Shown here one piece after another: positions 1-64,000 of a stretch of 64,000 bases of DNA. Each line of letters starts with the position of its first letter. The stretch's first letter is position 1. The stretch lies in the NCBI GenBank assembly GCA_030950365.1, contig JAUZRQ010000038.1:1-64000 (forward strand), read 5' to 3'. The position numbers and the translations under genes are program-made. The DNA is from Candidatus Zhuqueibacterota bacterium (GTDB lineage: Bacteria; Zhuqueibacterota; Zhuqueibacteria; Zhuqueibacterales; Geothermadaptataceae). The notes below the pieces were generated by a model. The model was not told where the DNA came from, ran no database searches, and was given only the letters and a program-made list of their open reading frames with translations.

Positions 1-165
1 CAGCACGTCCCTGAGCCAGGCGAACGGTTCGATGCCGTGTAATTTGGCTGTGGTCAACAGACTGTACAGCATGGCCGCCCGGCGCGCGCCTTCATGGGAG
101 CCGGCAAAGAGGTCGTTTTTTAGGCCCGGGACCAGCGGCAGATTGCGCAGGCTTTTCGGTTTGTG
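1..165 (-). pseudogene. IS66-family transposase (TnpC) C-terminal remnant
   Basis: Read on the minus strand, this stretch encodes a run containing NDLFAGSHEGARRAAMLYSL and then AKLHGIEPFAWLRDVL, which matches the conserved C-terminal end of IS66 transposases. The fragment continues off the left edge of the window. Its reading frame differs from that of the small TnpA-like ORF that runs into it, and the rest of the transposase and the usual middle gene (tnpB) are absent between them. I infer an internally deleted element whose joint lies at roughly 130-175. It cannot make an active transposase from what is visible. Confidence 0.75.
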
Positions 166-352
166 ACGAGACCGCGTGGGTTATTCGGTATTTTTGCAGC
201 CAGTACCGGAAAACGGCATAGGATAGATGGGTTTCTCGGCAGAACGCTTTTTGTGAAAGTCCGCTGCTCAGATACCTTTTGACCAGGGGCCACATGGTGG
301 CTGCGGTAATCCGCCCGGCAGGCTTGCTTTGGGCCGGTGCTTGTCGTGACAT
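92..352 (-). CDS. IS66-type accessory protein TnpA-like, truncated (86 aa)
   Basis: The protein carries a helix-turn-helix-like stretch, SGLSQKAFCRETHLSYAVF followed by RYWLQKYR, characteristic of the small IS66 Orf1/TnpA protein that accompanies the transposase. The start is well supported: AAGGAGTG lies a few bases upstream of the ATG. The C-terminal third (after about residue 45) is Pro/Ala/Lys-rich and unlike the family. The ORF ends inside sequence that, in another frame, encodes the end of the IS66 transposase, so its last residues are probably read-through over a deletion joint. Probably non-functional by itself. Confidence 0.65.
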   Translation of the reverse strand: MSRQAPAQSKPAGRITAATMWPLVKRYLSSGLSQKAFCRETHLSYAVFRYWLQKYRITHAVSSQTEKPAQSAAGPGPKKRPLCRLP

Positions 353-439
353 GGCAACACTCCTTTCGTCAATTTGCTGCTAATCTACGAAAAGAGCCTG
401 GAAAATGAAAGATGCACTCCGGCGGACGGATACCTTCAT

Positions 440-2392
440 TTAACGTACTAACAAAAGTTTCTTTGTTTCTGATAGGCCACCGATCGTAACTTTGTAAAAA
501 TACACGCCGCTTTTCACTTGCCTTCCTTTCGCATTTTTTCCATTCCAGACCACATTATGCGAGCCAGGATTCAGTACGCTATCCACCAGTTTTATGACAG
601 AACGCCCCAACAAATCGTATATTGCAAGCGTGACATGGGAACGTCTTTCTAACCAAAACATAATCGTTGTGTTCGGGTTAAACGGATTGGGGTAATTCTG
701 AGATAAGCCAAAGCCATCGATGGCAGGTTTCACTTCGGGCAACTCGATGCTTGTTGGTAAACTACTTAAAATTTCGATCTCACTCCATGAAACCCATGAA
801 GGGCTTTCAACGGTTTCTACTTTAATGAAACGTACATTCGACCATGAGGGCCCGGCGGTCTGTTGTAAAATATCGCCGCTCTGGGTGAAACCTGAGAATT
901 CATGCAAAAGGTTGTACGGATCACCAGAATTGGTCTTACCCCAAATTCGATGTCGGGTGTTGCCTGCTGGAAATTGTTCCACCGCCAGTCGTAGGATGGC
1001 AATGTTCACGGGGGATTCAAGATCAATCTCGATCCATTGGGGAGGGTGAGCGCCCGCTCCCCAGTTGGTGTTCATCCAGCCATCTACTGCATGTTCAGCG
1101 GGTTGGTCTGGCAATGAGGAGGATGCGGTGACCGGTTTATGCAATGCCAGGTTATCTTCAAAAAAGTCGAAGGAGCCGGCCATGCAGGGGTCCGGGCGAC
1201 CTGTAACAGAAAGAACTTTGTTGATAGCTCCGCCGGCCTCCGTACCCGTCCACACCTCAGCATCATCTGTCCCTTGCCAGTGCCAATGCAACCAACCATC
1301 AAAACCGTAATCACAAGATGCGATTTGCCAGTCTTGCACCCCTCGTGCGGCTGCTTGCGGAGTCCGGAACACAAATTTGAATCCTCCGAATTCTCCCAGA
1401 ACAAGCGGTTTTGCTTCAAATCCCGAGATACCGAAATTTTCGACATATTGCGCCATGGTGAGGCCACCCGGTCCCGGATACAAATGGAGATCCAGAAAGT
1501 CTATGGCAGGGTTTGATAAAACATTGGTAATATCCACCAAACGGCCATCTTTGCGCCAGGCATGAGGCGTATCTGGTGCAAAAAATCCGATGGTGAACAG
1601 GGCTTCGGGATCGAGATTCCGGATGGACTGACTGATTTCAGCAATCCAGAAGTCCAATCCTTCTAAAACCATTTTCCGTTTTTGTTCCGGAAGGCTCATA
1701 TCGTACGTTTTGCCGTTGGCGGTTGTTACCATGCCGGAATTCAGGGACAGGGGAGGTTTATCGCCGAAAAAAAATTGCTCATTCCGCAATGCATAAGCCA
1801 AAATGATGTCTAATGGAGCATCGCGCTCGATCAACCCTTCCACGATTTCCGTCCAATAGTTTTTGTAAACAGCGAAGCCGACGGGGGAGAGATATTGCGC
1901 GTTCATATAGCCGTCAAAGGTGGTGCAGCATTGCGCTTCCACCTGCGGCACGTAGCCACCACGTTTTGGTAAATCATTGGAGGTCAAGATTACATAAATT
2001 TTGTGCGCTTTCGCGAGTTGAAGGAAATCCGCAATATTGTCTAAAAATGCTGCAGAAAGGCCGCCCGCGGGGTCTCCGATGCAGTCGCTACCGCAGTTAT
2101 CCACAAAAACACGAACCGTATTATACCCCTGCTCACGCATTTGCTGCAAAGCCGATGTGACCTTGCCGGAATCGTAGAACCGAGGCGAAAAAAGCCGGTC
2201 TTGCCTTTCTGCGAGGTCCAAAAAATTAGCACCGCGCACCACGAACGTTTCACCGCTACCCCGGTCGTAAAATTCTGCAACCCCATCCACCGAGCGAATG
2301 CCGATCCGGCTTATGGGTTGAGCGATGGCATTGGCTGCCATTATTCCAAACACGATGAAAACAGACAGATGATTTTTCTTTGGAAATTTCAT
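440..2392 (-). CDS. Secreted clan GH-A-like glycoside hydrolase with F5/8 type C domain and type IX sorting domain
   Basis: Predicted extracellular polysaccharide-degrading enzyme of 650 residues. The chosen ATG has AAGGA 7 nt upstream and gives a clean signal peptide (about residues 1-25, ending A-I-A-Q); the longer reading from 2431 does not. Residues about 30-390 look like a TIM-barrel hydrolase: ALRNEQ (E near 205) and LVLGEFGG (E near 334) sit where the acid/base and nucleophile glutamates of retaining GH5-like enzymes are found. Residues about 400-540 resemble a discoidin/CBM32 domain (NLALHKPVTASSS, HAVDG, WIEIDL). The last 90 residues are a canonical sorting domain: SQNYPNPFNPNTT, then DLLGRSV and KSGVYFYKV. 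Substrate and exact GH family cannot be read from sequence alone. It stands alone on this strand between the IS remnant and a long gap. Confidence 0.8.
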   Translation of the reverse strand: MKFPKKNHLSVFIVFGIMAANAIAQPISRIGIRSVDGVAEFYDRGSGETFVVRGANFLDLAERQDRLFSPRFYDSGKVTSALQQMREQGYNTVRVFVDNCGSDCIGDPAGGLSAAFLDNIADFLQLAKAHKIYVILTSNDLPKRGGYVPQVEAQCCTTFDGYMNAQYLSPVGFAVYKNYWTEIVEGLIERDAPLDIILAYALRNEQFFFGDKPPLSLNSGMVTTANGKTYDMSLPEQKRKMVLEGLDFWIAEISQSIRNLDPEALFTIGFFAPDTPHAWRKDGRLVDITNVLSNPAIDFLDLHLYPGPGGLTMAQYVENFGISGFEAKPLVLGEFGGFKFVFRTPQAAARGVQDWQIASCDYGFDGWLHWHWQGTDDAEVWTGTEAGGAINKVLSVTGRPDPCMAGSFDFFEDNLALHKPVTASSSLPDQPAEHAVDGWMNTNWGAGAHPPQWIEIDLESPVNIAILRLAVEQFPAGNTRHRIWGKTNSGDPYNLLHEFSGFTQSGDILQQTAGPSWSNVRFIKVETVESPSWVSWSEIEILSSLPTSIELPEVKPAIDGFGLSQNYPNPFNPNTTIMFWLERRSHVTLAIYDLLGRSVIKLVDSVLNPGSHNVVWNGKNAKGRQVKSGVYFYKVTIGGLSETKKLLLVR

Positions 2393-2428
2393 GAGGTTTT
2401 CCTTTAGATTGTGCGTGGACGTGAGCGT

Positions 2429-2445
2429 CACTCCCGCAGGGAGTG
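2429..2445. other. Perfect hairpin in the leader of the glycoside hydrolase gene
   Basis: CACTCCC, a GCA loop, and GGGAGTG form a perfect 7-bp stem 37 nt upstream of the hydrolase start. There is no T-run after it on either strand, so it is not an ordinary terminator. It could be a leader structure or part of the neighbouring attC-like element. Confidence 0.5.
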
Positions 2446-2451
2446 GCTTTT

Positions 2452-2507
2452 CCAGCGCTTGTTAAGCCGAGCGCGAAGCGCGTCGGCGTAATCTGTTTGT
2501 TACCGAC
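2452..2507 (+). repeat. attC-like (integron recombination site-like) imperfect hairpin
   Basis: GCTTG, then TTAAGCCGAGCGCGAAGC and GCGTCGGC, ending in TTTGTTAC, lines up closely with the bottom strand of the aadA-type attC sites of mobile integrons. The hairpin GCCGA(G)CGCG-AAG-CGCG-TCGGC carries one bulged base, and extrahelical bases are typical of attC. The outer core boxes are imperfect: GTTACCG and CCAGCGC instead of the GTTRRRY / RYYYAAC pair. It is either a decayed attC site or an unrelated palindrome of similar shape. Confidence 0.4.
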
Positions 2508-2830
2508 TCGGGCGATGGGCTGTCCATAGCACAGCACGAATTGGAGTCAAAAACGGGTGCTTACCTCGCAGACGGTCTATCCGGAATTGTCATGGAATTC
2601 CTTGATAAACGTATCCAATGGCAAGTTTGAAGGAAGCCAATGCCATTCCCCATATAAGTCAGGGGGCTTGAAAAAGAAAAGTCTTCGGAAAATCGGAAGG
2701 GAGCTAGATGGCATTTTGATAACTAAAATAAGAATTGCTGGAAAGATGTCAAGCCATTTTTGCGGTGTTTTGTCGCTGAATGGTAATCTTTTTTTCGCTT
2801 ATTCACGTAACGCAGCTTTTTCGGGGCAAT

Positions 2831-2926
2831 TCGTCATGGCGAGGATCCACCAGCCGGCGGAGACGACGCAATCTTCCCTTTTCAAGTAAGAGGACCGCCA
2901 CGCTCACGTCGTTCGCACGATGACGG
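2831..2926. repeat. Palindromic intergenic repeat, copy 1 (CGTCAT-GCGAG type)
   Basis: The element begins TCGTCATGGCGAGGA and ends CGCACGATGACGG, so its ends are imperfect inverted repeats. The same ends occur at 3031-3148. No coding capacity. The form is that of a small dispersed palindromic repeat. Confidence 0.5.
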
Positions 2927-3030
2927 ATTGCCTTACCTTTCTCCAGGACAAGGCTAACGGTTTGATTGCAAAGCAATTGCATTGTAGAATTCGAAACTTT
3001 TCAGTCATCATCACCAAAGGAACCCGACTT

Positions 3031-3148
3031 CGTCATCGCGAGCGTCCGCTTTCGGCGGACGCGCCTGTCCGACTGCTGGCGGATGGCGATCTCCGAGGAA
3101 GAAGCAAGGGGATTGTCTCGCCCGCCGAAGGCGGGCTCGCAATGACGG
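3031..3148. repeat. Palindromic intergenic repeat, copy 2 (CGTCAT-GCGAG type)
   Basis: It begins CGTCATCGCGAGCG and ends GGGCTCGCAATGACGG, with nested hairpins inside: CGTCCGCTTTCGGCGGACG at the left and CCCGCCGAAGGCGGGC at the right. The outer ends are inverted repeats of each other and match copy 1. Confidence 0.6.
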
Positions 3149-3473
3149 ATGATGGTCTCAACAGTTGCTCGAATTCTGGTTAATATGCATAAGCCTGGTC
3201 TTTTTTAGTCAATCTCCAGGCTACGAAATGGACCGTTCAACAACCGCTTTTCAATTGTGTGTCACGGATAGGCAGGAAACACGTAGGCCACGGATTAACG
3301 CGGATAAGCGCGGATTGGATTGTGAGATGCTTTTCAATCGGGGTACTACGTCAGCGTGCAAAAAGTCCGTTATGCAAGCTTTCATGCAGATTCGTGGCTA
3401 AACATTTTGTGTAGGCGAGCAGATTACCAATTCGGCTTCCGTCCATTCCAGTGCGTAAAATCGTCTGTGGCTT

Positions 3474-3507
3474 AAAAAACAAAAGGCGGTCAGAGACCGC
3501 CTCTTTT
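3474..3507 (-). terminator. Rho-independent terminator of the persulfide dioxygenase gene
   Basis: On the minus strand GGCGGTC-TCT-GACCGCC forms a perfect 7-bp stem followed by TTTTGTTTTTT. It lies 55 nt past the stop codon of the gene ending at 3563. Its core GTC-AGA-GAC also occurs in two hairpins near 6.5 kb. Confidence 0.85.
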
Positions 3508-3562
3508 CCAGGTACTATCCACGTTCATTCGAATCATCCGTCACCATGCCACATCCATCCAA

Positions 3563-5050
3563 TCATGCAGGCTGATTCTCTTTTTGGGAAGCCGATGCGT
3601 TGCCAATAGTGTGCAGCGTGGTGTCGGCGCCGTCGCGGGAGATGGGCAGGCGCGCCAGCATCCAGGCCATGAAGCCGCCTTCCAGGTTGGTGACGTTCTC
3701 GTAGCCGCGGCTTTGCAGCAGGGTCGTGGCCACAAAGCTGCGGCCGCCGCTCTGGCAGTTCACTACGATCTGCCGGTCCCGTGGCACCCGGTCCATGTCT
3801 TCCAGCAGCCGCGTCAGCGGCACGTTCACCGAGCCCGGTATGTGCCCGGCGCGGTATTCGTGATCCGCCCGAACATCCAGCACCAGTAGCTCGCGCGCTT
3901 CGATGGCGTGCTTCACTTCGTGTACCGTCTTCAGATCGATTTTGTGCAGCGGCTGGCGTACGACCATCGGATAGGTCTTCAGCGTGTCCGTCGGGAAATA
4001 GCCGCGGATGTTATCCAGTCCGACGCGGATGAGCGCCGTCACCGCTTCTTCGAGCCGGTCCTCATCCACAATCAGGTAAATGGGCTGATCGTACGGCAGC
4101 ACCCAACCGGCATAGGTGTTGAACGAGCGATTGAGCGGGATGCCCACCGTGCCAAGGATGTGGCCGAGGGCGTATTCGGCCTGCGAGCGGGTATCGACGA
4201 TCCAGGCGCGTTCCTGCACCAGCTTCGCCAGGACGCGGGCGTCCAGCCGCGGCACCTGCGGCAATCCGCCGAGCACCTTCGGCCCCTCCTTATTCACCCG
4301 CTTCATCACCGCAAAATATTTCGGCGGATCGGGCTGACCTGCGAGCACGGCCTTCACGAACGCCTCTTCGCTGTCGATATCAAAGGCCCAGTTGAACCGC
4401 TTTTCGTAACCGAGCGTGGAGGTGGGAACGGCGCCAAGGGATTTTCCGCAGGCGCTGCCCGCGCCGTGCGCCGGCCAGACCTGCAGGTAGTCCGGCAGCT
4501 CGCGGATTTTTTGCAGCGACTGGAACAGTTGCCGCGCTCCGATTTCTTTGGTGCCTTTGATGCCGGCGGCTTCTTCCAGCAGGTCGGGGCGGCCGACATC
4601 GCCGACGAACAGGAAGTCACCGGTAAAGATGCCCATGGGCTCGCTGGCCGCGGCCGTATCGGTGAGCAGAAACGACATGTGCTCGGGCGTGTGGCCGGGG
4701 GTGTGCAGCGCTTTGAACTCGATGTTGCCGACGCGCCAGGTGTCGCCGTCTTTGAGTAGCACGTGATCGTACGGCTCGAGATATTCGTATTTCCATTCCG
4801 AGCCGCCTTCGTCCGACACATACAGCCGCGCGCCGACGCGTTCGGCCAGTTCGCGCGCGCCGGACACGAAATCCGCGTGGATATGCGTCTCGGTCACCGC
4901 CGTGATGACCAGATTTTCTCTGGCGGCCAGCTCGAGATATTGATCGATGTCCCGGCCCGGATCGATCACGATCGCTTCGCCGGTGGCCTGACAGCCCACC
5001 AGATAGGACGCATGGGCCAATTTATCATCATAAATATACCGCAGTAGCAT
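3563..5050 (-). CDS. Persulfide dioxygenase-like MBL-fold protein fused to two rhodanese domains
   Basis: Predicted cytoplasmic sulfur-metabolism enzyme (495 aa) that would oxidise persulfides to sulfite. Residues about 1-245 are an ETHE1-like metallo-beta-lactamase fold: HIHADF (H56, H58, D60), HTPGH (H120) and FTGDFLF (D145). H56, H120 and D145 match the single-iron ligand set of persulfide dioxygenases; the usual His after HxHxD is Phe, consistent with loss of a second metal site. Two rhodanese domains follow. The first (about 270-365) has no catalytic Cys in its active-site loop. The second (about 385-475) has CQSGGRS and looks active. The ATG at 5050 has GAGGTG 5 nt upstream and is preferred to the in-frame GTG at 5056. 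The gene stands alone and ends at a strong terminator. Confidence 0.85.
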   Translation of the reverse strand: MLLRYIYDDKLAHASYLVGCQATGEAIVIDPGRDIDQYLELAARENLVITAVTETHIHADFVSGARELAERVGARLYVSDEGGSEWKYEYLEPYDHVLLKDGDTWRVGNIEFKALHTPGHTPEHMSFLLTDTAAASEPMGIFTGDFLFVGDVGRPDLLEEAAGIKGTKEIGARQLFQSLQKIRELPDYLQVWPAHGAGSACGKSLGAVPTSTLGYEKRFNWAFDIDSEEAFVKAVLAGQPDPPKYFAVMKRVNKEGPKVLGGLPQVPRLDARVLAKLVQERAWIVDTRSQAEYALGHILGTVGIPLNRSFNTYAGWVLPYDQPIYLIVDEDRLEEAVTALIRVGLDNIRGYFPTDTLKTYPMVVRQPLHKIDLKTVHEVKHAIEARELLVLDVRADHEYRAGHIPGSVNVPLTRLLEDMDRVPRDRQIVVNCQSGGRSFVATTLLQSRGYENVTNLEGGFMAWMLARLPISRDGADTTLHTIGNASASQKENQPA

Positions 5051-5200
5051 AGTCACCTCGCCAGTTGGTTTGAACTATCTCCGGGTTATTGGATTGATAT
5101 GCAGGGCGCAATTTCGGAACCAGGGGCCCCATCGCCATCTCGCCATCCAGGCGCCAGGTTCCAATATAAAAAATAGCACACCAATCCATAAGGAAATTTT

Positions 5201-6016
5201 TCAATTCTTCTTTTTAGTTTGATGCTTTTGCTGCAAGTTTTTGGTCAGATTGGGGAGCAAAATTTCTTTCACCCAGCGATAGTCCGGCGTGATGGCCAGT
5301 GCCTTATCGAACGCCTGCCTGGCGCGCGCGGAGTCGCTGTTTTGCTGATAGGCCAGTCCGAGCCAGGCAAATGCCTCTTCATGTCCCCAGTCTGGCGCCA
5401 GGGAGTCCGCCGCGTTGAACCGCGCAAACAGCTCCGTGGCCCGGCGAAACCCCGCCAGGCCCTTGTCCGTGCTTCCGCCAAACATGGGTGGCGTGAAAAA
5501 CAGCCGGAGGGCGTTCAGCAGCACGACGCGAGGATTTTGCGGCTCCAGCGCCAGCGCCGCCTGCATGTTTTTCGCCGACTGCGGTCCGAGAAACATGGCC
5601 GAGGCCGGTTCATACTGAATTTTTTGTCCGAGGCAGGAACTCAGCAGGGCATAGGCTTCGGCAAAGCGGTTGTCCAGCCGGATGGCCTGTTTGAGATGCT
5701 CGATGGCGCGATCGAGGAGCTGCCGCGCACGCTGGCGGTCTTTAGGCTGGTAAAAGAGCGACATGCGATAGTCGGCGTAGCCGAGATAGTAGTGCGTCCA
5801 TTTCTGCAAGGGTTTGATGGACAGCAGTCGTTCGAACATGCCGCGGGCTTCATGCATTTGTTCGATATCCCATTGCGCCACGGCCTGATTGAGTTGTTGC
5901 CTGGCCTGCAGGAGGCCGGTGCGGGCTTCCTGCACGCTTTGGGCCGATACGGACAGGGCCGGGATGAAGAGAAACAGGCAAGCCAACAGCGAGCATGGGG
6001 TAAGAATACGGTTCAT
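5201..6016 (-). CDS. Exported TPR-repeat protein
   Basis: A 271-residue protein with a signal peptide of about 25 residues (LLACLFLFIPALSVSAQS) and alpha-helical repeats. TPR-like units are recognisable at about 48-80, 95-130 (AIEHLKQAIRLDNRFAEAYA), 145-165 and 210-250 (ARARQAFDKALAITPDY). It probably acts in the periplasm as a scaffold, but no partner is evident. GAGGTG lies about 10 nt before the ATG. The tail is Lys/Gln-rich (KHQTKKKN). No catalytic motif is visible. Confidence 0.75.
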   Translation of the reverse strand: MNRILTPCSLLACLFLFIPALSVSAQSVQEARTGLLQARQQLNQAVAQWDIEQMHEARGMFERLLSIKPLQKWTHYYLGYADYRMSLFYQPKDRQRARQLLDRAIEHLKQAIRLDNRFAEAYALLSSCLGQKIQYEPASAMFLGPQSAKNMQAALALEPQNPRVVLLNALRLFFTPPMFGGSTDKGLAGFRRATELFARFNAADSLAPDWGHEEAFAWLGLAYQQNSDSARARQAFDKALAITPDYRWVKEILLPNLTKNLQQKHQTKKKN

Positions 6017-6208
6017 GATGAGGCACCTCGTTGTTTGGGGTTCCAGGAGATTGATGATTGCGGATAATAATGTATCGTATTTGATACCTCTGTTTTGATG
6101 GAACCACGAAGAACGCGAAGGACACGAAGAAAAGCGAAGGTTATTTGATAATGCAATGGCGTTGATCGGTGCAAATCTGTGGTGACGTGTTCATGGTAAA
6201 AGTGCGCA

Positions 6209-6235
6209 GTTTCACAAGCTGGGAGCTTGTGAAAC
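6209..6235. repeat. Perfect 12-bp hairpin, CACAAGCT family copy 1
   Basis: GTTTCACAAGCT, loop GGG, AGCTTGTGAAAC: a perfect palindrome. The inner eight base pairs recur at 6458-6476 with loop GGA. There is no T-run on either side. Confidence 0.8.
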
Positions 6236-6457
6236 GACGAGCTGCCGCTTTTTCCGCATTTGGGTTGAACCACGAAGAGCACGAAGCTCACGAAGAAAAG
6301 CCGTTTTCTTTCTTCCTTCGCGACCTTTGTGGTTGATAATCTTTCCCTGAATTAGATCAGAAAAGTATTGATCACCCCAAAGCGCAGGAGAATACAAAAA
6401 ATAATTGCCTGGCAATCTGGGTTTTATCCGCGTTAATCCGTAGCTAATGCAAAAATC

Positions 6458-6476
6458 CACAAGCTGGAAGCTTGTG
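6458..6476. repeat. CACAAGCT-family hairpin copy 2
   Basis: CACAAGCT, loop GGA, AGCTTGTG. It has the same stem as the hairpin at 6209-6235 but different flanks, so it is a second copy of a short dispersed palindrome. Confidence 0.7.
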
Positions 6477-6495
6477 CTACGAGGCTGATCGATCT

Positions 6496-6516
6496 AACAG
6501 CGTCTCTGACGCTGTT
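6496..6516. repeat. GTCAGAGAC-core hairpin, copy A
   Basis: AACAGCGTC, loop TCT, GACGCTGTT: a perfect 9-bp stem. On the other strand its centre reads GTC-AGA-GAC, the same centre as the hairpin at 6544-6564 and the terminator at 3474-3507. The outer stem bases differ in each. Confidence 0.7.
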
Positions 6517-6543
6517 TTGGAGGCGATGGATGTGGTCCTCGGA

Positions 6544-6564
6544 TACACGGTCAGAGACCGTGTA
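6544..6564. repeat. GTCAGAGAC-core hairpin, copy B
   Basis: TACACGGTC, loop AGA, GACCGTGTA: a perfect 9-bp stem, 27 nt after copy A. The centre is identical to copy A read on the other strand, while the outer stem differs. Confidence 0.7.
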
Positions 6565-6647
6565 GGATCGGTTGAAATTTTTTGAACCACAAAGCTCCCG
6601 GAGAAAAGCAGGAGCGGCGCGATATCCCTGGCGGAAGCTTAGCTGGA

Positions 6648-8921
6648 TCACCGCGTCTTGCCCAGCAGCATCACGCTGACGCCAAAATACACGAACCGGC
6701 GGTAGTTGGTTTCTCGCGGGCGGCGTTCGGAATAGTCCACGCTGTAGTCCCAGTCGAGCACGTTCACGCGGTTGAGGAGATTGGAAACCGCCAGATAGAA
6801 AACCGCCGCGCTTCCGTTGCCGAAGGGATAGTACAGGCTCAGGCTGGCGTCCAGCCGCTGGAACGCGGGCAGCCGCTCGCTGCCAACCGGCCCCTCGATG
6901 GGCAGATAAAAATCGAACGGCTGCTGGCGGACGGCGCCGAGCACCGGAGTGACCGGCCGGCCGGTGGCATACCGGTACGTGAGGCCGAACGACCAGTGCT
7001 GGTAAAGCTGGGTCTTGGCCACCACGGTCAGATTATGCGTGATGTCGAACGGCGACGGTCCGCGCTCGTACACATACCGGTCGGCGAGCTGCCGCGCCTG
7101 CAGCCGCCGTGATTTCAGGAAGCTGTAGGAAATCCAGCCGTTGAAGCGGGTGAGCAAATAGGCGCCGTACTTCACGAACACATCCATGCCGCGGGTATCG
7201 CCATCTCCGGTACTAATGAAATTGCGCTCGAGCGACGGCAGCACCAGGTGGCGGTAGGGCTTGGCATACGCCTCGGCGCGGATATGCCAGTGCTTTTTCT
7301 GATGCTCGAACGTGAGTACCAGATGCCGGGCTTCCTGCGCGCGCAGCCCCGGGTTGCCCGAAGTGGTGTTGTACTGGTATGGCTGCGGAAACTGGTGGTA
7401 CATGCCCCAGGACAGCCGCAGGTTGGTGGTTCGCGAAAGCTGGAAGCGCAGCGAGAGCCGCGGATCGACCACCCGCTGTCGCGACAGTGAGTGCCAGTCG
7501 CTGCGCAGCCCGAAGCCGGCAAACCACCGGCGGCTCAACTGAAGATTTGCCTCGGCATACAGGCCCTGGCGGCCGGCGCGCACGCGTTCATGGATTCGCC
7601 AGACCTCCGCTTGCGGATCCAGCACGCGCGAGAACACCGGAATTTGGCCGGAAAACGTGTTCGTGGTCCACTCATACTCCATTCCCCAGGCGATTTGCAG
7701 CCGCGGGCCAAAAGCTTTTTCCGCATCCAGGCGGATTTTATCGGTGATGTCGCCTTCGGTGAGATCGAGCGCACCGAGCCGGCGGCGAGCCGTAAACCGG
7801 TTCCGCGACAGACTGGTTTTGAGCAACCAGCCGCGGAAAATGTCCTTCCATTGCAGGTTGTGCAGCCGGTTAGTTTCATTGCCGTGGTACACGCCATCGA
7901 ACGATGGCTCGTTCACATGCACGCCAATGCGATCGGTGCTGGCAAAGTTGAAAAATTTCAGCGAGCCGGTGGGCGAGTAGCGGTAGATCAGACTCAGATG
8001 GCCGTCGGTGCTGCGCGGCGTGACAGCAAATTCGTCGATGCGACCGTTGAGGCGAAACATGGCGTCGGTGAAACTGCGGTTGCCCGAAAAACGCAAGCCC
8101 AGCCTGCCATCGGCCAGCCGCGTGTTCAGTCCGAGGGAAGCAGCAGCCAGCCCGAGCCCCAGCACATACTCCTCCTGCGGAGGCATGTCCTGGCTCTGCA
8201 TGTCGAGAATCCCCGATAGCGCATTGCCGTATTTGGCGGAAAATCCGCCGGATGAAAAGAAGGTGCCCTTGACCAGAAACGGAGAAATGGTGCCGAAAAT
8301 ACCGCCCGTGGGCGATTCGTATTTGTACGGATGCACCACCGTTGCCTGATCGAGAATGGTGACCGTTTCGTTAACGTTGCCGCCGCGAACGAACAGGCCG
8401 GAGCCTTCATCCAGCATGGCGACGCCGGGAAAGGTTTTGATGGCCAGAAAAATGTCGGCAGCGGTGCCGGGGGTGGTCACCACGTCGAGGCTGCGCAGAG
8501 TGACGCCCTTCTCGTCGCCGGTGGAAAAGGCGCTGGCGGTCACCACCGCCTCTTTCAGCAGGATGAGGGTTTCGTGCAGGATGAAATCCACCCGCAGCGT
8601 GTCGCCCGGTCGGATGACCACGGCTTTTTCTGCGGACTCGTAGCCCATCATGCTGGCGCGCAACCGCTGCTGTCCGAATTTGCGCGTGCGAAACCGGTAC
8701 AGGCCGGTGGAATCGCACACGTCGCCGTCGAACGATTGCAGCAGATGCACATTGGCATAGGCCATGGGATGGCCGTGGGCATCGCACACCTGGCCGTAAA
8801 TAAGAGCCAGGGATTCCTGGGACAGCAGCAGCTCCGGCAACCACAGTGCCCAGCCAAAGGAACATAGTGGTATGTACACCAGAATGGTCCATTTGCGGAT
8901 CAATATGGAGATGGCTGGCAT
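6648..8921 (-). CDS. TonB-dependent outer-membrane receptor with carboxypeptidase-regulatory-like domain
   Basis: Predicted outer-membrane importer of 757 residues. After a signal/anchor segment (about 10-35) comes a CarboxypepD_reg-like beta-sandwich (about 40-115: IYGQVCDAHGHPMAYANVHL). A plug domain (about 125-235) follows, with GSGLFVRGGNVNETVTILD and SAKYGNALSGILDM, both typical plug motifs. The remainder is barrel-like, with alternating aromatic strands and a TonB-receptor-like C-terminal region (ATGRPVTPVLG, NLLNRVNVLDWDY). The substrate is not evident. GAGGA lies 5 nt before the ATG. No partner gene is adjacent: the gene is flanked by repeat-rich gaps on both sides. The length is typical of small SusC/FecA-like receptors. 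Confidence 0.85.
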   Translation of the reverse strand: MPAISILIRKWTILVYIPLCSFGWALWLPELLLSQESLALIYGQVCDAHGHPMAYANVHLLQSFDGDVCDSTGLYRFRTRKFGQQRLRASMMGYESAEKAVVIRPGDTLRVDFILHETLILLKEAVVTASAFSTGDEKGVTLRSLDVVTTPGTAADIFLAIKTFPGVAMLDEGSGLFVRGGNVNETVTILDQATVVHPYKYESPTGGIFGTISPFLVKGTFFSSGGFSAKYGNALSGILDMQSQDMPPQEEYVLGLGLAAASLGLNTRLADGRLGLRFSGNRSFTDAMFRLNGRIDEFAVTPRSTDGHLSLIYRYSPTGSLKFFNFASTDRIGVHVNEPSFDGVYHGNETNRLHNLQWKDIFRGWLLKTSLSRNRFTARRRLGALDLTEGDITDKIRLDAEKAFGPRLQIAWGMEYEWTTNTFSGQIPVFSRVLDPQAEVWRIHERVRAGRQGLYAEANLQLSRRWFAGFGLRSDWHSLSRQRVVDPRLSLRFQLSRTTNLRLSWGMYHQFPQPYQYNTTSGNPGLRAQEARHLVLTFEHQKKHWHIRAEAYAKPYRHLVLPSLERNFISTGDGDTRGMDVFVKYGAYLLTRFNGWISYSFLKSRRLQARQLADRYVYERGPSPFDITHNLTVVAKTQLYQHWSFGLTYRYATGRPVTPVLGAVRQQPFDFYLPIEGPVGSERLPAFQRLDASLSLYYPFGNGSAAVFYLAVSNLLNRVNVLDWDYSVDYSERRPRETNYRRFVYFGVSVMLLGKTR

Positions 8922-9789
8922 GGTTTCCTCAATTCACTATTCAGTGTTGTGCTACGTCGGATGCAAGATAAACAAGGCAGGCGAAGATCGGAACCGGGGG
9001 TCGCTAAGCTGCGGCAGGATTCGATAAACAGTCGGAAGAGGCGGATGACCGGGCAGGAATGAAAGTTTTTCATCACAAAGCCACAAAAGGCACGAAGAAA
9101 CAGGTGTTTTGGTGTTCCTTCAAAATGCTGAATTCGGGATAAGAATGAACCTGATTTGATATCGTCTTTGACGATATATTTCAAAAAACAGTAGCCCGGT
9201 CATTGAGGTCGGTTGACATTACCACTATTCCGTGTACACAATAACCGAATACAAATATCGTGGAAGAAACGGATTCGTGGTGATTCGCCTGAAAAACCTG
9301 TGGCCGCCTGAAGGCTGATCGCAATAGCGGCTTTAAGGAGAGGATTGATTTTGATTAAAGAATAGGCATCGATTAAATTGTCTTATCGAAGATTATATAG
9401 GATACCGTTCTATGAACTCTGTGGGCTCTGCGAAATCATATTATTATTAGCTTTCATCGAAAAGCCAATGGCCAGGCAATCGACCTGTCAAATTCAAATT
9501 GCGAATGCAAAGAAATTTTCTTAATTTTGACTGCCTGATCAATCAGGGAGAGAATTGCTTATGCTGTTCGGGATCGCTATATCCAGCATCTATTCTCATA
9601 TATAAGAGAATAGCGTTCGAGCGCCTGAGGAAAACGCACATTACAGCTTATAAACATCGCTTTAAGAATGACCATCGACGTTGTATAACCCACCTCGCGG
9701 TAAGCCTGCCTGGTCTATCGAATACGAACATCCGGTGGACAGGACGCTGATTTTCACAATACGATACGGGGAAGAGAATCTTTTCTATT
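8922..9789. other. Intergenic gap of about 870 bp without a recognisable gene
   Basis: This divergent gap lies between the TonB receptor gene (minus) and tilS (plus), so both promoters should be here. It is AT-richer than the genes. A CACGAAG-type fragment lies near 9070-9100 and a TATATAGGATAC stretch near 9396-9406. The short ORFs have no domain or ribosome binding site that I can support. Confidence 0.5.
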
Positions 9790-11178
9790 ATGAAGAATAT
9801 GATTCAACAGGTTTATGAGACCGCTGTCGGACAGTGCCGCATGCATCCCGGCCGTGTGCTGGTTGCGGTGTCCGGCGGGCCGGACTCCGTGGCGCTGTTG
9901 CATGTGCTGCTGGAGCTACGGGATCGGCTCGCCGTGCAGCCGGTCGTTGCGCATGTTCATCACCAGTTGCGGGCAGAGGCCGATGCTGATCTGGCGTTTT
10001 GCCGCGAGCTGGCGCAACAACACGAATTGCCTTTCGTGTATTGCCGTGTGGATGTCCGCGCGCTGGCCGATAACAGCAAAATGAGCCTGGAGACGGCGGC
10101 GCGGCAGGCGAGGTACGAGGCACTGGAGGCCATGGCCGATGAGCATAAGTGTCACGATATTGCGCTGGGCCATACGGCCAGCGATCAGGCCGAGACGGTG
10201 CTGGCCAACCTGGCCCGGGGTAGCGGACTGCGCGGCCTGGCAGGTATGCCGTACCGCCTCGGCCGCAGGGTGCGGCCGCTGCTGAATTTGCACCGGGCCG
10301 ACATTTTGCAATTTCTCGAGCAGCGTGGTATTTCCTTCCGAACCGACGAGAGCAATTTCGACACCAGCTTTCGCCGAAACCAGATCCGGTGGCAGGTGTT
10401 GCCATATTTGAAGCAGCATTTGAATCCGGAAATCGAGACCCTTTTATACCAAACGGCGCTCATTCATCAGGAGGCAGAAGCCTTCATTCAGGCTGAGGCG
10501 GAAAGGGCGCTGGAACGGCTGGTGATTCGGCAGCGACCGCGGAAAATTGTACTTGATATTGAAGCATTTTGGCGCTATTTTACTATAATTCGTAAATATA
10601 TTTTAAGAAATGCTTTAGAGAGGTTAAGTCACCGTTTCATTCGCCCGGATTTTCAACTGCTTGCCCGGCTCGAAAGCGAACTGGCCATCAGTGAGGTGGG
10701 AAAACGGCTTGCCGTTCGCGAGCCATGGGAACTTCTGGTGGATCACGATGGTTTGGTGATTTGGGATCAGAGCCACATCACCTTTCATCAGGAGGTGCGT
10801 ATCGGACAGAGTGTCAGAATCCCGGGCGTGCTCACGCTGCGCGTCAGCGAAGAGGCGGTGAAGCCGCAAAATGTTAAAAATTTAGCCGATAATCAAAACC
10901 AGTTTGTGGATGCCGATCAAATTGATAGCCCGCTGATTTTACGGAATGTACGGCCGGGCGATCGCTTCCAACCACTTGGTCTCCAGGGACAAAAAAAGAA
11001 GGTGTATGATTTGCTGGCGGATCGTCATGTGCCGCTGCATGTTCGCCCGGAAACACCTGTGTTGGAATGTAAGCGCGGCATCGTCTGGATTGTCGGCCAT
11101 CGAATTGACGAGAAATTTAAAGTTACCGAAACAACAAACCGAGTTCTCCACTTGCAGTTCGAGGAAGCCGATTCGTGA
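9790..11178 (+). CDS. tilS: tRNA(Ile)-lysidine synthase TilS
   Basis: Attaches lysine to C34 of tRNA-Ile(CAU) using ATP, so that the tRNA reads AUA instead of AUG; cytoplasmic and normally essential. The 462-residue protein has the PP-loop SGGPDS at about residues 29-34 and the N-type ATPase core (about 25-215). ALGHTASDQAETVL and RRNQIRWQVLPYL are conserved TilS segments. A TilS_C domain follows (about 380-455), with RNVRPGDRFQPLG and IVWIVGHRIDEKF. The gene overlaps the next (hpt) by 4 bp, indicating translational coupling. The tilS-hpt-ftsH order is widespread in bacteria. An AT-rich patch near 10550-10610 lies within the coding sequence. Confidence 0.95.
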   Translation: MKNMIQQVYETAVGQCRMHPGRVLVAVSGGPDSVALLHVLLELRDRLAVQPVVAHVHHQLRAEADADLAFCRELAQQHELPFVYCRVDVRALADNSKMSLETAARQARYEALEAMADEHKCHDIALGHTASDQAETVLANLARGSGLRGLAGMPYRLGRRVRPLLNLHRADILQFLEQRGISFRTDESNFDTSFRRNQIRWQVLPYLKQHLNPEIETLLYQTALIHQEAEAFIQAEAERALERLVIRQRPRKIVLDIEAFWRYFTIIRKYILRNALERLSHRFIRPDFQLLARLESELAISEVGKRLAVREPWELLVDHDGLVIWDQSHITFHQEVRIGQSVRIPGVLTLRVSEEAVKPQNVKNLADNQNQFVDADQIDSPLILRNVRPGDRFQPLGLQGQKKKVYDLLADRHVPLHVRPETPVLECKRGIVWIVGHRIDEKFKVTETTNRVLHLQFEEADS

Positions 11179-11729
11179 TTTCAAAGATTCAGCAAATTAC
11201 AGCCAACCGTGAAAATGTACTGATTTCCAGTGAAAGCATCCAGCAACGCGTCCGTGAGCTGGCCAAACAGATCAGCGAAGATTACAGTGGAACCATCCCG
11301 GTGTTTGTGTGTGTGCTCAACGGGAGTTTTTTGTTTTTTGCCGATCTGGTGCGGCAGTTGACCATCGATTGCGAGGTGGACTTTTTGAAAATATCGAGCT
11401 ATGGCAATTCCATGAAATCCTCCGGGCAGGTGCGGATATTGAAAGAGCTGGATTGCCACATCGAAGGGCGGGATGTGCTGGTGGTGGAAGACATCATCGA
11501 TTCCGGCCTGTCGGTGAATTTCTTGCGCAAGTGGCTGTCGGAGTCGCGCCCGAAAAGTTTGAAGTTTGTGTCGTTGTTGGTCAAAGAAGGCGCGGCGGTG
11601 GTGGATTACGAATGCGAATATATCGGATTTAAAATTCCGAATAAATTTGTCGTGGGGTATGGGCTGGATTACGCGCAGTTGCTGCGGAATTTGCCGGAGA
11701 TTTATGTAATGACCTCGACGGACGATTAG
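11175..11729 (+). CDS. hpt: Hypoxanthine phosphoribosyltransferase
   Basis: Purine salvage enzyme that converts hypoxanthine (and usually guanine) with PRPP to IMP/GMP. The 184-residue length is typical. The PRPP-binding motif VVEDIIDSGLS lies at about residues 97-107, VCVLNGSFLFFADL near 40, and the purine-binding end FVVGYGLDYAQLLRNLPEI near 160. It begins with GTG at 11175, overlapping the tilS stop by 4 bp (GTGA), so the two are probably translated together. ftsH follows after 55 bp. Confidence 0.93.
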   Translation: MISKIQQITANRENVLISSESIQQRVRELAKQISEDYSGTIPVFVCVLNGSFLFFADLVRQLTIDCEVDFLKISSYGNSMKSSGQVRILKELDCHIEGRDVLVVEDIIDSGLSVNFLRKWLSESRPKSLKFVSLLVKEGAAVVDYECEYIGFKIPNKFVVGYGLDYAQLLRNLPEIYVMTSTDD

Positions 11730-11784
11730 GTCTTGGCCGTAAGTAGGACAATCTGCAATTCAAACTAATGGTGTGTTAATCGAT

Positions 11785-13815
<2,031 letters not shown>

Positions 13816-13883
13816 CCACACCGATCCAAAAGCAGGATGCATCACTTCATCCGGACGTTCACCGAATGCTCGACTGTTGACAG

Positions 13884-15473
13884 ATGGCATTGAACTATGA
13901 TTACCTGATTCCTATTTTTATTTGGAGCGTGGCGATGTTGGTCCTCTGGAACCTGCATCGCTACGCCGGGTTTTTGAAACGCCGAAATTACCTCCTCACT
14001 CTTCTCACTTTGACGCTGTTCACCGTCGCCGGCATCGGTTATATCGCTAAAACAAATCATCTATCCCGTCAAGCCCGGCTCGTGGCCATTCTGCCGTTCA
14101 TCTCGGTTTCGCCCGAACGCACGCTGCCCCCGGACGGCGTCTTGCTGGCCTATCATGCATCGCGGCTGGCGGCTTTGGCTTTAGATAGCGCGTTTGTTAT
14201 CGCGCCGCTGGAATGGCCGTTTGAGCCGGCCAACCTCGATTCTGTGGTGTATCCCGAATACTGGCAGCGGCTGGCCAGGGCCATTCGCTATGATTATTAC
14301 AGCATCGGGGAGCTGAGCAGGCGTGGCGATGCCATTGACGTGCGGTTGCGTCTGTTTGAACGCGGCCGGAATAAACCGGTGGCCGAAACAGCGTTTACGC
14401 TGGAGCGCGACCGGTCGGCCGGTGGCGCGGGGCAGGCGGCCCAATGGCTGGTTCGCGCGATGACCGGCCGCGAATGGCAGCCGCCGCCGGTGCGGCCGTT
14501 GCCGCCCGAATTTTACGATGCCTATCTCCGTTTCTTGCTGCGCGACCGGGCTGAAGCCGCACGCCTGTTGAAGCCGCTGTTCCAAAAGTATCCGGACAAT
14601 CGCGACATCGTGACGCTGTTTGCCAAAGTGGAACTTGCTGACACGGCGCTGGTGCCGATGGAGGTTCGGAAACGTGAAGTGCGGCTGCAGGATTTATCCG
14701 AAACGCTCGCTGATCTCAGTGACCGTGATACCACCGATGTGGAGCTGGCGCGGTTGGCCGGAGAAGGCTTCCTGTGGCGCGAGAAATTCAATGAGGCGGC
14801 CATGTACATTTTACGTGCATACCGGCATGCGCACTGCCATTCCAAAGTTCTAAATCAGCTGGCGCGGTTGCATTTTACGCGTTACCGGCCGCTGGGCTTT
14901 TTCAATGAGGTGGATATCTATAGGAAATCGCTGCAGTGCAACCCTGGCGATGTGCAGGCACTGCTGGAACTGGCCGCGGTGTACATGCAGCTCTATCGCA
15001 CTGTGGATGCCCAAAAGCTGCTGGAATCGGCCCTGAGCATCAATCCCAATCATCCAGATATTTTGAATGCGCTGGGGCAGATTTATGTGTCGCGCGGACT
15101 GACACAAAAGATATTCACGATCTATCAGAAAATTCTTGAGCTGCAACCGCGCAATCCGGTGGCGTTTTACAATTTGGGGATTTACTACTATCACTCCGGC
15201 GACGATTCCACGGCACGGCGGTTCTTCGAGCGTGCCATCCAACTGGGCAATCATCGCGATAGTCGGCTGTATCTGGCCAAAATCGCCGAGAAACACGGCC
15301 GGCTGGAGGAAGCGATTGAATATTTGCGGCAGCGGATTCGCCTGAAAACCGGCGAAAACGATGTGTATGCGGAGGAAGCGCGGCGGCATTTGTTTGAACT
15401 CATGGTGGCGCTGGGCAAAGTGGACAGCACTGGCCGGGTGCTGGATCCGGCGGTCCGCAGCAAAAGCCAGTAA
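13884..15473 (+). CDS. Membrane-anchored TPR protein with TolB/FlgO-like N-terminal domain
   Basis: A 529-residue protein with two N-terminal membrane helices (about 8-25 and 37-57). A domain follows (about 65-200) whose layout resembles the TolB-like N-terminal fold of adenylate cyclase-type TPR proteins: VAILPFISVSPE, then YDYYSIGELSRRGDAIDVRL. Residues about 210-510 are TPR repeats, including AQKLLESALSINPNHPDILN, then IYQKILELQPRNPVAFYNLG and ARRFFERAIQLGN. The TolB-like assignment is a weak resemblance. It lies between ftsH and folP, in the same direction and 68 bp after ftsH, so it may be co-transcribed. Function unknown; probably an inner-membrane scaffold. Confidence 0.7.
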   Translation: MALNYDYLIPIFIWSVAMLVLWNLHRYAGFLKRRNYLLTLLTLTLFTVAGIGYIAKTNHLSRQARLVAILPFISVSPERTLPPDGVLLAYHASRLAALALDSAFVIAPLEWPFEPANLDSVVYPEYWQRLARAIRYDYYSIGELSRRGDAIDVRLRLFERGRNKPVAETAFTLERDRSAGGAGQAAQWLVRAMTGREWQPPPVRPLPPEFYDAYLRFLLRDRAEAARLLKPLFQKYPDNRDIVTLFAKVELADTALVPMEVRKREVRLQDLSETLADLSDRDTTDVELARLAGEGFLWREKFNEAAMYILRAYRHAHCHSKVLNQLARLHFTRYRPLGFFNEVDIYRKSLQCNPGDVQALLELAAVYMQLYRTVDAQKLLESALSINPNHPDILNALGQIYVSRGLTQKIFTIYQKILELQPRNPVAFYNLGIYYYHSGDDSTARRFFERAIQLGNHRDSRLYLAKIAEKHGRLEEAIEYLRQRIRLKTGENDVYAEEARRHLFELMVALGKVDSTGRVLDPAVRSKSQ

Positions 15474-15488
15474 CAAGTGGAGCGGCGC

Positions 15489-16700
15489 ATGACTCGCTAT
15501 TCCATTCGTAAACTGCATTTGATCACGCATCAGATGATGGCCAAAGAGCTGGGGGTGCGTGCATCGACTAAACTGGACAATTTCGAGCGCCTTTACGATC
15601 AGCATCCGTTTGTGATCAAGGTGATCGTCAAGCAGGGTGAAATCGGCAAGGGGCTACTGTCGGTGTTTTCGCTGCGCGGCTTTCCCTGCTGGATCCGCGA
15701 TGAAAAGAGCTTTTATCTGTTTGGCAGCGAGCCCGCCTTCCGCGACTGGTCGCGGCTGCAGAGCTATGCGCTCAGCGATGAGGAAATCTTCATCGAAGAA
15801 TTGCGTCAATTTTTGATTCGCCAGGCTCGCATGCAATTTGAAATGATTCACGAACAATACATCTTAAATTTCGGTGGCCCCACGCGTGTGATGGGCATTT
15901 TGAACACTACTCCAGACTCCTTTTTTGATGGCGGCCGTTATGCGGATGTGGATGCGGCCATCGAGCGTGGGCTGGCGCTGCAAGCCGAAGGTGCGGACAT
16001 GCTGGATGTGGGCGGCGAATCCACCCGGCCCGGTGCCGATCCGGTGTCCGAGGCGGATGAGATGGCGCGGGTGGTGCCGGTCATCGAGGGGCTGGCCAGC
16101 GATCTGCAAATTCCGATTTCGGTGGATACCTACAAGGCCGCGGTCGCCGAGGCGGCCATCCAGGCCGGCGCCACCATGGTCAACGATGTCAGCGCCTTGC
16201 GCATGGATCCGAACATGGCCGAAGTGGTAGCGCATTATCAGGTGCCGGTGATTCTGATGCACATGAAAGGCCAGCCGCGCGACATGCAGAAAAATCCCAC
16301 TTACGACAACCTCATGGATGAACTGATTCTGTTTTTTGAGGAGCGCATCCGGTATGCCGAGGCCACCGGCATCCGCCCTGATCGGATCATTATCGATCCG
16401 GGAATCGGCTTTGGCAAGCGGTTGTGGGACAATTACGAGATTTTGCAGCGGCTGCCGGAGTTTCGTAGCCTGGGATGTCCCATCCTGATCGGGCCGTCGC
16501 GCAAATCGTTTATTGGCCGGGTGCTGAATTTGAAGCCAGAAGACCGGCTCGAAGGCACGGCAGCAGCGGTAGCCGCCTGCGCGGCGTATGGTGCGGAAAT
16601 CGTGCGCGTGCATGATGTGAAGGAAATGCTGCGCGTAGTGCAGATCGCCGACCTGATATTCGGCAATCTGGATTTTCATGATCAGGAACCAAAGGCATGA
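15489..16700 (+). CDS. folP: Dihydropteroate synthase with long N-terminal extension
   Basis: Joins 6-hydroxymethyl-7,8-dihydropterin pyrophosphate to p-aminobenzoate in folate synthesis. The core begins near residue 131 and shows all family motifs: ILNTTPDSFFDGG, GGESTRPGA, VNDVSA, DPGIGFGK, GPSRKSFIG and RVHDV. The first 125 or so residues form an extra domain (RYSIRKLHLITHQMMAKELG, then DEKSFYLFGSEPAFRDW) that E. coli-type FolP lacks. ATG at 15489 is preferred because GGAG lies 6 nt upstream; a GTG at 15477 is in frame. Total 403 aa. The stop overlaps the start of cdaA by 4 bp. Confidence 0.92.
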   Translation: MTRYSIRKLHLITHQMMAKELGVRASTKLDNFERLYDQHPFVIKVIVKQGEIGKGLLSVFSLRGFPCWIRDEKSFYLFGSEPAFRDWSRLQSYALSDEEIFIEELRQFLIRQARMQFEMIHEQYILNFGGPTRVMGILNTTPDSFFDGGRYADVDAAIERGLALQAEGADMLDVGGESTRPGADPVSEADEMARVVPVIEGLASDLQIPISVDTYKAAVAEAAIQAGATMVNDVSALRMDPNMAEVVAHYQVPVILMHMKGQPRDMQKNPTYDNLMDELILFFEERIRYAEATGIRPDRIIIDPGIGFGKRLWDNYEILQRLPEFRSLGCPILIGPSRKSFIGRVLNLKPEDRLEGTAAAVAACAAYGAEIVRVHDVKEMLRVVQIADLIFGNLDFHDQEPKA

Positions 16701-17482
16701 TACCGAACCTTAAACTGTTCAAGATTCTGTTTATAGAATTCACACTATTCGACCTTCTCGATATTCTTTTACTTTCTTTCATTTTCTATAAGCTCTATTT
16801 CTTTTTGCGGGGATCGCGTGCCGCCCAGATGGCCGCCGGTCTGGTGGTGATTTTGATCGTTTCTATCCTTGCGCAGCTTTTTAATATGCAGGCCATCACC
16901 TGGCTGTTTCAGAATTTGAAAACGGTGTGGCTCATTCTGTTTGTGATCATCTTTCAGCCGGAGCTGCGGCGTATGCTGACCAACCTGGGCCAGAGCCGGC
17001 TTGTGCGTTATCTCGTGCGCGTATCCGAATCGAAAGTGGTGGACCAGTTGCTGCAGGCGGTGGATACGTTGTCCAGCAAACGCTACGGCGGACTGATTGT
17101 GATCACGCGCAACACCGGCCTGAAAGCCATCATCGAAACCGGCATTCGCATCGAGGCCGAGGTTTCGGCGCCGCTGCTGATTTCCATTTTTAATCCGCGT
17201 TCGCCGCTGCACGATGGTGCGGTCATCATTCAGGGCGAAGTCATCAAAGCGGCCAAGTGCATTTTGCCCCTGAGCAGCGAACTGAAAAACGACTCGGGCC
17301 TCGGTACGCGTCACCGCGCCGGCCTGGGCATGTCTGAAGAATCCGATGCGTTCGTTGTTATCGTTTCCGAAGAGACCGGCAGAATCAGCGTCGCTTTCAA
17401 TGGCGAGCTCATCCGCAATGTGCCGCTTGCGCAGCTCGAAAGCATGCTGCAGGAAGCGCTGAAGATCAACACCATGCAATAA
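16697..17482 (+). CDS. cdaA: Membrane diadenylate cyclase CdaA (c-di-AMP synthase)
   Basis: Makes cyclic di-AMP from two ATP. The 261-residue length is typical. Three N-terminal membrane helices (about residues 17-35, 43-62, 68-84) precede the DAC domain (about 105-240). The catalytic motifs are intact: LHDGAVII (DGA) and GTRHRAGLG (RHR). The start ATGA overlaps the folP stop by 4 bp, so the two are translationally coupled. c-di-AMP usually controls potassium and osmolyte balance and cell-wall integrity; no c-di-AMP riboswitch or phosphodiesterase gene was seen in this window. Confidence 0.94.
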   Translation: MIPNLKLFKILFIEFTLFDLLDILLLSFIFYKLYFFLRGSRAAQMAAGLVVILIVSILAQLFNMQAITWLFQNLKTVWLILFVIIFQPELRRMLTNLGQSRLVRYLVRVSESKVVDQLLQAVDTLSSKRYGGLIVITRNTGLKAIIETGIRIEAEVSAPLLISIFNPRSPLHDGAVIIQGEVIKAAKCILPLSSELKNDSGLGTRHRAGLGMSEESDAFVVIVSEETGRISVAFNGELIRNVPLAQLESMLQEALKINTMQ

Positions 17483-17772
17483 GGCCCGCTGTCTCTCCGC
17501 CCCGATTCTGTTTTACATTGAAACAGGCGGTCCGCATTTATTGTGTCATTTCCTATCAGCGTATTTTCCGAGAAAACAAGCGATTGATCGACCTGGTGCT
17601 AGCGGCTTTTCGCTGGCATCGAATTTGTTTAACATTGCAAGGCCTGAATCGGCTGCTCACTGGCAGGTGTGGTTTGATGAAATTTGATCAACAACCGATT
17701 TGGCTTTTTGCAAACCCGCGGTTTCGGACGTATTATTAAACATAACAACAGGCACAGCAGCAACGGCAGATT

Positions 17773-18945
17773 ATGGACAAACTGAATCCAATGCATGCGT
17801 TTCCCGCCCCCACTTCCGGGCTGTCTAGCGCCCGGAAGTCCAGCAACCATCACACCAGCACTGCGGTTTTTGCCGCCTTGAGCGAGCCTTCGGCCTCGCA
17901 GGTCGGGGTGCTGCTGGATCAAATGCAAGAGGCCCTTTGCGTTATCGATGCCAGATATACGGTGCGGTACTGGAATGCCGCCCTGGAGAAGCTCAGCGGA
18001 GTGGGCCGTCATGAAGCACTGAATCAACCGCTATTTCGGCTTTTACCGGGCAATTTCAAAGACGCACTGGAAGATCGCATTTCCGGTGCCATAGCTTCGA
18101 ATGAAAAGCAGAGCGGTGAGATCATCTTCAAGTATCAGAAGCACGATTATTTTGCGTTTCATTTTCAAATTTCACCGTTCCCATTTGCCAATGGCACCCC
18201 GCTGTGGATGCTCAGTTTCGTGGATATCACCGATCGGTATCGGCTGCAGTTCGAAAAAGAGCGGCAGGAGCACTTTGCCACACTCAGCGTTTTGAGCGTC
18301 AGCGTGGCGCAGGAACTGGCCTCGCCACTGGATGAAATTTGCCGCCATGTCGAGCGCATTTTGCAAGACCTCAACGGCCTGATCGGCAATTCGCGGTTGC
18401 ATAATGCTCTCAACAGCATCATATCGCAGGTGTATCGTATCTCTTACCTCGCGCACAATCTGGTGGCGCTCACCCAGCAGTCCAAACCGCTGTTCGTGTC
18501 GCTCAAAATTAACGATCTGATGCTGGACGCCATCGAGCAATATGAGCAGGAGGTGGGTTCGCGGCTGATTGCCAACTTGCATTTCCATGAGGACCTGCCT
18601 TTTGTGGTCGGCGATCCGATGCTCATGCAGTCGGCCTTGCAGATTTTGCTGAAAATCGCTGTGGAGTTTGCCGGCGAGGATGCGGTGCCGCGCATCCGGA
18701 CGCAGCATGATGCTGACAGCGGTCGCGTCATCGTGCTGTTTGAAAACCGCGGCCCCATTGTGCCTTCGGATGAGCTGGAGCATCTGTTCGAGTGGTATTA
18801 CGGCAGCACCGCCATCAGCCCTGGCGCAAGCCTGGGCCTGTTCATCAGCAAAAAAATCATTGAAGCTCAAAAAGGACATTTCAAAATCATTTCCGAGGAG
18901 GGAAAAGGAACCATATTTGAAGTCGATTTGCCTGCTTTAAATTAG
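17773..18945 (+). CDS. PAS-domain histidine-kinase-like protein lacking catalytic residues
   Basis: 390 residues, soluble: a PAS-like sensor (about 45-155: MQEALCVIDARYTVRYWNAA, MLSFVDITDRYRL), a dimerisation helix pair and an HATPase-like domain (about 240-390). The key residues are changed. The H-box reads VAQELASPL, with Gln180 (codon CAG) where the phosphoacceptor His belongs. The N-box reads GDPMLMQSALQILLKIA, with Ile at both Asn positions (291, 295). The G1 box reads ENRGPIVP instead of DxGxGI. The G2-like GASLGLFISKKIIEA is retained. It is therefore probably a pseudokinase acting by binding or scaffolding. The gene is monocistronic with a weak ribosome binding site; no response regulator is adjacent. 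Confidence 0.8.
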   Translation: MDKLNPMHAFPAPTSGLSSARKSSNHHTSTAVFAALSEPSASQVGVLLDQMQEALCVIDARYTVRYWNAALEKLSGVGRHEALNQPLFRLLPGNFKDALEDRISGAIASNEKQSGEIIFKYQKHDYFAFHFQISPFPFANGTPLWMLSFVDITDRYRLQFEKERQEHFATLSVLSVSVAQELASPLDEICRHVERILQDLNGLIGNSRLHNALNSIISQVYRISYLAHNLVALTQQSKPLFVSLKINDLMLDAIEQYEQEVGSRLIANLHFHEDLPFVVGDPMLMQSALQILLKIAVEFAGEDAVPRIRTQHDADSGRVIVLFENRGPIVPSDELEHLFEWYYGSTAISPGASLGLFISKKIIEAQKGHFKIISEEGKGTIFEVDLPALN

Positions 18946-19035
18946 TTCCTTTGTGCTTTCAGGACGAACCGCCAGGATCGGCCGAACTGGAATATCTGTT
19001 ACAGGGAAGTTCAACTATTCAGGGAGTGAGTTCGG

Positions 19036-21927
19036 TTGTCTCGCCTGAAGGCCACACTGTGGGAATGGAGCATGATTGTCTGCTCCGTCGCCCATCTCGT
19101 TCTGTTACGCATACCATCCATCCACGCGCAGGCTTCTCTGCCCAAAACCGGCGCAATCATCGTTTCGCCTTTGGCTTTATTTCTGCAGGATAGCACTGCT
19201 ATTCGCAGCTATCCCAACCTTATTCACCTTGAATCCAGCGCCCAAACACCGCCAGTGTTACATTTGTTGTTGAAGAGCCGGATTCCGCCGCAGCGGCTCG
19301 AACATGAACTTCCAGTATCTATTCGGGCCACTGCAGGCGAAATCGCCACGGCCGCCATTCGGCTTGCCGATTTACCGGACCTGCTGCGGTCCGGGTATGT
19401 GGAAATGGTGATGCCGGCACAGCGCCTGTTCCTTGAAAACGATTCCGCTCGCCACGCCGCCCGCATTGACCGCATCTGGCAGGCGCAGAAAAGCCGGCCG
19501 CCCGGCCTGGTGCCTTACCGGGGCCGCGGCGTGATCATCGGCATTGTGGATACGGGTATCGACTGGCGGCATGGCGATTTCATTGACGACCGCACCGGCG
19601 AATCGCGCATTTTGTATCTATGGGACCAGAGTCTGCAACCCACCAACGCAGAAAAGTCGCCCCAGCCGTACAATTACGGTGTGGAATACACCCGGGACAT
19701 GCTGACGCAGCAGATACACGGTCGGGGCAGTCCGCCGGTGCGTTCGCGCGATATCCATGGCCATGGGACGCATGTGGCCGGGATTGCGGCCGGGGACGGC
19801 TCTCAGACCGCGGAACCGGAACGGTTTCCACCAGGCACCTATGCCGGGGTCGCGCCGGAGGCCAGCCTGGTGGTCGTGAAAGTCCCGGAAGCCATTTATG
19901 AAGATCATATTCTCGATGCCATTCACTACATATTCGATCGCGCGGACCGGCTGAACATGCCCGCGGTGATCAACCTGAGCCTGGGTTCGCATTTTGGTGC
20001 GCATGACGGCAGCGCGCTTCTGGAACGTGCCATCGATGCATTGAGTGGGCCGGGCCGGATCGTGGTAAAATCCGCCGGCAACGATGCGGCGCATCCGGCG
20101 TGGCCGCAGTTTGTGCACGCTGAAGGAACCGTGGCGGTTGGCGATACGGCCATCATTGAATTCGATGTACCGGAATACCAGCCGCAACCGGGCCGCAGCA
20201 ACGACGTTTTGCGCATCGAGATGTGGTATCAGGGACGGGACCGGTTGGAGGTGGCCGTGGTTCGGCCGGACGGCAGCGGGGCGCACGCCCGGTATCGCGG
20301 CGTGGCCACGCAGTCGGGAAGTGGCGGCTTTGTGGCCATTTTCAACGCCGATGCCGGCCCGAATCCCATCAACGGCGACAACCGCTGCAGCATTGATGTG
20401 TACGATATCCTCCCGGATACGCCGCCGGCCTCCGGCCCATGGCAGATTCGCATCACCGCAAGCGAAGTGAATGAAAGCGGCCATTTCGATTTGTGGATGG
20501 CAGCATCGCAACTGGGTGCGGCGGGGCAAAAGGCCTATTTCACCCGTGGCGGCGAAAACGATGAGCTGGTCACCCTGCCAGGAACCGCGAAGCGCATTAT
20601 TACGGTCGGTGCGTTCAGCACCCGGAGCGGCTTCCCGTCGACGGATGGTAATACTTACGTGCTGCCGGACGCGCGTCCTGGCGAGCTGGCGTATTACAGC
20701 GCTTTTGGCACCCGCGAGGATGCGGCCGCCGGCCTGCTATCCCGGCAGAAACCCGATATCTGCGCTGCGGGTTTCGGGGTGATTTCCGCATTGTCGCAGG
20801 ATTCCGGGCTGCGCAAATCCCTCTGGATGGCCGCTGACCGGGCGCACGCCCTGATGGTGGGCACAAGCATGAGCGCGCCGCAGGTGGCTGGCATCGTGGC
20901 GCTACTGTTTCAGCAGAATCCAGCCTATACGCCAGAAGAGATCATGACGCTGCTGGCGGCCGCCGCGCTTGCTGATCCAGCGACCGGTCCCACACCCAAT
21001 CCGCGCTGGGGATACGGCAAAGTCGATGCGTTTGCCGCCCTGGGGGGCACCCGGCCACCCGCGGCGGTGACGGACATCCAGATCACCGGTCAGGGCCGGC
21101 AGCTCACCTGGCGCTTTCGCGAGCGGGATGAACAGGGATTCCCGGAGAAGTACAGCCATTTCGAAATTTACGCGGCGGAGGAGCCGTACCTCGTTTCCTA
21201 TCAGGGAGCTAAACGGATCGCTGAGTCCCGGTGGCCCATCTTTCAGCTCGATAATCTAAGACAGCTCGGGCCATTTTCATCACCGCAGTTTCTGTGGGTC
21301 GTGGCGGTAGATGAATTCGGCAACCGGTCGCGTGGTTCGCCGGCCGTCGCTCGCGCGGCGTTCCGGACTAAAGCGCGGGCCAGCGGGGGCTCTCAGTTGC
21401 TGCCGTGGTGGTTCGAGCATTCCGAAATCCGCACGGCAGCGCAATGGCTGGCGGCGGTCCCGGCGATCGATGCGATAGCGCGCTGGGAAGTGGCGGGTCA
21501 GCGCTGGCAGGTACTTGCCCGGGACGATTCGACGGGTGATTTTGAATTGCAAGCGGGGCAGGTCTATCGCCTGCAGGCATGGCGTGACACGACGGTCGTT
21601 CTTTATGGTCGCGTTCCGGAGCACCTGCAATTTCGGTTGCAAACGGGCGAAAATAAGAACAATAACCTGATCTGGATTCCGTTTGATAAAAGCGAATTGC
21701 AATGGGCGTCGGATCTGGCGCGGGATATCGGGTCGGAGGTAGAGCTGGTGTCGATCTGGAATGCACGGTCCCAGAGCTGGCGCTCGTATCTCCCGGGATT
21801 GCCATTCACCGATTTCCGTATTCGGCCCGGGTGGCCGGTCATGGTTTCTGTGAAGGCGCCGGTAGTGTGGCCGTGGCGTCCTGCGGAAATGCTGCAACCG
21901 CAACCGATCCATGGACAAAAGCCCTAA
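19036..21927 (+). CDS. Secreted subtilisin-like (S8) serine protease with tandem C-terminal module
   Basis: Extracellular endopeptidase with the full triad: IIGIVDTGIDWRHGDF (Asp), DIHGHGTHVAGIAAG (His) and MVGTSMSAPQVAGIVALL (Ser). There is a signal peptide at the N-terminus (VAHLVLLRIPSIHAQA) and a propeptide-like region before about residue 160. An insert with a beta-rich fold sits between the His and Ser segments, as in lactocepin-type subtilases. After an fn3-like segment (about 675-780), the C-terminus (21385-21880) consists of two copies of the module also found at the ends of the proteins at 23.8-25.8 and 26.0-29.2 kb. The canonical sorting domain is absent. The TTG start gives a positively charged leader with AGGGAG 9 nt upstream; ATG at 19072 is the alternative. 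Confidence 0.85.
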   Translation: MSRLKATLWEWSMIVCSVAHLVLLRIPSIHAQASLPKTGAIIVSPLALFLQDSTAIRSYPNLIHLESSAQTPPVLHLLLKSRIPPQRLEHELPVSIRATAGEIATAAIRLADLPDLLRSGYVEMVMPAQRLFLENDSARHAARIDRIWQAQKSRPPGLVPYRGRGVIIGIVDTGIDWRHGDFIDDRTGESRILYLWDQSLQPTNAEKSPQPYNYGVEYTRDMLTQQIHGRGSPPVRSRDIHGHGTHVAGIAAGDGSQTAEPERFPPGTYAGVAPEASLVVVKVPEAIYEDHILDAIHYIFDRADRLNMPAVINLSLGSHFGAHDGSALLERAIDALSGPGRIVVKSAGNDAAHPAWPQFVHAEGTVAVGDTAIIEFDVPEYQPQPGRSNDVLRIEMWYQGRDRLEVAVVRPDGSGAHARYRGVATQSGSGGFVAIFNADAGPNPINGDNRCSIDVYDILPDTPPASGPWQIRITASEVNESGHFDLWMAASQLGAAGQKAYFTRGGENDELVTLPGTAKRIITVGAFSTRSGFPSTDGNTYVLPDARPGELAYYSAFGTREDAAAGLLSRQKPDICAAGFGVISALSQDSGLRKSLWMAADRAHALMVGTSMSAPQVAGIVALLFQQNPAYTPEEIMTLLAAAALADPATGPTPNPRWGYGKVDAFAALGGTRPPAAVTDIQITGQGRQLTWRFRERDEQGFPEKYSHFEIYAAEEPYLVSYQGAKRIAESRWPIFQLDNLRQLGPFSSPQFLWVVAVDEFGNRSRGSPAVARAAFRTKARASGGSQLLPWWFEHSEIRTAAQWLAAVPAIDAIARWEVAGQRWQVLARDDSTGDFELQAGQVYRLQAWRDTTVVLYGRVPEHLQFRLQTGENKNNNLIWIPFDKSELQWASDLARDIGSEVELVSIWNARSQSWRSYLPGLPFTDFRIRPGWPVMVSVKAPVVWPWRPAEMLQPQPIHGQKP

Positions 21928-22165
21928 AAAAAGTTCCGCAAATGGATAGACTAGCCGTAATTAATACACGAAACGAGACTCATTAAGGCAGCGGAACCTT
22001 GGTGAAAATTTCGACATATGCGAGGGTTTTATTGATTCAGGGCTTAAATTCTTTTAAATTTGCCGCACGGCTGCCGAAATAAAAAGTATGTTAATCCTGT
22101 CAGGGGTCCAATTCGTCTTAGGAAGTAAACTCAGGGCTGCATCATCGTTTAGTAAGGAGAAATCT
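21928..22165. other. Intergenic leader with a widely spaced inverted repeat
   Basis: GTTCCGC near 21933 and GCGGAAC near 21990 are perfect inverted repeats separated by about 50 nt, right after the protease gene. They could pair in a long leader or trailer RNA. No T-run follows, and no known riboswitch consensus was recognised. Confidence 0.35.
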
Positions 22166-23170
22166 ATGAAAAAAGGATGGATACAATTCATTGCAGGGAT
22201 TGTTCTAGGGGGTGCATGGGGCGTTTCCGCTTTTGCCGGGGATGCCGGCGTGGTTTATGGCGTGGTCCGAGATAGTGGTGGCAACTTTCCGGCGGACGCG
22301 GACTTTTCGTACATCGCCTATCTCAAGAACAATCCCAGTCAAACCGTCAAGCGAGCCGATGTGGATGCCAGTGGCACCACCAGCTATGACGAAACCTCCG
22401 GTACATGGACGGTGCAATTGAGTCTGTTCACCACCTGGAATGCGGGAGATACCTTGATTGTCGATTTTACGGATACTGGCGGTCCCACTGGTACTGAAAC
22501 AGGCACGGCAGTGTGTGAGATTGCTGGCACTGTTACAAATTGCGGGGATGTCAGTCTTCCCGTCGAGCTGTCAGTGTTTGAAGCGAAGGCCGGGGATGGC
22601 GTGGTGCTCATTGTCTGGCGCACCGAATCCGAAACCGATAACTTGGGTTTTTATCTGTATCGATCCACTCGTCGTAGCGGCGATTTCACTCGGATTACGA
22701 AGGACTTGATCAAGAGCCAGAGCCAGAATGGCGGTGCAGCCGACTACCAATATCTCGATAGCAGTGTTCGTAATGGCGTCACATATTACTATAAACTGGA
22801 AGACGTGAACATCAATGGCGAACGCACCATGCATGGGCCAATTTCCGCGTTGCCAAACTTTGGCCTGACCCTGGATGAGGCGGTGATCCCGGATACATAC
22901 GGCCTGGCGCAGAATTTTCCGAACCCGTTTAATCCAGGAACGCTGATCAAATATCAGTTGCCAGAGAAAGCAAAGGTGCGGCTGAATATTTACAACTTGC
23001 TTGGGCAGAAAATCCGCACCCTGGTGGATGCCGAACTGGAGCCTGGCTTTAAATCGATCTACTGGGATGGCCGGGATGATTTTGGCCGCACGGTGTCGGC
23101 AGGCGTATATATCTACGAACTGGTGGCCGGCAGCTATGTCGCCACCCGCAAAATGGTGATGGTGAAGTAG
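22166..23170 (+). CDS. Secreted protein with fn3-like domain and canonical type IX sorting domain
   Basis: 334 residues: signal peptide (GIVLGGAWGVSAFAG), an N-terminal beta-rich region of unknown function (about 25-135), then an fn3-like segment (ELSVFEAKAGDGVVLIVWRT, ETDNLGFYLYRS) common in type IX cargo. The last 85 residues are the sorting domain: YGLAQNFPNPFNP, IYNLLGQKIRTL and SAGVYIYELVAG. The N-terminal segment (GVVYGVVRDSGGNFPADADF) suggests a carbohydrate- or surface-associated beta-sandwich, but I cannot name it. AAGGAG lies 6 nt before the ATG. A strong terminator follows. Confidence 0.75.
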   Translation: MKKGWIQFIAGIVLGGAWGVSAFAGDAGVVYGVVRDSGGNFPADADFSYIAYLKNNPSQTVKRADVDASGTTSYDETSGTWTVQLSLFTTWNAGDTLIVDFTDTGGPTGTETGTAVCEIAGTVTNCGDVSLPVELSVFEAKAGDGVVLIVWRTESETDNLGFYLYRSTRRSGDFTRITKDLIKSQSQNGGAADYQYLDSSVRNGVTYYYKLEDVNINGERTMHGPISALPNFGLTLDEAVIPDTYGLAQNFPNPFNPGTLIKYQLPEKAKVRLNIYNLLGQKIRTLVDAELEPGFKSIYWDGRDDFGRTVSAGVYIYELVAGSYVATRKMVMVK

Positions 23171-23200
23171 CCTGCCAGATTCATTACGGAATGCGACATT

Positions 23201-23237
23201 AAAAGGCGCCGTTTCAAACGAAGCGGCGCCTTATTAG
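23201..23237 (+). terminator. Rho-independent terminator after the sorting-domain protein gene
   Basis: AAGGCGCCG and CGGCGCCTT form a perfect 9-bp stem 30 nt after the stop codon, followed by ATTAGTTT. The downstream T-run is short. Confidence 0.75.
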
Positions 23238-23240
23238 TTT

Positions 23241-23770
23241 GGGCTGGATCGGTTTTCATAAAAGGGGGATGAGTGGTTTTTCGGAGGCGTTCCAGTACCA
23301 AACTTTGGATTGTCAAAGTTAGTGTCGAAATGCCGGCCTGGTTGAACAGTTATTCAGCAACAATGGACCTTTTTCGCCTCATTCCCCAAGCTGAACACGG
23401 AAAAGAGGATGGGAAATATTTAGGCCGTTTTCTCCTACTAGGAAGTACATCCCCTCATTCCTCTGTCATTACGCAACCGAACAAACACAGATAGAAGCAA
23501 CATTCCGGCCGCACTGGTGAATGGCCATCCTGGCTTATTTTTAAGAGACGACGTTGTTTTACCTACGGTCGGATAGATAGAATATAAAAATACTTTCCGC
23601 AAACTCATGAATTTTGTGCTAATTTCTCCATGCAAACTTTCCGCTGATTCCGGAAATCAAATGCATTCAGATCAGTAGGGGGAAGGACCCAGGATATCGA
23701 TGGGGGCGAAAGACTCGCCACAGCTCACTTCAGGACGAACGACCGGTTGCCAATCAATCTGAAAGGGATT
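23241..23770. other. Intergenic gap of about 530 bp without a recognisable gene
   Basis: No ORF here has both a ribosome binding site and a recognisable sequence. The gap presumably carries the promoter of the first propeller-like protein gene. Confidence 0.4.
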
Positions 23771-25846
23771 ATGGCGAAAAAAACGTTCGCTTTTTTTCTG
23801 GCTTGTGGATTTTGGTTCGTCCTGTTCATGCAGTGGCGTTCAGAGATCGGATTCCATCGCGCGTCGGTGGCGTATGCCGGCAAAGGGCCTGCCCATCGGG
23901 CGGTTGTTCTTGCAACCCATGCACAGTGTGATACCAGCATCGATGACACTAAAGACGGTCTCGAAAAACCCAATCAAAGCAAAGTGTTCTATTTTGCCGA
24001 TCGCTGGTGGACCCTGGCGCTGCGTGCCGCGAATGGTGATTGGACGCTGTGGCGTCATATGGGAGGCCGCACCTGGGATCCGGTTTATACATTTAACGTA
24101 TCGAGCAAGGCGCGCCCAGACGTCCACATCGATGTTCCTGATAGCGTTTTGTACATCTTTTTTTCCGGGACGTCGGATAGCGATCTGTGGAAATTTCATT
24201 ACAACAGTTCAACGGATACCTGGGATGTGTTGTTTTGGCGGTCTGTGCCGGTGGTACACACCGTCAGTGGTGATCCGGCATCGTTTCTAAAAGCTAGGAA
24301 TGGCGACCTTTGGGCCTTCATGGCGAATAACAATCAGGTTGTGGCTGCGCACAGCATAGATGATGGCCTGAGCTGGAGCACGGTTATCATCGACAGCAGT
24401 CTCACCGCTGGCTACGGTTTGACCGATGCGCTGTGTTTCCGCGATACCGCCGGTGTTCCGTTAATCGGCGTGGCGGTCGGCGAAGATACCGATGTGGCCG
24501 CGCGGTTCCATTTTTACTGGCACCGGGAAGCGGATCCGGAGACCGTTTGGGTGAATGAGAGCAATGAGCTGGCGCCGCTGGATCAGGAGCAGGCGGATGA
24601 TCACATCGCCATGGCCGTGGATGCGCATGACAATGTGTACATCGTGACCAAAAACCACGGCAGCGGCCCCAACAACAGCCTTTACATCCGACATCCGGAC
24701 AGCACTTGGCAGGCGCTGCCGCTGAACCAGATGGCAACCTGGACGCGGCCGGCCGTTATCGTGGATGCCACTCACGATTCGCTGTATGTGATGGGCTCGC
24801 TGCAGGGCGATCGGGCGGAATACAAACGCTGCAAAATCGGCGAAGAATCTACGCTGGTCAATGACAGTCTTCGCGTGACGTTCCTCCAGAATGGCGGCGA
24901 TTACATGGTCAACCTGTCGGTACCGGTGCATGCGGCCTACGATAGCACCGAACTGTTGGTGATCGCCGATAACAGCACCCAGGGCAATGTCTGGTTCGCG
25001 ATCCTGCCCATTGGCAATGCGGCGCCGTGTCCGTTCCATCCGCAGCCGATCGACAGCACGATTCGCAATCTGACCATCACCCGGAACGGCAACCATGTGG
25101 TGCTGACCTGGACGGCGATTGCCGAGGCCGATAGCTACGGCATTTATCGCGGCTTGCACCCCATGTTTTCAGCAGACACCTCGCTGCTGGCGATGGTGAC
25201 TCAGGCCAGCTTTACGGACAGTAACGCGCTCGGCAATCCAGACGAAAATCATTTTTATCAGGTGCGGGCGTTTTTTGCCGGCACCCCCGGACCGCTGAGC
25301 AAACGCGTGGGCGAATTCGAATACCGGCTGATTTCACCGCCGGGAAAAACAAACAATTTCATCGCCCTGTGTCTGCAGGACACGGCGATTCAGTGGGCAT
25401 CGGATTTTGTGACTCGCATCGGGCCGTCGGTGGACCTGGTATCCAAATGGACTGAGAGCGCCCAGGCATGGGGGTCCTACATTCCAGGACTGTCCTTTAC
25501 CGATTTTCCGGTGGACGTGAATGAAGTGTACATGATCAGCGTGACGCAGGAGGATACTTTGGTTTTGCTCGGGGATGTCCCCATCGGACACCAGTACTCT
25601 TTAATCACCACCACGATTGGCAAAAATAACAACGGGATTATGCTGTTGATGGATGCGGATACCATTCGTATGGCGTCCGAGCTGGCTCAAGCCATTGGTT
25701 CGGTAGATCTGGTGTCCAAATGGACTGCAACGGCGCAAGCCTATGGCAGCTATATTCCAGGGTTGAGTTTTACAGATTTTCCCATTTATCCGGGTCAGCC
25801 GCTTATGGTGTCGGTTACGGCCGACACGGTCTGGCCTGTCCGATAG
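23771..25846 (+). CDS. Secreted propeller-like protein with tandem C-terminal module (paralogue 1)
   Basis: 691 residues, with a signal/anchor segment (TFAFFLACGFWFVLFMQW). Residues about 45-430 resemble a sialidase-like beta-propeller. The region opens with the motif CDTSIDDTKDGLEKPNQ and contains repeated WxLWR and DLWxF strands and HDSLYVMGSLQGDRAEYKRC. An fn3-like domain follows (about 435-520: IRNLTITRNGNHVVLTWTAI). The last 170 residues are two copies of a shared module: copy 1 includes SYIPGLSFTDFPVDVNEVYM and LLGDVPIGHQYSLI, and copy 2 ends with a closely matching segment and VWPVR. No catalytic residues or canonical sorting domain are seen. GAAAGGG lies just before the ATG at 23771, which is preferred to the upstream TTG. 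Confidence 0.75.
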   Translation: MAKKTFAFFLACGFWFVLFMQWRSEIGFHRASVAYAGKGPAHRAVVLATHAQCDTSIDDTKDGLEKPNQSKVFYFADRWWTLALRAANGDWTLWRHMGGRTWDPVYTFNVSSKARPDVHIDVPDSVLYIFFSGTSDSDLWKFHYNSSTDTWDVLFWRSVPVVHTVSGDPASFLKARNGDLWAFMANNNQVVAAHSIDDGLSWSTVIIDSSLTAGYGLTDALCFRDTAGVPLIGVAVGEDTDVAARFHFYWHREADPETVWVNESNELAPLDQEQADDHIAMAVDAHDNVYIVTKNHGSGPNNSLYIRHPDSTWQALPLNQMATWTRPAVIVDATHDSLYVMGSLQGDRAEYKRCKIGEESTLVNDSLRVTFLQNGGDYMVNLSVPVHAAYDSTELLVIADNSTQGNVWFAILPIGNAAPCPFHPQPIDSTIRNLTITRNGNHVVLTWTAIAEADSYGIYRGLHPMFSADTSLLAMVTQASFTDSNALGNPDENHFYQVRAFFAGTPGPLSKRVGEFEYRLISPPGKTNNFIALCLQDTAIQWASDFVTRIGPSVDLVSKWTESAQAWGSYIPGLSFTDFPVDVNEVYMISVTQEDTLVLLGDVPIGHQYSLITTTIGKNNNGIMLLMDADTIRMASELAQAIGSVDLVSKWTATAQAYGSYIPGLSFTDFPIYPGQPLMVSVTADTVWPVR

Positions 25847-25881
25847 ATTAAAATTTTTTCATTTATTTTGGCTGCACCTTT

Positions 25882-25899
25882 ACGCATCATGCGTTTTTT
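25882..25899 (+). terminator. Possible short terminator between the two propeller paralogues
   Basis: ACGCA-TCA-TGCGT is followed directly by TTTTT, 35 nt after the stop codon. The stem is only 5 bp, so termination may be partial and the two paralogues may be co-transcribed. Confidence 0.4.
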
Positions 25900-25975
25900 C
25901 TCTTATAATTTTATACAAACCGCAGGGAAGCGTCCAGCAAGGAAGCATGGGGTTTAATTTGGAGGCAAGACAACA

Positions 25976-28900
25976 ATGGATCGGCATCGTATTTCCAGAT
26001 GGCTACTTTTGGGTGTAGGCGCATGGGGCTTTTTGCTATATGTGACGAATTTTCAACCGACGGACTCACGCAAATCATCCAGTCTGGTTCCCACCTTACC
26101 TCTCCTTTATGCCGGAGCCGGCGATGGATATCGGTACTCCATCTTAGCCGCGAACGGGGATTGCGATACCGTTATCAGCGATACCAAAAAAGGCCTGGAT
26201 AAGCCTAATCAGAACAAACTGTTTTTTCATGATTCCACCTGGTGGATGCTAACCATTAGGACCAGTACCAACAAATGGAATCTTTGGCGGCATGATTCGT
26301 TGTGGATCTGGACGCCGGTTTTTGAGTTTCCGGTCTCCAGCAAAGATCGACCGGATGCGCATCTGGATGCGGTCAATAATCGCGTATTCATTTTCTTTTC
26401 CAGCAAGTCCACTAGCCGACTGTATAAGTTGCAATACGATCCGAATACCGGCAACTGGACCGAGATCAGTAATCACACCGTGCCTGAGGTGCTGTCGGTG
26501 GCGGACAATCCGGCCAGTTTTGTGCGCGCTCTGAACGGCGATCTCTGGGCGTTTATGGTGACCAGTGGCCAGGTCATCGGGGTCAAAAGTACGGATGAGG
26601 GCGCGACCTGGAGCAGTCGCATAACCATTCTCAATGCGCTTAATTCCACTTCCGGGTTGACCGATGCGGTGGCGTTTACCGATACTGGCGGCGTTACTAG
26701 CATCGCTCTCGGGGTGGCTGAAAATGCGGGCGCCAGCTCGCAGTTCTATTTCCTGTTGCATCGGGACGGCGCCGCAGACACGGACTGGATTGATGAAAGT
26801 AGCAATCTCACGCCGATCAATGGGGAAGGTGCTGATGATCACCTGGCAATGACGGTGGATGAAAACAATAACGTGTATATGATTACCAAAACTACCGGTG
26901 GCGGCAGTACGGTACCCGAAAACACCCTGTACATTATGGGCAAAGCCGTGACCGTTTGTGATACCAGTATCGAAAATACCCGCAAAGGGCTTGAGAAGCC
27001 CAACCAGCATAAGGTGTTTTACCATGATTCGAAATGGTGGATGATCGCCAAAAAAGCGACCACCAATCAATGGAACCTCTGGCGTTTTGCGGGTGGCATC
27101 ACATGGATATCGGTTTACGAATTCACCGTATCTTCGAAAGATAACCCGGATCTGCATATTGATAATGCCAACAATAAGTTATATGTCTTCTTTTCCGGGA
27201 AGTCCGGCAGCAGTTCCTTGTGGACCATGAGCTATAATGTCATTGCTGAAAATTGGACGAAGATCGGCGAAGTGGCCGTTCCGGTTGTGAGAACCGTGGC
27301 CGATAATCCTGCCAGTTTTACCATCGCTAAAAATGGCGATTACTGGTCGTTTATGGCTTCGGATACGCAACTGGTAGCTGTACGCAGTTCCGATCAGGGA
27401 GCGACATGGAGTTCGACGATCGTGATCAAGGATACCTTGTACTCGTCTTATGGAATTACCGATGCTGTTCCGTTTACCGACAATAAGGGCGTTAACTGGG
27501 TGGCGCTGGCCCTGGCCGAAAACGCCAACACGAATTCCAAATTTGGTTTTTTTCTGCACCGGGATGGCGATCCCGATACGGTTTGGGTCGATGAGAGCAA
27601 TAATGTGACCATGTTTGGCGTCGAACGCTCCGACGATCACATCAACCTGGCTGTGGATAGCAATAATAATGTGTATATGGTGGTGAAAACCACCGGCGGC
27701 GGGGCTGGGTCGCCAGAAAATTCGCTGTACAAGCGCATGCCGGATAGCACCTGGCAGAAGTATATCCTGATCGATGGCAACGACTGGACCCGGCCGGCGA
27801 TCGTCATCGACGAAAGCCATGACAGTCTGTACGTGTTCGGCACACGTGAAACCGCATCCATCGGCAAGGTTGTGGAGTATAAACGCTGCAAAATTGGCGA
27901 AGAGAACACCCTTGAAACAGCGACGCGCGTGGCTGTCATTGATAATGGATTGGACGATTTTCTGAACGTGGCCGTACCCGCTATGGCGGTGTACGATTCT
28001 ACCGAATTAATGTTGATTGCGGACAATGTTGACTCCAGCAATGTCTGGTTTCGACAGCTCTCCATCGGGACTCCGGTGCCGTGTCCCTCCATTGGCCGCT
28101 GGCGCAGTTACGCCGTGGTCGATGGTGATGGCTGGACACGCCCCGGCATTGTGATCGATGACCAACATGATAGCCTGTATGTGTTCGGCACTCGGGAAAC
28201 GGCATCCATTGGCAAAGTGATCCAGTATAAGCGCTGTCAGTTAGGCGAAGAATGGTATCTGGAATCAGAGAGCCCGGTGACGGTCATTGATCATGGCACG
28301 GATGATTTTCTCAACCTGTCTCTGCCGGGGCACGCAGTGCACGATACCACAGAATTGATGGTCATCACTGCCAATCAGGATTCCAACGATGTGTGGTTTA
28401 CGCGCATCGACATCGGCAATGCCGCCGGCTGTATCACGGCGTTTGATACTACGATCAATAATTTGACCATCATGCAAGCCGGAAACGGCGTGCAGTTGAA
28501 GTGGAATGCCGTGGCGTTTGCCGACAGTTACGTGGTGTACCGCGGCTACAATCCCATGTTCTCACCGGATACGGCGCGGCTGGCCAGCACGACCGACACC
28601 ACATATACTGATGCCAATGTGCTGGGCGATCCCAACGTGAACCATTTCTATGTGGTCCGGGCGTATGTCAATGGCAGCCCGGGACCGCCGAGTACGCGCG
28701 TGGGTGAGTTCGAATACGAGCTGATTTCGCCTCCAGGCAAAACCAACAACTTTGTCGCCCTCTGTCTCCGCGACCCAGGTATCAATATGGCGTCGGATTT
28801 TGTAACCCGCATCGGGCCGACGGTGGATCTGGTATCCAAGTGGACCGAGTCGGCCCAGGCATGGGGATCGTACATTCCGGGCTTGGCGTTCACCGATTTT

Positions 28901-29239
28901 GCGGTGGAAGTCAACGAAGTGTACATGATCAGTGTCACGGCGCAAGACACGCTTTTGCTGCTGGGTGAGGTGCCGACCGGCCACCAGTATGTGCTGATCA
29001 CCACGGCTTCGGGCAAGAACAACAACGGCATGATGGTGCTGATGGATACCGACACCCTGACTCTGGCCTCGGAGCTGGCGAATGCCATCGGGCCGGTGGA
29101 CCTGGTGTCCAAATGGACCGCAACGGCTCAGGCGTACGGTAGTTACATCACCGGTCTGCCGTTCACCGATTTCACGATTTCGTTTGGTATGCCGCTTATG
29201 GTTTCGGTGACGCAGGACACAACCTGGCCGAAGCGATAA
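25976..29239 (+). CDS. Secreted propeller-like protein with duplicated units and tandem C-terminal module (paralogue 2)
   Basis: 1087 residues with an N-terminal hydrophobic segment (WLLLGVGAWGFLLYVTNF). It is an expanded paralogue of the upstream gene. The propeller half that opens CDTxIxxTxxGLxKPNQ occurs twice (about 60-320 and 323-590). The half containing HDSLYVFGTRETASIGKV also occurs twice (about 600-700 and 715-815). An fn3-like domain follows (about 823-910) and then the same two-copy C-terminal module (28730-29236). The order is A-A-B-B against A-B in paralogue 1. Whether it binds glycans or other partners is unknown. GGAGGC lies about 10 nt before the ATG. Confidence 0.75.
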   Translation: MDRHRISRWLLLGVGAWGFLLYVTNFQPTDSRKSSSLVPTLPLLYAGAGDGYRYSILAANGDCDTVISDTKKGLDKPNQNKLFFHDSTWWMLTIRTSTNKWNLWRHDSLWIWTPVFEFPVSSKDRPDAHLDAVNNRVFIFFSSKSTSRLYKLQYDPNTGNWTEISNHTVPEVLSVADNPASFVRALNGDLWAFMVTSGQVIGVKSTDEGATWSSRITILNALNSTSGLTDAVAFTDTGGVTSIALGVAENAGASSQFYFLLHRDGAADTDWIDESSNLTPINGEGADDHLAMTVDENNNVYMITKTTGGGSTVPENTLYIMGKAVTVCDTSIENTRKGLEKPNQHKVFYHDSKWWMIAKKATTNQWNLWRFAGGITWISVYEFTVSSKDNPDLHIDNANNKLYVFFSGKSGSSSLWTMSYNVIAENWTKIGEVAVPVVRTVADNPASFTIAKNGDYWSFMASDTQLVAVRSSDQGATWSSTIVIKDTLYSSYGITDAVPFTDNKGVNWVALALAENANTNSKFGFFLHRDGDPDTVWVDESNNVTMFGVERSDDHINLAVDSNNNVYMVVKTTGGGAGSPENSLYKRMPDSTWQKYILIDGNDWTRPAIVIDESHDSLYVFGTRETASIGKVVEYKRCKIGEENTLETATRVAVIDNGLDDFLNVAVPAMAVYDSTELMLIADNVDSSNVWFRQLSIGTPVPCPSIGRWRSYAVVDGDGWTRPGIVIDDQHDSLYVFGTRETASIGKVIQYKRCQLGEEWYLESESPVTVIDHGTDDFLNLSLPGHAVHDTTELMVITANQDSNDVWFTRIDIGNAAGCITAFDTTINNLTIMQAGNGVQLKWNAVAFADSYVVYRGYNPMFSPDTARLASTTDTTYTDANVLGDPNVNHFYVVRAYVNGSPGPPSTRVGEFEYELISPPGKTNNFVALCLRDPGINMASDFVTRIGPTVDLVSKWTESAQAWGSYIPGLAFTDFAVEVNEVYMISVTAQDTLLLLGEVPTGHQYVLITTASGKNNNGMMVLMDTDTLTLASELANAIGPVDLVSKWTATAQAYGSYITGLPFTDFTISFGMPLMVSVTQDTTWPKR

Positions 29240-29258
29240 AGCCATGATTCATCCGTGG

Positions 29259-29300
29259 CGGGTGCGGGGATGTCATTCGCACCCGTCAAATGATTTTTAA
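29259..29300 (+). terminator. Likely terminator after propeller paralogue 2
   Basis: CGGGTGCG and CGCACCCG form a perfect 8-bp stem 19 nt after the stop, followed by TCAAATGATTTTT. The T-run is slightly displaced. Confidence 0.6.
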
Positions 29301-29703
29301 CCATTCAATCAACCATGGATGATGGAGATTGGCGGTGATTTTTTGAAGCCATGAATTGACGCGGAGGGTCTGTTCCCGGCATTAAAAAAGCGGTAGGATT
29401 TTCAGTTTGTGAGAACAACCACATGCTGGGGCTTTCTGAAAAGCCTGAAAAATGACCTCTGCGGTCCCGGCGCCTTTGCGAGAGATTTATTTCGCCGGTT
29501 TTTGATGAATGCCAGAATAATGGCGATTCTTTTGCAACTCTATGAATAATTTAAAATTTTGACAACTTTCAGTTTCCTGTTGTTTTCTTTTCGCATTTGG
29601 TCTATTTTAGAATCCCTTATTGGCACGTCGCACGTCGACAATCAATTTGTTTCACATTGTGGAGAGTTTGGACATCGCATCAGGAAGGAAGCAACGTGGA
29701 AGT
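29301..29703. promoter_or_regulatory. Intergenic region upstream of the PorU-like gene
   Basis: About 400 bp, AT-rich toward its 3' end. TTGACA occurs at 29559-29564, but no good -10 box lies 17 nt downstream, so a promoter here is only suggested. No gene seen. Confidence 0.3.
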
Positions 29704-32700
29704 ATGAGGATTTCCTGTAAGGTATTATTGACGACGCGCCGCCTGGGGTGGTTGATTTTATCTATTTTACTTTCAAGCGATTCCGTCCTCGCCGGTTCTC
29801 CTGTTTCCATTATCCATTCATCTGCGAATCGAATTGTTCTGAAAATTCAGTTCGAAGCGTCTGTGCCACGGGCGCTGCAGACAGGGGATATTTCGGATTC
29901 CGGCGAACTGCAATGGTTCACCCAGCCGGATTCCAGCCGAACCCTGGTATGGATTCGTCCTTTTTTCGCGAACCAACGGGTAAAATCCGTTGAGGCACTC
30001 GAGCTGCATACGCGAAAAATCAATCTCCCGAAAACCATTACCCGCCTGGCGGCTATGCAGCCAATGCTGGCAATCAAACGTATCGGCCAGTTTCGTGGTG
30101 AACAGGTACAGGCTCTGTATGTGTATCCCTTGCGCCATATCGCTGAAGGAACAGCCGAATACATCAGCAGCATCACTGTGGAAGTGACCTTTACCGCGGA
30201 TGCCACTGGCAGTGCATCCACGGCCATGGCTTTTGAGGATGAAGCCCTGTACCGTGCCGTGAAAAAGGAGTTGCCTCGCAGGCCGGTTTCCCGTGTAGGT
30301 TTGCTGAGTAAGACCGCCAGCTCCATCAACACAGCACAGGTCAAAATCATCGTCGATCGAGATGGCATCTACCAAATCCGATACGAAGACCTGCTGGAAG
30401 CCGGCATTGAATTGCCGGACGAACTCAGTTCATGGTCGCTACGGTTGTTCTGCCGCAATGCCGATGTGCCGATTTATGTGGAAGACCACAACGATGGCCG
30501 ATTCGGCCCGGGTGATTACATTGAATTTTATGGCCAGTACAGCCGGGCTCCGCGCACGGCCAGCGCTCCCGATGTCTATCTAGATGTATATTCCACCGAA
30601 AACGTTTACTGGCTCGAGTGGGACCAGCAGCCAGGCCAGCGGCTAATGGAGGAAGAAGGTCTGGTTCTGGTAACCGATCCTCGCAATTACCGCCGGGTTT
30701 ACAGTTTTCCATCGAAAATTCATTTTGAGCGGGATTATGCCTACAACCGGTTAAGCCAGTACCAGAGTCAAGCACCGCGCGACCACTGGTTCTGGACCGG
30801 CGTGTTTTCCAGCGAAAAGCGCGAGCTGGTTTTGGATTTGCCGCATCCGGATACACAGTCCGATATGCCGGTGGAGCTCCGCATCATGCTGCACGGGCAG
30901 ACGTTTTCCGACTCGCTGCCGCATGTCGTGGAAGCCTTCTTGAACCGCCGCCTGGTATTGAATGGCCAGTGGTTCGGCCAGACACCGTATTTGCTGAAAA
31001 CCGGCCCAAACGATCGCATCAACGCCAATGTATTGAACCCGGTGCGCAATTCCGTGACGGTGGTGAACCGCGCCCCGGCGGATGTTATCGATCAATTTTT
31101 TATCAACTGGATCGAAATCACCTATCCAAGGCTTCTGAAAGCATACAAAGGCTACATCGAGTTTACCATTCCGGAAAACGAGCGGATGGGTTTGTTCGAT
31201 TTCGAGATTTCCGGGTTTACGCAGGAACAGATCAGCATTTACAAACTGGGCGTCAGCAAAATCATCGGGGCGGATATCGAAACCATCATCGAGGAAGAAG
31301 ATACCACATTTGTGGCCCATTTTCAGGATGAAGTGTATTCGCCAGACGTGCGCTACGTGGCGGTGCAGGAATCGGCCAAGCTGAAACCGCTGCGCATCGA
31401 ACCGCATGAACCGATGGAGCTACGCCATCCAGCCGAGCCGGGAGATTATATCGCCATTGTGGCGGATTCGCTGTATGAATCCGAGGCGCTGCAACAGCTC
31501 GTGGCCCACCGGGAATCGCAGGGGCATCGGGTTTTTGTGGTGCCCGTATCGCACGTATTCAACCAGTTTAGCTATGGCTTGCCCTGGCCTAGTGGTATTC
31601 GGGATTTCCTCCGCTATGCCTATTTCAACTGGCCGGTGGCGCCCAAATACGTGGTGCTGGTCGGTGACGGCTCATTCGATCAGCGGGATATCCACAAGCA
31701 AGGCACCAACCTCATCCCTGTGTACGCCCGACAGGTGGCGAAGTACGGTGCGGCGGTCAGCGAACATTGGTATTCGCTGATGACCGATCCTGATGAGCTA
31801 CCGGATATTTATCTGGGCCGGCTGCCGGTGAACACCGAAGAAGACCTGCAGGCGCTGGTAAGCAAGATCATTGAATATGAAACCATGCCGGATCGGGACG
31901 AGTGGCTCAACCGGATGCTTTTGATTGGCGGTAATGGTTTTATTTTTCGGCAACAGAGTGAATTTTTATTACGAAACGTATTGCCTGCCCGCATGGATAT
32001 TCACCGCCTGTACACCTGGCGCGATCCCCGGCTCAGCGACGATCCATTTTTTGGCGGCACCTCCGATCTGATTGAATATTTCAACGACGGAATGTTTCTG
32101 ATCAACTTCATGGGCCATGGCGGCGGAGCCATCTGGGCAGACAATTCCCTGATGCGCCTCGAAGATGTGGAACGGCTGAGCAACAAAGGCCGGTATCCGA
32201 TCATCACCAGCATGACCTGTTTCACCGGCGCGTTTGATAATTCCTGGCGCAAAACCCTGGCCGAGGAATTTTTACTGCAACCCGATCGAGGGGCACACGC
32301 CATCTGGGCTTCGTCCGGGCTGGGCTGGACATACGAAGACTTCAATATCGTGCGCGAACTCTTCGATTTGATGAACAAATACGGCAATGCGCTGACGCTC
32401 GGCGAATACCTGGCGGCGGCCAAAATCAATTACATCGCCAAGCATTTGAATGCCCTGGGCTTTAGCATTCTGAATCAGTACAATCTACTGGGCGATCCTG
32501 CCACTCGTTTGCTGTTGCCTGCCCCCAAAATCACGCTCAATGCGCCAGGGCCATTTGTGCGCAAAGGCGACAACCTGTCCATTTCGGGCACGACCGAATT
32601 CCAGCAGGGCGAGGGCATGGCCCAGCTTGTCAATAAAGATCGGGTGGTCGAAGCTAGTGTTCCAATTACGGTTCAGAATGGCCGGTTTACCACCAGCCTC

Positions 32701-34521
32701 AGCGTTCCGGATAGTATCCATGGGCAGAAACTCTGGCTGCGTGTGTACGCCAAAAGCTCGGATGGCCAGAACCATGCATCCACCGCAAGGGAAATGAATT
32801 TGAATTTCATCTTGGTGGATTCGATTTATACCAACGTGCCGACTGCAAGTGCAGGTGTGGACTCGATCTTTTTCTTCGCACACGTGGTGCACGCCAATCC
32901 GTTGAGCAAAAAGCGGATCCTCACGCAATTGCCGACAAACGCGACGCTGCCGCTGGTTTACGATGCCGATCAGGGCGTTTATCGCACACAGCGCGGCTAT
33001 CCGCCGCTGCGGAACGGTGAGGTGGTTCGCTTTCGGTTGGAGCTGGAGGATGAGCAGGGTCACCAGTACATCTCGGCCTGGCTGGATGAGCGTCTGCGGT
33101 TTGGCCCGGATTTGAAGGTGCAGGCGAAGTACGTCGAGCTGGAAGCGGCCAATTCTCTGGCCGTGAGCGCTTATGTATTCAACATCGGTGATGCGGATGT
33201 GGATCGTGCCGTGGTTCGGTTTGAGCTGTTTGATGATTACACGCAAAGCTGGCGCTTGCTGGCCGATGACACGGTGGCCGTGGCGCAGAAAGATCGCGCG
33301 ATGGCTCGGGCCGCTCTGTCGCCCAAAACCGGGCAATGGCGGATACGCATCACCGCCGATCCGGAGAACCGCATCGCCGAATCCGACGAGCAAAATAATC
33401 AGGCTGTTAAAACGTTTATTGGCAATTTGTTCCCGGTCACCGTGCAGAATGGTACGACCCTGAATGACACGCGCACCGACACGATTCACTATGATCCATT
33501 TTTGCGGTTTTTCGTGCCGGCCGGAGCGGTGTCTGAAAATCGCTTCCTGCGTATCGATCGCCTCGATAGCCTGCGCATCAACCATCAGCCGGATTTTCAG
33601 CCGCTACAGGCCAACGGCAAACCCATCGCGTATGCAGTGAGCCTGCAGGATACAGCGCAGACCGATCCGCTTGCTGGCGTTCATCTGTTGTTTCCGGTCG
33701 ATTCGGTGCAACAAATGGTCTTCCCCGGAAACCAGCCGCAAGGCGCCAGTGAAGCGCAGCTTTGCCGGTTCGATTCGTTGAGCGGCAAATGGATCCGGGT
33801 GGATGCCGAGCGCAGCGGCGAATCCATGATCGCCCGGGTGAGCGCACCGGGGCTGTATGGCCTGTTTGTGATTCATGATCAGACCCCGCCGAAACTGGAA
33901 CTGACCGTGCAGGGCCAGCTTCTCAGTCTGGGCGGTTATGTGCCGGCCGAGCCGGTATTCCATCTCATTGCTACAGATATGAACGGCATTGACCGGTCGG
34001 CCGCCAGCGTACGTGTCTGGATCGATGATGCCCCTCTGTCGTATTCCAGCTTCACCTTCGCGGATAGTGCAGCGTCAATGAATGGGACGGCGTTCATATT
34101 CCGTCCGCCGCTTACGCCAGGCGAACATGTGCTGCGGGCGCAAATCAAAGATGCCGCCGGCAATGAAAGCGAGCCGTTCGAGGCGCTGTTTAAAGTCGCC
34201 GAAGCACAAAAGTTGATTTTTCTCGGCAATTATCCCAATCCGTTTGAAAATGCGACCACCTTTGCGTTCGAGCTGAGCGATCACGCCCGCGATCTGGAAC
34301 TCAAAATTTACACCACGTCAGGGCATCTCATCCGTACCATCACCGTGGATGAGATCGTCGAAGATCCGAATCCACTGGGGCCGAATTATCACGAGATCAC
34401 CTGGGATGCTCGCGACGCATTCGGTGAGCGCGTCGCCAACGGGCTGTATTATTTCAAGCTGAAAGTCGTATTCCAGAACGGCGTGGCCGAACACGTGGGG
34501 CGCATCGCCAGATTGAAATAG
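29704..34521 (+). CDS. porU: PorU-like C25-family sortase of the type IX secretion system
   Basis: Predicted surface cysteine protease that removes the C-terminal sorting domain of type IX cargo and links the cargo to a surface anchor. 1605 residues. A signal peptide (RRLGWLILSILLSSDSVLAG) and an Ig-like prodomain region precede the C25 domain (about 610-960). The catalytic dyad matches the gingipain/PorU pattern: His805 in NFMGHGGGAIW and Cys839 in SMTCFTGAFD. The tail holds CARDB-like and Ig-like segments and a FlgD-like end (GNYPNPFENATTF, NGLYYFKL). It is longer than Bacteroidetes PorU (usually 1100-1300). The ATG at 29704 is preferred to the upstream TTG at 29620. A PorV-family gene follows after 36 bp, the same order as porU-porV in Porphyromonas. 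Confidence 0.85.
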   Translation: MRISCKVLLTTRRLGWLILSILLSSDSVLAGSPVSIIHSSANRIVLKIQFEASVPRALQTGDISDSGELQWFTQPDSSRTLVWIRPFFANQRVKSVEALELHTRKINLPKTITRLAAMQPMLAIKRIGQFRGEQVQALYVYPLRHIAEGTAEYISSITVEVTFTADATGSASTAMAFEDEALYRAVKKELPRRPVSRVGLLSKTASSINTAQVKIIVDRDGIYQIRYEDLLEAGIELPDELSSWSLRLFCRNADVPIYVEDHNDGRFGPGDYIEFYGQYSRAPRTASAPDVYLDVYSTENVYWLEWDQQPGQRLMEEEGLVLVTDPRNYRRVYSFPSKIHFERDYAYNRLSQYQSQAPRDHWFWTGVFSSEKRELVLDLPHPDTQSDMPVELRIMLHGQTFSDSLPHVVEAFLNRRLVLNGQWFGQTPYLLKTGPNDRINANVLNPVRNSVTVVNRAPADVIDQFFINWIEITYPRLLKAYKGYIEFTIPENERMGLFDFEISGFTQEQISIYKLGVSKIIGADIETIIEEEDTTFVAHFQDEVYSPDVRYVAVQESAKLKPLRIEPHEPMELRHPAEPGDYIAIVADSLYESEALQQLVAHRESQGHRVFVVPVSHVFNQFSYGLPWPSGIRDFLRYAYFNWPVAPKYVVLVGDGSFDQRDIHKQGTNLIPVYARQVAKYGAAVSEHWYSLMTDPDELPDIYLGRLPVNTEEDLQALVSKIIEYETMPDRDEWLNRMLLIGGNGFIFRQQSEFLLRNVLPARMDIHRLYTWRDPRLSDDPFFGGTSDLIEYFNDGMFLINFMGHGGGAIWADNSLMRLEDVERLSNKGRYPIITSMTCFTGAFDNSWRKTLAEEFLLQPDRGAHAIWASSGLGWTYEDFNIVRELFDLMNKYGNALTLGEYLAAAKINYIAKHLNALGFSILNQYNLLGDPATRLLLPAPKITLNAPGPFVRKGDNLSISGTTEFQQGEGMAQLVNKDRVVEASVPITVQNGRFTTSLSVPDSIHGQKLWLRVYAKSSDGQNHASTAREMNLNFILVDSIYTNVPTASAGVDSIFFFAHVVHANPLSKKRILTQLPTNATLPLVYDADQGVYRTQRGYPPLRNGEVVRFRLELEDEQGHQYISAWLDERLRFGPDLKVQAKYVELEAANSLAVSAYVFNIGDADVDRAVVRFELFDDYTQSWRLLADDTVAVAQKDRAMARAALSPKTGQWRIRITADPENRIAESDEQNNQAVKTFIGNLFPVTVQNGTTLNDTRTDTIHYDPFLRFFVPAGAVSENRFLRIDRLDSLRINHQPDFQPLQANGKPIAYAVSLQDTAQTDPLAGVHLLFPVDSVQQMVFPGNQPQGASEAQLCRFDSLSGKWIRVDAERSGESMIARVSAPGLYGLFVIHDQTPPKLELTVQGQLLSLGGYVPAEPVFHLIATDMNGIDRSAASVRVWIDDAPLSYSSFTFADSAASMNGTAFIFRPPLTPGEHVLRAQIKDAAGNESEPFEALFKVAEAQKLIFLGNYPNPFENATTFAFELSDHARDLELKIYTTSGHLIRTITVDEIVEDPNPLGPNYHEITWDARDAFGERVANGLYYFKLKVVFQNGVAEHVGRIARLK

Positions 34522-34557
34522 CAGACGCATCATCGCAATAGGGAGTGACCTCAGGGA

Positions 34558-35583
34558 ATGCGGAAGAACGGTTGGACCACCAGCATTGTCGTACTGGCCG
34601 TGAGTATTCTGGCCGGACGGCAGGATGCGCAGGCCGGCAAATATGCCGCCTCGTTTCTTGAAATCGGCGTTGGCGCTCGAGGATTGGGCATGGGCGGTGC
34701 CTATATTGCCCTGAGCCGGGATGTGTCGGCGTTCCATTGGAACCCGGCCGGGCTTGGCTATTTGCAGCGGCCGCAACTGGCCTTCATGTATGCTTCGCAA
34801 TTCGGGTCTCTGGCAGACCCGTTGGCCAGCTTTAACCATCTTGGCGCTGGCATGAGTTTGCCGGGCGGTGCCGGTTTTGCCGTCAACTGGGTGCGCCTGG
34901 CTTCGGATCAAATTCCCATTTATCCCGAGCTGTCCGGAGACAATCTAGGCCAGCGGCTGCGCAACCCCGAACTCCGCCCGGACGGGCAGCCATTGGGCTA
35001 TTTCGCGGATGTGGAAAATGCGTTCTATTTTTCTTTTGCTAAATTGACTTCATTTGAAATGGACTGGGGATACAACACCCTGGCGTTTCCGGTGGAAATT
35101 CCCATCGGCGTCAATTTGAAATTCATCCAGCAGAAGCTGTACGATAAATCGGCCAGCGGCTTTGGCATCGATGTCGGTGCGATGATTCGCCTGGGCATAG
35201 CGGACATGTTCAACGAGGATGCGCTCGGCAAGCTGGCCTTTGGCTTTGTGGTGAAAGATATCACCACCACCGTGCTGACCTGGAGCACGCGCCAGCGAGA
35301 CGAAATTTCGCCCAAATATCGTTGGGGATTTGCCTACGAGCAGCCGCTGGCATTCATCCACGGTAGCGTGACCTTTTCCTGGCAAACCAAAAGTCGGTAC
35401 GATCAGAGCAATCATGTCGGGTTTGAAATTAATTCGCGAGCCTTTTTTCTGCGAATCGGCTCAAGTGATGGTAAATTAACAGCAGGGACGGGTATGCATA
35501 TATGGAGAGTAAACCTCGATTACGCCTTTGTGGGATACGAGGTTGGCAATGTGCACCGACTGAGCGCGTTGATCGAGCTGTGA
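34558..35583 (+). CDS. porV: PorV/PorQ-family outer-membrane barrel protein
   Basis: 341 residues with a signal peptide (SIVVLAVSILAGRQDAQAG). It has the family hallmark near the N-terminus: FLEIGVGARGLGMGGAYIAL, then VSAFHWNPAGLGYL. The rest alternates like a 14-stranded FadL-type barrel. In type IX secretion PorV shuttles cargo from the translocon to PorU, binding the sorting domain. Its position directly after the PorU-like gene supports that role here. It overlaps the following lipoprotein gene by 4 bp. Confidence 0.85.
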   Translation: MRKNGWTTSIVVLAVSILAGRQDAQAGKYAASFLEIGVGARGLGMGGAYIALSRDVSAFHWNPAGLGYLQRPQLAFMYASQFGSLADPLASFNHLGAGMSLPGGAGFAVNWVRLASDQIPIYPELSGDNLGQRLRNPELRPDGQPLGYFADVENAFYFSFAKLTSFEMDWGYNTLAFPVEIPIGVNLKFIQQKLYDKSASGFGIDVGAMIRLGIADMFNEDALGKLAFGFVVKDITTTVLTWSTRQRDEISPKYRWGFAYEQPLAFIHGSVTFSWQTKSRYDQSNHVGFEINSRAFFLRIGSSDGKLTAGTGMHIWRVNLDYAFVGYEVGNVHRLSALIEL

Positions 35584-36302
35584 TCGACCGCGCGTCGGTG
35601 GCTTTTGCCATTCTTGCTACGACTTTCGTGCTCTTTTTCAATCTGGCGTGCAACAGCTCACCCATGGATACGGTGGAGCGCTTACCTGCACCTAAACTGC
35701 TGCCTTCACCGCCGGACACGGCTCTTGTGGAAATTGGCATCGACGCCGTGGAGTTTGGTGATTTCATCCAACTGGACTGGGAGCCTGCAGCAGGCGCCAA
35801 ACCGGCCGGCTATCGTATCTATCGGAGTGAAGACGTCAGGACGGACTTCACGATGCTGGTAGATCTGATGGGTGAACGCACCACCTACATCGACAGCTCA
35901 GGGATTGAGCTGGGAACGCGGTATTATTACTTCATCACAGCTCTGGATGACGATCGCGCCGAGAGTTTGCCTTCGGATACGTTGAGCTACCTGCTGATCG
36001 AAAAGGCGTCGCTTTTGTCCAACACCAACGAGCCGCGGCCGACCTTCTTCTGGCATGTAGGGGCCATTCCGGCAGAATACTACGTACTCAAGCTTATCGA
36101 GGCCGATACCGATAGAAGGATATGGGTTACACGGGTGAAATCTTCTTACTCCCAATCTGAACAGGTCAAGTTTAATCAGGACGGCACGGCGGCGGTAGAT
36201 TCGTTATCGGTGGGTGTGTCCTACAAATGGCGAGTGGATATCATTGGCCCGGCATCCAATTCAGGCAGCGAATCGCCGTGGAAATCGTTTGTGCTGCAGT
36301 GA
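35580..36302 (+). CDS. Lipoprotein with fn3-like domain, coupled to porV
   Basis: 240 residues. The GTG at 35580 overlaps the porV stop (GTGA) and is the natural start; a longer reading from 35502 would run 80 bp into porV. The leader (SVAFAILATTFVLFFNLAC) ends in a lipobox with Cys near residue 24, so it should be membrane-anchored. An fn3-like domain (GDFIQLDWEPAAGAKPAGYR, YRSEDV) is followed by a second beta-sandwich (FFWHVGAIPAEYYVLKLIEA, VSYKWRVDII). I cannot equate it with a known Por component. The coupling to porV suggests a function in the same outer-membrane complex. Confidence 0.7.
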   Translation: MIDRASVAFAILATTFVLFFNLACNSSPMDTVERLPAPKLLPSPPDTALVEIGIDAVEFGDFIQLDWEPAAGAKPAGYRIYRSEDVRTDFTMLVDLMGERTTYIDSSGIELGTRYYYFITALDDDRAESLPSDTLSYLLIEKASLLSNTNEPRPTFFWHVGAIPAEYYVLKLIEADTDRRIWVTRVKSSYSQSEQVKFNQDGTAAVDSLSVGVSYKWRVDIIGPASNSGSESPWKSFVLQ

Positions 36303-36547
36303 GGTTTCGCCAATCGATTATAACGCAAAGGACGTCAGTTGCAACAGGGATGAGTTGTACTCCTGGCACCACTTCCTGATAAATATCATCCTTGAAAATC
36401 ACGTTTACCGCAATAGGCAATTTGGCTTGAAAATCAGCAATGGAGCATGAAACAGGGCATGTATTTTGCAACGCCCTCCAAACTAATCCAAACACGGAAG
36501 TTCATTATTGAGACATGGAGGGCTCAATTAGTTTTGGAGGCATTACA

Positions 36548-37759
36548 ATGAGACGATTAACGCTTTATATTTTGGGATGTGCTCTCAGCGCAGCGGTGCT
36601 GGTCCAGCCGGATTTGGGCCTGGCACAACCGAACGGTGGTCGAGGATTGCGTCATGTTCGGTCTGCCTGGAATCTCGATCCTGGCTATCTGATCATGTAT
36701 GCGCATTCGCGTGTGTTTGGTAAAGTGGGCAAAATCAACCTGGCTCAGAGCGTGACCAGCGCGGTGACGTTCTGGGATGTGCAGGGCAGTTTGACGTTCA
36801 ACTACGGCATCAGCGAACATTTCGAGCTTGAATTAGCTCCGATCATCTATCAGGACAACCACAAAGGTGGCAAAGGCTACAACATGATCGACGACATCTT
36901 TGCCACGCTGAAAATTGGTTCGCTGGGACGACGCGGAGGCGCGGTGAAATACGGATTTGATATCGGTGTGCGCTTCCCCAGCGCCAAAAAGCATAATATC
37001 GTGTTTGAACCCTACTCCGCAGGCAAGGTGAGTTTTGGATTTAACACGCGCGTGAGCTATGCCCGGGATCCGTTATATCCGGAAGATGCCATGAACCTGC
37101 ATTTGAATCTGGGATATTGGAACTTCAACGATGTCGGCGAGCAACTGACCGATATTAGTCCACTTGTGGATACGGTGCGCGTTCTTCAGCCAACGCAGCA
37201 ACTGAGCTACGGTCTGGGCATCGTGCTGCCGACCGACAAATTCGATTTTTCTTTCGAAATGTACGGCATCGTGTTTCTGCAAAAGCCGCCGGAGACGGCA
37301 TTCAGCCGCGAAAATTGGGCCTACATTTCCCCGAAAGTGCGCTATAAGCCATACCGCTGGCTGTCGCTGGATATGGCTTTCGATATCCGGGTGGCGGGCA
37401 GCAAAGACGAAACCAATTATCAGTTGCCTGGAGTGAATCCTATACCGGACATGCCAAATTATCCGGATTGGCGAATTAATCTAGGTACCCGGCTCACCCT
37501 GCTACCCACCAATGTGTACACGATCACCGAGCGTGATATTCTAATGCGCAAAGCCGAAACCCGCCGGGAGTTGTTTGAAAAAATTATTCGTGAACAACGG
37601 GAAACTGAGGCGGCGGAAGAGGAACTTGAGCGAATCAAGGAAGAACGGCGAAAAGCCGAACGTGAATTGGAGCGTTTGCGCAGAATTCTTGAAGGCGAAG
37701 CCAGGCGCAAACAACAAAAGGATCAGAAAAAGCAACAGGAACTGCCTCAGTATCCGTAA
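36548..37759 (+). CDS. Predicted outer-membrane barrel protein with C-terminal coiled coil
   Basis: 403 residues. The ATG at 36548 has GGAGG 9 nt upstream and yields a signal peptide (LTLYILGCALSAAVLVQPDL). Residues about 45-320 alternate like an outer-membrane barrel (LTFNYGISEHFELELAPIIY, YISPKVRYKPYRWLSLDMAF). From about residue 325 the sequence turns into a highly charged coiled coil (ERIKEERRKAERELERLRRI), ending Gln/Lys-rich. No family is recognised. The coil would extend into the periplasm and could reach the peptidoglycan or inner membrane. A strong terminator closes the cluster. Confidence 0.65.
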   Translation: MRRLTLYILGCALSAAVLVQPDLGLAQPNGGRGLRHVRSAWNLDPGYLIMYAHSRVFGKVGKINLAQSVTSAVTFWDVQGSLTFNYGISEHFELELAPIIYQDNHKGGKGYNMIDDIFATLKIGSLGRRGGAVKYGFDIGVRFPSAKKHNIVFEPYSAGKVSFGFNTRVSYARDPLYPEDAMNLHLNLGYWNFNDVGEQLTDISPLVDTVRVLQPTQQLSYGLGIVLPTDKFDFSFEMYGIVFLQKPPETAFSRENWAYISPKVRYKPYRWLSLDMAFDIRVAGSKDETNYQLPGVNPIPDMPNYPDWRINLGTRLTLLPTNVYTITERDILMRKAETRRELFEKIIREQRETEAAEEELERIKEERRKAERELERLRRILEGEARRKQQKDQKKQQELPQYP

Positions 37760-37825
37760 GCCGCTGTTCGGAATTGCATCTCAGCGCTGCATCAGTGCGG
37801 AAGTTGTTTGCCGCTTGGATATTCG

Positions 37826-37863
37826 AAGCCTGCCAGGACATCTACCTGAGCAGGCTTTTTTTT
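37826..37863 (+). terminator. Rho-independent terminator closing the export cluster
   Basis: AGCCTGC and GCAGGCT form a perfect stem, followed by TTTTTTTT. It lies about 70 nt after the barrel/coiled-coil gene. Confidence 0.85.
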
Positions 37864-37980
37864 AGGGATTTGGAGTCGGCGAATTGATTCGTGTCGTTCA
37901 ACTTGACTGAAATTAATAAAATATTAGCTTAAATCAAGACCACAATTCATCCGTGGCCAACCATAAAAACTGGACTGTTC

Positions 37981-38700
37981 ATGGGAAAACTCATTTTCGT
38001 GCGGCATGCACAGGCATCGTATTTTAAAGAAGATTACGATCAGCTCTCAGAATTAGGGATAGAGCAGGCCCGGGCGCTGGCTGACTACTGGCTGAAATTT
38101 GGCCAAGGATTTGATCGCGTCTATCAAGGCAGCCTGAAACGGCATCAGCAAACCACGGATATACTGGGTAAGACCTATAATCAGGCCGGCCAGTCATTTC
38201 CACAGCCGGAGGTGCTTCCGGGGCTCAATGAAAGCCGCGCGTGGGATATCGTCAAATATTTTTTGCCGAAACTGGAACCCGAGGCAGCGGAATTGCAGGC
38301 GTATATGCAGGGCAAAGGCCCGCTGCCACGGGAGAAAATGCAACAGTTCGCGCGCGTTTACAAGCGCATTTCTTATATGTGGGTGCGAGACGAGCTAAAT
38401 GAGGCCGAGGCCGGATTCGAAACCTGGGCTGCGTTCCGTAACCGGGTGAACCAAGCCGTCCTGGGGATCGCAAGTGAGATCCGAGAAGGCGAGAGCGTGC
38501 TCGTCATCACTTCTGGTGGCCCGATCGGCGTGGCCGTAGGGCTGGCGCTGGACCTGGCCAATGAAAAGGCTCTGGAGCTGAGCTGGTTCGTACAAAATAC
38601 GAGTTTGACGAAATTCCGGGCGCAATCCGAAAGCTTGTCTCTGCGCTCGTTCAATGCCGTACCGCATTTGCAGGATCAACGATTGCTAACTTATGTATGA
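37981..38700 (+). CDS. Histidine phosphatase family protein (phosphoglycerate mutase-like)
   Basis: 239 residues. LIFVRHAQAS at about residues 4-13 holds the catalytic RH motif, and VLVITSGGPIGVAVGLAL contains the position where many members have a second catalytic His; here it is Gly-Gly, so activity may be altered. The substrate is unknown. It lies 23 bp upstream of an acyl-CoA dehydrogenase gene, which is followed by an APH-fold kinase gene. The proximity suggests a role in the same pathway, perhaps reversing a phosphorylation. Confidence 0.75.
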   Translation: MGKLIFVRHAQASYFKEDYDQLSELGIEQARALADYWLKFGQGFDRVYQGSLKRHQQTTDILGKTYNQAGQSFPQPEVLPGLNESRAWDIVKYFLPKLEPEAAELQAYMQGKGPLPREKMQQFARVYKRISYMWVRDELNEAEAGFETWAAFRNRVNQAVLGIASEIREGESVLVITSGGPIGVAVGLALDLANEKALELSWFVQNTSLTKFRAQSESLSLRSFNAVPHLQDQRLLTYV

Positions 38701-38723
38701 ATCGAATGACAGGTGGATGAGAC

Positions 38724-39923
38724 ATGCAATTCATGGAGATCAGTGATCGGCTACAGGAGTGGCTGGAAAAAGTCCGCATATTCATGAAGCAGGAGATTTA
38801 TCCGCTGGAGCAGCGAGAAAACCGGTTCGATGATATGGAGACCGTGCTTAATGAAAAGCGGCAGAAGGCGCGCGAGCTTGGTTTGTGGACACCGCATCTG
38901 TCGCCTGATTGGGGCGGTCCCGGATTTTCGCTGACCGAGTTTGCGCACATTAGTGAGATACTGGGGCGCAGTCCTTTCGGTCATTACGTGCTCAACTGCC
39001 AGGCGCCGGATATCGGCAATATGGAAATTCTCATCAAACACGGTACACCGGAGCAGCACGAACGCTTTCTTAAACCGCTGATTCGCGGCGAAATCCGCAG
39101 TTGTTTCGCCATGACCGAGCCCGAACATGCCGGTTCCAATCCCGTCATGATGAGCACCACCGCGGAGTTGGACGGCGATGCGTATGTCATTAACGGGCAC
39201 AAGTGGTTTGCGTCTTCCGCCGACGGCGCGGCGTTTGCCATTGTGATGGCGGTCACCCATCCGAATGCCGAAAGTCCGTATCAGCGCGCCAGCATGCTTA
39301 TTGTGCCCACGGACGCGCCCGGGTTCAATTTAGTCCGCAACATTCCGGTCATGGGCCATGCCGGCAGGGGGTATTTCAGTCATGGCGAAATTCACTTCGA
39401 GAATTGCCGGGTGCCGCGGGAAAATTTGCTTGGCACGGAAGGGGCGGGATTTGCCATAGCGCAGGAGCGGCTGGGGCCGGGACGCATCCATCATTGCATG
39501 CGCTGGATCGGCATCTGTGAGCGGGCGTTTGAACTGATGTGTGACTATGCCGCCCGGCGCGTGCTGGCGCCGGGCAAACCGCTGGCCTCCCGGCAGACGG
39601 TGCAGAACTGGGTGGCCGAGTGCCGCGCTGAAATCGACGCGGCGCGTATGCTGGTGCTGCGCACGGCAGACCGAATCGATCGCGAAGGCGATTATGCCGC
39701 CCGTGTGGATATCTCGCTGATCAAATTTTATGTGGCCAACGTGCTGCAGAAAACGCTCGATTGTGCGCTGCAGGTGCATGGCGGACTCGGCATGACCGAT
39801 GACACCCCGCTGGCGTTCTGGTTCCGGCATGAGCGCGCGGCACGCATTTACGATGGCCCGGACGAAGTGCACAAAACTCGCGTCGCAAAGATGATTTTGC
39901 GGCAATACGGGGCAAAAATATAG
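38724..39923 (+). CDS. ACAD10/11-type acyl-CoA dehydrogenase
   Basis: FAD-dependent enzyme of 399 residues. CFAMTEPEHAGSNPVMM is the flavin/substrate loop, and ALQVHGGLGMTDDTPL and ARIYDGPDEVHKTRVAKM are the C-terminal motifs. In the last motif an Asp stands where classical acyl-CoA dehydrogenases have the catalytic Glu (YEG), as in the ACAD10/11 branch. That branch works with an APH-fold kinase: 4-hydroxyacyl-CoA is phosphorylated and the phosphate eliminated, feeding the acyl chain into beta-oxidation. The kinase is encoded downstream as a separate gene. Cytoplasmic. Confidence 0.85.
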   Translation: MQFMEISDRLQEWLEKVRIFMKQEIYPLEQRENRFDDMETVLNEKRQKARELGLWTPHLSPDWGGPGFSLTEFAHISEILGRSPFGHYVLNCQAPDIGNMEILIKHGTPEQHERFLKPLIRGEIRSCFAMTEPEHAGSNPVMMSTTAELDGDAYVINGHKWFASSADGAAFAIVMAVTHPNAESPYQRASMLIVPTDAPGFNLVRNIPVMGHAGRGYFSHGEIHFENCRVPRENLLGTEGAGFAIAQERLGPGRIHHCMRWIGICERAFELMCDYAARRVLAPGKPLASRQTVQNWVAECRAEIDAARMLVLRTADRIDREGDYAARVDISLIKFYVANVLQKTLDCALQVHGGLGMTDDTPLAFWFRHERAARIYDGPDEVHKTRVAKMILRQYGAKI

Positions 39924-39994
39924 CGCTGGCCTTATGGTCAGATGAAGCTGGCAGAGAGTGTGGTTTATCACTATCATTCAAGAGGAATTCCAGG

Positions 39995-41074
39995 ATGTCC
40001 GAATGGCTGGATCAGCCGGCGCCGGTGCGGCCGGGAGAGGAACTGGACGCGCAGCGCCTTGCGGAATACCTGCAAGCGCAATTGCCCGGGCTCACTGGCG
40101 AGCTTGAAGTACAGCAGTTTCCGAAAGGCTTTTCCAATCTAACCTATCTGTTGCGCATCGGGAAGCGCGAGCTGGTGCTGCGGCGGCCTCCGTTCGGCGC
40201 TAACATCAAAACCGCGCACGATATGTCGCGGGAGTACCGCATTCTCACGCACCTGATCCGGGTGTACCCCAAAGTACCAAAGCCGTTGCTATATTGCGAC
40301 GATCCGGCCATCCTCGGCGCGCCGTTTTATGTGATGGAGCGCGTTCAGGGTGTGATTTTGAGGCCGCACTGGCCGGCGGAGCAGGCGCCAGCGCCCGAAC
40401 TCATGGCACGCATCGCCGACAGCTTCGTGGAGACGTTTGTGGAGCTGCATGCCGTGGATTACCGGGCCGCTGGCCTGGATGATCTTGGCCGCCCGCAGGG
40501 CTATGTACGCCGCCAAATCGAGGGCTGGACGGAACGTTACCAGAAAGCTAAAACCGACGACATCCCGGAAATGGAGCAGGTGGCACGTTGGCTCGTTGAG
40601 CATATCCGAGGGGAAAGCGGCGCGTCGCTGATCCACAACGATTTTAAATACGACAACCTGATTTTGCATCCGCAGGATTGGAGCCAGGTGCTGGCCGTGC
40701 TGGACTGGGAAATGGCCACCCTCGGTGATCCGCTCATGGATCTGGGAACCAGTCTCGGCTACTGGCTCGATCCCGATGATCCGCCCGAGCTGCAAAAGCT
40801 GCAGCTCAGCCCGACGCTCCTGCCTGGCAATCTTACCCGTACCGAGTTGGTCCAGCGCTATGCGCAGAAGAGCGGCCGCAATGTGGATGATGTGGTGTTC
40901 TATTACGCCTACGGGCTGTTCAAGCTGGCTGTGATCATCCAGCAAATTTACTACCGATACAAAAAAGGCTTTACCAGGGATTCCCGATTTGCGCGGCTGA
41001 TCGACGGCGTGCGCGGCTGCGCCATGATGGCTGTGGCGGCCATTCAAAAAAAGCGCATCGACCGGCTGTTTTGA
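39995..41074 (+). CDS. APH-fold phosphotransferase, probable 4-hydroxyacyl-CoA kinase
   Basis: 359-residue aminoglycoside-phosphotransferase-fold kinase. LIHNDFKYDNLIL is the catalytic loop (HxDxxxxN) and VLDWEMATLGDPLMDL the metal-binding loop. FSNLTYLLRIGKRELVLRRP is the N-lobe start. It resembles the kinase half of human ACAD10/11 and the LvaA protein of bacterial levulinate catabolism. The gene is 71 bp downstream of the acyl-CoA dehydrogenase and in the same direction. Antibiotic resistance is unlikely given this context. AGGAATTCCAGG precedes the ATG. Confidence 0.85.
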   Translation: MSEWLDQPAPVRPGEELDAQRLAEYLQAQLPGLTGELEVQQFPKGFSNLTYLLRIGKRELVLRRPPFGANIKTAHDMSREYRILTHLIRVYPKVPKPLLYCDDPAILGAPFYVMERVQGVILRPHWPAEQAPAPELMARIADSFVETFVELHAVDYRAAGLDDLGRPQGYVRRQIEGWTERYQKAKTDDIPEMEQVARWLVEHIRGESGASLIHNDFKYDNLILHPQDWSQVLAVLDWEMATLGDPLMDLGTSLGYWLDPDDPPELQKLQLSPTLLPGNLTRTELVQRYAQKSGRNVDDVVFYYAYGLFKLAVIIQQIYYRYKKGFTRDSRFARLIDGVRGCAMMAVAAIQKKRIDRLF

Positions 41075-41704
41075 CTGGATTTTTGAAAGAATTAGGGGGA
41101 TTATACTACCTTTGCCCATAATCTTGAACGCATGTGCAGAATTCACGGGGATTAAAACGGATTGTGTGATCTTCGAATAAATTTTTTCATCGATGCGCTT
41201 TATGGTTAAATATACCAGGCCTATTCAGTTGGCTCTGTCGCATGGCTATTTGTCCTGACCAGCTCGATAAAGGCCTATTCCCCCCCTTGTCCTGCCATTT
41301 GCGTCAAAATTAAGACGACGATGATTAACAGATTGATAACGGCCCCATTGTTTTGGTTCTAAAGGGCAACCACTGGCTGCGTTCACTTGCTTAGGTCGAG
41401 TAGTCATGTTGGGGATAATGTTTGTAATGCAAACGATGTGAATGATCAATTGACAAAAGCTATTTTTCGGAAGCAAACACGGGGACAGGCATGAGAGGAT
41501 GGGAATCGCTGCCCTACTTTTGCCTTAAAAACACTCGCCCGTCATCCAATTTGTATGCTTGGAAGACGTTTACATAATAAAGACAGCCATTGATGGCAAT
41601 AAAGGAAAAAATTGGCTGCCAAATGCATGTGATGCTGGGTATTTGAATGGGAGGAGACCGTCTTTTTAAACAGGGAGAGTTGATGGTATGTCTCGCAAAG
41701 TTTC
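41075..41704. other. Intergenic gap of about 630 bp between converging genes
   Basis: No gene seen. A fragment like CACGGGGATTAAAACGGATT lies near 41139-41160, akin to the GGATTAACGCGGATT-type pieces near 3.3 and 6.4 kb. The short ORFs lack support. Confidence 0.5.
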
Positions 41705-41742
41705 AAAAAAAACGCTGGCAGGAATAGATGCCCTGCCAGCGT
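41705..41742 (-). terminator. Rho-independent terminator of the TonB receptor-PorV operon
   Basis: ACGCTGGCAGG and CCTGCCAGCGT form a perfect 11-bp stem. On the minus strand it is followed by at least seven T. It lies about 95 nt past the PorV-family stop codon. Confidence 0.9.
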
Positions 41743-41837
41743 CAAAAATAGCCGAACTTTTTGCGAGTTGAGAGTGGCAATGACCGCTGTATATTCTACC
41801 AACGAGTAGTATGCAGGCAAAGGGGGAATGTTTCCCA

Positions 41838-42872
41838 TCAAAATTTAATGCCAAGCGAGAACCGCTGCACGCTGTTGAGCAGGCCAAAGCTGGCGTAGGA
41901 GTAATCCAGTTTCAGCAGCGTGCTGCTGCCCCACAGGCGGTAATGGATACCGCCACCAACGGTTAGGCCTTCTTCCGTGTCTGCGCGGAACAGCGTAGTA
42001 TATCCTGCTCGCAAGAAAAACGTTTCGTTAAAGGCCAGCTCCGCGCCGCCGTTGATGCTCTCGCTGTTGTCGTTGGGATGCAGGGCATCCAGACCGAAGC
42101 TCAGCCGCACGCTTTCGGTTTTGTAGAGCTCGCCTGAAATGCCCACCCGGAACACCAGCGGCATCGGGAACGATTCGGTTTCCAGCAGCGCGTTGACAAA
42201 TTCCACATTGCCCTGATTGTCCGGATCCGGGTCGTAGCTGAAGCGCAAGTCGCGGCCGTCCATGCGCATGTTGCTGCCGTAGTTGATGATGCTGGCGCCC
42301 AGCCGGATGCCGCGGAACGGCGTGATAAACAGAGCGCCGATATCTGCCGCAATGCCGTTGGCGCTGGAATGCCAGATGTTTTGCCGCACATAGCGCACAC
42401 TGCCGCCGATGGCGAAATGGTCGGTGAGCTGACGCGCAAACGACAGGGAAATCGCCAGATCACTGGCGCTGAACAGCTCGCCCGTGCCTTCTGGCTGCTG
42501 GACGGTGCGCACCAGATCGTCCGGCGAGGTCAGCGAGGTGATGCTGGCGCCCATCACGCCCATGCCGGGAATTTCGAAAGCGAAGGCAAAGTAATTGAAA
42601 TCCATCTCGGCCAGCCAGGGACTGTGCAGAAAAGTGGCTTCGATGCCGGTGATGTAGCTCAGCCCGGCGGGGTTCCAGTGCATCGAGGCCAGGTCCCCGG
42701 TGATGGCCGTGAAGGCGCCTCCCATGGCCGTGGCCCGCGCGTCGGTTCCGATTTTGAGGAACTGCGCCGCGGTGGTGCCGGTTTTGGTGATAGTCTGAGT
42801 GTTGTCGATCTGGGCCTGCAACAGCGGCGCCGAAATGGCCATCAAGCATATCGTGAAGAACCAGCGTTTCAT
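41838..42872 (-). CDS. PorV/PorQ-family outer-membrane protein (second copy)
   Basis: 344 residues with signal peptide (FFTICLMAISAPLLQAQ). The family hallmark is clear: FLKIGTDARATAMGGAFTAI and MHWNPAGLSYI. The remainder alternates like a FadL-type barrel and ends in the usual Phe (FSLGIKF). It is the last gene of an apparent operon with a TonB receptor and a large secreted protein; the gap to the upstream gene is 46 bp. The ATG at 42872 has GGAGG 11 nt upstream. The role may be delivery or surface display of the operon's large protein. Confidence 0.85.
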   Translation of the reverse strand: MKRWFFTICLMAISAPLLQAQIDNTQTITKTGTTAAQFLKIGTDARATAMGGAFTAITGDLASMHWNPAGLSYITGIEATFLHSPWLAEMDFNYFAFAFEIPGMGVMGASITSLTSPDDLVRTVQQPEGTGELFSASDLAISLSFARQLTDHFAIGGSVRYVRQNIWHSSANGIAADIGALFITPFRGIRLGASIINYGSNMRMDGRDLRFSYDPDPDNQGNVEFVNALLETESFPMPLVFRVGISGELYKTESVRLSFGLDALHPNDNSESINGGAELAFNETFFLRAGYTTLFRADTEEGLTVGGGIHYRLWGSSTLLKLDYSYASFGLLNSVQRFSLGIKF

Positions 42873-42918
42873 AACGATCAAAACCTCCAATTACCTTGCT
42901 ACGGTTCGCAATTTTCGA

Positions 42919-45900
42919 TTATTTAATGACGGCAAACCGGCCGATCTTTTCGCCGATGCCGGGCGCTTCCACGTGGTAGATATACACGCCGTACGCGATC
43001 GGGAAATTGTCTTTGGTAGTCAAATCCCAGAACGCCTTGCCGTCGTCGATGCTGGAGCGGTGCTCGATGACATCCACCAGCTCGCCGGACACGGTGTAGA
43101 TGCGGATGGTGCATTCACGCGGCAGATGGTTGAAATACAGCCGGCGCTGGCCGCGGTCCCGTGGGTTCTGCAGGTCAAGTGGCTCGATGATGTTGGTGAC
43201 CACGTAGGGATTCGGCACCACGGCAATGCGATCCAGCTCGTTTTGCGCCTTTTGCGTGTCGATCTTCGACGCCACCGTGGTGAATGTGTACACGTCTTCG
43301 GGTGTGAACGGCCGGGTTGTGGCGATGTAGAACACGTCGCCATCCTGCGGCAGGATGGTATCGCCCGAGGCCGGATACAGGAAGGTAAACTCCCAGGTTC
43401 CTCTCAGGCCTTCATCGCCCTGCAGAATGATCACGCGCTCGCCAGGGGTCCACAGGCTGTCCTTGGTGGCGCGATTTTCCAGCACGACAATGCGCTGGCG
43501 CTTCGGCACCCGACCTTTGGTCACATCCCAGACCTGGAAGTTGGTCTTGATGAAGCCGTAGCCGGGGCGCGCGCTGCTGTCCACCAACTGCGACGAGAAG
43601 CGAATCTCATAATCCGCCGGGAATTTGTACCGGTCGAGATTGTTGAACGGCTTGACGACGCCCACCAGGGTGCTCTTGCTGGTCGGGCTCCATTTGGTTC
43701 GCGAGGTATCCAAATCCAGCGGATAATTTTTGGCATAGAACTCCATGCCATCGAAAATCGGGTTGCCTTCTTCGAAATTGAAGCGCTGGCTGTCTTTGAC
43801 CGGAAAATAGGTATAGGTGACGCGGTAGGTCTGTTCGTCCTGCAGGGCTCCGTTGGGCAGCGCGCGCACCTGTCCGGTTTCGGCCAGCAGCTCGTAATCG
43901 ACGCCGGCGGTATAGGTCCTGCCGCCGTCTTTATCCTGCAATTTGAAGGTTTCGGAATTGATGTTTTTATGCGGTAATTTCACAAACTGGTCGAGCTTGG
44001 CCACGAAATCGACCTCGACCGGTTTGGTATCCTCGATGGAGTACCGCAACGGATTTTCCGTAAAAGTGATGCGGAAGGTGTTATTGTCTTCCACCTTGCG
44101 CGGATCGATGATATTCACGCGAAATTCTCCGGTGGCCACGCCCGCTTCGTGCACCACGCCGCTGGCCTCGCCGGCATCCAACAAGTGCGCAGGCACATAG
44201 CCTGCAGCCGGGGCGCGCGGAATCACGCGTACGGTATTCACATCCAGTATGATCTCGTTGGTCTCCGGGTTCACGGTGATGGTTTTGGAGGTTTCCGAGG
44301 GCGGAATCTTCAGGTCCACATCTCCGTGATCATAGGCCACGACGGCGTAATAGTAGGTCTGGCCATTGATCACGTTGTTGGAATCCACGAACGAGTGCCG
44401 CAGGCCGGTATTGTTGCCAAGGTTGTAGGCCACGCCGCGCCCCGGAAACACCACTTCGCTCAATCCCTGATATTCATTAATCAAATCGAACCGGGCCGCC
44501 GCGCCAGTGGTGGTTTTCAGCGGCTCAAACAGGAACCGGGTGCCGTTGGCGTCGGTAATGATCTGCCGATCCAGAAACTGCGGATCGGTGCTGCGGTAAA
44601 TCACATAGCCTTCGAAATCGTTTTTGCCGGAGATCGGATCGATGGAATGCTCGGCCACATCATCCCAGTACAGGGTCACCTTGCGGTCGCCGGGCACGGC
44701 CACTACATTCGGCTTCTCCGGTGGCTTGGCAAACTGATAATTGATTTCGTAAATTTGCTGTGCTGTGGTGGCATTTAAGATCAAATCATCAAGATCTTGA
44801 CCAAGGATAAGCGACACGGAAAACCGGCGAGCGGCCTTTGGCGGCAGGGTGATGGTGCCAGAGCCATAGAGAAAGATGTAATCGCCGGCCTGGGTGGAAT
44901 TGGCCGAATCGAACACCCCTGGTACCAGAAAGTTACGGTAGATGTAATCGTCATTGGCGATGCGGTTCTGTCCGGTGAAGGGGGGGGCCGCGAAGCTGGT
45001 CAAGCCGATCATGTCCGCTTCATCGAGGTCGGTCCATTCAAAATTCGGTTCACCTGGCTTGCGGATGTCGAACGGATCGCCTGCGGTGGGCACGCCGTCG
45101 TTTTCGCCTTCATCACCGGTGTTGGGCACGCCATCCACACCCACGTCGTCTTTTTCCGGGTCCCAGTCGCCGTCGTCATCGATACCGTTGGAACGGCTTT
45201 CGTCCACCATGCCGTCGCCGTCGTTATCGATGCCATCCAGCGGGTTGCCGGGACTTTCGAGGAATTTGAAGCCGAAATAGCCCGGCGGGCGTCCGGCCAC
45301 GTCGCTGCGGCCGTCTTCGTCCCATGCATACACCATGTTCAAATCGCGATCAAAGAACGACAGATCGTCCGGCCAATTGCGCGGCCCGCCGATGTGCGGA
45401 TCGCCCCACATGCCGAAGATCACTTCGTTCAGTTCCTTGTCGCTCTTGTTGGTCACTTTGTAGATCAGAAAGATGATGTCTTCGGCCAGCGGATTGGCCC
45501 ACTGGTAGTAGCGGCACTCTACTTCGAGGCCGAGTCCGCGGCGGGTAGAATCGTTGATGAATGGATAGTATTCGAATTCGCGATTACGGCGGTCGTCCAT
45601 TACGAAAAAGGCTTCCATATCGGCGTTGGTGGCGCCCTGCCGCAACGCGCCTGGCCAGACGTACTGTTTCAGGTTGGGGTTGTACCAGCCCTCCGGCCAG
45701 CTATCGGGTTTGCCGTCGCCGTCGCGGTCGATGTCGTTGGAGGTCGGAATGCGGTCGCTCTCGGGATCGGCATACGGCACGCCTTCATCGCTGTAGGCCA
45801 GCGGCTCCCAGCCCCAGAATTCCTTGCCGTCGGGCGAGACCTCGCCGCCCAGCGAAATCAGCCCGTCGCTGATTACGCGCGCGGCCCATACGGTGTCCCC

Positions 45901-46392
45901 TTCAGCGGTTACAATCGGATTGCCGTTTTCATCGGTTTTGATATACGCATCGATGTGGCTGCGCGGCGTCACCGGCACTTCGGCGCAAATGAACGGCGCA
46001 AACTCGTAGCCATAGCCCAGCCCTTCCCAGACGATGTCGGTCACCACGTTGCCCGGGCTGGAAATCGAGCCATAGTTCCAGATTTCGGTGGTGATCTTGT
46101 TGCCGTTCATGATGGCCTTCTGCCGGCGCAAAATCTGCGGATCGCGTTCCTGTGCTGATTTAAGCAGCAGATTGGCGATTTGCTCACGCCACCGGTAATA
46201 ATCCTCGTAGTCCTTCTGGCTCCACTGCTTGCGCGGCCCATTCAGGTACCATTGCAGCGAGCCTCGTTTGATTTTCTGGGCGAGCCCCGGGGTGATCAGC
46301 GCAAACACCAGGGCGGTCGTCATGGAGAGCTTTGTGATCAATTTGAGAGTACCCTGCCAGCTCATAGAACAACCTCTTACTTCAAGTTTCAT
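42919..46392 (-). CDS. Large secreted protein with Asp-rich loops and a variant C-terminal sorting domain
   Basis: 1157 residues: signal peptide (TTALVFALITPGLAQ), then a long region without a recognised domain. Asp-rich, probably calcium-binding loops lie at about 210-225 (DIDRDGDGKPD) and 385-430 (GIDNDGDGMVDESRSNGIDD). fn3-like segments follow (PNVVAVPGDRKVTLYWDDVA, GYVIYRSTDP). The last 85 residues (VVPNPYVVTN, IRIYTVSGELVDVIE, IAYGVYIYHVEA) match the FlgD-like sorting fold, with VPNPY replacing the NPFNP signature. It lies 27 bp downstream of the TonB receptor gene and just upstream of the PorV-family gene. The start could also be the ATG at 46365. Function unknown. Confidence 0.75.
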   Translation of the reverse strand: MKLEVRGCSMSWQGTLKLITKLSMTTALVFALITPGLAQKIKRGSLQWYLNGPRKQWSQKDYEDYYRWREQIANLLLKSAQERDPQILRRQKAIMNGNKITTEIWNYGSISSPGNVVTDIVWEGLGYGYEFAPFICAEVPVTPRSHIDAYIKTDENGNPIVTAEGDTVWAARVISDGLISLGGEVSPDGKEFWGWEPLAYSDEGVPYADPESDRIPTSNDIDRDGDGKPDSWPEGWYNPNLKQYVWPGALRQGATNADMEAFFVMDDRRNREFEYYPFINDSTRRGLGLEVECRYYQWANPLAEDIIFLIYKVTNKSDKELNEVIFGMWGDPHIGGPRNWPDDLSFFDRDLNMVYAWDEDGRSDVAGRPPGYFGFKFLESPGNPLDGIDNDGDGMVDESRSNGIDDDGDWDPEKDDVGVDGVPNTGDEGENDGVPTAGDPFDIRKPGEPNFEWTDLDEADMIGLTSFAAPPFTGQNRIANDDYIYRNFLVPGVFDSANSTQAGDYIFLYGSGTITLPPKAARRFSVSLILGQDLDDLILNATTAQQIYEINYQFAKPPEKPNVVAVPGDRKVTLYWDDVAEHSIDPISGKNDFEGYVIYRSTDPQFLDRQIITDANGTRFLFEPLKTTTGAAARFDLINEYQGLSEVVFPGRGVAYNLGNNTGLRHSFVDSNNVINGQTYYYAVVAYDHGDVDLKIPPSETSKTITVNPETNEIILDVNTVRVIPRAPAAGYVPAHLLDAGEASGVVHEAGVATGEFRVNIIDPRKVEDNNTFRITFTENPLRYSIEDTKPVEVDFVAKLDQFVKLPHKNINSETFKLQDKDGGRTYTAGVDYELLAETGQVRALPNGALQDEQTYRVTYTYFPVKDSQRFNFEEGNPIFDGMEFYAKNYPLDLDTSRTKWSPTSKSTLVGVVKPFNNLDRYKFPADYEIRFSSQLVDSSARPGYGFIKTNFQVWDVTKGRVPKRQRIVVLENRATKDSLWTPGERVIILQGDEGLRGTWEFTFLYPASGDTILPQDGDVFYIATTRPFTPEDVYTFTTVASKIDTQKAQNELDRIAVVPNPYVVTNIIEPLDLQNPRDRGQRRLYFNHLPRECTIRIYTVSGELVDVIEHRSSIDDGKAFWDLTTKDNFPIAYGVYIYHVEAPGIGEKIGRFAVIK

Positions 46393-46419
46393 GTTGATCC
46401 TTTTTCTTCCATCTGCAAA

Positions 46420-49098
46420 TTAGAATTCAAACGAAAGCCCGAGCTGCACCGAACGCGGTGCAGTGTAATAGTGCGGCCGGGTCATGTATTCTTGCCAGGT
46501 GTGGATGCCAGGTTCGCCGTAACGCCGTTTGAATTCGGCGGTTTCTTGCTGGCTACGATACAAAAAGGTATAGCCAGATCGGCCAGTATCATTGAACACA
46601 AAACGCTCGTTGCGCGTATCGAAGAGGTTGAAAATCTGGGCAAATAGCACCAAAGTGCTGCGGCCCAGGGCGAAATTCTTGTATATGCGCAGATCTACCG
46701 ATTTTTGCCACGGCTTGCGCGCGCTATTGGTTTTGGGGATGTAATTGACATTGGGGATGTCGGGCGTGTAGGGCCAGCCGCTGGCAAGGCGGCCGATCAT
46801 GCTCACGCCCCAGTTGCGCGGCACGCTAAAGGTAATGGTGGCGTTCAGCACATGCCGCTGATCCCAGCTCAGCGGCACGATGATCTTCTCCTCCTCGTAG
46901 CCGGCCAGCGCATTGAAGAAGAACGCGCCGGCGCGCACATCGTTGCCCTCGGCGATCTGGAACGTGTAGTCGATCCAGGCGGAGAGGTGGGTCTGCGGAT
47001 CATAGCGTTTGGTCAGGTTCAGGGTGAAACCGCGCACCTGGCCATAATCTTTGTTCAAGTACACGCTGTATTGTGACGGCCCGAATTTTTCAGATTCGTA
47101 TTTGATCGTCTGCAGGGCCAGCAGATCGCGGATGTCTTTAAAAAATACGTTGACTTCCAGAGCCAGCACATCGGTGAGCTGCTGCTGCAATCCGAATTCG
47201 TAGCTGACCGTCTTTTCGGGTTTCAGATTGGCGTATCCCACGGTGGGACTCTGTCCGGCGCCAAACAATTGCGACTGATACAGCCGCCGCAGCGTCGGCA
47301 TCTGGTAGAAGTGGCCATAGGAGAAATGCAGGATGCCCCGGTCGGTGATCGGAAAGGCCACGCCCAGCCGCGGCGATACCCGGTGCTTGGCCGGCGCTTT
47401 GGCCGTTTCGCCCTCGGGATTCAGAAAGTTCACGAAATATTCGGCGTTCGGATTGAAATAATCGTACCGAACACCGGCATTGACGATGAAATTGTTGTAT
47501 TCGATTTTATCCTGAATATAGGCGCTAAAGAAGGTTGCATCTTTGTTATAGAAGGTGTGGCTCGGCGATTGGTTTTCCGGCAGCACGGTCGGTTGCTTGT
47601 ACTGCTGGTTGTCGTACAAAATCGTGAAGTTGCGCTCGCGTAAGTTGTCTTTCCGGAAGCTAACCCCTGTTTTTACTTCATGACGTTTGTTTATCTGAAT
47701 GGTATAATCCAGCTTGCCGCCAAGGGTCTTTGATTTCCGGTAGGTGTGTCCCATCTGTGTGCCACCGAATCGGAACGTGGCCGAGGTGGGCGATCCTACA
47801 ACGCGCGTGGTCGGTACATAGCGCGGATCCTTGGGGTCTTCATACACAAACCGCTTGAAATCAGTGGTAGAGTAATAGAGATTGGCCTCGTAAAAGCTAT
47901 TCGAAAAGGCGTGGTTCAGTTTGATCGAATAGTTGGAGTTGTTGTCGCGGTAGTTGTAAGTGCCATCGGGATTGTATTTATAAGTGTGCACATAGCTTTT
48001 CCAGCGCGTCCGGTCATGCAAAAGCTGGGTGGACAGCTTTATAGTGCTGGTGAGTCGCAAGGTGAATTTGCCCAACAAATTGAGGTCTTTGCGCCAGTTC
48101 ATCGGCACAAAGGCATTGTCGCCGTTGAGTTCGATGTACCATTGTGATGTACGGAAATTGGCCGAATCGCCTGGCAGGTGTTCGCGGCGGCCGTAGAGAT
48201 AGCCCTCGTTGTCCTGGTAGCGCGCGCTCAGGTTGAAGGTCAGGCGATCGGATTTGCCGAACAGCGGCACCGGACCGTTCAGGGTACCTTCGAGCACGTA
48301 GTGAGCAAACGGATCGACATCGTCAATATTCATAAAAATGTCGGTGTCGTTGGAGATGTAATCGCCAGTGTAGGCGGACAGGCTACCGCTGAATTTTTCG
48401 CCGCCTTCTTTAATCTGAATATTGACGATGCCACTCATGGCATTGCCGTACTCCGCGTTGAAGGCGCCGCTCACCACGCGCAGCTCTTCCAGGGCCTTGT
48501 TGCTCACGTTGATGGCCAGCCCATTGGTGAAAAACGGATTGGACACGGCGATGCCGTCGATGTAATAGGCGACCTCATTGGAGCGGCCACCACGGATGTG
48601 GATTTCGCCGCTCGGTCCGGTGTTGACACCGGCCTGGGTGGTCATCACACCAGTAAAGGTGAGCACCGGCAGCGCCTCGATCTCTTCCGAAGTGGTGATT
48701 TTTTGCGATGCGGTAAGGTCCTTTTGCACCATAGGCCGCTCAGCAACGACCACGACCTCCTCGCCGGCAATCACCTCTGGTGCCAGCGCAAAATCCTGCC
48801 GCGTGGTGCGATCGATGCTCACGCGCAGGTTCTGTACTTCCACGGTAGAATAGCCGATGAACGATGCCCGCAGGGTGTAAGTGCCGGGGGGGACGTTGAG
48901 GATGACATACTCGCCATTGGCGTCGGTGGCGCTTCCCATGCTGGTGCCGACGATGAACACGTTGACGCCCGGGAGCGGCTCTCCCGTCTGTTTGTCTGTC
49001 ACCCGGCCGGCAATTTTGCCGGTGACTCCGGCCAATACCGGGGCGGCATTGACAGCAAAGGCCAGAAATGCCATGAGTAATTTGTACCGTAAAGCCAT
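46420..49098 (-). CDS. TonB-dependent receptor with carboxypeptidase-regulatory-like domain
   Basis: 892-residue outer-membrane receptor. A signal peptide (LLMAFLAFAVNAAPVLAG) leads into a CarboxypepD_reg domain (about 28-112: GRVTDKQTGEPLPGVNVFI). The plug (about 115-235) contains EIHIRGGRSNEVAYYIDGI and FNAEYGNAMSGIVNI. The barrel ends in a C-terminal strand with final Phe (VQLGLSFEF). It is the first gene of an operon with the large secreted protein and the PorV-family protein. GGAGG lies 9 nt before the ATG. TonB receptors linked to PorV-type proteins are common in Calditrichota/KSB1-like genomes; the ligand is unknown. Confidence 0.87.
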   Translation of the reverse strand: MALRYKLLMAFLAFAVNAAPVLAGVTGKIAGRVTDKQTGEPLPGVNVFIVGTSMGSATDANGEYVILNVPPGTYTLRASFIGYSTVEVQNLRVSIDRTTRQDFALAPEVIAGEEVVVVAERPMVQKDLTASQKITTSEEIEALPVLTFTGVMTTQAGVNTGPSGEIHIRGGRSNEVAYYIDGIAVSNPFFTNGLAINVSNKALEELRVVSGAFNAEYGNAMSGIVNIQIKEGGEKFSGSLSAYTGDYISNDTDIFMNIDDVDPFAHYVLEGTLNGPVPLFGKSDRLTFNLSARYQDNEGYLYGRREHLPGDSANFRTSQWYIELNGDNAFVPMNWRKDLNLLGKFTLRLTSTIKLSTQLLHDRTRWKSYVHTYKYNPDGTYNYRDNNSNYSIKLNHAFSNSFYEANLYYSTTDFKRFVYEDPKDPRYVPTTRVVGSPTSATFRFGGTQMGHTYRKSKTLGGKLDYTIQINKRHEVKTGVSFRKDNLRERNFTILYDNQQYKQPTVLPENQSPSHTFYNKDATFFSAYIQDKIEYNNFIVNAGVRYDYFNPNAEYFVNFLNPEGETAKAPAKHRVSPRLGVAFPITDRGILHFSYGHFYQMPTLRRLYQSQLFGAGQSPTVGYANLKPEKTVSYEFGLQQQLTDVLALEVNVFFKDIRDLLALQTIKYESEKFGPSQYSVYLNKDYGQVRGFTLNLTKRYDPQTHLSAWIDYTFQIAEGNDVRAGAFFFNALAGYEEEKIIVPLSWDQRHVLNATITFSVPRNWGVSMIGRLASGWPYTPDIPNVNYIPKTNSARKPWQKSVDLRIYKNFALGRSTLVLFAQIFNLFDTRNERFVFNDTGRSGYTFLYRSQQETAEFKRRYGEPGIHTWQEYMTRPHYYTAPRSVQLGLSFEF

Positions 49099-49700
49099 TC
49101 CTGCTGACCTCCAATCGCGTTAGGGGTTTGCCATTTGAAAAGTCCGGGTCTGGACGTATAGAATGTCCTGCATATGCACGCGCTCCTTACGTGCGCAAGC
49201 CAGCACTCTGATTTGGTCCACGTGAGAATTCCAGCGGTTGTACCACCTCCTGGCAGCGCGGGTAACACCGTCTAGACTGTTCATTTCAGACAACGATTCA
49301 AACCGCATCCGTCATGACGAAGCCGCATGGCCGGCGGGGGCATTTCCCGGTGGGCTTGGCAAGGAAAACGCTGTGCCTCTGCCGTACAATGGCTGTTCGC
49401 GATGACGGTTGATGCGTTTTCGGATTGAACTGAATAGCACCGTATAACTTCAATGAAGTTGCGATAATATAACGATTTGGCAACAAAAAGAAAGTAAAAA
49501 ATCACTGTTAATTGATTTTTTCAAAAAATTATCTCAACTCCGGTCGGTAAGGTCGGACTGGCAGGTTCACCCCGAATTGCCACAAGCTAATAAGGCGCCA
49601 TGCAGCCATTCCCACATCCTCTTCTCTTTGTGCCTTTTGCGGGGTTTAAAAATACCACCATTGTAGCCTACCTCCGGTCTGCGCTCCACAAACAAACAAC
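49099..49700. promoter_or_regulatory. Intergenic region upstream of the TonB receptor operon
   Basis: About 600 bp, very AT-rich at 49430-49530. TATATTAT on the minus strand (49464-49471) resembles a -10 element; no matching -35 box is convincing. No gene supported. Confidence 0.35.
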
Positions 49701-49732
49701 AAAAAAGGCCAGCCACATGGGGCGGCTGGCCC
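49701..49732 (-). terminator. Rho-independent terminator of the FG-GAP protein gene
   Basis: On the minus strand GGCCAGCC and GGCTGGCC pair in an 8-bp stem followed by TTTTTT (49701-49706). It lies about 30 nt after the stop codon. Confidence 0.85.
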
Positions 49733-49760
49733 TGAAATCCGAATCGAAAACCAGAGCGGA

Positions 49761-52700
49761 TTACTTCAGCAGCATCATCCGCTTGGTTTTCTTATACTTG
49801 CCAAATTCCAGCGAATAAATGTATGTGCCGCTGGCGACCCTTACCCCGGCCTGATTGGTGCCATCCCAGATCACCCGGTGACGTCCGGCTTTCTGGAACT
49901 CGTTATCCACCAGCGTTTTCACCACCTGCCCCATCAGGTTGTAAATGCGCACCGTAACGCGCTTGTCGATCGGCAGCGCGTACTCGATGGTGGTGGAGGG
50001 GTTGAACGGGTTCGGATAATTCTGTTCCAGAATGTAATCCTCCGGGGTCACAAAGGTGATGTCTCTCGGCTCGTAAATGCCGGTGGGAGAACCGGTGAAT
50101 TCGAACCGCATGGCAAACCAGCTCTTGGGATTGGCGATCTTGGTGACCGTGGTATCCCAACTGCTGGTCTGCTCGTTCCACTTGTATGTGGTGGTCGTGA
50201 TGCTGTCCTGATTGCCCTGGAAGCTGGCAATGATTTCGTATTTGCCGTCGCCATCGAAATCGATGGGGTTGCGGTTCCAGTGCGCCTGCACCTTGGAGGC
50301 AAAAGCGCCCGTGTGCTTGTAGGTGGTGGTCACCACGCCGGCCGAATCCCGCACCACGATATCGCGCAGCACATCCGGCTCACCGGTGTAAATCACCTGC
50401 GCCTGGTAGTCCATCGGATCGCGCGGATTGGTGCCAACCAGCTCCACGCTGACGATGGTACGCGGATAGGTGGAACCAACGAAAATATTTGGGCGACCGT
50501 TCTGATCCACATCAAAGACGCTGGCATAGAACTGACCCGCGCCCGGGAAGATGTTCACGACATGCGTGCTGTCGATGGACAGTACGTCATCGCCGGCTTT
50601 GTAATCGATAACCCAGAGGTCGCCGGTGTAGAAGTTGGGGAAGAAAGCTTCGTCATCCCCATCGCCATCCACGTCGCCGGCGTCGCCGCCAAACAGGGAT
50701 ACATGATCCAACGGACGGGTAGCGCCGTAATTTCGTGTTGGCGAGGTCGGATCGGCCACGGCATATTGATCGGCCCCGAGCACATCGATGTTGTAAAAAT
50801 TAAAGTAATTCCAGGTATGATTCACGATCTCCCAGGTGCCGTCGCCATCGAGATCAGCAGGTAATGCATGGTAAGGGGAACCGCCGCCGTAGCCACCACG
50901 ATCCACGAAGAATTCGACATTCCAGGTTTCAAAACCACCGCCACCGGCGTTGTGTTCGATATCCCCATCCACCGAGGTGATCAGGGTACCGCGTTTGCCG
51001 CCACCGGTGTTCCGGCGAATGGCAATAATCATCTCTTGCTTGCCATCACCATCGATGTCAATAATGGTAGTCCGCTCATGATCGGCGCGAAAGGCTTTGA
51101 AGTCAGCCGCGCAGCAGGTATCGATCTCGGTCTGGATAATGGAAGAATACGTATCGCCGTAATTGTCGCTTCCTGGCACTCCGTCCCATTCATACACATA
51201 CCAGCCAGAGGGTTCGCTGGCCAGCGGGAAGACGATTTCCCATTTGTCATCACCGTCGAAATCGGCCACACCCACAGTACGCGGGTTGGAGGAACGACGG
51301 TTCAAACCCGAAGTGTCCGGAGGAGCCATCCACACCTGTTCGAACACATCCGCATCGGCATTGTATTCGAACACGCGCACGGTGTGTCCCGGATAATCGG
51401 TAGCGATCAATTCGGCTTTGCCGTCCTGATCGAGGTCAAAACCACCGATAATGGTCCGGCTGTTGCCGCTGTGCGATGTGGCAAATAGCGAATCCACATC
51501 TTTGTGATGAATGGCATTCCGGAATTCCCACTGCGAGGCCAGTTTCGGCGCCGTGCTCGGATCGTATTCCAGCACCACGATTATCGGCTGCGATGGATCG
51601 GAGGCCCAGATGTTGGTCAGGAACACTTCTTTCCAGCCATCGCCGTCCATATCCACCGGGGCGATGCGCGGCGGATACCAGCGGTCCTGAGCGGCACCTT
51701 CGGAATTGAACAGCAGCGTCCAGGTGTAGCTGGACGAATCGGCCGGCGAACCCAGCCCCTGATATTCGATCCAGGAAACTTTTTCATGACGGCCGTGCGT
51801 GGCTATAATATCCCAGCGGCCATCATTATCGAAATCGCCCACACTGGCACCACGGGAGCGGCCGCCTGGCGCATACTGGCCGACCCAAATTACATCATCG
51901 GCGGTGAGCTGCGAAACATCATCGATGTCGTCAATGAAATACAACACGCCGTTGGTCATCGGGAACCAGCCTTCCAGCTTGCCGTCATTGTCCATGTCCA
52001 CGAAATACATGTCGTGGCTGTTGAACGAGCCGGGATCGCGGGTGGGGTCGATCTGATCCAGCTCCACTTGCAGGGAGTAGGAATCGGCACTATCGGCCTC
52101 GAAAATGGCCATGGACCAGAGATCCCAGGTGTTGGCCCAGATTTCCTTTTTGCCATCACCGTCGAAATCGACGACCTCAACATCATAGGTGCCACCACCA
52201 CCCAATACAGTATTACCCGCTTCAAATTCAGATACAAACGTGGCAAATTCATCGAGTTGATCGGTGGCCAGTGAGGCAACCACCAGTTCACGGTTGCCGC
52301 CCGTTCGCGACAGGGTGATCAATTCGATCTGGCCGTCGTCATCCACGTCATCCAGTTGGAAGGCCGCCGGCCGGAAGTCGGCACTTGCATCTTTGCCAAA
52401 GTCCCAGGTTAACGTTGGTTGATCCGGAAAGGTATAGTCTTGATTCTGTTCGAAAATAAACAGTTTATTCGGATCATTGATCGTCGGGACGCCGAAATAA
52501 ATTTCATACAGTCCATCATTGTCAATATCGCCCCAGGCCAGGGCTGGCAACGAGTTGGTGCCTTGCGGCATGCTGTAATGCCATACATGCGTGTAGCTGT
52601 CGTTGCCGCTGACTTCGAACAGATACACATCCAGAACGCCCGGATCCGGGCCACCCGGGGCCAGAGTCTCGTCGGTCGTAAACAGGAATTCACGATGGCC

Positions 52701-52913
52701 GTCGCGGTCAAAATCCATGCCCACCTGAATGCTACGAGCGCCAAACGCAGGTCCGCGGGTGAAATAATCGGTATGCGGTGCCTCTCTCGGATTCAGTGTC
52801 CAGGACACTTTGACACCGGGCCCTGTCGTGTACTCGGACTGTGCAACCACTGCCTGCGAGACCAGCAGTGCTGCCACCAACCCAGTACTGAGAGCCATTA
52901 ACCATTTCCGCAT
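49761..52913 (-). CDS. Secreted FG-GAP/VCBS propeller protein with type IX sorting domain
   Basis: 1050 residues. The ATG at 52913 (AAGGAGG 6 nt upstream) gives a signal peptide (GLVAALLVSQAVVAQS); a longer reading from 53081 does not. The body is an integrin-like propeller array with 14 Asp-rich loops of the form DxDxDGxxE, for example DFDRDGHRE, DIDNDGLYE, DVDDDGQIE and DFDGDGKYE. These loops usually bind calcium. The last 85 residues are the canonical sorting domain (LEQNYPNPFNPSTT, IYNLMGQVVKTLVD, ASGTYIYSLE). Likely a surface-displayed adhesive or binding protein; no enzyme motif is seen. Transcribed alone and ended by a strong terminator. Confidence 0.85.
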   Translation of the reverse strand: MRKWLMALSTGLVAALLVSQAVVAQSEYTTGPGVKVSWTLNPREAPHTDYFTRGPAFGARSIQVGMDFDRDGHREFLFTTDETLAPGGPDPGVLDVYLFEVSGNDSYTHVWHYSMPQGTNSLPALAWGDIDNDGLYEIYFGVPTINDPNKLFIFEQNQDYTFPDQPTLTWDFGKDASADFRPAAFQLDDVDDDGQIELITLSRTGGNRELVVASLATDQLDEFATFVSEFEAGNTVLGGGGTYDVEVVDFDGDGKKEIWANTWDLWSMAIFEADSADSYSLQVELDQIDPTRDPGSFNSHDMYFVDMDNDGKLEGWFPMTNGVLYFIDDIDDVSQLTADDVIWVGQYAPGGRSRGASVGDFDNDGRWDIIATHGRHEKVSWIEYQGLGSPADSSSYTWTLLFNSEGAAQDRWYPPRIAPVDMDGDGWKEVFLTNIWASDPSQPIIVVLEYDPSTAPKLASQWEFRNAIHHKDVDSLFATSHSGNSRTIIGGFDLDQDGKAELIATDYPGHTVRVFEYNADADVFEQVWMAPPDTSGLNRRSSNPRTVGVADFDGDDKWEIVFPLASEPSGWYVYEWDGVPGSDNYGDTYSSIIQTEIDTCCAADFKAFRADHERTTIIDIDGDGKQEMIIAIRRNTGGGKRGTLITSVDGDIEHNAGGGGFETWNVEFFVDRGGYGGGSPYHALPADLDGDGTWEIVNHTWNYFNFYNIDVLGADQYAVADPTSPTRNYGATRPLDHVSLFGGDAGDVDGDGDDEAFFPNFYTGDLWVIDYKAGDDVLSIDSTHVVNIFPGAGQFYASVFDVDQNGRPNIFVGSTYPRTIVSVELVGTNPRDPMDYQAQVIYTGEPDVLRDIVVRDSAGVVTTTYKHTGAFASKVQAHWNRNPIDFDGDGKYEIIASFQGNQDSITTTTYKWNEQTSSWDTTVTKIANPKSWFAMRFEFTGSPTGIYEPRDITFVTPEDYILEQNYPNPFNPSTTIEYALPIDKRVTVRIYNLMGQVVKTLVDNEFQKAGRHRVIWDGTNQAGVRVASGTYIYSLEFGKYKKTKRMMLLK

Positions 52914-53749
52914 GGCCTTCCTCCTTAAAATTAAGTGAAAAGAGTGAGAGGTTTGTGAAATGTGAAAGAAACGAGTCCGGAAAAATCCGTTTCCCCCTGA
53001 ATAAGGTTTTCCCAGAAATACTCGTTTGTTTTTCTGTTTGGGTTCGGATTTTGGTGGTTGCAGGATCAGCGGGCAGCACATGTGTGCTTATGTGGCCATA
53101 CCGATTCGGAAACACCAGAGAAAAAAATACATCCTGACTTTTATAGCCAAACCAGTGCATGAATGGATATCTAATCCTGATGGAATTTGGCTTCACGAAT
53201 TCTTGAAAGGATTGCCGGAAAGCCAGACGGCACAGCTTGTTCCACTGTGCCTATTGCTTCCCCTTCTGGCAGAAGGAATGCTGAAGCGCGTCATCTTTTT
53301 AAACGAAATAAAAATAGAAGGCAATATTTGAAAAATCAAGGATTTTTTCCGAAATACGTTCTTTTTTGGGGATTCCGTACGGCAATATTGCTTATTAGCG
53401 GGAAAAATGATATATTTATCTATTCGGTTCCCGCCGCTTTTGGGCCGGGGCCGCTGCAAGGGAGTGACGAAAAAGACAGTAGCCGGCGGGTTTGCATGCT
53501 TGCTGCAAGAGGGCATCCACGGATATTCGTGTGTGGGGAATGGTTCATACCAAGCGATGGGAATTCCAGGTCCGTATTTTTTAAGAGTGGCGATTTCCTG
53601 AGCAGAACAAGAAAGACGAAGATCATCTCCTTGGCGAGCCCGACGGCCTTGTGTGCGTTTTTTGCGATTTGATTTCCGGCAAAAGCTGAAGAATGCCAAA
53701 ACAATTCATCAGGATACGCTGAATATTTATCAAATGCGAGGAACATGCG
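52914..53749. other. Divergent gap of about 840 bp with a promoter-like site and no clear gene
   Basis: The gap lies between the FG-GAP protein gene (minus) and prfB (plus). Several overlapping short ORFs on both strands show no family resemblance. Downstream of the promoter-like site at 53388 there are small hairpin-forming stretches (TTGCATGCTTGCTGCAA near 53491; CACGGATATTCGTG near 53518). It may be a long leader or an unannotated RNA. Confidence 0.4.
53388..53416 (+). promoter_or_regulatory. Sigma-70-like promoter upstream of prfB
   Basis: TTGCTT (53388-53393), a 17-nt spacer and TATATT (53411-53416). Spacing is ideal and both boxes are reasonable. The distance to the prfB start is about 330 nt, so it would give a long leader or drive another transcript. 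Confidence 0.4.
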
Positions 53750-54884
53750 ATGTTGGACGAGATTAAAGATAAAATGAAACAGCTCAAACCCCGGATCGAA
53801 AACTTACGAGGGTGTCTTTGACATCGATAAAAAGAAAGCCGAGATAGCGCAATTAGAAGAGAAAACCGCCGATCCCGCGTTCTGGAACGATCAGGCCGAG
53901 GCGCAGAAGGTGATGCGCGAAATCGCCGCGCGCAAGGAGTGGGTGCAAGCCTTTGAAAATGTGATGCAAAAGGCCGAGGACCTCGAGGTGCTGGTCGAAA
54001 TGGCCGAGGAGGACGGCGAAGACTCTGATATCGTCAAAGAATGCCAGCAGGAGTTGAAAGAGCTGTCGAAGGCGGTGGAGGACCTCGAGTTCCGCAACAT
54101 GCTGAGCGGGCCTGATGATCCGAAAAATGCCATTTTGACCATCCACCCGGGCGCCGGCGGCACGGAAAGCCAGGATTGGGCGCAAATGCTGTTCCGCATG
54201 TACATGCGCTGGATCGAACGCCACGGCTTCAAGGCGGAGATCATGAACCTGCAACCGGGCGAAGAGGCGGGCCTCAAGGATGTGAGCATCAACGTGATCG
54301 GGCCGTATGCCTATGGCTATCTCAAGGCCGAGGCTGGCGTGCACCGGCTGGTGCGTATTTCTCCATTTGATGCCAATTCGCGGCGGCACACCTCGTTTGC
54401 CTCGGTGTTTGTTTATCCCGAAGTCGAGGAGGACTTCGAGATTGAAATTGACGAGAAGGATCTTCGCATCGATACCTATCGGGCCAGTGGGGCTGGCGGA
54501 CAGCATGTGAACAAGACCAGCTCGGCGGTTCGCATTACCCATCTGCCGACGGGCATCGTGGTGCAGTGCCAGAACGAGCGTTCGCAGCACCGCAACCGGG
54601 AAATGGCCATGAAAATGCTGCGCGCCAAGCTGTACCAGAAAAAGCTGGAAGAGGAACAGGCGAAACTCAATGAAATTGAGAAGTCGAAAAAGGATATCGC
54701 CTGGGGCAGCCAGATTCGCAGTTATGTGTTTCATCCCTACAATATGGTCAAGGATCACCGCACCGGCATCGAGACCAGCAACGTGCAAGCGGTGATGGAC
54801 GGCGAGATCGACGCGTTCATTCAGGCGTACCTGATGGGCGTCCGCAGCGACAAGGCGAAAAAGCAGGAGTCTGCGGTGGAATAA
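53750..54884 (+). CDS. prfB: Peptide chain release factor 2, with programmed +1 frameshift
   Basis: Releases finished proteins at UGA and UAA. The first 23 codons (MLDEIKDKMKQ, then LRGCL) run from ATG at 53750 to an in-frame TGA at 53819-53821. The sequence GAGGGTG then TCTTTGAC is the classic prfB shift site (SD-like element, CTT TGA C). After the +1 shift, translation resumes with GAC at 53820 and continues to 54884, giving about 377 residues. The codon-recognition motif SPF (RISPFDANS) and the catalytic GGQ (GAGGQHVNKTSSAVRI) are both present. GAGG lies 8 nt before the start. Regulation is autogenous: low RF2 slows UGA reading and favours the shift. Confidence 0.95.
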
Positions 54885-54913
54885 ACCTCGGCCGATTTTA
54901 CCACCTCAAAAGC

Positions 54914-54950
54914 AAAACCTTGCCGGGCGTGTTGTGTGGCAAGGTTTTTT
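54914..54950 (+). terminator. Rho-independent terminator of prfB
   Basis: AAAACCTTGCC and GGCAAGGTTTT form an 11-bp stem with a run of T. It lies 30 nt after the prfB stop. Confidence 0.92.
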
Positions 54951-55139
54951 TATTGCCTGGGCAAGCCCGAGTACTTTCCCAAAAAGCAGCCATCTTCAAC
55001 GTGCCCGGTATTTCATCCCGAACTCAACTCGAAATTCATGCGTTCCGTCGCGCCCATCGGAAAGGGGTTGCATTTCCGGCCGACAGGCATTAGGTTAAGC
55101 ATCAAAGTAGATCAACAGAACCAGGTGTTTTCGAAGCCG

Positions 55140-56279
55140 ATGCATCCGACGATAGCCGAAATCGATCTGGCTGCGCTGTTCCGCAATATGCGCCGCATTG
55201 TGCAACGCGTGCAGCCGTCCGAAGTAATGGCCGTGGTGAAAGCCGATGCCTATGGCCATGGCGCGGTGCCCTGCGCGCGAACCCTGCTGCGTGCCGGAGC
55301 CACCCGGCTGGCGGTGGCATATCCAGCCGAGGGCGCCGAGTTGCGTGCCGCGGGCATCGAAGCACCGATTCATGTGTTTGCGGGATATTTTGCGGAGCAA
55401 ATACCGGAATTCCTCGAGCACCACCTGGAGCTGACGGTCAGCAACGATGAGCAACTGCGCTGGCTGCGGGATGCCGCCGCGCGCGCCAGACGACCGGTGC
55501 CCGTGCATGTGAAATTCGACACCGGCATGGGCCGGGTGGGGTTCCCCTGGGAGCAGGCGCCAGACGTGTTTCAACGACTGCGTGAATGTCCAAACGTGCA
55601 ATTCGTTGGACTCATGACGCATTTCTCCACTGCGGACGAAGCCGACAAATCCTTCGCACGCGAACAATTGCTGCGCTTTCAGGCGGTGATCGACGCGGCG
55701 CGGCGATTGCATGTGCCGTTTCAATATTGGCACGCCGCCAACAGCGCTGCCATTCTGGACCTGCCCGAAACCTGGTTTAACCTGGTGCGGCCCGGCGTGA
55801 TGATGTACGGCTATTATCCTTCCGATGAGGTGAGCCATAGCGTCAAATTGGAGCCAGTGCTGCGCTGGACATCACGTATCCTGCAGGTGAAAACGGTGGA
55901 GCCGGGTACGCCGGTGAGCTATGGCCGGACATGGGAGGCCGATCGCGCCACGACGGTGGCCACGGTGCCGGTGGGCTACGCCGATGGTTACCGCCGGTCG
56001 CTGTCCAACCGCATGCACGCGCTGGTGCGTGGACGACGGGTACCGGTGGTGGGCCGCGTGTGCATGGACATGATCATGCTGGACCTGGGGCCGGATGCCA
56101 AAGCCGCCCCCGGCGATGAGGTGGTGCTCCTCGGCCAGCAGGGCGACGCGCAGATCGACATGACTGAATTTTGCCGCGCGCTGGATACCATCCCGTATGA
56201 AATCACTTGCATGATCGGCAAGCGCGTGCCACGGGTGTTCGTGAATGAAGATGCGTCCGGATCTCGGGACGCCCGATGA
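55140..56279 (+). CDS. alr: Alanine racemase
   Basis: PLP enzyme that makes D-alanine for peptidoglycan. 379 residues from the ATG at 55140, typical for the family. AVVKADAYGHG holds the PLP lysine; HFSTADEADK, NSAAILDLPE and RPGVMMYGYYP are conserved barrel segments; VGYADGYRRSL and GRVCMDMIMLDL mark the C-terminal domain. The frame is open back to 54936, but the extra upstream residues do not resemble the family and no good ribosome binding site is seen for either start. It follows the prfB terminator and so has its own promoter. Confidence 0.92.
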   Translation: MHPTIAEIDLAALFRNMRRIVQRVQPSEVMAVVKADAYGHGAVPCARTLLRAGATRLAVAYPAEGAELRAAGIEAPIHVFAGYFAEQIPEFLEHHLELTVSNDEQLRWLRDAAARARRPVPVHVKFDTGMGRVGFPWEQAPDVFQRLRECPNVQFVGLMTHFSTADEADKSFAREQLLRFQAVIDAARRLHVPFQYWHAANSAAILDLPETWFNLVRPGVMMYGYYPSDEVSHSVKLEPVLRWTSRILQVKTVEPGTPVSYGRTWEADRATTVATVPVGYADGYRRSLSNRMHALVRGRRVPVVGRVCMDMIMLDLGPDAKAAPGDEVVLLGQQGDAQIDMTEFCRALDTIPYEITCMIGKRVPRVFVNEDASGSRDAR

Positions 56280-56544
56280 CCGGAGCGGCGCCGGGCGGGA
56301 CAATTGGCAAGCGTATGGTGCGATTCCTTTTTTCGGAGCTTGAAGCCGCCGGTCGAGGCTTGTAGCTCGGGCTCCAGGTGTGCACCGGGTCCAGGCCAAC
56401 CTCAAGAAAACGGAACAGAAACGCAGATATTTCAAAACTTTTTGCTGCATCGAATGGGCTTTTTTTATATATTATCAATTCTTTAAGAGAGCACAGAGGT
56501 AACTATTCGGTCGCATCGGCAATTTCGAGACTTAGGTTGGCATT

Positions 56545-56579
56545 CCCCTCCTTCCCAAGTAAAACTTGGAAAGGAGGGA
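56545..56579. repeat. Imperfect palindrome (CCCTCCTT / AAGGAGGG)
   Basis: CCCTCCTTCCCAAGT, loop AAA, ACTTGGAAAGGAGGG: a long near-perfect inverted repeat in the gap before lysS. There is no T-run. The right arm contains a Shine-Dalgarno-like AAGGAGG, sequestered in the stem, but no start codon follows closely. Confidence 0.6.
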
Positions 56580-56612
56580 TAATCCTTTCCCGGGGAACGA
56601 ACCGGGTATGAG

Positions 56613-56661
56613 ATTCCGGCATTTCATCGGCTCCCTTCTGGTCGCCGCTGAAAGCCGGAAT
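56613..56661. repeat. Small inverted-repeat element (ATTCCGGC ends)
   Basis: ATTCCGGC at 56613-56620 and GCCGGAAT at 56654-56661 are perfect 8-bp inverted repeats 33 nt apart, followed by GACC. The form is of a small dispersed palindromic element similar in style to those near 3 kb but with different ends. Confidence 0.5.
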
Positions 56662-56876
56662 GACCAATAGCGGCACAGGCTGAACAGTTACGAATTTTTT
56701 AAGGATAAAGCGTTTCAATACCGCCGAGAGCGCAGCGAAATGTCTACGGTAAGATGGGGATGAATCCCTATAATGACCTTTTGCGTTTGATACGAGGTCT
56801 CAACTGTGCCGTTTTTTCGACTCAACTGCAGTGATGGACACAATATGACCCGGAAAATAAAATAAGAGTAATTGGT

Positions 56877-58412
56877 ATGACAGAAGAACAGCAGACACCG
56901 TTTCCGCAAACCGAGGAAGAACTGAACAGCGTGATGCAGGCACGGCGCGAAAAGCTGCGCCGGCTGCAGGATATGGGCGTCAATCCTTATCCGCACGTGT
57001 TTCATCGCACCCACAAAGCGGCCGAGATCAAATCCAACTTTGACATCTTCGAGAACAAAGAAGTGGCCATTGCCGGCCGGCTGATGGCCATCCGCCGCAT
57101 GGGCAAGGCCTCGTTCGCGCATGTGGAAGACAGCTCCGGCCGCATTCAAATCTATGTCCGCCTGGATGAAGTGGGCGAGCAAAGCTATGAAATCTTTAAG
57201 CTTTCGGATATCGGCGATATCATCGGTTTGGTGGGTAGGGTGGTCAAAACGCGTACAGGCGAAATCACCGTTCAGGTGATGCAATACACCCTGCTGGCCA
57301 AAACCCTACGGCCGATCCCGGTGGTGAAGGAAAAAATCGAAGGCGATAAGCGCATTGTGTACGATGCGTTTTCCGATAAAGAGATGCGCTACCGACAGCG
57401 TTATCTCGATCTGATCGTCAATCCGCATGTGCGCGACGTATTTGTCAAACGCACCAGAATCATCAGCAGTATGCGAGAATTTCTGAACCAGCGCGGTTTT
57501 CTCGAGGTGGAGACGCCCATTCTGCAGCCGCTGTACGGCGGCGCCACGGCGCGTCCGTTCACCACGCATCACAATACCCTCGACATGACCCTGTATCTGC
57601 GCATCGCCAACGAGCTGTATCTGAAGCGGCTCATCGTCGGTGGTTTCGATGCCGTGTACGAGTTCGCCAAGGATTTCCGCAACGAGGGCATGGACCGGTT
57701 CCACAATCCCGAGTTTACCATGATGGAGCTGTACGTGGCCTATGAAGATTACTATTACATGATGGACCTGGTTGAGCAAATGTTTTGCAAGATCGCCGAG
57801 GATCTGTACGGCGGATATGAGATCATCTATCAGGGGCAGAAAATCGATCTCACGCCGCCTTGGCCGCGTGTGCCGCTGTTCGAGGCGATCGAAAAAGAAA
57901 CCGGCTTCGATCTGTTCGGCAAGAACCTGGACGAGCTGCGCGCCATCGCCGGCAAACTGCATATCGAGTGGGATGAATCGTGGGGCGAGGGCAAGCTCAT
58001 CGATGAAATTTTCAGCGAAAAAGTGGAACCGACCTTAATCCAGCCTACGTTTATCATCGATTATCCGATTTCGCTATCGCCGCTGGCCAAAAAGCACCGT
58101 GATAAGCCAGGACTGGTGGAGCGGTTTGAGCCGTTCATCGCCGGCCGTGAGATGGGCAATGCCTTCACCGAGCTCAACGATCCCATCGACCAGCGGCAGC
58201 GGTTCCTGGCGCAACTGGAGCTGCGCGCCCGCGGCGATGACGAGGCCCAGCCGCTGGATGAGGATTTCCTACGCGCGCTGGAATACGGCATGCCGCCAAC
58301 CACCGGCCTCGGCGTCGGCATCGACCGGCTGGTGATGTTGTTCACTGATCAGCCATCGATCCGCGACGTGATCTTTTTCCCGCAGATGCGGCCGGAACAA
58401 TACAAACTGTGA
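56877..58412 (+). CDS. lysS: Lysyl-tRNA synthetase, class II
   Basis: Charges tRNA-Lys. 511 residues, slightly longer than E. coli LysS. An OB-fold anticodon-binding domain (about 60-160) includes [20 protein letters not shown]. The class II catalytic core follows (about 185-505), with [10 protein letters not shown] (motif 1), [19 protein letters not shown] (motif 2) and [12 protein letters not shown] (motif 3). The N-terminal acidic leader ([16 protein letters not shown]) is unremarkable. A small gene follows 42 bp downstream in the same direction, then the Lol genes. Confidence 0.96.
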
Positions 58413-58454
58413 ACCATTGCCTGAAACCGATATAGCAAAGAAAGGAGGAACGCC

Positions 58455-58625
58455 ATGAATCAGAGAACCGTTCGTCTGCTGAACGACTACGCCCGGCTGG
58501 TCAACAAGAAGCCGCGCGAGATCCGCAAGTGGTGGAATTCACTGAGCTGGAAGGATCGCTCCCGCGAACGCGAGCGTATTTTAAAAGAGCTGGAAGGTGA
58601 AATAAGCCAAGAAAGTGAATCCTGA
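58455..58625 (+). CDS. Small basic/charged protein of unknown function (56 aa)
   Basis: AAAGGAGGAACGCC directly precedes the ATG, an excellent ribosome binding site. The protein starts [19 protein letters not shown] and continues with [20 protein letters not shown], ending in an acidic tail. It appears alpha-helical, with a central WW and dense Arg/Lys/Glu. There is no signal peptide or membrane helix. It lies between lysS and the Lol permease, close enough to lysS (42 bp) to share a transcript. I do not recognise a family. The strong start signal and coding-like composition make it likely real. Confidence 0.65.
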
Positions 58626-58775
58626 TAGACATGGCCGAGCCGCTTTCAGTATCGTGGATTTGAAGCGGCCGGCACCACGCCGACATGCATTGGAATGGAC
58701 GGATAACCGGTCCTGCATCAAACCTCAAACGACAGGACGTACCCCTTCACGCAATCGCAGAATCACGAGAGTCTC

Positions 58776-60026
58776 ATGGGATATGAATGGTTCATCGCCC
58801 GGCGCTATTTGCGTTCAAAGCGCAAAACCGGGTTCATCAGTCTGATCAGCTACATCTCCACTCTGGGCGTCATGATCGGCGTGGCTGCGCTGATCATCAC
58901 CCTATCAGTGGCCAATGGCTTCGAAGAAGAGGTGCGTTCGCGCATCATCGGTTTCGATGCTCACATCAAGGTGCGCACCTTCCATGATCGTGGTATGGAT
59001 GTGACCAAGGCAGAGGAAATCATCGCCATGGTGGATTCGTTGCCGCACGTGATCGGCGCAGCGCCATACATTTTCGATAAGGCGATGATTGTGTCCAAAG
59101 ATCGCAAAGAAGGGGTGATTATCAAGGCCATCGACCCGGAGCGGGAACCGGAAGTGACCGACCTGATCAACAACATCATTTACGGTAGCCTGAATCTGGA
59201 TTTGATTCAGCCAGAGGACGGCGGCCGGGCCTATCCGGGGATCGTGCTGGGCCGGTGGCTGGCCGAGCGGCTCATGGCCAATGTCGGTGATCGCATCTGG
59301 ATTCTTTCAGCCGCCGGCATCAATATCGGGCCACTGGCCGGGGCACCGCGATTCCGTCCGTTTCGGGTGGCCGGATATTTTGAAACCGGCCTGTACGAAT
59401 ACGACGATAGCTACGCGTTTATTTCCATCAAAGAGGGTCAGAAATTGCTGGAAACGCCGGGCAAGATCACCGGCGTGCAGATCAAGCTGGATGACATGGA
59501 CCGCGCCAATGATGTGGCGGAATGGATCAACAACCGGCTGGGATATCCGTACACGTCCATCACCTGGTTCGCCATGAATAAAAACTTGTTTGCCTGGATG
59601 CAAATCGAAAAGTGGGCGGCGTTCATCATCCTGAGTCTGATCATCACCGTGGCCGCGTTCAACATTGTGAGCACGCTCATCATGGTGGTGATGGAAAAGC
59701 GCAAGGACATCGGCATCCTTAAGAGCATGGGCGCTTATGCCACCGGCATCCTCAAAGTGTTTGTGTACGAGGGGCTGTTTGCTGGTATCATTGGCACGGT
59801 GCTTGGCTGGATTCTAGGCTATGGCTTTTGCTGGGCGCAACTAAAATACCAATTTTTTTCGCTGCCCGGCGAGGTGTATATCATCAATTCGCTGCCCATC
59901 AAAATGCAATGGATCGATTTTGTTTTCATTTCGGCAGCAGCGATCTTTTTGAGTTTTGTTGCCACGCTTTATCCTGCCTACAAGGCCGCAAAGCTCGATC
60001 CCATCGAGGCCATTCGATACGAATGA
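58776..60026 (+). CDS. lolC: LolC/LolE-family lipoprotein-releasing permease
   Basis: Inner-membrane subunit of the complex that releases lipoproteins to the periplasmic chaperone. 416 residues with the family topology: a first membrane helix (about 22-45), a large periplasmic domain (about 46-285) and three C-terminal helices (about 288-310, 330-355, 375-400). The start YEWFIARRYLRSKRK and the end AAKLDPIEAIRYE are diagnostic. Only one permease gene is present, so a homodimer is likely; it could be named lolE equally well. The ATPase subunit gene follows after 88 bp. Confidence 0.9.
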   Translation: MGYEWFIARRYLRSKRKTGFISLISYISTLGVMIGVAALIITLSVANGFEEEVRSRIIGFDAHIKVRTFHDRGMDVTKAEEIIAMVDSLPHVIGAAPYIFDKAMIVSKDRKEGVIIKAIDPEREPEVTDLINNIIYGSLNLDLIQPEDGGRAYPGIVLGRWLAERLMANVGDRIWILSAAGINIGPLAGAPRFRPFRVAGYFETGLYEYDDSYAFISIKEGQKLLETPGKITGVQIKLDDMDRANDVAEWINNRLGYPYTSITWFAMNKNLFAWMQIEKWAAFIILSLIITVAAFNIVSTLIMVVMEKRKDIGILKSMGAYATGILKVFVYEGLFAGIIGTVLGWILGYGFCWAQLKYQFFSLPGEVYIINSLPIKMQWIDFVFISAAAIFLSFVATLYPAYKAAKLDPIEAIRYE

Positions 60027-60114
60027 GTCGGTGCATGGGCATGACAACCGATGCTGGATAAATCGCCAATTTTTGCAAATGGACTGATCGAGAACACGCA
60101 TAAACATAATTCAA

Positions 60115-60810
60115 ATGCAACCGATACTCATTACGACAAGTTTGTCAAAGACGTATCCTTTGCCTAACAAGGGACATCTAGACGTCCTGAAGGATATTGA
60201 TCTGATCATTCGCCGCGGCGAAATCGTGGCGATAGTCGGGCCCTCTGGTGTGGGCAAAAGTACGCTGCTGCACATCATCGGTGCGTTGGATCGGCCGACG
60301 AAAGGCAGCGTGGAAATCGATGGGGACCGGATCTTTGACTTTTCCGATCGCGAGCTTGCGGCCTATCGCAACCGGGCCATTGGATTTGTGTTTCAGTTCC
60401 ATCATCTGCTGCCGGAATTCAGCGCGCTGGAAAATGTGATGATGCCAGCGCTGATCCACGGTGCGGCCATGCGAGAGGCCCGGCAGCGCGCGATGCATCT
60501 TTTGCGCATGGTGGGTGTAGAACAGAGAGAGGCCCATCGTCCCTCGGAATTGTCGGGTGGTGAGCAGCAGCGCGTGGCGGTGGCGCGCGCGCTGATGAAC
60601 GATCCGAAGTTGATTCTGGCGGACGAACCGTCCGGGAACCTGGATCGGAAATCCGCCCAGGATTTACATCAATTGCTGTTCGAACTGTCCCGTAACGAGG
60701 GGAGAACCATCATTGTGGTTACGCATAATCTGGAACTGGCTCGCCAGGCGGATCGCATCGTGACCTTGCGAGATGGTCGGATTGTCGAGGAAACCGAAAA
60801 TGAACCCTAA
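60115..60810 (+). CDS. lolD: LolD-type ABC transporter ATP-binding protein
   Basis: 231-residue ATPase partner of the permease encoded just upstream. Walker A is GPSGVGKST (about 43-51), the Q-loop lies in [20 protein letters not shown], the signature is LSGGEQQR, Walker [13 protein letters not shown] and the H-loop [25 protein letters not shown] is typical of the LolD/MacB group. The last 11 bp overlap the start of mcsA, so the two may be translationally linked. Confidence 0.93.
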
Positions 60811-61342
60811 GTCGATATGTCAAATTTGCCAGAAGGCCCCGGTAACGGTGAGCATCACCCAGGTGTTCAATGGCAAAAAACAGCAATGGAACCTGTGCGC
60901 GACCTGCGCCGAAGAAAAGGGCGGTCTGCATTCGCTTGCGAATCTACCGGAATTCTTCGAAAAGGTGGTTGCGAATATTCTTGGCGGAAAGGAAGAGGCG
61001 ATGGACAGCGAGATGGATACCCTGCAGTGCCCGACTTGCCATATCACCTTTACCGATTTTGAAAAAATTGGTCTTTTGGGTTGTCCCGATTGTTATGAAA
61101 CCTTCCGTGATGAATTAAGCGTGCTTCTGCGGCGCATCCATGGAAGCAACAAACACATCGGCAGTCGTCCGCGTCCTCAGCGGGTTTTCCGCAATATCCC
61201 CGATATTGACGCCCTGAAACGGGAACTGAAAATCGCCATCGAACAAGAAAATTATGAAAGGGCTGCAGAATATCGGGATTTGATACGAAATTTAGAAAGA
61301 GAAAACTTGCGGAACGATGAAGAGGAAGAACGGACATCATGA
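60800..61342 (+). CDS. mcsA: McsA-like zinc-finger/UVR activator of protein arginine kinase
   Basis: 180 residues. Four CxxC pairs (CQIC, CATC, CPTC, CPDC) would bind two zinc ions. The C-terminal UVR motif (LKRELKIAIEQENYERAAEY) is typical of McsA. In Firmicutes McsA activates the arginine kinase McsB and helps select proteins for ClpCP. The ATG at 60800 has GAGGA about 8 nt upstream and is preferred to the longer reading from 60773. mcsB follows with a 4-bp overlap. Confidence 0.9.
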   Translation: MNPKSICQICQKAPVTVSITQVFNGKKQQWNLCATCAEEKGGLHSLANLPEFFEKVVANILGGKEEAMDSEMDTLQCPTCHITFTDFEKIGLLGCPDCYETFRDELSVLLRRIHGSNKHIGSRPRPQRVFRNIPDIDALKRELKIAIEQENYERAAEYRDLIRNLERENLRNDEEEERTS

Positions 61343-62439
61343 AAGTCGTACGGAAGACGGCCCGAGTTCGGTCGGAGAAACGACGAGGGGTAGAAATTAT
61401 TGATCAGTTGATACAGACGTTGCCTTCCTGGGCTAAGGGCCGCGGTGAGCAGGGCGATATCCTGCTGTCTACGCGTATCCGGCTTGCCCGCAACCTCTAC
61501 GGCATTCCTTTTCCATCCACCGCCAGCGATGAGGAACTGCAGGCGGTAGTGGAAGCGGTCGAAAAAGCCTGCCAGCAATCGCGCGTGTTCGACGGCGCGG
61601 TTTATCTGTATCTGCAGCAGACCGACGACATCAGCCGCAAAGTGCTCGTCGAACGCCGCCTCATCAGTCCCATTTTCGCCGAAGCCAAACATCCCGGCAT
61701 GGTGGTCATCGATACGGCCGAAAACATCAGCATCATGGTCAACGAGGAAGATCACTTGCGGATTCAGAGCATCCAGCCGGGGCTGGGCTTGAAAGAAGCG
61801 TGGCGGGTGATCTCCCGCGTGGATGATGAGCTGAGCGAGTATTTGAGCTATGCCTTCAGCGAGCAGTTCGGCTATTTGACCGCTTGCCCCACCAACACGG
61901 GTACGGGCATGCGCGCATCGATTTTGATCCATCTGCCGGCGCTTTCCATTCTGGATGAGGTGGAGCGGATTATCCGCGAACTGGCGCCTAGCGAAATCGC
62001 CGTGCGCGGTTTTTACGGCGAGGGCACCGAGGTCATCGGCAACATCTTTCAGATTTCCAATCAGCTCACCCTGGGCCGTACCGAAACCGCCATTATCGAT
62101 CGATTGGAGATCGTGGCCAATAAATTTATCGAAATGGAACAAGAAGCACGGGAAAGGCTGTTAAACCAACAGAGAGTCGATCTGGAGGATCGGATTTTCC
62201 GGGCGCTCGGCATCCTGAGCCATGCGCGGATCATGAGCTCGCTGGAACTGATGAATCATCTGTCCATGGTTCGGCTGGGCGTCGATTTGGGCTTCATCGA
62301 CGGGCTGACCCCGGTACTGCTGAACGAGCTGATGATTTTCACGCAGCCGGCGCATATGCAAAAGCTGGACCAAAGCCTTGAGGATTCGCATCAGCGAGAT
62401 GTGGCGCGTGCGGAAATGATCCGCAAAAAAATCCATTGA
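61339..62439 (+). CDS. mcsB: Protein arginine kinase McsB
   Basis: Phosphorylates arginine residues of proteins, marking them for degradation by ClpCP. 366 residues. The phosphagen-kinase-like catalytic domain (about 25-265) shows LSTRIRLARNLYGIPF, IMVNEEDHLRIQSI, TACPTNTGTGMRASI and RGFYGEGTEVIGNIFQISN, the nucleotide- and substrate-binding segments. The C-terminal domain includes the pArg-binding region. The start overlaps the mcsA stop (ATGA). clpC follows after 104 bp. Confidence 0.95.
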   Translation: MKVVRKTARVRSEKRRGVEIIDQLIQTLPSWAKGRGEQGDILLSTRIRLARNLYGIPFPSTASDEELQAVVEAVEKACQQSRVFDGAVYLYLQQTDDISRKVLVERRLISPIFAEAKHPGMVVIDTAENISIMVNEEDHLRIQSIQPGLGLKEAWRVISRVDDELSEYLSYAFSEQFGYLTACPTNTGTGMRASILIHLPALSILDEVERIIRELAPSEIAVRGFYGEGTEVIGNIFQISNQLTLGRTETAIIDRLEIVANKFIEMEQEARERLLNQQRVDLEDRIFRALGILSHARIMSSLELMNHLSMVRLGVDLGFIDGLTPVLLNELMIFTQPAHMQKLDQSLEDSHQRDVARAEMIRKKIH

Positions 62440-62470
62440 TTCGAAAATGAAGCCTTTACTTTTAAGTAAT

Positions 62471-62499
62471 TTTGTTTTAAATTTTGTTTTAGATATATT
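62471..62499 (+). promoter_or_regulatory. Possible promoter of clpC
   Basis: TTTGTT (62471-62476), a 17-nt spacer and TATATT (62494-62499), in a very AT-rich gap 45 nt before the clpC start. The -35 box is weak. No CtsR-type direct heptad repeat or CIRCE inverted repeat was recognised. Confidence 0.35.
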
Positions 62500-62543
62500 G
62501 GGGTTTATGCCAGTTTGTACCAAAACTTTATGGAGCCATTCGT

Positions 62544-64000
62544 ATGAAAAATAATTTCTCCAGCCGGGTTCAAATGGTCATCCAATTTTCTCGGGAGGAG
62601 GCACTGCGACTCGGACACGACTACATCGGGACGGAGCATCTGCTGCTCGGGCTGATACGGGAAGGAGAAGGGATCGCTGTCGAAATTCTGCGGAATCTTG
62701 GCAATGATCTGGATGAGATCAAGCGCGCGGTGGAGGATACGGTAAAGACGACTGGCGAAACCATGACCATCGGCAACATTCCTTTCACCAAACGTGCCGA
62801 AAAGATTTTGAAGATGGCCTATGTGGAAGCAGAGAAATACAAGTCGGACATTATCGGCACGGAGCATTTGCTGCTCGCGCTGGTGAAAGAAAAAGATGGC
62901 GTGGCTGCTCAGGTATTGTTGAATTTCGATATCACCTATGAAGCCGTTCGTGAAGAGCTGGAAAATATATTGCGAGGAACCCCATCGACGAAAGAATCGG
63001 CGCAGCAGCGGTCGAAGACGCCGGCCCTGGATCATTTCGGTCGCGACCTCACCGAGCTGGCCCGAAAGGGTGAGCTGGATCCGGTGATCGGGCGCGATAA
63101 AGAGATCGAGCGGGTGGCGCAGATTTTGAGTCGTCGAAAAAAGAACAATCCGGTGCTCATCGGCGAGCCCGGCGTGGGCAAAACGGCGATTGCCGAAGGG
63201 CTGGCCCTACGCATCGTTGAACGCAAGGTGCCGCGGGTGCTGTTCAACAAACGCGTGGTTACACTGGACCTTGGCGCGATCGTGGCCGGCACCAAATACC
63301 GCGGCCAGTTCGAAGAGCGCATGAAGGCGATTATGAACGAGCTGTATCGCGCCAAAGATGTAATTTTGTTCATCGATGAGTTGCACACCATTGTGGGAGC
63401 CGGGGGCGCCAGCGGCTCGCTGGACGCTTCGAATATGTTCAAGCCGGCGCTGTCCCGCGGTGAGTTGCAGTGTATCGGCGCCACGACCCTGGACGAGTAT
63501 CGTCAGTACATCGAAAAAGATGGCGCGCTGGAGCGCCGATTCCAGAAGATCATGGTCGATCCGCCGTCTCCGGAGGAGGCGGTGCAAATCCTCTATGGTT
63601 TAAAAGATCGCTACGAAGCGCACCATCGCGTTCGCTATACCGATGAGGCCATCGAGGCGGCGGTGAAGCTCTCTGAGCGCTACATCACCGATCGTTACCT
63701 GCCCGACAAGGCCATTGATGTGTTGGATGAAGCCGGGGCACGAGTGCATCTGGCCAATATCGTAGTACCGAAAGAAATCACCGATCTGGAAGAAGAGATC
63801 AAGCGGGTTCGCAAAGAGAAGGATCAGGTGATCAAGAATCAGGAGTTTGAGCGTGCAGCCGTGTTGCGCGATCAAGAAAAGCGGCTGAACCGAAAACTGG
63901 AAGCAGCCAAGCGACGCTGGCGCGAACAGGAAGAGCAGATCGTAGCAACGGTGACGGAAGAAGACATTGCCGACGTCGTAGCCATGATGACCGGCATTCC
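62544..64000 (+). CDS. clpC: ATP-dependent Clp protease ATP-binding subunit ClpC (5' part)
   Basis: Unfoldase that feeds substrates to ClpP. About 485 residues are visible; the gene continues past the right edge. The double N-domain (about 1-145) has [20 protein letters not shown] and [20 protein letters not shown]. The first AAA domain carries Walker A GEPGVGKT, Walker [10 protein letters not shown] and the sensor region [20 protein letters not shown]. The middle domain with the UVR-like segment ([19 protein letters not shown]) follows, which defines ClpC rather than ClpA or ClpB. The start has GGAG 9 nt upstream. Downstream of mcsA-mcsB, with its own possible promoter. Confidence 0.95.

Follow-up and report, generated by a model that had tools for sequence, protein, structure and literature searches.

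The window, by which we mean the whole stretch of 64,000 nucleotides that was analysed, holds three genes whose products share a C-terminal arrangement (Table 1). Protein A is an S8 protease, B and C are propeller proteins, and each of the three ends in two tandem copies of a module. Between the genes for A and B lies a fourth gene, which encodes a small partner protein. Its open reading frame starts at 22088, but the likelier start is 22166, with an AAGGAG upstream. This gene (22088–23170) is the key neighbour of the module genes and was absent from the list given in the preliminary description, although it bears an NPFNP domain.

Table 1. Features of the module locus, with positions in the window.
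Feature	Position	Strand	Evidence or remark
Protein A: secreted S8 (subtilisin-like) protease, C-terminal tandem module, no C-terminal sorting domain (CTD)	19036–21927	+	Pfam PF00082, E 1e-37; module HMM
Module copy 1 of A (degenerate)	21412–21600	+	HMM 11 bits; alignment
Module copy 2 of A	21655–21879	+	HMM 136 bits
Partner: signal peptide, VYG, FN3-like domain, NPFNP type A T9SS CTD	22166–23170	+	TIGR04183, 33 bits (cut-off 23)
VYG domain of partner, mature N-terminus	22247–22549	+	profile E 1.9e-22 (profile includes the partner); independent profile E 2e-6
NPFNP T9SS sorting domain of partner	22916–23158	+	TIGR04183, residues 277–357
Terminator-like hairpin 3' of partner gene (13 bp)	23203–23232	+	scan; fold -24.9 kcal/mol
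Protein B: secreted, propeller-like, FN3-like domain, C-terminal tandem module	23771–25846	+	ORF from TTG 23747, likely ATG 23771
Module copy 1 of B	25346–25570	+	HMM 139 bits
Module copy 2 of B	25622–25843	+	HMM 139 bits
Protein C: propeller-like, duplicated propeller region, FN3-like domain, C-terminal tandem module	25976–29239	+	
Module copy 1 of C	28739–28963	+	HMM 134 bits
Module copy 2 of C	29015–29236	+	HMM 134 bits
Terminator-like hairpin after C, ahead of PorU-like gene	29256–29288	+	scan; fold -22.8 kcal/mol

The similarity among the C-termini of A, B and C is far beyond chance. BLASTP of A against B gave 42% over 155 aa (E 1e-27), and the propeller paralogues B and C matched at 63% across their last 384 aa (E 4e-159). 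The module unit spans about 85 aa and comprises an N-x-I-x-L-x-L stretch, a short helix (ASDLA), VDLVSKW, Q-x-x-x-SYIPGL-x-FTDF and M-V-S-V-T. The last copy in each protein stops at the W-P strand, without the final strand that leads to the G-x-VP segment. In A, the first copy is strongly degenerate and the chain extends 15 aa beyond the module. HMM, alignment and BLASTP thus bear out the shared two-copy arrangement reported in the preliminary description; its distinction between a first copy of about 85 aa and a second of about 70 aa gives way to a single unit of about 85 aa, with the second copy shorter at its end. The reported lack of an NPFNP sorting domain also held, as neither A, B and C nor the module alignments matched TIGR04183 or PF18962, the families of the type A CTD of the type IX secretion system (T9SS).

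The partner carries a second unnamed domain, of about 95 aa, which we call VYG after its usual VPHxVYG start. A VYG profile built solely from proteins in which module and VYG are fused in one chain (see below) detected the window's partner at E 2e-6 and other partners at values down to E 1e-21, with a few of the most divergent ones detected only after partners had been added to the profile. A partner typically begins with a signal peptide, followed by VYG as the first domain of the mature protein, most often by an FN3-like domain, and finally by a CTD. VYG is also found without an adjoining module (e.g. G000:C126) and in N-terminal position in further proteins with a CTD, and therefore has other uses.

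Neither domain could be assigned to a known family. Searches with the module returned no match in Pfam, NCBIfam or PDB sequences, and only weak, unnamed ones in PHROGs; the same four resources gave nothing convincing for VYG. AlphaFold modelling of the tandem module (mean pLDDT 92, pTM 0.85) predicted a beta-beta-alpha-beta-beta-beta-beta unit, for which Foldseek found no match at E 0.001 in the PDB or BFVD. The VYG fold, searched against the same two sets, showed likeness to generic beta-sandwiches only. The predicted module fold differs from the Ig-like, antiparallel seven-strand beta-sandwich of the type A CTD. Module proteins had no match to T9SS type B or type C families in Pfam (CHU_C included) or NCBIfam, and their conserved neighbour is the VYG-FN3-CTD protein rather than an outer-membrane barrel of the PorP/SprF type. 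Dockerin and cohesin families in Pfam were matched by neither module nor VYG.

The distribution of both domains was analysed mainly in 82 genomes of candidate division KSB1, the group to which the window's genome belongs. The module was found in 27 of these genomes and not in the other 55. Two of four genomes of the SM23_81 phylum also have it, as does one of 395 sampled Bacteroidota genomes; because this sole case is a metagenome bin, it possibly reflects transfer or misbinning. Matches to the PorU family, like type A CTDs, are present in all 82 KSB1 genomes, with or without the module. PorU therefore does not explain where the module occurs, and the proposal that the two are tied was rejected. 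The VYG profile also matched 27 of the 82 genomes, 26 of them in common with the module. Across genomes having either domain, module and VYG coincide in 26 of 28 (Fisher p 4e-19), for a profile whose training set consisted of module neighbours and fused proteins and that gave only one weak match in module-free genomes (G057). Both exceptions are weak matches, and the module-only case, G009, is a gene truncated at the edge of its contig. Within one genus, two species vary jointly, with G054 having both domains and G053 neither.

Module proteins with an intact end fall into two classes, with no intermediates between them: 26 continue for a further 207–239 aa, and 25, including A, B and C of the window, have at most about 33 aa left after the module. 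All 26 long chains have the order module, linker of 17–38 aa, VYG and C-terminal CTD, nearly always with NPFNP at position -83. In the short class, the next gene on the same strand encodes VYG in 22 cases, almost always in combination with a T9SS domain; the remaining three genes (B and C of the window and the counterpart of B in G073) lie just downstream of a VYG gene. An automated tally found VYG encoded by the next gene for 21 of 24 module-terminal genes, against 20 of 240 non-module genes of the same loci, many of these 20 belonging to the same clusters (p 7e-17). In domain order, a split pair matches a fused protein divided at the boundary of module and VYG, plus a signal peptide and, in most cases, an FN3 domain. 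A frameshift or stop artefact was considered as the origin of the split and rejected, since by inspection the partners carry signal peptides of their own. In SM23_81, a second phylum-level lineage, two module genes are likewise followed by one VYG-FN3-CTD gene (L089). In every relative with enough flanking sequence, the module is accompanied by VYG and a CTD, in the same chain or in the same gene cluster.

These architectures bear on the suggestion, made in the preliminary description, that the module stands in for the NPFNP domain as a new kind of T9SS signal for sorting or anchoring. Such a signal would fit the 25 proteins that end in the module in genomes equipped with PorU and CTDs, and it would fit bodies that end in the module where their relatives end in a CTD. 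The module is not restricted to the extreme C-terminus, however: in the 26 fused homologues it lies inside the chain, with a normal CTD behind it, and a position in the middle of proteins is what the preliminary description had itself named as refuting its idea. It is also missing from two-thirds of the T9SS genomes (55 of 82), resembles no CTD family in Pfam or NCBIfam, and as a signal in its own right would leave the constant VYG-CTD partner nearby unexplained. In addition, the PorU-like gene at the locus appears to be separate. The module itself is thus probably not a sorting signal, and we regard this suggestion as very unlikely to be correct.

The C-termini of relatives of the enzymatic and propeller bodies were also compared. 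In a tree of 30 S8 homologues from across the class, 22 end in an NPFNP CTD and two in the module, three have a dockerin-like end, and three are cut by contig ends; one of the latter (L099) stops at the apparent start of a module. Those propeller relatives that have a complete end carry CTDs, including an NPFNP-bearing paralogue in the same genome (G000:C112). As the relatives are mostly CTD-tagged, the window proteins come from families whose other members are ordinary T9SS cargo. The bodies of module proteins overall are diverse, comprising S8 proteases, GH88, rhamnogalacturonan lyase (RGL11), FG-GAP propellers, and heparinase-like and GH5-like proteins.

To evaluate a possible contact between the two domains, we used the AlphaFold model of a natural fused chain consisting of module, linker and VYG (286 aa). 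The linker has a pLDDT below 50, and the pTM of the whole is 0.85, compared with about 0.56 for a floating, unplaced VYG, a value that we estimated from the pTM formula. By these summary scores, VYG is predicted with high confidence to take a defined place relative to the module in cis. Among 17 split pairs, the divergence of the module correlated with that of VYG (r 0.81), compared with 0.72 for module and CTD, and a partial correlation of 0.64 was left after removal of CTD divergence. The module–VYG correlation is partly due to phylogeny, and both it and the co-occurrence can partly reflect joint inheritance of operons.

We infer, with moderate confidence, that the module docks onto VYG and that the tag-less enzymes are exported or anchored in trans by the T9SS-tagged partner. 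The earlier notion of a surface-attachment domain would survive in this modified form. In the commoner design, enzyme, FN3, module, linker, VYG and T9SS sorting domain form a single chain. In the split design of the window and other loci, the enzyme chain stops behind the module, and VYG, FN3 and the NPFNP domain come on a small protein that has a signal peptide. Both halves would reach the periplasm via Sec, and the module would bind VYG; through its sorting domain, the partner would then take the bound client across by type IX secretion, keep it attached to the cell surface, or both. The data show directly the common domain order of split and fused forms, the adjacency, the co-occurrence across genomes, the CTD-bearing relatives of the window bodies and the confident predicted placement of VYG in the fused chain; binding between separate chains, joint transport and the timing of anchoring relative to export are inferred. 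In the window, one partner could serve the three clients A, B and C, and in SM23_81 one partner apparently serves two. Two observations count against this account: B and C of the window lie beyond a terminator-like hairpin from the partner, and VYG also occurs away from any module. That the system as a whole constitutes a trans-acting T9SS sorting signal, in which CTD-less enzymes with a twin docking module share a small adaptor made of receptor domain and CTD, several clients to each adaptor, is a proposition on which we are evenly divided.

Two further explanations have to be weighed against docking in trans. Module and VYG could be independent accessory domains, for instance stalks or binders of ligands such as glycans, that travel together in operons without binding each other, the CTD-less proteins being periplasmic or exported by another route. 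The many polysaccharide-active bodies (GH88, RGL11 lyase, heparinase-like, GH5-like) and the N-terminal position of VYG in other CTD proteins are in keeping with this, but the strict accompaniment of module by VYG in cis or trans, the confident cis placement of VYG in the model and the T9SS cargo among the relatives of the bodies make it rather unlikely. Alternatively, the docking could be right and the shared export wrong: the tag-less protein would leave by another route and only then be picked up by a VYG partner displayed at the surface. This would draw on the same genetic evidence, and several clients per partner would suit a scaffold, but our analysis identified no other export route across the outer membrane, and we judge it distinctly improbable.

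The proposed docking of tag-less enzymes onto a T9SS-tagged partner has parallels in known systems. In cohesin–dockerin pairs, diverse enzymes carry a small, duplicated tag at the C-terminus, by which they dock to a receptor domain of an anchored protein. The present system resembles them in its duplicated C-terminal module on diverse enzymes and its putative receptor on a presumably anchored protein, with binding here predicted from the cis model; it differs in matching neither family in Pfam, in its predicted beta-beta-alpha-beta units without an EF-hand motif, and in that the pair also occurs fused in one chain. In gingipain catalytic–adhesin complexes, one CTD can keep several non-covalently associated chains on the cell surface, the chains deriving from one precursor cleaved after export. 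One CTD would likewise hold a multi-chain complex here, whereas module protein and partner come from separate genes and would be separate Sec substrates. Type A cargo (TIGR04183, PF18962) shares the secretion context, and the partner and all fused relatives bear this CTD; in such cargo, however, the CTD is on the cargo itself, whereas for A, B and C, which have none, it would come in trans via the docking domain. The closest published parallel is type B CTD cargo, which is held at the surface by cognate PorP-like proteins (SprB/SprF, PG1035/PorP), SprB and SprF being co-expressed (PMC9143113). There too T9SS cargo is surface-held by binding a cognate protein, but the cargo itself bears a type B CTD, and its partner is an outer-membrane barrel, whereas here the client is CTD-less and the partner would be a small CTD-bearing cargo. 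CTDs of types A, B and C are described in a review of T9SS effectors (PMC10202324), whose text gave no match in a term search for CTD-less cargo. Our search of openly readable papers found nothing relevant on piggyback or CTD-less T9SS export, or on KSB1 together with T9SS.

Both published work and genome annotation recognise T9SS cargo by a CTD that the cargo itself carries. If another protein can provide the CTD in trans, the surface proteomes of KSB1 and related groups are undercounted, and module-tagged enzymes become predictable as surface proteins. Whether the type IX translocon can move a non-covalent complex becomes a testable question, and the module–VYG pair could serve as a small orthogonal tag–receptor system for surface display.

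The hairpins that follow the partner gene and C suggest, at the sequence level, a division into the units A–partner, B–C and the PorU-like gene, and the last of these looks like a unit separate from the module genes. The preliminary description had placed the module genes next to a PorU sortase and PorV. The adjacency is correct, but both identities fall short of the NCBI cut-offs: the first (29620–34521) is a PorU-like C25 paralogue with 360 bits against a cut-off of 420 for PorU (NF033707) and 257 against 450 for PorU2, and the second is a PorV/PorQ-family protein just below its cut-off (84 against 90). PorU-like paralogues of similar score and size (about 1600 aa) are found in genomes without the module, and in G073 a full-score PorU lies on a different contig from the module genes.

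Loci of fused module proteins, in which the module and its proposed partner, the VYG domain, share a chain, often hold additional VYG proteins, either minimal ones ending in a T9SS sorting domain (CTD) or large ones with a mature N-terminal VYG; clients and adaptors may form larger assemblies. A second VYG-CTD protein, encoded in both the window's own genome and its congener, has no module gene beside it in either.

Coordinates of sorting-related genes in the window and at related loci
Feature	Position	Remark
PorU-like C25 protein, whose own C-terminus is of the FlgD_ig type	window 29620-34521	score below NCBI cut-offs
PorV/PorQ-family protein	window 34558-35583	adjoins PorU-like C25 gene; score below NCBI cut-off
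Second VYG-CTD protein, 339 aa	L187:8137-9153 (G000:C126)	window's own genome
Second VYG-CTD protein, 339 aa	L188:2703-3719 (G073:C174)	congener
Minimal VYG-plus-CTD proteins, 226-229 aa	L057:16672-17358; L060:11190-11867	at loci of fused module proteins

No full-score PorU was among the matches listed for the window's own genome, perhaps owing to an assembly gap; the congener has one (838 bits).

Three NPFNP-less homologues of the S8 protease (L107, L109, L115) have a pair of dockerin-like DxNxxG motifs at the C-terminus, which makes a further type of protein end without a CTD in genomes that carry a T9SS. In a further homologue (L099, G071:C410), the contig ends just past 'GEYDNKLVKNTSSTSSTFISVVF'. 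This stretch resembles the beginning of the module, which is therefore probably present in genus g3 of the same family as well. Among 395 Bacteroidota genomes, one carries the module, in fused form (L086, contig JAFGGU010000048.1); this MAG is labelled Bacteroidales bacterium, and the module's presence there may reflect either transfer or misbinning.

Relative to propeller-like protein B, the propeller region of protein C is doubled (window 25976-28420), an internal duplication inside a tandem gene duplication.
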